Assembly: GCA_003554345.1 (NCBI GenBank) | Contig: PWGE01000158.1 | Span: 1 to 8,134 of the forward strand | DNA from: T1SED10-198M sp003554345 [NCBI: Candidatus Sumerlaeota bacterium] | GTDB taxonomy: Bacteria; Sumerlaeota; T1SED10-198M | DNA: 8,134 nt | Reading direction: 5' to 3' | Shown: one piece after another, positions 1 to 8,134 of the stretch | Position numbering within the stretch: the first letter of the stretch is position 1 | How the letters are laid out: every line of letters starts with the position of its first letter | The notes under the pieces: model-generated | The model's input: only the letters and a program-made list of their open reading frames with translations | Told to the model about the DNA's origin: nothing | The model's database searches: none | Program-made: the position numbers and the translations under genes

Positions 1-187
1 GGAAATGGGGGCGGATGCTGTCCTGGTGAACACTGCCGTTGCTACGGCAGGGGATCCTATCACAATAGCCAGATCATTTAAAATGGCTGTAGAAGCTGGA
101 AGAATGGGTTATTTAGCCTCTCTTGGTCAGATTCGTGATGAGGCGGAAGCTTCCAGTCCTCTTACCGGATTTCTGCGCTCGCTTTAG
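1..187 (+). CDS. thiG: Thiazole synthase ThiG, C-terminal fragment
   Basis: This is the last ~62 codons of an open frame entering from the left edge; the first full codon begins at base 2 and the stop is TAG at 185-187. The protein contains [17 protein letters not shown] followed by a segment ending [12 protein letters not shown] and then ASSPLTGFL. This is the characteristic C-terminus of ThiG: the last strands of a TIM barrel with the glycine-rich phosphate-binding turn, then the AVEAGR helix and the SSPLTG tail. ThiG is cytosolic and builds the thiazole phosphate moiety of thiamin from 1-deoxy-D-xylulose 5-phosphate, dehydroglycine and ThiS-thiocarboxylate. No further thi gene follows on this strand inside the window, so thiG appears to be the last gene of its unit. 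The catalytic lysine lies upstream of the window and cannot be checked. Identification is by recognisable family motifs; the fragment is short but distinctive. Confidence 0.93.
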
Positions 188-226
188 TTGGGGTCTTTCG
201 CATATTTTGTGGAATTTTTCAGGGAT

Positions 227-244
227 TGAGTGCGCACGCATTCA
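227..244. terminator. Possible weak hairpin between convergent thiG and phoU
   Basis: TGAGTGC (227-233) and GCATTCA (238-244) can pair over 7 positions (one G-T wobble) around a 4-base loop, 40 bases after the thiG stop. The run of T expected after an intrinsic terminator is poor on the plus strand (TTCTATTGG) and absent on the minus strand. It may be a weak terminator for thiG or simply a chance stem; I prefer to list it as uncertain. Confidence 0.25.
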
Positions 245-464
245 TTCTATTGGTCAGATTCTCTAATATATTCCCCCTGAAAATACAACCGGGAATAAAC
301 AGAATACGGACAAGAATGCCAGGTCAGAAAGCTCGCAAAAAATACCGGAATACCGATCCCTGAAAAGAAAGCCCGGTACAAGAATAGAACCGAAAAGAGA
401 TTTAACAAGGATATACATGATGAAACAGCTTACTGATTCAGAAAAGAAAAACACCTGAAAAGTA

Positions 465-492
465 TCACGCAAAAGTCTGCAAAGGCGCAAAG
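465..492. repeat. Degenerate 9-10-base direct repeat, unit ending GCAAA
   Basis: Three adjacent units on the plus strand read TCACGCAAAA (465-474), GTCTGCAAA (475-483) and GGCGCAAAG (484-492), each carrying a GCAAA core. On the minus strand they read as CTTTGCGCC, TTTGCAGAC and TTTTGCGTGA. The tract belongs to the purine-skewed non-coding block and has no gene context of its own. Confidence 0.55.
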
Positions 493-537
493 TTTCGGAA
501 AAAGAACAAGGAAATACATGCCTCGGAGAAAGAGAAT

Positions 538-564
538 TGCATCGATGTACAGGATGGAGAGGAT
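538..564. repeat. Degenerate 9-base direct repeat, unit ending GAT
   Basis: Three exact 9-base steps on the plus strand read TGCATCGAT (538-546), GTACAGGAT (547-555) and GGAGAGGAT (556-564). On the minus strand each unit begins ATC, giving ATCCTCTCC, ATCCTGTAC, ATCGATGCA. A related, more worn pair occurs near 404-423 (AACAAGGAT next to ATACATGAT). The repeat lies inside the purine-skewed block. Confidence 0.55.
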
Positions 565-570
565 AGAAGA

Positions 571-612
571 CCGGAAACAGAGAAATTGCCGGAGAATAGA
601 CCCGGAAAACAG
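571..612. repeat. Spaced CCGGA(A/G)A repeats
   Basis: CCGGAAACAG (571-580), CCGGAGAATA (589-598) and CCGGAAAACAG (602-612) form an irregular set, spaced 18 and 13 bases apart. The first and last are nearly identical. Other CCGG or ACCG words lie at about 287-291, 342-355 and 372-376. They add to the impression that the block was built from short duplicated words. Confidence 0.4.
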
Positions 613-622
613 ATTATTGAAC

Positions 623-649
623 CACGAAACACACGAAATACTCGAAAAG
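623..649. repeat. Degenerate 9-base direct repeat, CACGAAA units
   Basis: CACGAAACA (623-631), CACGAAATA (632-640) and CTCGAAAAG (641-649) are three perfectly phased 9-base units. On the minus strand they give TTTCGTG-type words. This is the cleanest periodic tract of the purine-skewed block. Confidence 0.6.
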
Positions 650-761
650 AATACATGGCAGAAGAATTAGATAAGATTTTCGCACGGTTGACGCACACAT
701 TCTGACTCTTAGCATATTAATATATTATACCGGCATCTCCACAATAATTCCGAAAGAACCT

Positions 762-1412
762 TTAGTTGTGATGGTGTTTGATGATTTTTCCTTCTACCAT
801 GAATAGTATATCTTCTCCTATATTGGTGGAAAGATCTGCTATGCGTTCTAATTTCCCGGTGATACGTATTACATGCAAAGCTCGTTCAATAAGAGAGGGG
901 TCTTCAGTCATTTCGTCTATACATTTTTTAAGCACAGAGAGCTGCATTTTATCTACTTCGTCATCTCTTTTACATACTTCCCGGGCAAGCTGAATGTCCT
1001 CAGTGGTAAATGCTTTGATACTGTCTTTTAGCATGGTAGTGGTTGTGTCTGACATATTCTGAATAGACTCCGGGTAAGTAAAAGAAGGATATTGTATAAG
1101 AAAAAGGCCGCTTTTAGCAATATTGACAGCGTGGTCTCCCATTCTTTCTATATCATTGTTCATTTTGAGGATCATAAGGATAGTTCTTAAATCTTTGGCA
1201 CGAGGTTCATACTGAGCAATAAGACTGGTGCATAATTCATCAATGACAATTTCCCATCGGTTGGCTTTTTCTTCATCTAACTTTATTACTTCGTTAAGAA
1301 GTGATTTATTTTTGGAAAGGAAACCCCGAATACTTTTTTCTATCATAGTTTCAACGAGGGTAGCGTATTCTATAAGCTCTTTTTTTAATACTGATAATCG
1401 TTGTTTTAACAT
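762..1412 (-). CDS. phoU: Phosphate signalling protein PhoU
   Basis: This 216-residue cytosolic, all-helical protein couples the Pst transporter to the PhoR kinase and keeps the Pho response off when phosphate is plentiful. Both three-helix PhoU repeats are present. Each carries its metal/partner-site motif: DIERMGDHAVNIA (residues 87-99) in the first and KLERIADLSTNIGEDI (187-202) in the second. Length is normal for the family. I start at ATG 1412-1410 because AGGAG (1424-1420) sits 7 bases upstream; the frame can be extended 6 codons to a TTG at 1430, but that would place the start inside pstB and upstream of its own ribosome site. The gene is last in the operon, 10 bases after the pstB stop, and the Shine-Dalgarno overlaps that stop, suggesting coupled translation. 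The extreme C-terminus is KHHHN, an unusual but natural His run. No convincing terminator follows the stop. Confidence 0.96.
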   Translation of the reverse strand: MLKQRLSVLKKELIEYATLVETMIEKSIRGFLSKNKSLLNEVIKLDEEKANRWEIVIDELCTSLIAQYEPRAKDLRTILMILKMNNDIERMGDHAVNIAKSGLFLIQYPSFTYPESIQNMSDTTTTMLKDSIKAFTTEDIQLAREVCKRDDEVDKMQLSVLKKCIDEMTEDPSLIERALHVIRITGKLERIADLSTNIGEDILFMVEGKIIKHHHN

Positions 1413-1419
1413 TTTTAGT

Positions 1420-1424
1420 CTCCT
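1420..1424 (-). promoter_or_regulatory. phoU ribosome binding site that decides the start
   Basis: AGGAG on the minus strand, 7 bases before the ATG at 1412, supports that ATG over the in-frame upstream TTG at 1430. It overlaps the last base or two of the pstB stop codon (1425-1423), so a ribosome ending pstB is well placed to reinitiate on phoU. Confidence 0.7.
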
Positions 1425-2181
1425 ATCCAAACTTACCGGTTAAATATTCTTCAGTTCGTTTATCCTTGGGAACAGTAAATATTCGCTCTGATGAATTGTA
1501 TTCAACCAATTCTCCCATGTAAAGAAAAGCAGTATAATCCGATACCCGTGCTGCCTGAGCAATGTTGTGAGTTACCATTACAATGGTAACTGTTTTTTTT
1601 AATTCTTCTATTAATTCTTCAATGTGTGTTGTGGCTCGGGGATCGAGAGCAGAGGTGGGCTCATCAAACAGAATAATATCCGGCTTTACAGCTAGAGCTC
1701 GGGCAATACACAAACGTTGTTGCTGTCCCCCCGATAGAAATGTCCCTTTTTTGTTTAAATGATTTTTTACTTCTTCCCATAAAGCGGCTTTTTGAAGGGC
1801 ATCCTGTACGATAGAATCTCTTTCTAACCTGGTAAGACGAATACCGTTTAGAGTGTAACCTGCCAGCACATTTTCATAAATAGACATATTGGGGAAAGGA
1901 TTAGGACGTTGAAAAACCATTCCTATGTGCCGTCGCAATGTAATCGGATTCTTTTCGAAAATATTGACGTCCCCCAGAAAGATGCTTCCCCCGTAATCTG
2001 CGTCGGCAGTCAGTTCGTGCATCCGGTTTAAACATCGAATGAGCGTTGTCTTTCCACAACCAGACGGGCCCATAATAGCCGTAACTTTCTTATAAGGAAA
2101 AGACAAATTAATATTTTTTAAAACTTGAGTTTTTCCGAAATAAGCGTCCAGATTTTTAATTGTTAAAATTGAATTTTCCAT
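1423..2181 (-). CDS. pstB: Phosphate ABC transporter ATP-binding protein PstB
   Basis: This 252-residue ATPase subunit sits on the cytoplasmic face of PstC/PstA and powers phosphate import. All ABC motifs are intact: Walker A GPSGCGKTT (38-46), Q-loop at Q91 within FQRPNPFP (the PstB-typical form), signature LSGGQQQR (149-156), Walker B ILFDEP (170-175), D-loop SALD (177-180) and switch His205 in VTHN. The C-terminal LTGKFG is usual for PstB. The frame stays open 29 codons further upstream, but that stretch is the out-of-frame 3' end of pstA and is not family-like. The ATG at 2181 has GGTGAT (2193-2188) 6 bases ahead, matching the end of 16S rRNA, and gives the normal N-terminus. The first 19 bases overlap the end of pstA, so the two are probably coupled. 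Confidence 0.98.
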   Translation of the reverse strand: MENSILTIKNLDAYFGKTQVLKNINLSFPYKKVTAIMGPSGCGKTTLIRCLNRMHELTADADYGGSIFLGDVNIFEKNPITLRRHIGMVFQRPNPFPNMSIYENVLAGYTLNGIRLTRLERDSIVQDALQKAALWEEVKNHLNKKGTFLSGGQQQRLCIARALAVKPDIILFDEPTSALDPRATTHIEELIEELKKTVTIVMVTHNIAQAARVSDYTAFLYMGELVEYNSSERIFTVPKDKRTEEYLTGKFG

Positions 2182-3011
2182 TTTTTTATCACCAACCTCG
2201 AAATTATATTTAAAACCAATACGAATATAACAAGTACGAAGGATGCACCCCATGCAATATGGTGCCACTCTTTATAGGGGCTTGTTGCATAATCATAAAT
2301 TAAAAGAGGTAAAGTATGCATGGGTTTAAAAATATTGACATTTAAAAAGTTACTTCCCAGGGCAGTAAAAAGAAGTGGGGCTGTTTCTCCGGCAATACGG
2401 GCAAGAGCAAGGAGAACGCCGGTGGTTATTCCACCAAAACCTGAGGGAATTATCACCTTCAGCATGGTCCGATAATAGGGTACTCCCAGTGCAAGTGAGG
2501 CTTCTTTATAGGAAGGAGGTATGAGATTGAGAGTTTCTTCTGTGCCCCGAACTACCATGGGTATCATGAGAATGCTTAATGCTATGCTACCGGCAAGTGC
2601 CGAAAACCCCTGAAATCTTACGATCCAGGCATAAGCAATAATACCAACAACAATAGAAGGCACTCCCATAAGCAGGTCAACGCAAAGTCTTACTATAACG
2701 GAAAACCTGGTGTTTCTGTTTTCGGATAAATATACGCCGGTTCCAATCCCAAAAGGTACTGCTAAGAAAAAAGATAATCCAATAATTATAATGGTTCCCA
2801 CTAAAGCGTGAACTATTCCTCCTGCAGTTTCTTCTCCTACTGGTTGGGGAAGCTGGGTCAAAAAGTCCCAATTAATGACACGAATACCATTTCTGAATAT
2901 GTAACCAAGAATAAAAATCAAAGGAATAAGAGCCGTTAGAGATAAAACACCTATCAAAATCAGAAACAACCTGTCTTTTATCAGTCTTCGTCTTATATTC
3001 TTTTCTTTCAT
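2163..3011 (-). CDS. pstA: Phosphate ABC transporter permease PstA
   Basis: This 282-residue inner-membrane permease forms the phosphate channel together with PstC. It has a basic N-terminus (KEKNIRRRLIKDR), a first membrane span at about 14-38, then hydrophobic segments near 68-92, 107-130, 138-155, 190-212 and 252-275. The cytoplasmic EAA loop that docks on PstB starts at E170 (EASLALGVPYYRTMLKVIIP). ARIAGETAPLL (204-214) follows, including the conserved Arg (R205) known from E. coli work to matter for transport. The ATG at 3011 is preceded by AAGGA overlapping the pstC stop, and the gap to pstC is 4 bases; pstB begins 19 bases before pstA ends. The protein is of family length with nothing missing. 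Confidence 0.97.
   Translation of the reverse strand: MKEKNIRRRLIKDRLFLILIGVLSLTALIPLIFILGYIFRNGIRVINWDFLTQLPQPVGEETAGGIVHALVGTIIIIGLSFFLAVPFGIGTGVYLSENRNTRFSVIVRLCVDLLMGVPSIVVGIIAYAWIVRFQGFSALAGSIALSILMIPMVVRGTEETLNLIPPSYKEASLALGVPYYRTMLKVIIPSGFGGITTGVLLALARIAGETAPLLFTALGSNFLNVNIFKPMHTLPLLIYDYATSPYKEWHHIAWGASFVLVIFVLVLNIISRLVIKKWKIQF
2188..2193 (-). promoter_or_regulatory. pstB ribosome binding site inside pstA
   Basis: GGTGAT on the minus strand, 6 bases before the ATG at 2181, with a further GAGGT just upstream (about 2200-2196). It lies within the pstA coding sequence and decides the pstB start against the longer open frame. Confidence 0.6.
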
Positions 3012-3015
3012 GCTT

Positions 3016-3945
3016 TTATTCCTTGTAATTCATTTTGTGAATAATAAGTTTTCCACAGAGATTGATAATGAATGTCACAATAAACAACCATAATCCGACC
3101 TGTATGATACTGGCAAGATGAATTGGATCAGAAGCTTCGGGGAATTCATTAGCAATAAGACTTGCCATGGTATTAGCAGGATTGAGAATGTTCCATGTTA
3201 GAATATTACGATTTCCGATGACCATAGTGACAGCCATAGTCTCTCCCAGTGCCCGTCCAAGTGCCAGAAATATGCCTGCCAGGATTCCAGAACGGGCATG
3301 AGGAAATATCACTTTCTTTATTACTTCAAAACGAGTGGCACCTAAAGAGTAAGCTGCTTCTTTTAAGTCCTGGGGAACCATCGAAATGACTTCCTGTCCC
3401 AGTGATGCAGCAAAAGGTATAATCATTATCGACAGGATGAGAGCAGCTGCCAGAATACCAACTCCGTAGGGAACGATTTCTAGGGCTTCCAGCAGTTTCT
3501 CTTGTATACTGCCGGTCTCTGTCCGCATGCGAAGGTCAATAAGGTATAGTTGAAAACGGCGAATTTGAGGGACAAGAACAAAAAAGCCCCAGAAACCATA
3601 TATGATAGACGGAATACCTGCTAGTAGTTCTATGCCTCCTTTAAGAGTCTGAAAGAAGACCCCTTTTTTACAATATTCACCTAAAAAGAAAGAAAGGGAA
3701 AGAGAGAAAGGGGCACATAGGAAAAGGGCAATAAAAGATGTCAATAAGGTGCCAACGATAAAGGGGAGAGCCCCAAATTCGTTTCTCACCGGATTCCATT
3801 CTGTTTGCCATAAAAAAGATAATCCAAATTCCTGCCACGAAGGAAGAGAAAAAATAATTAAGGTTATGAAAATTCCCAGAATCAGTAAGAGGAAAAGAGT
3901 GGCAATTATCAGTAAAGTTTTGTTGAATATTTTATCCTGAATCAT
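3016..3945 (-). CDS. pstC: Phosphate ABC transporter permease PstC
   Basis: This is the 309-residue partner permease of PstA. Membrane segments are visible at about 10-34, 60-88, 104-126, 160-182, 217-240 and 280-300. Between the third and fourth lies the soluble loop usual in PstC (about 127-157). The EAA loop is KEAAYSLGATRFEVIKKVIFP (starting at K195), and GRALGETMAV (230-239) holds the Arg231/Glu235 pair that corresponds to residues shown to matter for transport in E. coli PstC. The ATG (3945-3943) overlaps the pstS stop TGA (3944-3942) as ATGA. No strong Shine-Dalgarno precedes it, so translation likely depends on ribosomes finishing pstS. Order and spacing with pstA and pstB are standard for a pst operon. 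Confidence 0.97.
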   Translation of the reverse strand: MIQDKIFNKTLLIIATLFLLLILGIFITLIIFSLPSWQEFGLSFLWQTEWNPVRNEFGALPFIVGTLLTSFIALFLCAPFSLSLSFFLGEYCKKGVFFQTLKGGIELLAGIPSIIYGFWGFFVLVPQIRRFQLYLIDLRMRTETGSIQEKLLEALEIVPYGVGILAAALILSIMIIPFAASLGQEVISMVPQDLKEAAYSLGATRFEVIKKVIFPHARSGILAGIFLALGRALGETMAVTMVIGNRNILTWNILNPANTMASLIANEFPEASDPIHLASIIQVGLWLFIVTFIINLCGKLIIHKMNYKE

Positions 3946-5012
3946 GGGTTATGGTTGGGGGTCCCTTCTATAAGTGTTTTTCCATCATATGTCATAGAAT
4001 AGATGAGGTTGAGTGCATTTTCCCGGGCTGAGGGAGGAAGAGGACTATAGTCAAGAGAAACTGCATATTCCTGGGCGTGCTTTATGAGCCATTCTAAAAG
4101 TTGGGCAAGTGTCTGTGCACGTTCGGGAGTCCGGCGTCCATATTTTTGTTCTTCATAGACTATTATCCATGTGAATCCACAGATGGGATAAGCTTCTTTT
4201 GCTTCGCTGTTAGTGATTGAAACCCGGTTATGAGGTGGCAAATCAACTTCTGCTGCCTGGCTGATTGAATGTGTGGTCGGGGCGACGAAATGACCGGCTT
4301 TATTTTTTAAAGAGGCGACCGGTAAGTTGCTTTGGTTGGCATAATTGCGTTCCAGATATCCGATAGTTCCTGGTATTTCAGTTAGTAACCCGGCTACACC
4401 AGGGTTACCACGTCCTCCCAGTCCTGTTTGCCATCTTAAAGAGGTCCCTTTTCCCACTTCCTTTTCCCACTCGGAACTCACCTTGCATAAATAATCACTA
4501 AAAATAAAGGTGGTACCACTACCATCTGAGCGGTAGGCAGCCAGAATGGGAAGCGCTGGAAGGGACTGATCGGGATTGAGTTCTTTGATTCTATCATCAT
4601 CCCATCGAGTGATATTTCCCAGGTAGATATCTGCTAATATTTCTCCTGTTAAGTTTAATTGAGGATTTTCCGGCAAGTTATAGGAAACCACAACGGCTCC
4701 CAGAATAATGGGAATGTGAAGGACGTTTTTCTCTGCTTGCTGGAGCTGGGTTTCTGTAAGATAGGCATCTGTCCCTGCAAAGTCTACTGTTCGGTTGATT
4801 ATCTGATTTACTCCGCCTCCAGATCCAATTGCCTGATAGTTAACTCTGGTTCCCGTTTCTCTGTGATATATATTGAACACCTGAGAAAGAAAAGGATAGG
4901 GAAAAGTAGCCCCGGCCCCAATAAGTTCTGTTCCATAGGCTTTGGTGGATTGGACTAATATGAATATACTCAGGAAAAGAATAACTATTTTTCTCATAGA
5001 GCGAATCTCCAT
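3942..5012 (-). CDS. pstS: Phosphate-binding protein PstS
   Basis: This 356-residue extracytoplasmic binding protein delivers phosphate to PstCA. A signal peptide spans about residues 1-25 (basic start, hydrophobic core IVILFLSIFILVQ, cleavage probably after TKA). There is no lipobox cysteine, so the protein should be soluble in a periplasm rather than lipid-anchored. The phosphate-contacting residues of E. coli PstS all have counterparts here: T36-F37 in GAGATFP, S64 in IGSGGG, D82 in FAGTDA, and R161, D163, S165, G166, T167 in YRSDGSGTT. GLGGRGNPGVAGLL and GTIGYLE are also typical. The ATG at 5012 has AGGA 5 bases upstream; a second in-frame ATG (residue 6, at 4997) has GGAG 9 bases upstream and would give an equally good signal peptide, so the start is uncertain by 5 codons. 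It is first in the pst cluster, behind a Pho box. Confidence 0.97.
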   Translation of the reverse strand: MEIRSMRKIVILFLSIFILVQSTKAYGTELIGAGATFPYPFLSQVFNIYHRETGTRVNYQAIGSGGGVNQIINRTVDFAGTDAYLTETQLQQAEKNVLHIPIILGAVVVSYNLPENPQLNLTGEILADIYLGNITRWDDDRIKELNPDQSLPALPILAAYRSDGSGTTFIFSDYLCKVSSEWEKEVGKGTSLRWQTGLGGRGNPGVAGLLTEIPGTIGYLERNYANQSNLPVASLKNKAGHFVAPTTHSISQAAEVDLPPHNRVSITNSEAKEAYPICGFTWIIVYEEQKYGRRTPERAQTLAQLLEWLIKHAQEYAVSLDYSPLPPSARENALNLIYSMTYDGKTLIEGTPNHNP

Positions 5013-5100
5013 AAAATTCCTGCAAATAAAAACAGGAGTTGTACAAGATGCTTTTTTGTTATTCTGGCATTCTTTTGTTGATTCATTTTAAATCACAGAA

Positions 5101-5113
5101 ATTATACATTATA
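5101..5113 (-). promoter_or_regulatory. pstS promoter -10 (two TATAAT copies)
   Basis: TATAAT occurs at 5113-5108 and again at 5106-5101 on the minus strand. The second lies 9 bases past the last Pho half-site, as expected for an activated promoter, and would give a 5' leader of about 80 bases. The -35 position (about 5129-5124, ACCTAT) bears no resemblance to TTGACA, which fits dependence on PhoB/PhoP bound over that region. Confidence 0.65.
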
Positions 5114-5115
5114 AG

Positions 5116-5154
5116 TATGAAGGATAGGTGAAATGAATGTTAAGAAATAGTAAA
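5116..5154 (-). promoter_or_regulatory. Pho box: four 11-base-spaced half-sites upstream of pstS
   Basis: On the minus strand TTTACT (5154-5149), TTAACA (5143-5138), TTCACC (5132-5127) and TTCATA (5121-5116) recur every 11 bases exactly. Each is followed by a 5-base spacer, except that the last leads to the -10. They fit the TTnACA direct-repeat consensus known for Bacillus PhoP, and the 11-base pitch is that of PhoB-family dimers binding tandem on one face of DNA. The expected binder is the OmpR-type regulator encoded just upstream. Position directly ahead of a -10 without a -35 supports an activating role. No binding was tested; the inference rests on spacing, consensus and context. Confidence 0.75.
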
Positions 5155-5252
5155 GATTGACATTACAGACGCAAAAATAAAAGGTGAGAAAAGATCTGAT
5201 ATTTATTACATCGGCTGGAAAAGAGTTAGAAAAAAGCTAAACACCTGTAATT

Positions 5253-6983
5253 CTATTCATTACTTACTTCATTAAGAAAAAATGAGGGGAAATGTACAGT
5301 AAAAGAGGTGCCCTTGCCAGGGGTGCTGTCGACATATATCTGTCCTCCGTGCGATAAGACAATGTGTTTAACAATGGATAATCCCAAACCCGTTCCTCCC
5401 CGTCTTCTGGAGCGTGCCTTGTTAACCACGAAAAATCGCTCAAAAATTCTCTGATGATGTTGAGGAGGAATGCCCTGACCGGTATCACTTATTTCCACAA
5501 TAATTTTTTTTGATTCTTGATGCATGGAGATACGGATACCCCCTTTGTCAGTATATTTGAGGGCATTATCAATAAGGTTGATAAAGAGCTGTTCTAATTG
5601 ACTTTTGTCTCCTTTGATGAATGGTGTTTTTTCAGGAAAGTTTACGGAATATTCTAATTTTTTGGTTTGTAGGCGCTTTTCAAAAATGGGATATAAATCC
5701 TGAATGAGTTGTTTAAGGTTAACTTTTTCCTTCTTTTTGTCACTATCTTCTTCTAACCTGCCTAATAACATCATATCTTCTATTAAGCGCATCATGCGGT
5801 CAGTGTGGCGTAATATAATAGATAAATGTGACTGGTACTCTTGACCGATGTCTTCTATCAGGGTTTCTGTATAACCTTTTATAGCAGTTAGAGGTGTTCT
5901 GAGTTCATGAGAAACATTAATGACAAGCTCTTTTTTGATGTCCTCAAGTAACTTGAAAGAGGTAATATCATAAAAAAGAACAAGTGATATTTGATGAGTT
6001 GGTATATAGGCTGCGCTACAGTAATAAAACTTATCGTTCCAGCGAATTTGGGTGACCTCTCGATGAGGAGGGTTTTGAATGTTGTTTAATAGTTCAGTTA
6101 AAGGGGGACTTTTAATATATTTCCAATATGGTTTTTTTTGCCCCTGGCTGATGTTCAGGATGGACTTTAAAGCTTTATTGTACATTAACAATTTTTGGTT
6201 TCTATCCAGTATCATCAGCCCTTCATTTAAGGAAAAAGCTATATTTTCAAACATCAGCTTCTGGGTGGATAATTCCTTTATCTTGTGGTTCATTTGTTTA
6301 CTAAAAAGTTTGATTTTTCCGGAAAGCAAGTAGAAAGGCTCGTCTTGTGTTAAGAGCAACTGACTTTTAAAATTACCCAGTAAAAACTGGTCGACCATTT
6401 CTACTAAAGACTTATGGTAAGAAGAAAGAACTCGATAGAGATAAAAAAATACTGTTAAGGTCGGGATAACTATAAGAAAAAAAAGAAAGAGATAAGGTGG
6501 TGAGGAAATGAGAATTGACTGCTCAGAATGAGGGAATATCTTATAGCGAACAACTGCTACAGGAAACTCATTATTCTCTACCGGCATATTAATATACAGG
6601 GGGTATTCTCTAAGATGAGGGTCAGAAAAAGAAGGAGTTCCCTGGAGAGCTAAAGAAAGCGCCTTCTCGGGTTGAAGTTTGTTTGCTGAAGTATCGTTAC
6701 CTTCAGTATGATAAAGAATTTCTCCATGTTTATTGAATAGTGTTATCTCTACATTCTCGTGAATATTCTTGTTCTGAATATAGGAATGAAGTTGTTTCAG
6801 ACCATATTCTTCTTTAATGGCGCTAACCACTAAGATGCCTGTTAAATAGCGATAGTGATTAATTAACTGGTTCTTTACCTTTTCTTTGTGAGCACGATGG
6901 TGGGAAAAGTAATAAGACAGAAATAAAAGGCTTGTAATAACTATATATAGCAGTAGCGCTTTTTTCCAGATACCCATTGTCAT
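5253..6983 (-). CDS. phoR: Phosphate-sensing histidine kinase PhoR
   Basis: This 576-residue membrane sensor kinase has TM1 at about 8-26, an extracytoplasmic domain of ~135 residues (27-162), TM2 at about 164-184, a HAMP-like linker (185-240), a PAS domain (about 242-345), HisKA with phosphoacceptor His359 in NVSHELRTPLTAIKGY, and a HATPase domain. The ATPase boxes are complete: N box LIDNALKYT (N473), G1 DTGQGI (500-505), F box FERFF (514-518) and G2 GGTGLGLSIV (529-538). The KARSRRRGGTGLGLSIVKHI stretch is typical of PhoR kinases. The large external domain resembles Bacillus-type PhoR; E. coli PhoR lacks one. The ATG (6983-6981) overlaps the phoB stop as ATGA, and an alternative ATG lies two codons in. 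The partner is the upstream regulator and, by context, PhoU/Pst. Its signal cannot be read from the sequence; the name rests on domain order plus location next to pst. Confidence 0.9.
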   Translation of the reverse strand: MTMGIWKKALLLYIVITSLLFLSYYFSHHRAHKEKVKNQLINHYRYLTGILVVSAIKEEYGLKQLHSYIQNKNIHENVEITLFNKHGEILYHTEGNDTSANKLQPEKALSLALQGTPSFSDPHLREYPLYINMPVENNEFPVAVVRYKIFPHSEQSILISSPPYLFLFFLIVIPTLTVFFYLYRVLSSYHKSLVEMVDQFLLGNFKSQLLLTQDEPFYLLSGKIKLFSKQMNHKIKELSTQKLMFENIAFSLNEGLMILDRNQKLLMYNKALKSILNISQGQKKPYWKYIKSPPLTELLNNIQNPPHREVTQIRWNDKFYYCSAAYIPTHQISLVLFYDITSFKLLEDIKKELVINVSHELRTPLTAIKGYTETLIEDIGQEYQSHLSIILRHTDRMMRLIEDMMLLGRLEEDSDKKKEKVNLKQLIQDLYPIFEKRLQTKKLEYSVNFPEKTPFIKGDKSQLEQLFINLIDNALKYTDKGGIRISMHQESKKIIVEISDTGQGIPPQHHQRIFERFFVVNKARSRRRGGTGLGLSIVKHIVLSHGGQIYVDSTPGKGTSFTVHFPSFFLNEVSNE

Positions 6984-7669
6984 GGGATGATTTTATACCC
7001 TATTCCACGTATATTTTTTATGAGTTTACCTGCACTTCCCAGCTTAAAACGGAGATTTTTTACGTGTACATCGATAGTGCGTTCTACAACGTGTTGATTA
7101 TCCCATACTTCACGCAAAAGCGCCTTTCTGGTGTAAACTTTTCCGGGATGAGAAGAGAGTATATCCAGAATTTTGAATTCTGTGGCGGTTAATCCTATCA
7201 CTTTATCATCAACTCGACATTCAAACTTTTCGGGATCAACAAGTATTCTTCCAGCAATATTTTTCATATTGCTGGACACCGAATTTCTGCGTCTCAGAAC
7301 CGCTTTGATTCGCGCCATAAGTTCTCTTATAGAGAAGGGTTTGGTCACATAGTCATCTGCCCCGAGTTCTAAACCAACTACCCGGTCGATTTCTTCACCC
7401 CTTGCGGAAAGTATAATAATAGCCATCTCATCAAACTGCTTGTTATTCTTGATTTGACGACAGATATCGTAGCCATCAGCATCGGGAAGCATAATATCGA
7501 GTATAAGCAAATCAGGCCTATTATTTTTTAAATATTGATATAATTCCTCAGCGTGAGTGAAAACTTTAGTAAGATAGCCGTGTTTTTCAGCATGAAAACG
7601 TATTAATTCTAAAATATCTTCTTCGTCTTCTATAATGGCAATAGTTTGCGTAAGACCTTTATCTTTCAT
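6980..7669 (-). CDS. phoB: Phosphate response regulator PhoB/PhoP (OmpR family)
   Basis: This 229-residue cytosolic transcription factor has a receiver domain (about 8-124) and a winged-helix DNA-binding domain (about 135-228). Receiver residues are all present: acidic pair E14-D15, phosphorylated D58 in LLILDIMLPD, S88 in ILSAR and K110 in VTKPF. The C-terminal domain has LTATEFKIL (160-168), the recognition helix region ERTIDVHVKNLRFKL (196-210) and the wing RGIGYKI, all typical of PhoB/OmpR. The ATG at 7669 has only a weak ribosome site (GTGA, 4 bases upstream), but no better in-frame start exists and the N-terminus is of normal length. It is first in the transcription unit, overlapping phoR by 4 bases, and should bind the half-sites ahead of pstS. 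Whether to call it PhoB or PhoP is a matter of lineage. Confidence 0.93.
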   Translation of the reverse strand: MKDKGLTQTIAIIEDEEDILELIRFHAEKHGYLTKVFTHAEELYQYLKNNRPDLLILDIMLPDADGYDICRQIKNNKQFDEMAIIILSARGEEIDRVVGLELGADDYVTKPFSIRELMARIKAVLRRRNSVSSNMKNIAGRILVDPEKFECRVDDKVIGLTATEFKILDILSSHPGKVYTRKALLREVWDNQHVVERTIDVHVKNLRFKLGSAGKLIKNIRGIGYKIIP

Positions 7670-7700
7670 TTATTCACTTTTGAATGAATTGTTGCTTCAA

Positions 7701-7727
7701 AACCTCCCGATAAAGTCAATGGAGGTT
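7701..7727. promoter_or_regulatory. Perfect inverted repeat in the phoB leader
   Basis: AACCTCC (7701-7707) and GGAGGTT (7721-7727) are perfect 7-base inverted arms around a 13-base spacer, about 32 bases upstream of the phoB ATG and downstream of its predicted -10. In phoB mRNA this could form a hairpin; in DNA it could be an operator for a dimeric regulator shared with the divergent ilvD side. The 3' arm in the phoB mRNA (GGGAGGTT) resembles an anti-SD-matching sequence but is too far from the ATG to be its ribosome site. No U-tract follows, so it is not an ordinary terminator. Confidence 0.45.
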
Positions 7728-7751
7728 CTATTTTATTATAGTTTGAAAAAC

Positions 7752-7780
7752 ATTATAGCATAAAAAAAATATTGTTTCTA
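7752..7780 (-). promoter_or_regulatory. phoB promoter, extended -10 type
   Basis: On the minus strand TAGAAA (7780-7775, 4 of 6 match to TTGACA) is followed after 17 bases by TATAAT (7757-7752). TGC immediately precedes the hexamer, giving the extended TGnTATAAT form. It would start transcription near 7745, leaving a leader of about 75 bases that contains the inverted repeat at 7701-7727. I see no phased TTnACA repeats here, so the regulator genes look constitutively expressed from this promoter. A second TATAAT (about 7740-7735) lacks a matching -35. Confidence 0.6.
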
Positions 7781-7878
7781 TTTTACGAGAAGGTTCTTTT
7801 ATTCACACGATGATGGTCATACTATTTCTTTCATTTTCAGGAGAAAAGCATACAATACACAAAATTGAAATTTTCTGC

Positions 7879-7886
7879 GAGGTGAT
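7879..7886 (+). promoter_or_regulatory. Strong ilvD ribosome binding site
   Basis: GAGGTGAT ends 4 bases before the ATG at 7891 and matches eight consecutive bases of the canonical complement of the 16S rRNA 3' end. It fixes the ilvD start against the in-frame ATG five codons later. Confidence 0.75.
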
Positions 7887-7890
7887 ATCC

Positions 7891-8134
7891 ATGCGTAGTG
7901 ATGCTATGAAAAAAGGTGTGGAAAAGGCGCCCCATCGTGCTCTTTTTAAAGCAATGGGGTATACAGATGATGAACTGAAAAAGCCGATGATAGGTATCGT
8001 CAACTCAGGGAATGAGATCGTTCCCGGGCATATAGACCTTGATAAGCTGACACGGTATGTAAAAGACGGCGTGCGCATGAACGGCGGGACACCTGTGGAG
8101 TTCCGCACTATAGGTATTTGTGACGGTATTGCCA
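7891..8134 (+). CDS. ilvD: Dihydroxy-acid dehydratase IlvD, N-terminal fragment
   Basis: The first 81 codons of a gene that runs off the right edge. The N-terminus [23 protein letters not shown], then [29 protein letters not shown] and TIGICDGIA is the hallmark IlvD/EDD order; the NEIVPGH block and MRSD-AP(H)R start mark dihydroxy-acid dehydratase rather than phosphogluconate dehydratase. The enzyme is a cytosolic iron-sulfur dehydratase that converts 2,3-dihydroxy-isovalerate and -methylvalerate to the 2-oxo acids leading to valine, leucine and isoleucine. The cluster-binding Cys-rich region and active-site residues further on lie outside the window. The gene diverges from phoB. In the 221 bases between them I find no T-box or leader-peptide signature; a TACAAT at 7851-7856 could be its -10, but no clear -35 accompanies it. 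Confidence 0.95.

Follow-up and report, generated by a model that had tools for sequence, protein, structure and literature searches.

Results

A target-site duplication brackets the whole thiG–phoU spacer

The window, by which we mean the whole 8,134-nt stretch analysed (contig PWGE01000158.1 of the Sumerlaeota bacterium T1SED10-198M sp003554345), begins with the end of thiG and the convergent phoU gene, both named in an earlier sequence-only reading and both borne out by Pfam matches. The spacer between them is occupied from end to end by what appears to be a single insertion:

2–187, plus strand: 3' end of thiG (Pfam ThiG, E = 1.1e-17)
183–190: left copy of an 8-bp target-site duplication (TSD), TTTAGTTG, over the thiG stop codon (from the sequence and a TSD plus inverted-repeat scan)
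191–760: MITE-like insertion of 570 bp, the entire thiG–phoU spacer (terminal inverted repeats (TIRs) and TSD; related copies on contigs C210 and C427)
191–214, plus strand: left TIR, 18/24 matches to the right end
737–760, minus strand: right TIR, 18/24 matches to the left end
761–768: right copy of the 8-bp TSD, TTTAGTTG, over the phoU stop codon (from the sequence and the same scan)
762–1430, minus strand: phoU (Pfam PhoU, E = 2e-44)

On this sequence evidence, positions 191–760 are best explained as a non-autonomous 570-bp TIR element, inserted where the ends of thiG and phoU abut. The segment begins with GGGTCTTTCG and ends with CGAAAGAACC, and the duplication around it is perfect, TTTAGTTG standing as a direct repeat on both sides. 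When the window was scanned for 8-bp direct repeats around inverted ends matching at 17 or more of 24 positions, with a separation of 200–1500 nt, the pair at 183–190 and 761–768 was the only match, and none of 200 dinucleotide shuffles gave any. The segment thus has the TIRs and flanking TSD that mark MITE-like elements and, like MITEs with 8-bp duplications, it carries no gene, and ends related to those of the segment lie elsewhere in the genome; it differs from them in bearing GxxExxY-type arms, described below. Its ends and 8-bp duplication may be ISL3-like. The 88%-complete assembly of the same genome yielded no ISL3-type transposase (PF01610), and within that scope we set this enzyme aside as the owner of these TIRs. 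A second copy with both ends and a shorter middle lies at C210:2450–2804, where the flanking 8 bp agree at 6 of 8 positions by eye and form no perfect duplication, and the left end of a third copy is seen on C427, with other interior repeats.

The sequence-only reading had proposed a decayed mobile or retro-type insertion. The first part is right, given the inverted repeats and the TSD, whereas the second finds no support: no Rfam family matched the window at gathering thresholds, and the anatomy requires no reverse transcription.

The spacer is purine-rich and multi-copy, but not strictly periodic

The purine skew reported for the spacer from a hand count was exact: positions 301–660 hold 65 C and 51 T, or 116 pyrimidines in 360 nt (67.8% purine). 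Three tracts of different repeat units had been placed at 465–492, 538–564 and 623–649, and all three lie there. The 9-base phasing ascribed to them did not survive as a property of the block. Over 255–680 the autocorrelation at lag 9 was 0.321 vs 0.300 in shuffles (z = 1.07; 163 of 1000 equal or higher), and z was 1.17 over 301–660 (122/1000 as high) and 1.92 over 188–761 (30/1000), with 1000 dinucleotide shuffles per interval as controls. A strict 9-base period across the whole block is ruled out by this non-significant autocorrelation. Inside the block, Tandem Repeats Finder called 623–647 (period 9, score 36) and nothing else.

The same reading was to be abandoned if there were neither an excess at lag 9 nor similar blocks elsewhere; the excess is indeed missing, but matches in the same genome are abundant. 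At least 53 matches to the block were counted, with 40 of 113 candidates scored, several of them at contig ends, and 17 contigs picked blind to repeats contained 12 multi-copy regions, in 5 of the contigs. Among 40 other genomes, 4 had any match, in every case to one stretch (query 419–468, window 606–655, the part called module C below). Because every match there was limited to that one module, the block itself is unseen in these 40 genomes.

GxxExxY genes lie between inverted arms in many genomes

The tracts had been likened to T/C-rich tracts near GxxExxY genes. This link is correct: they resemble the inverted arms of those genes. A cassette consists of one GxxExxY gene between two inverted arms and has a median length of 493 bp (71 loci scoring ≥18). 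With 32 loci from relatives and the window's own genome, we aligned each upstream flank locally to the reverse-complemented downstream flank; in 19 loci the own pair scored above every cross-pairing. The scoring here was permissive, and several high scores (e.g. L088, L097 and L100) were long low-identity alignments. We therefore ran a stricter scoring on 80 named loci picked by protein alone, of which 76 were usable and four, with a flank under 100, were dropped. Inverted scores averaged 19.3 in these loci, compared with 10.1 in 5700 cross pairs and 9.6 around 138 control ORFs taken from the same loci (Mann-Whitney p = 1e-28); scores of 18 or higher occurred in 57%, 2% and 0%, respectively. 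The own pair exceeded all cross pairs in 36 of the 76, and about 28% scored below 15, without a clear inverted pair. Direct (same-strand) scores reached 18 in 25% of loci, because arms form arrays.

These loci span Cyanobacteriota, Planctomycetota, Bacteroidota, Acidobacteriota, Pseudomonadota, Chloroflexota and methanogenic archaea, and 8 plasmid records carry a GxxExxY relative. Exactly three cores of the form C[AG]CN[ACG]A[GT] were present in 91 of 142 arms (64%; the 71 loci scoring ≥18). Core-to-core distances of 8 nt (89), 9 nt (76) and 10 nt (34) predominate, and the pooled autocorrelation is 0.38, 0.37 and 0.35 at lags 8–10, with lag 2 equally high (0.36). Because these distances are mostly 8, 9 or 10 nt, the "9" of the window is a mean and not a strict period. 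In the open-access literature, the accessible part of PMC8934634 included, we found no description of these arms.

The element carries four probable solo arms in one orientation

Within the element we recognise four arms, all on the plus strand:

393–428, plus strand: solo arm A, GAT-like (own-genome repeats up to 100%; 15 census matches; type by eye)
462–492, plus strand: solo arm D, CTC-AG type, the former 465–492 tract (matches arms of L161 (Nostoc), L215 and L243)
537–565, plus strand: solo arm B, GAT type, the former 538–564 tract (matches both arms of L105; 29 own-genome census matches)
614–650, plus strand: solo arm C, CC-AG type, the former 623–649 tract (matches L178 arms; 623–647 has period 9 by Tandem Repeats Finder)

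When 120 arms from 60 GxxExxY loci of other genomes were compared with 255–680, 10 scored 13 or higher on the plus strand, against 0.1 expected from shuffles (maximum 4, n = 200), and none did so on the minus strand. By these matches the block qualifies as solo arms. They fall on 462–492 (L161, L215, L243), 540–565 (L105) and 614–637 (L178), that is, on the three tracts noticed earlier, and all three arm classes are represented. No foreign arm reached the score cut on arm A, which we call an arm by eye and from its recurrence alongside B. The GxxExxY gene itself (TIGR04256) was found only on contigs C319, C120 and C8. Because it is absent from the window contig and the four arms share one strand, the block consists of arms only and is not a cassette. 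What had looked like different units with one period and one strand bias arises because arms of different protein-clade-specific types are stacked in one orientation.

The interior of 191–760 is a mosaic of the recurrent modules A, D, B and C with purine-rich linkers. A census of 41 contigs (the window, 20 picked by matches, 17 unselected and 3 picked for GxxExxY) found 51 copies of the four modules, and neighbouring arms within 200 nt lay on the same strand in 22 of 22 pairs. This census undercounts, because the D profile recovered no copy but its own, and a facing pair on C26, where two C-type arms are opposed with outer ends adjacent (by eye), escaped the C profile. Of the three TIGR04256 matches in the genome, two are intact and the third contains a stop; repeats of this kind lie within ~0.6 kb of all three; on C319 the modules on either side of the gene face inward, and B is present on both sides.

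Several minor features accompany these genes and repeats. On C319 (L071), a fragment of a TIGR02436 gene (1290–1394; 32.9 bits) lies directly upstream of the GxxExxY gene. Downstream of the GxxExxY genes, pyrimidine-rich arm arrays at L071:2322–3014 and L069:3320–4405 are open for 230 and 361 aa; neither opening had a match above the curated cut-off, and they are probably chance openness of low-stop repeats. Further interspersed repeats are abundant on the contigs of this genome: palindromic GTAGAGACGCAATATTTTGCGTCTC, TCCGCCAGAGTGAACTTTCAGGAAG, and CCTCTGAAAATAAAAC, of which CCTCTGAAAATAAAAC is found within the window element's copy on C427 as well.

Arm type follows protein clade, and arms follow the gene

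Co-variation was assessed in 93 of 133 loci, all with a recognisable arm pair (arm score ≥14.5); loci with a stop and listed duplicates were excluded. Arm similarity correlated with protein similarity (Mantel r = 0.30, 0/2000 permutations), in a set that still included L246 (the same locus as L109) and L144 (arms identical to those of L096). Both were left out of the tree, a quick one of 91 proteins and 117 columns in which 45 of 88 inner branches are unresolved and 16 rows are unlabelled; arm type was unclear ("other") in 17 of the 93 loci. The AG-type (60) versus AT-type (15) label requires one change on this tree, on a branch with 98% SH-aLRT, compared with a mean of 13.7 in shuffles (0/500), after L092, which the script labelled AT and whose arms read CACGAAG, was relabelled AG by hand. 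With three arm classes, in which L092 stayed AT, there were 5 changes vs a shuffled mean of 22 and minimum of 17 (n = 300).

The arms also co-occur with the gene. The AG-type pattern was found in 33 of 99 genomes and the reversed control pattern in none; a GxxExxY gene is present in 49 of the 99 and in 32 of the 33. The AT-type pattern was found in 17 of 193 genomes, 14 of which match the L105 GxxExxY protein (64 of 193 overall). Fisher tests that treat related genomes as independent gave 1.7e-12 for the AG type, with the 32/33 overlap counted by hand, and 1.9e-5 for the AT type. The one exception among AG-pattern genomes is G047, with 29 AG-type arms, no GxxExxY match and 19 TIGR02436 matches. 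Many of its arms form opposite-strand pairs ~38–40 or 110 nt apart, and many of the 19 TIGR02436 matches likewise come as opposite-strand pairs.

Dispersal is clearest in G085 (single contig, 5.0 Mb), which has one GxxExxY gene and 131 AG-pattern matches; those listed resemble the arms next to its gene. Plus-strand matches guided the choice of 20 stretches, one of which was taken for its triple array, and 26 of the 27 arms in them fall outside ORFs of at least 100 aa. Where two arms were no more than 200 nt apart they shared a strand (6 of 6 cases, spacings of 51–130), and three printed arrays have polypurine linkers and the same look as the window.

GxxExxY is predicted to be a small PD-(D/E)XK nuclease

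To our knowledge, GxxExxY proteins are named only after a motif. The two intact ones of this genome match Pfam PF13366 (PDDEXK_3), and 21 proteins share invariant E22, D62, E72 and K74 (E, D, ExK) plus Q..Y residues. The AlphaFold2 model has a mean pLDDT of 95.2, and its best PDB match is SSO0001 (Foldseek E = 3.2e-3, Z = 9.7), which we take to be a Cas4. The next matches listed by Foldseek are restriction-type and Hjc folds (Z 7–8.4), which could reflect just the common fold, and matches at Z 7–8 may be noise; no solved structure matched the protein by sequence at E ≤ 1. With the Pfam match, the catalytic residues and the fold match at Z 9.7, GxxExxY is predicted to be a small PD-(D/E)XK nuclease. 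Its predicted fold resembles that of the Cas4/RecB-type and Hjc enzymes, as do its conserved residues (E, D, ExK and QxxxY); it differs from them in being a minimal core of ~125 aa with no cysteine among its invariant columns.

Cassettes come, go and are exchanged at one cyanobacterial site

Presence, absence and exchange of cassettes were followed at one site. Among 16 Dolichospermum genomes, 8 have the cassette at the L157 site, counting that of the query itself. G203, G204 and G205 have a different cassette there (~70% nucleotide identity), with other arms and in the opposite orientation, between flanks 91–97% identical to those of G194. G206 retains fused arm remnants only. The flanks lie apart in G210, G211 and G213, of which G211 keeps an arm plus a scrap of the gene and G213 an arm remnant, and no flank match for the site was found in G212. 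By gene layout and flank sequence, the Nostoc L161/L254 site is the same one; of 8 Nostoc genomes, 6 are filled there, and G216 and G220 are empty and without arms. The empty sites could be losses rather than ancestral. At L294 (Nostoc G214), the same extra insert is present in both arms as mirror images, which makes copying of one arm from its partner probable.

A second gene family between inverted arms

S23 four-helix-bundle genes (TIGR02436; loci L112–L141, L132 being G000:C80) also lie mostly between inverted arms, here with a 7-nt period (autocorrelation 0.61, 0.58 and 0.54 at lags 7, 14 and 21; 48 arms). Of 30 loci, 29 were usable, and in 22 of these the own pair outscored every cross pair, under permissive scoring without control ORFs that included some long low-identity alignments. 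The Coxiella S23 intervening sequence is described in PMC4990558 as having heptamers upstream of the S23 ORF, terminal inverted repeats and excision by RNase III. GxxExxY cassettes are thus like S23 and 23S rRNA intervening sequences in placing a small gene between inverted arms of short-period repeats; the protein families are unrelated, and the S23 arm period is exactly 7 nt compared with 8–10 nt for GxxExxY arms.

Discussion

Our results support a model, which we consider probable, in which the thiG–phoU spacer is a TIR element carrying four same-orientation GxxExxY solo arms, and in which the nuclease recognises and cuts its own arm type and repair makes the copies. The unit of such a system would be a cassette of ~0.5 kb, comprising a PD-(D/E)XK nuclease gene and two inverted arms, usually with three 7-nt cores C[AG]CNNA[GT] each, spaced 8–10 nt within the arm. 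We infer that the nuclease binds arms, most likely those of its own type, that it would cut DNA there, and that repair would then copy the cassette or an arm to new places. The gene would be held at one to few copies, with arms spreading to tens or more than 100 mostly intergenic sites, as in REP/RAYT systems. In arrays the arms run mostly one way, a pattern not expected of a simple two-ended transposon.

The closest parallel that we see is with REP/RAYT. As described in PMC2817692, a RAYT gene lies between two inverted copies of a short extragenic repeat, repeat and protein co-evolve, and repeat abundance follows gene presence, with many repeats per gene. The GxxExxY system resembles REP/RAYT in these three reported hallmarks (PMC2817692), its gene being flanked by inverted, dispersed and co-varying repeats. 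This is an analogy in working and not homology. RAYTs belong to the Transposase_17 family, with HUH/Y1 tyrosine transposase chemistry, whereas GxxExxY is a PD-(D/E)XK protein, the intact proteins of this genome matching PF13366 and not Transposase_17. REPs are palindromes with a GT(A/G)G head, whereas in GxxExxY arms a 7-nt core is repeated directly, and GxxExxY cassettes occur in many bacterial phyla and in archaea. The GxxExxY system may thus operate as REP/RAYT does, but through an unrelated nuclease and repeats that are not palindromes.

A broader reading is that GxxExxY genes, together with their arms, make up a widespread, unrecognised class of mobile gene plus repeat, with a minimal Cas4/RecB-like nuclease, and that S23 is an unrelated second protein using the same architecture. 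We regard the chances of this as about even. Within this reading, since S23 and GxxExxY use one architecture, many "unexplained" short-period intergenic repeats would be their solo ends. We know of no owner for the short-period repeats in the intergenic DNA of many environmental bacteria.

The four-arm reading has to be weighed against others. The arms might owe their spread to a different enzyme or to recombination by the host, with GxxExxY genes just landing safely between inverted arms. Such a passenger role would fit the great excess of arms over genes (131:1 in G085), the arms without a GxxExxY gene in G047 and the carriage of arms in larger mosaic repeats and in the window TIR element, but a passenger has no need for an arm type that tracks protein clade across phyla, and the gene is present in 32 of 33 arm-positive genomes; we think this explanation unlikely. 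We give still less credence to an RNA-level element like the S23 intervening sequence, in which arms would pair in the transcript, RNase III would cut and the repeats would be kept for RNA structure. S23 genes do lie between inverted arms of 7-nt period, and the Coxiella S23 element has heptamers as well as terminal inverted repeats and is excised by RNase III (PMC4990558). However, the four window arms and the 22 neighbouring census pairs run one way and cannot pair mutually (the facing pair on C26 excepted), close neighbours in the G085 stretches share a strand and 26 of the 27 arms there lie outside ORFs, and the window has no Rfam match.

The element could also be a MITE and nothing more, its interior purine-rich by chance and its likeness to GxxExxY arms coincidental. 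The TIRs and 8-bp TSD are clear and the C427 copy has other interior repeats, as would be expected of such an element, but three tracts match foreign arms of three classes on the plus strand only, and the same modules are also found away from the TIR element, next to a GxxExxY gene of the same genome among other places, making coincidence very improbable. Decayed coding DNA or a plain convergent-terminator spacer is scarcely credible: the position between convergent genes and minus-strand ORFs of 75 and 77 aa would suit it, but neither ORF has a Pfam match at E ≤ 0.001, for which reason decayed coding DNA was rejected, and the multi-copy mosaic repeats and the TSD speak against both.

If four solo arms in a TIR element is the right description, such spacers can be read as records of the past positions of nuclease cassettes or their ends, and the tie between repeat type and protein clade gives GxxExxY a candidate function. 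If confirmed, a RAYT/REP-like system built on a different enzyme would be a case of convergent evolution, and would add a small DNA-recognition system with clade-specific three-core targets.

Finally, the arms may be compared with the STRR, which are heptamer repeats of cyanobacteria. Both are short-period intergenic repeats, and a single search of the open-access literature gave no link of STRR to S23 or GxxExxY genes. In two of the printed G085 arrays (L335 and L338), heptamer repeats, GGCAGTA and GGCAAGA, directly adjoin AG-type arms, and therefore both kinds of repeat can cluster.
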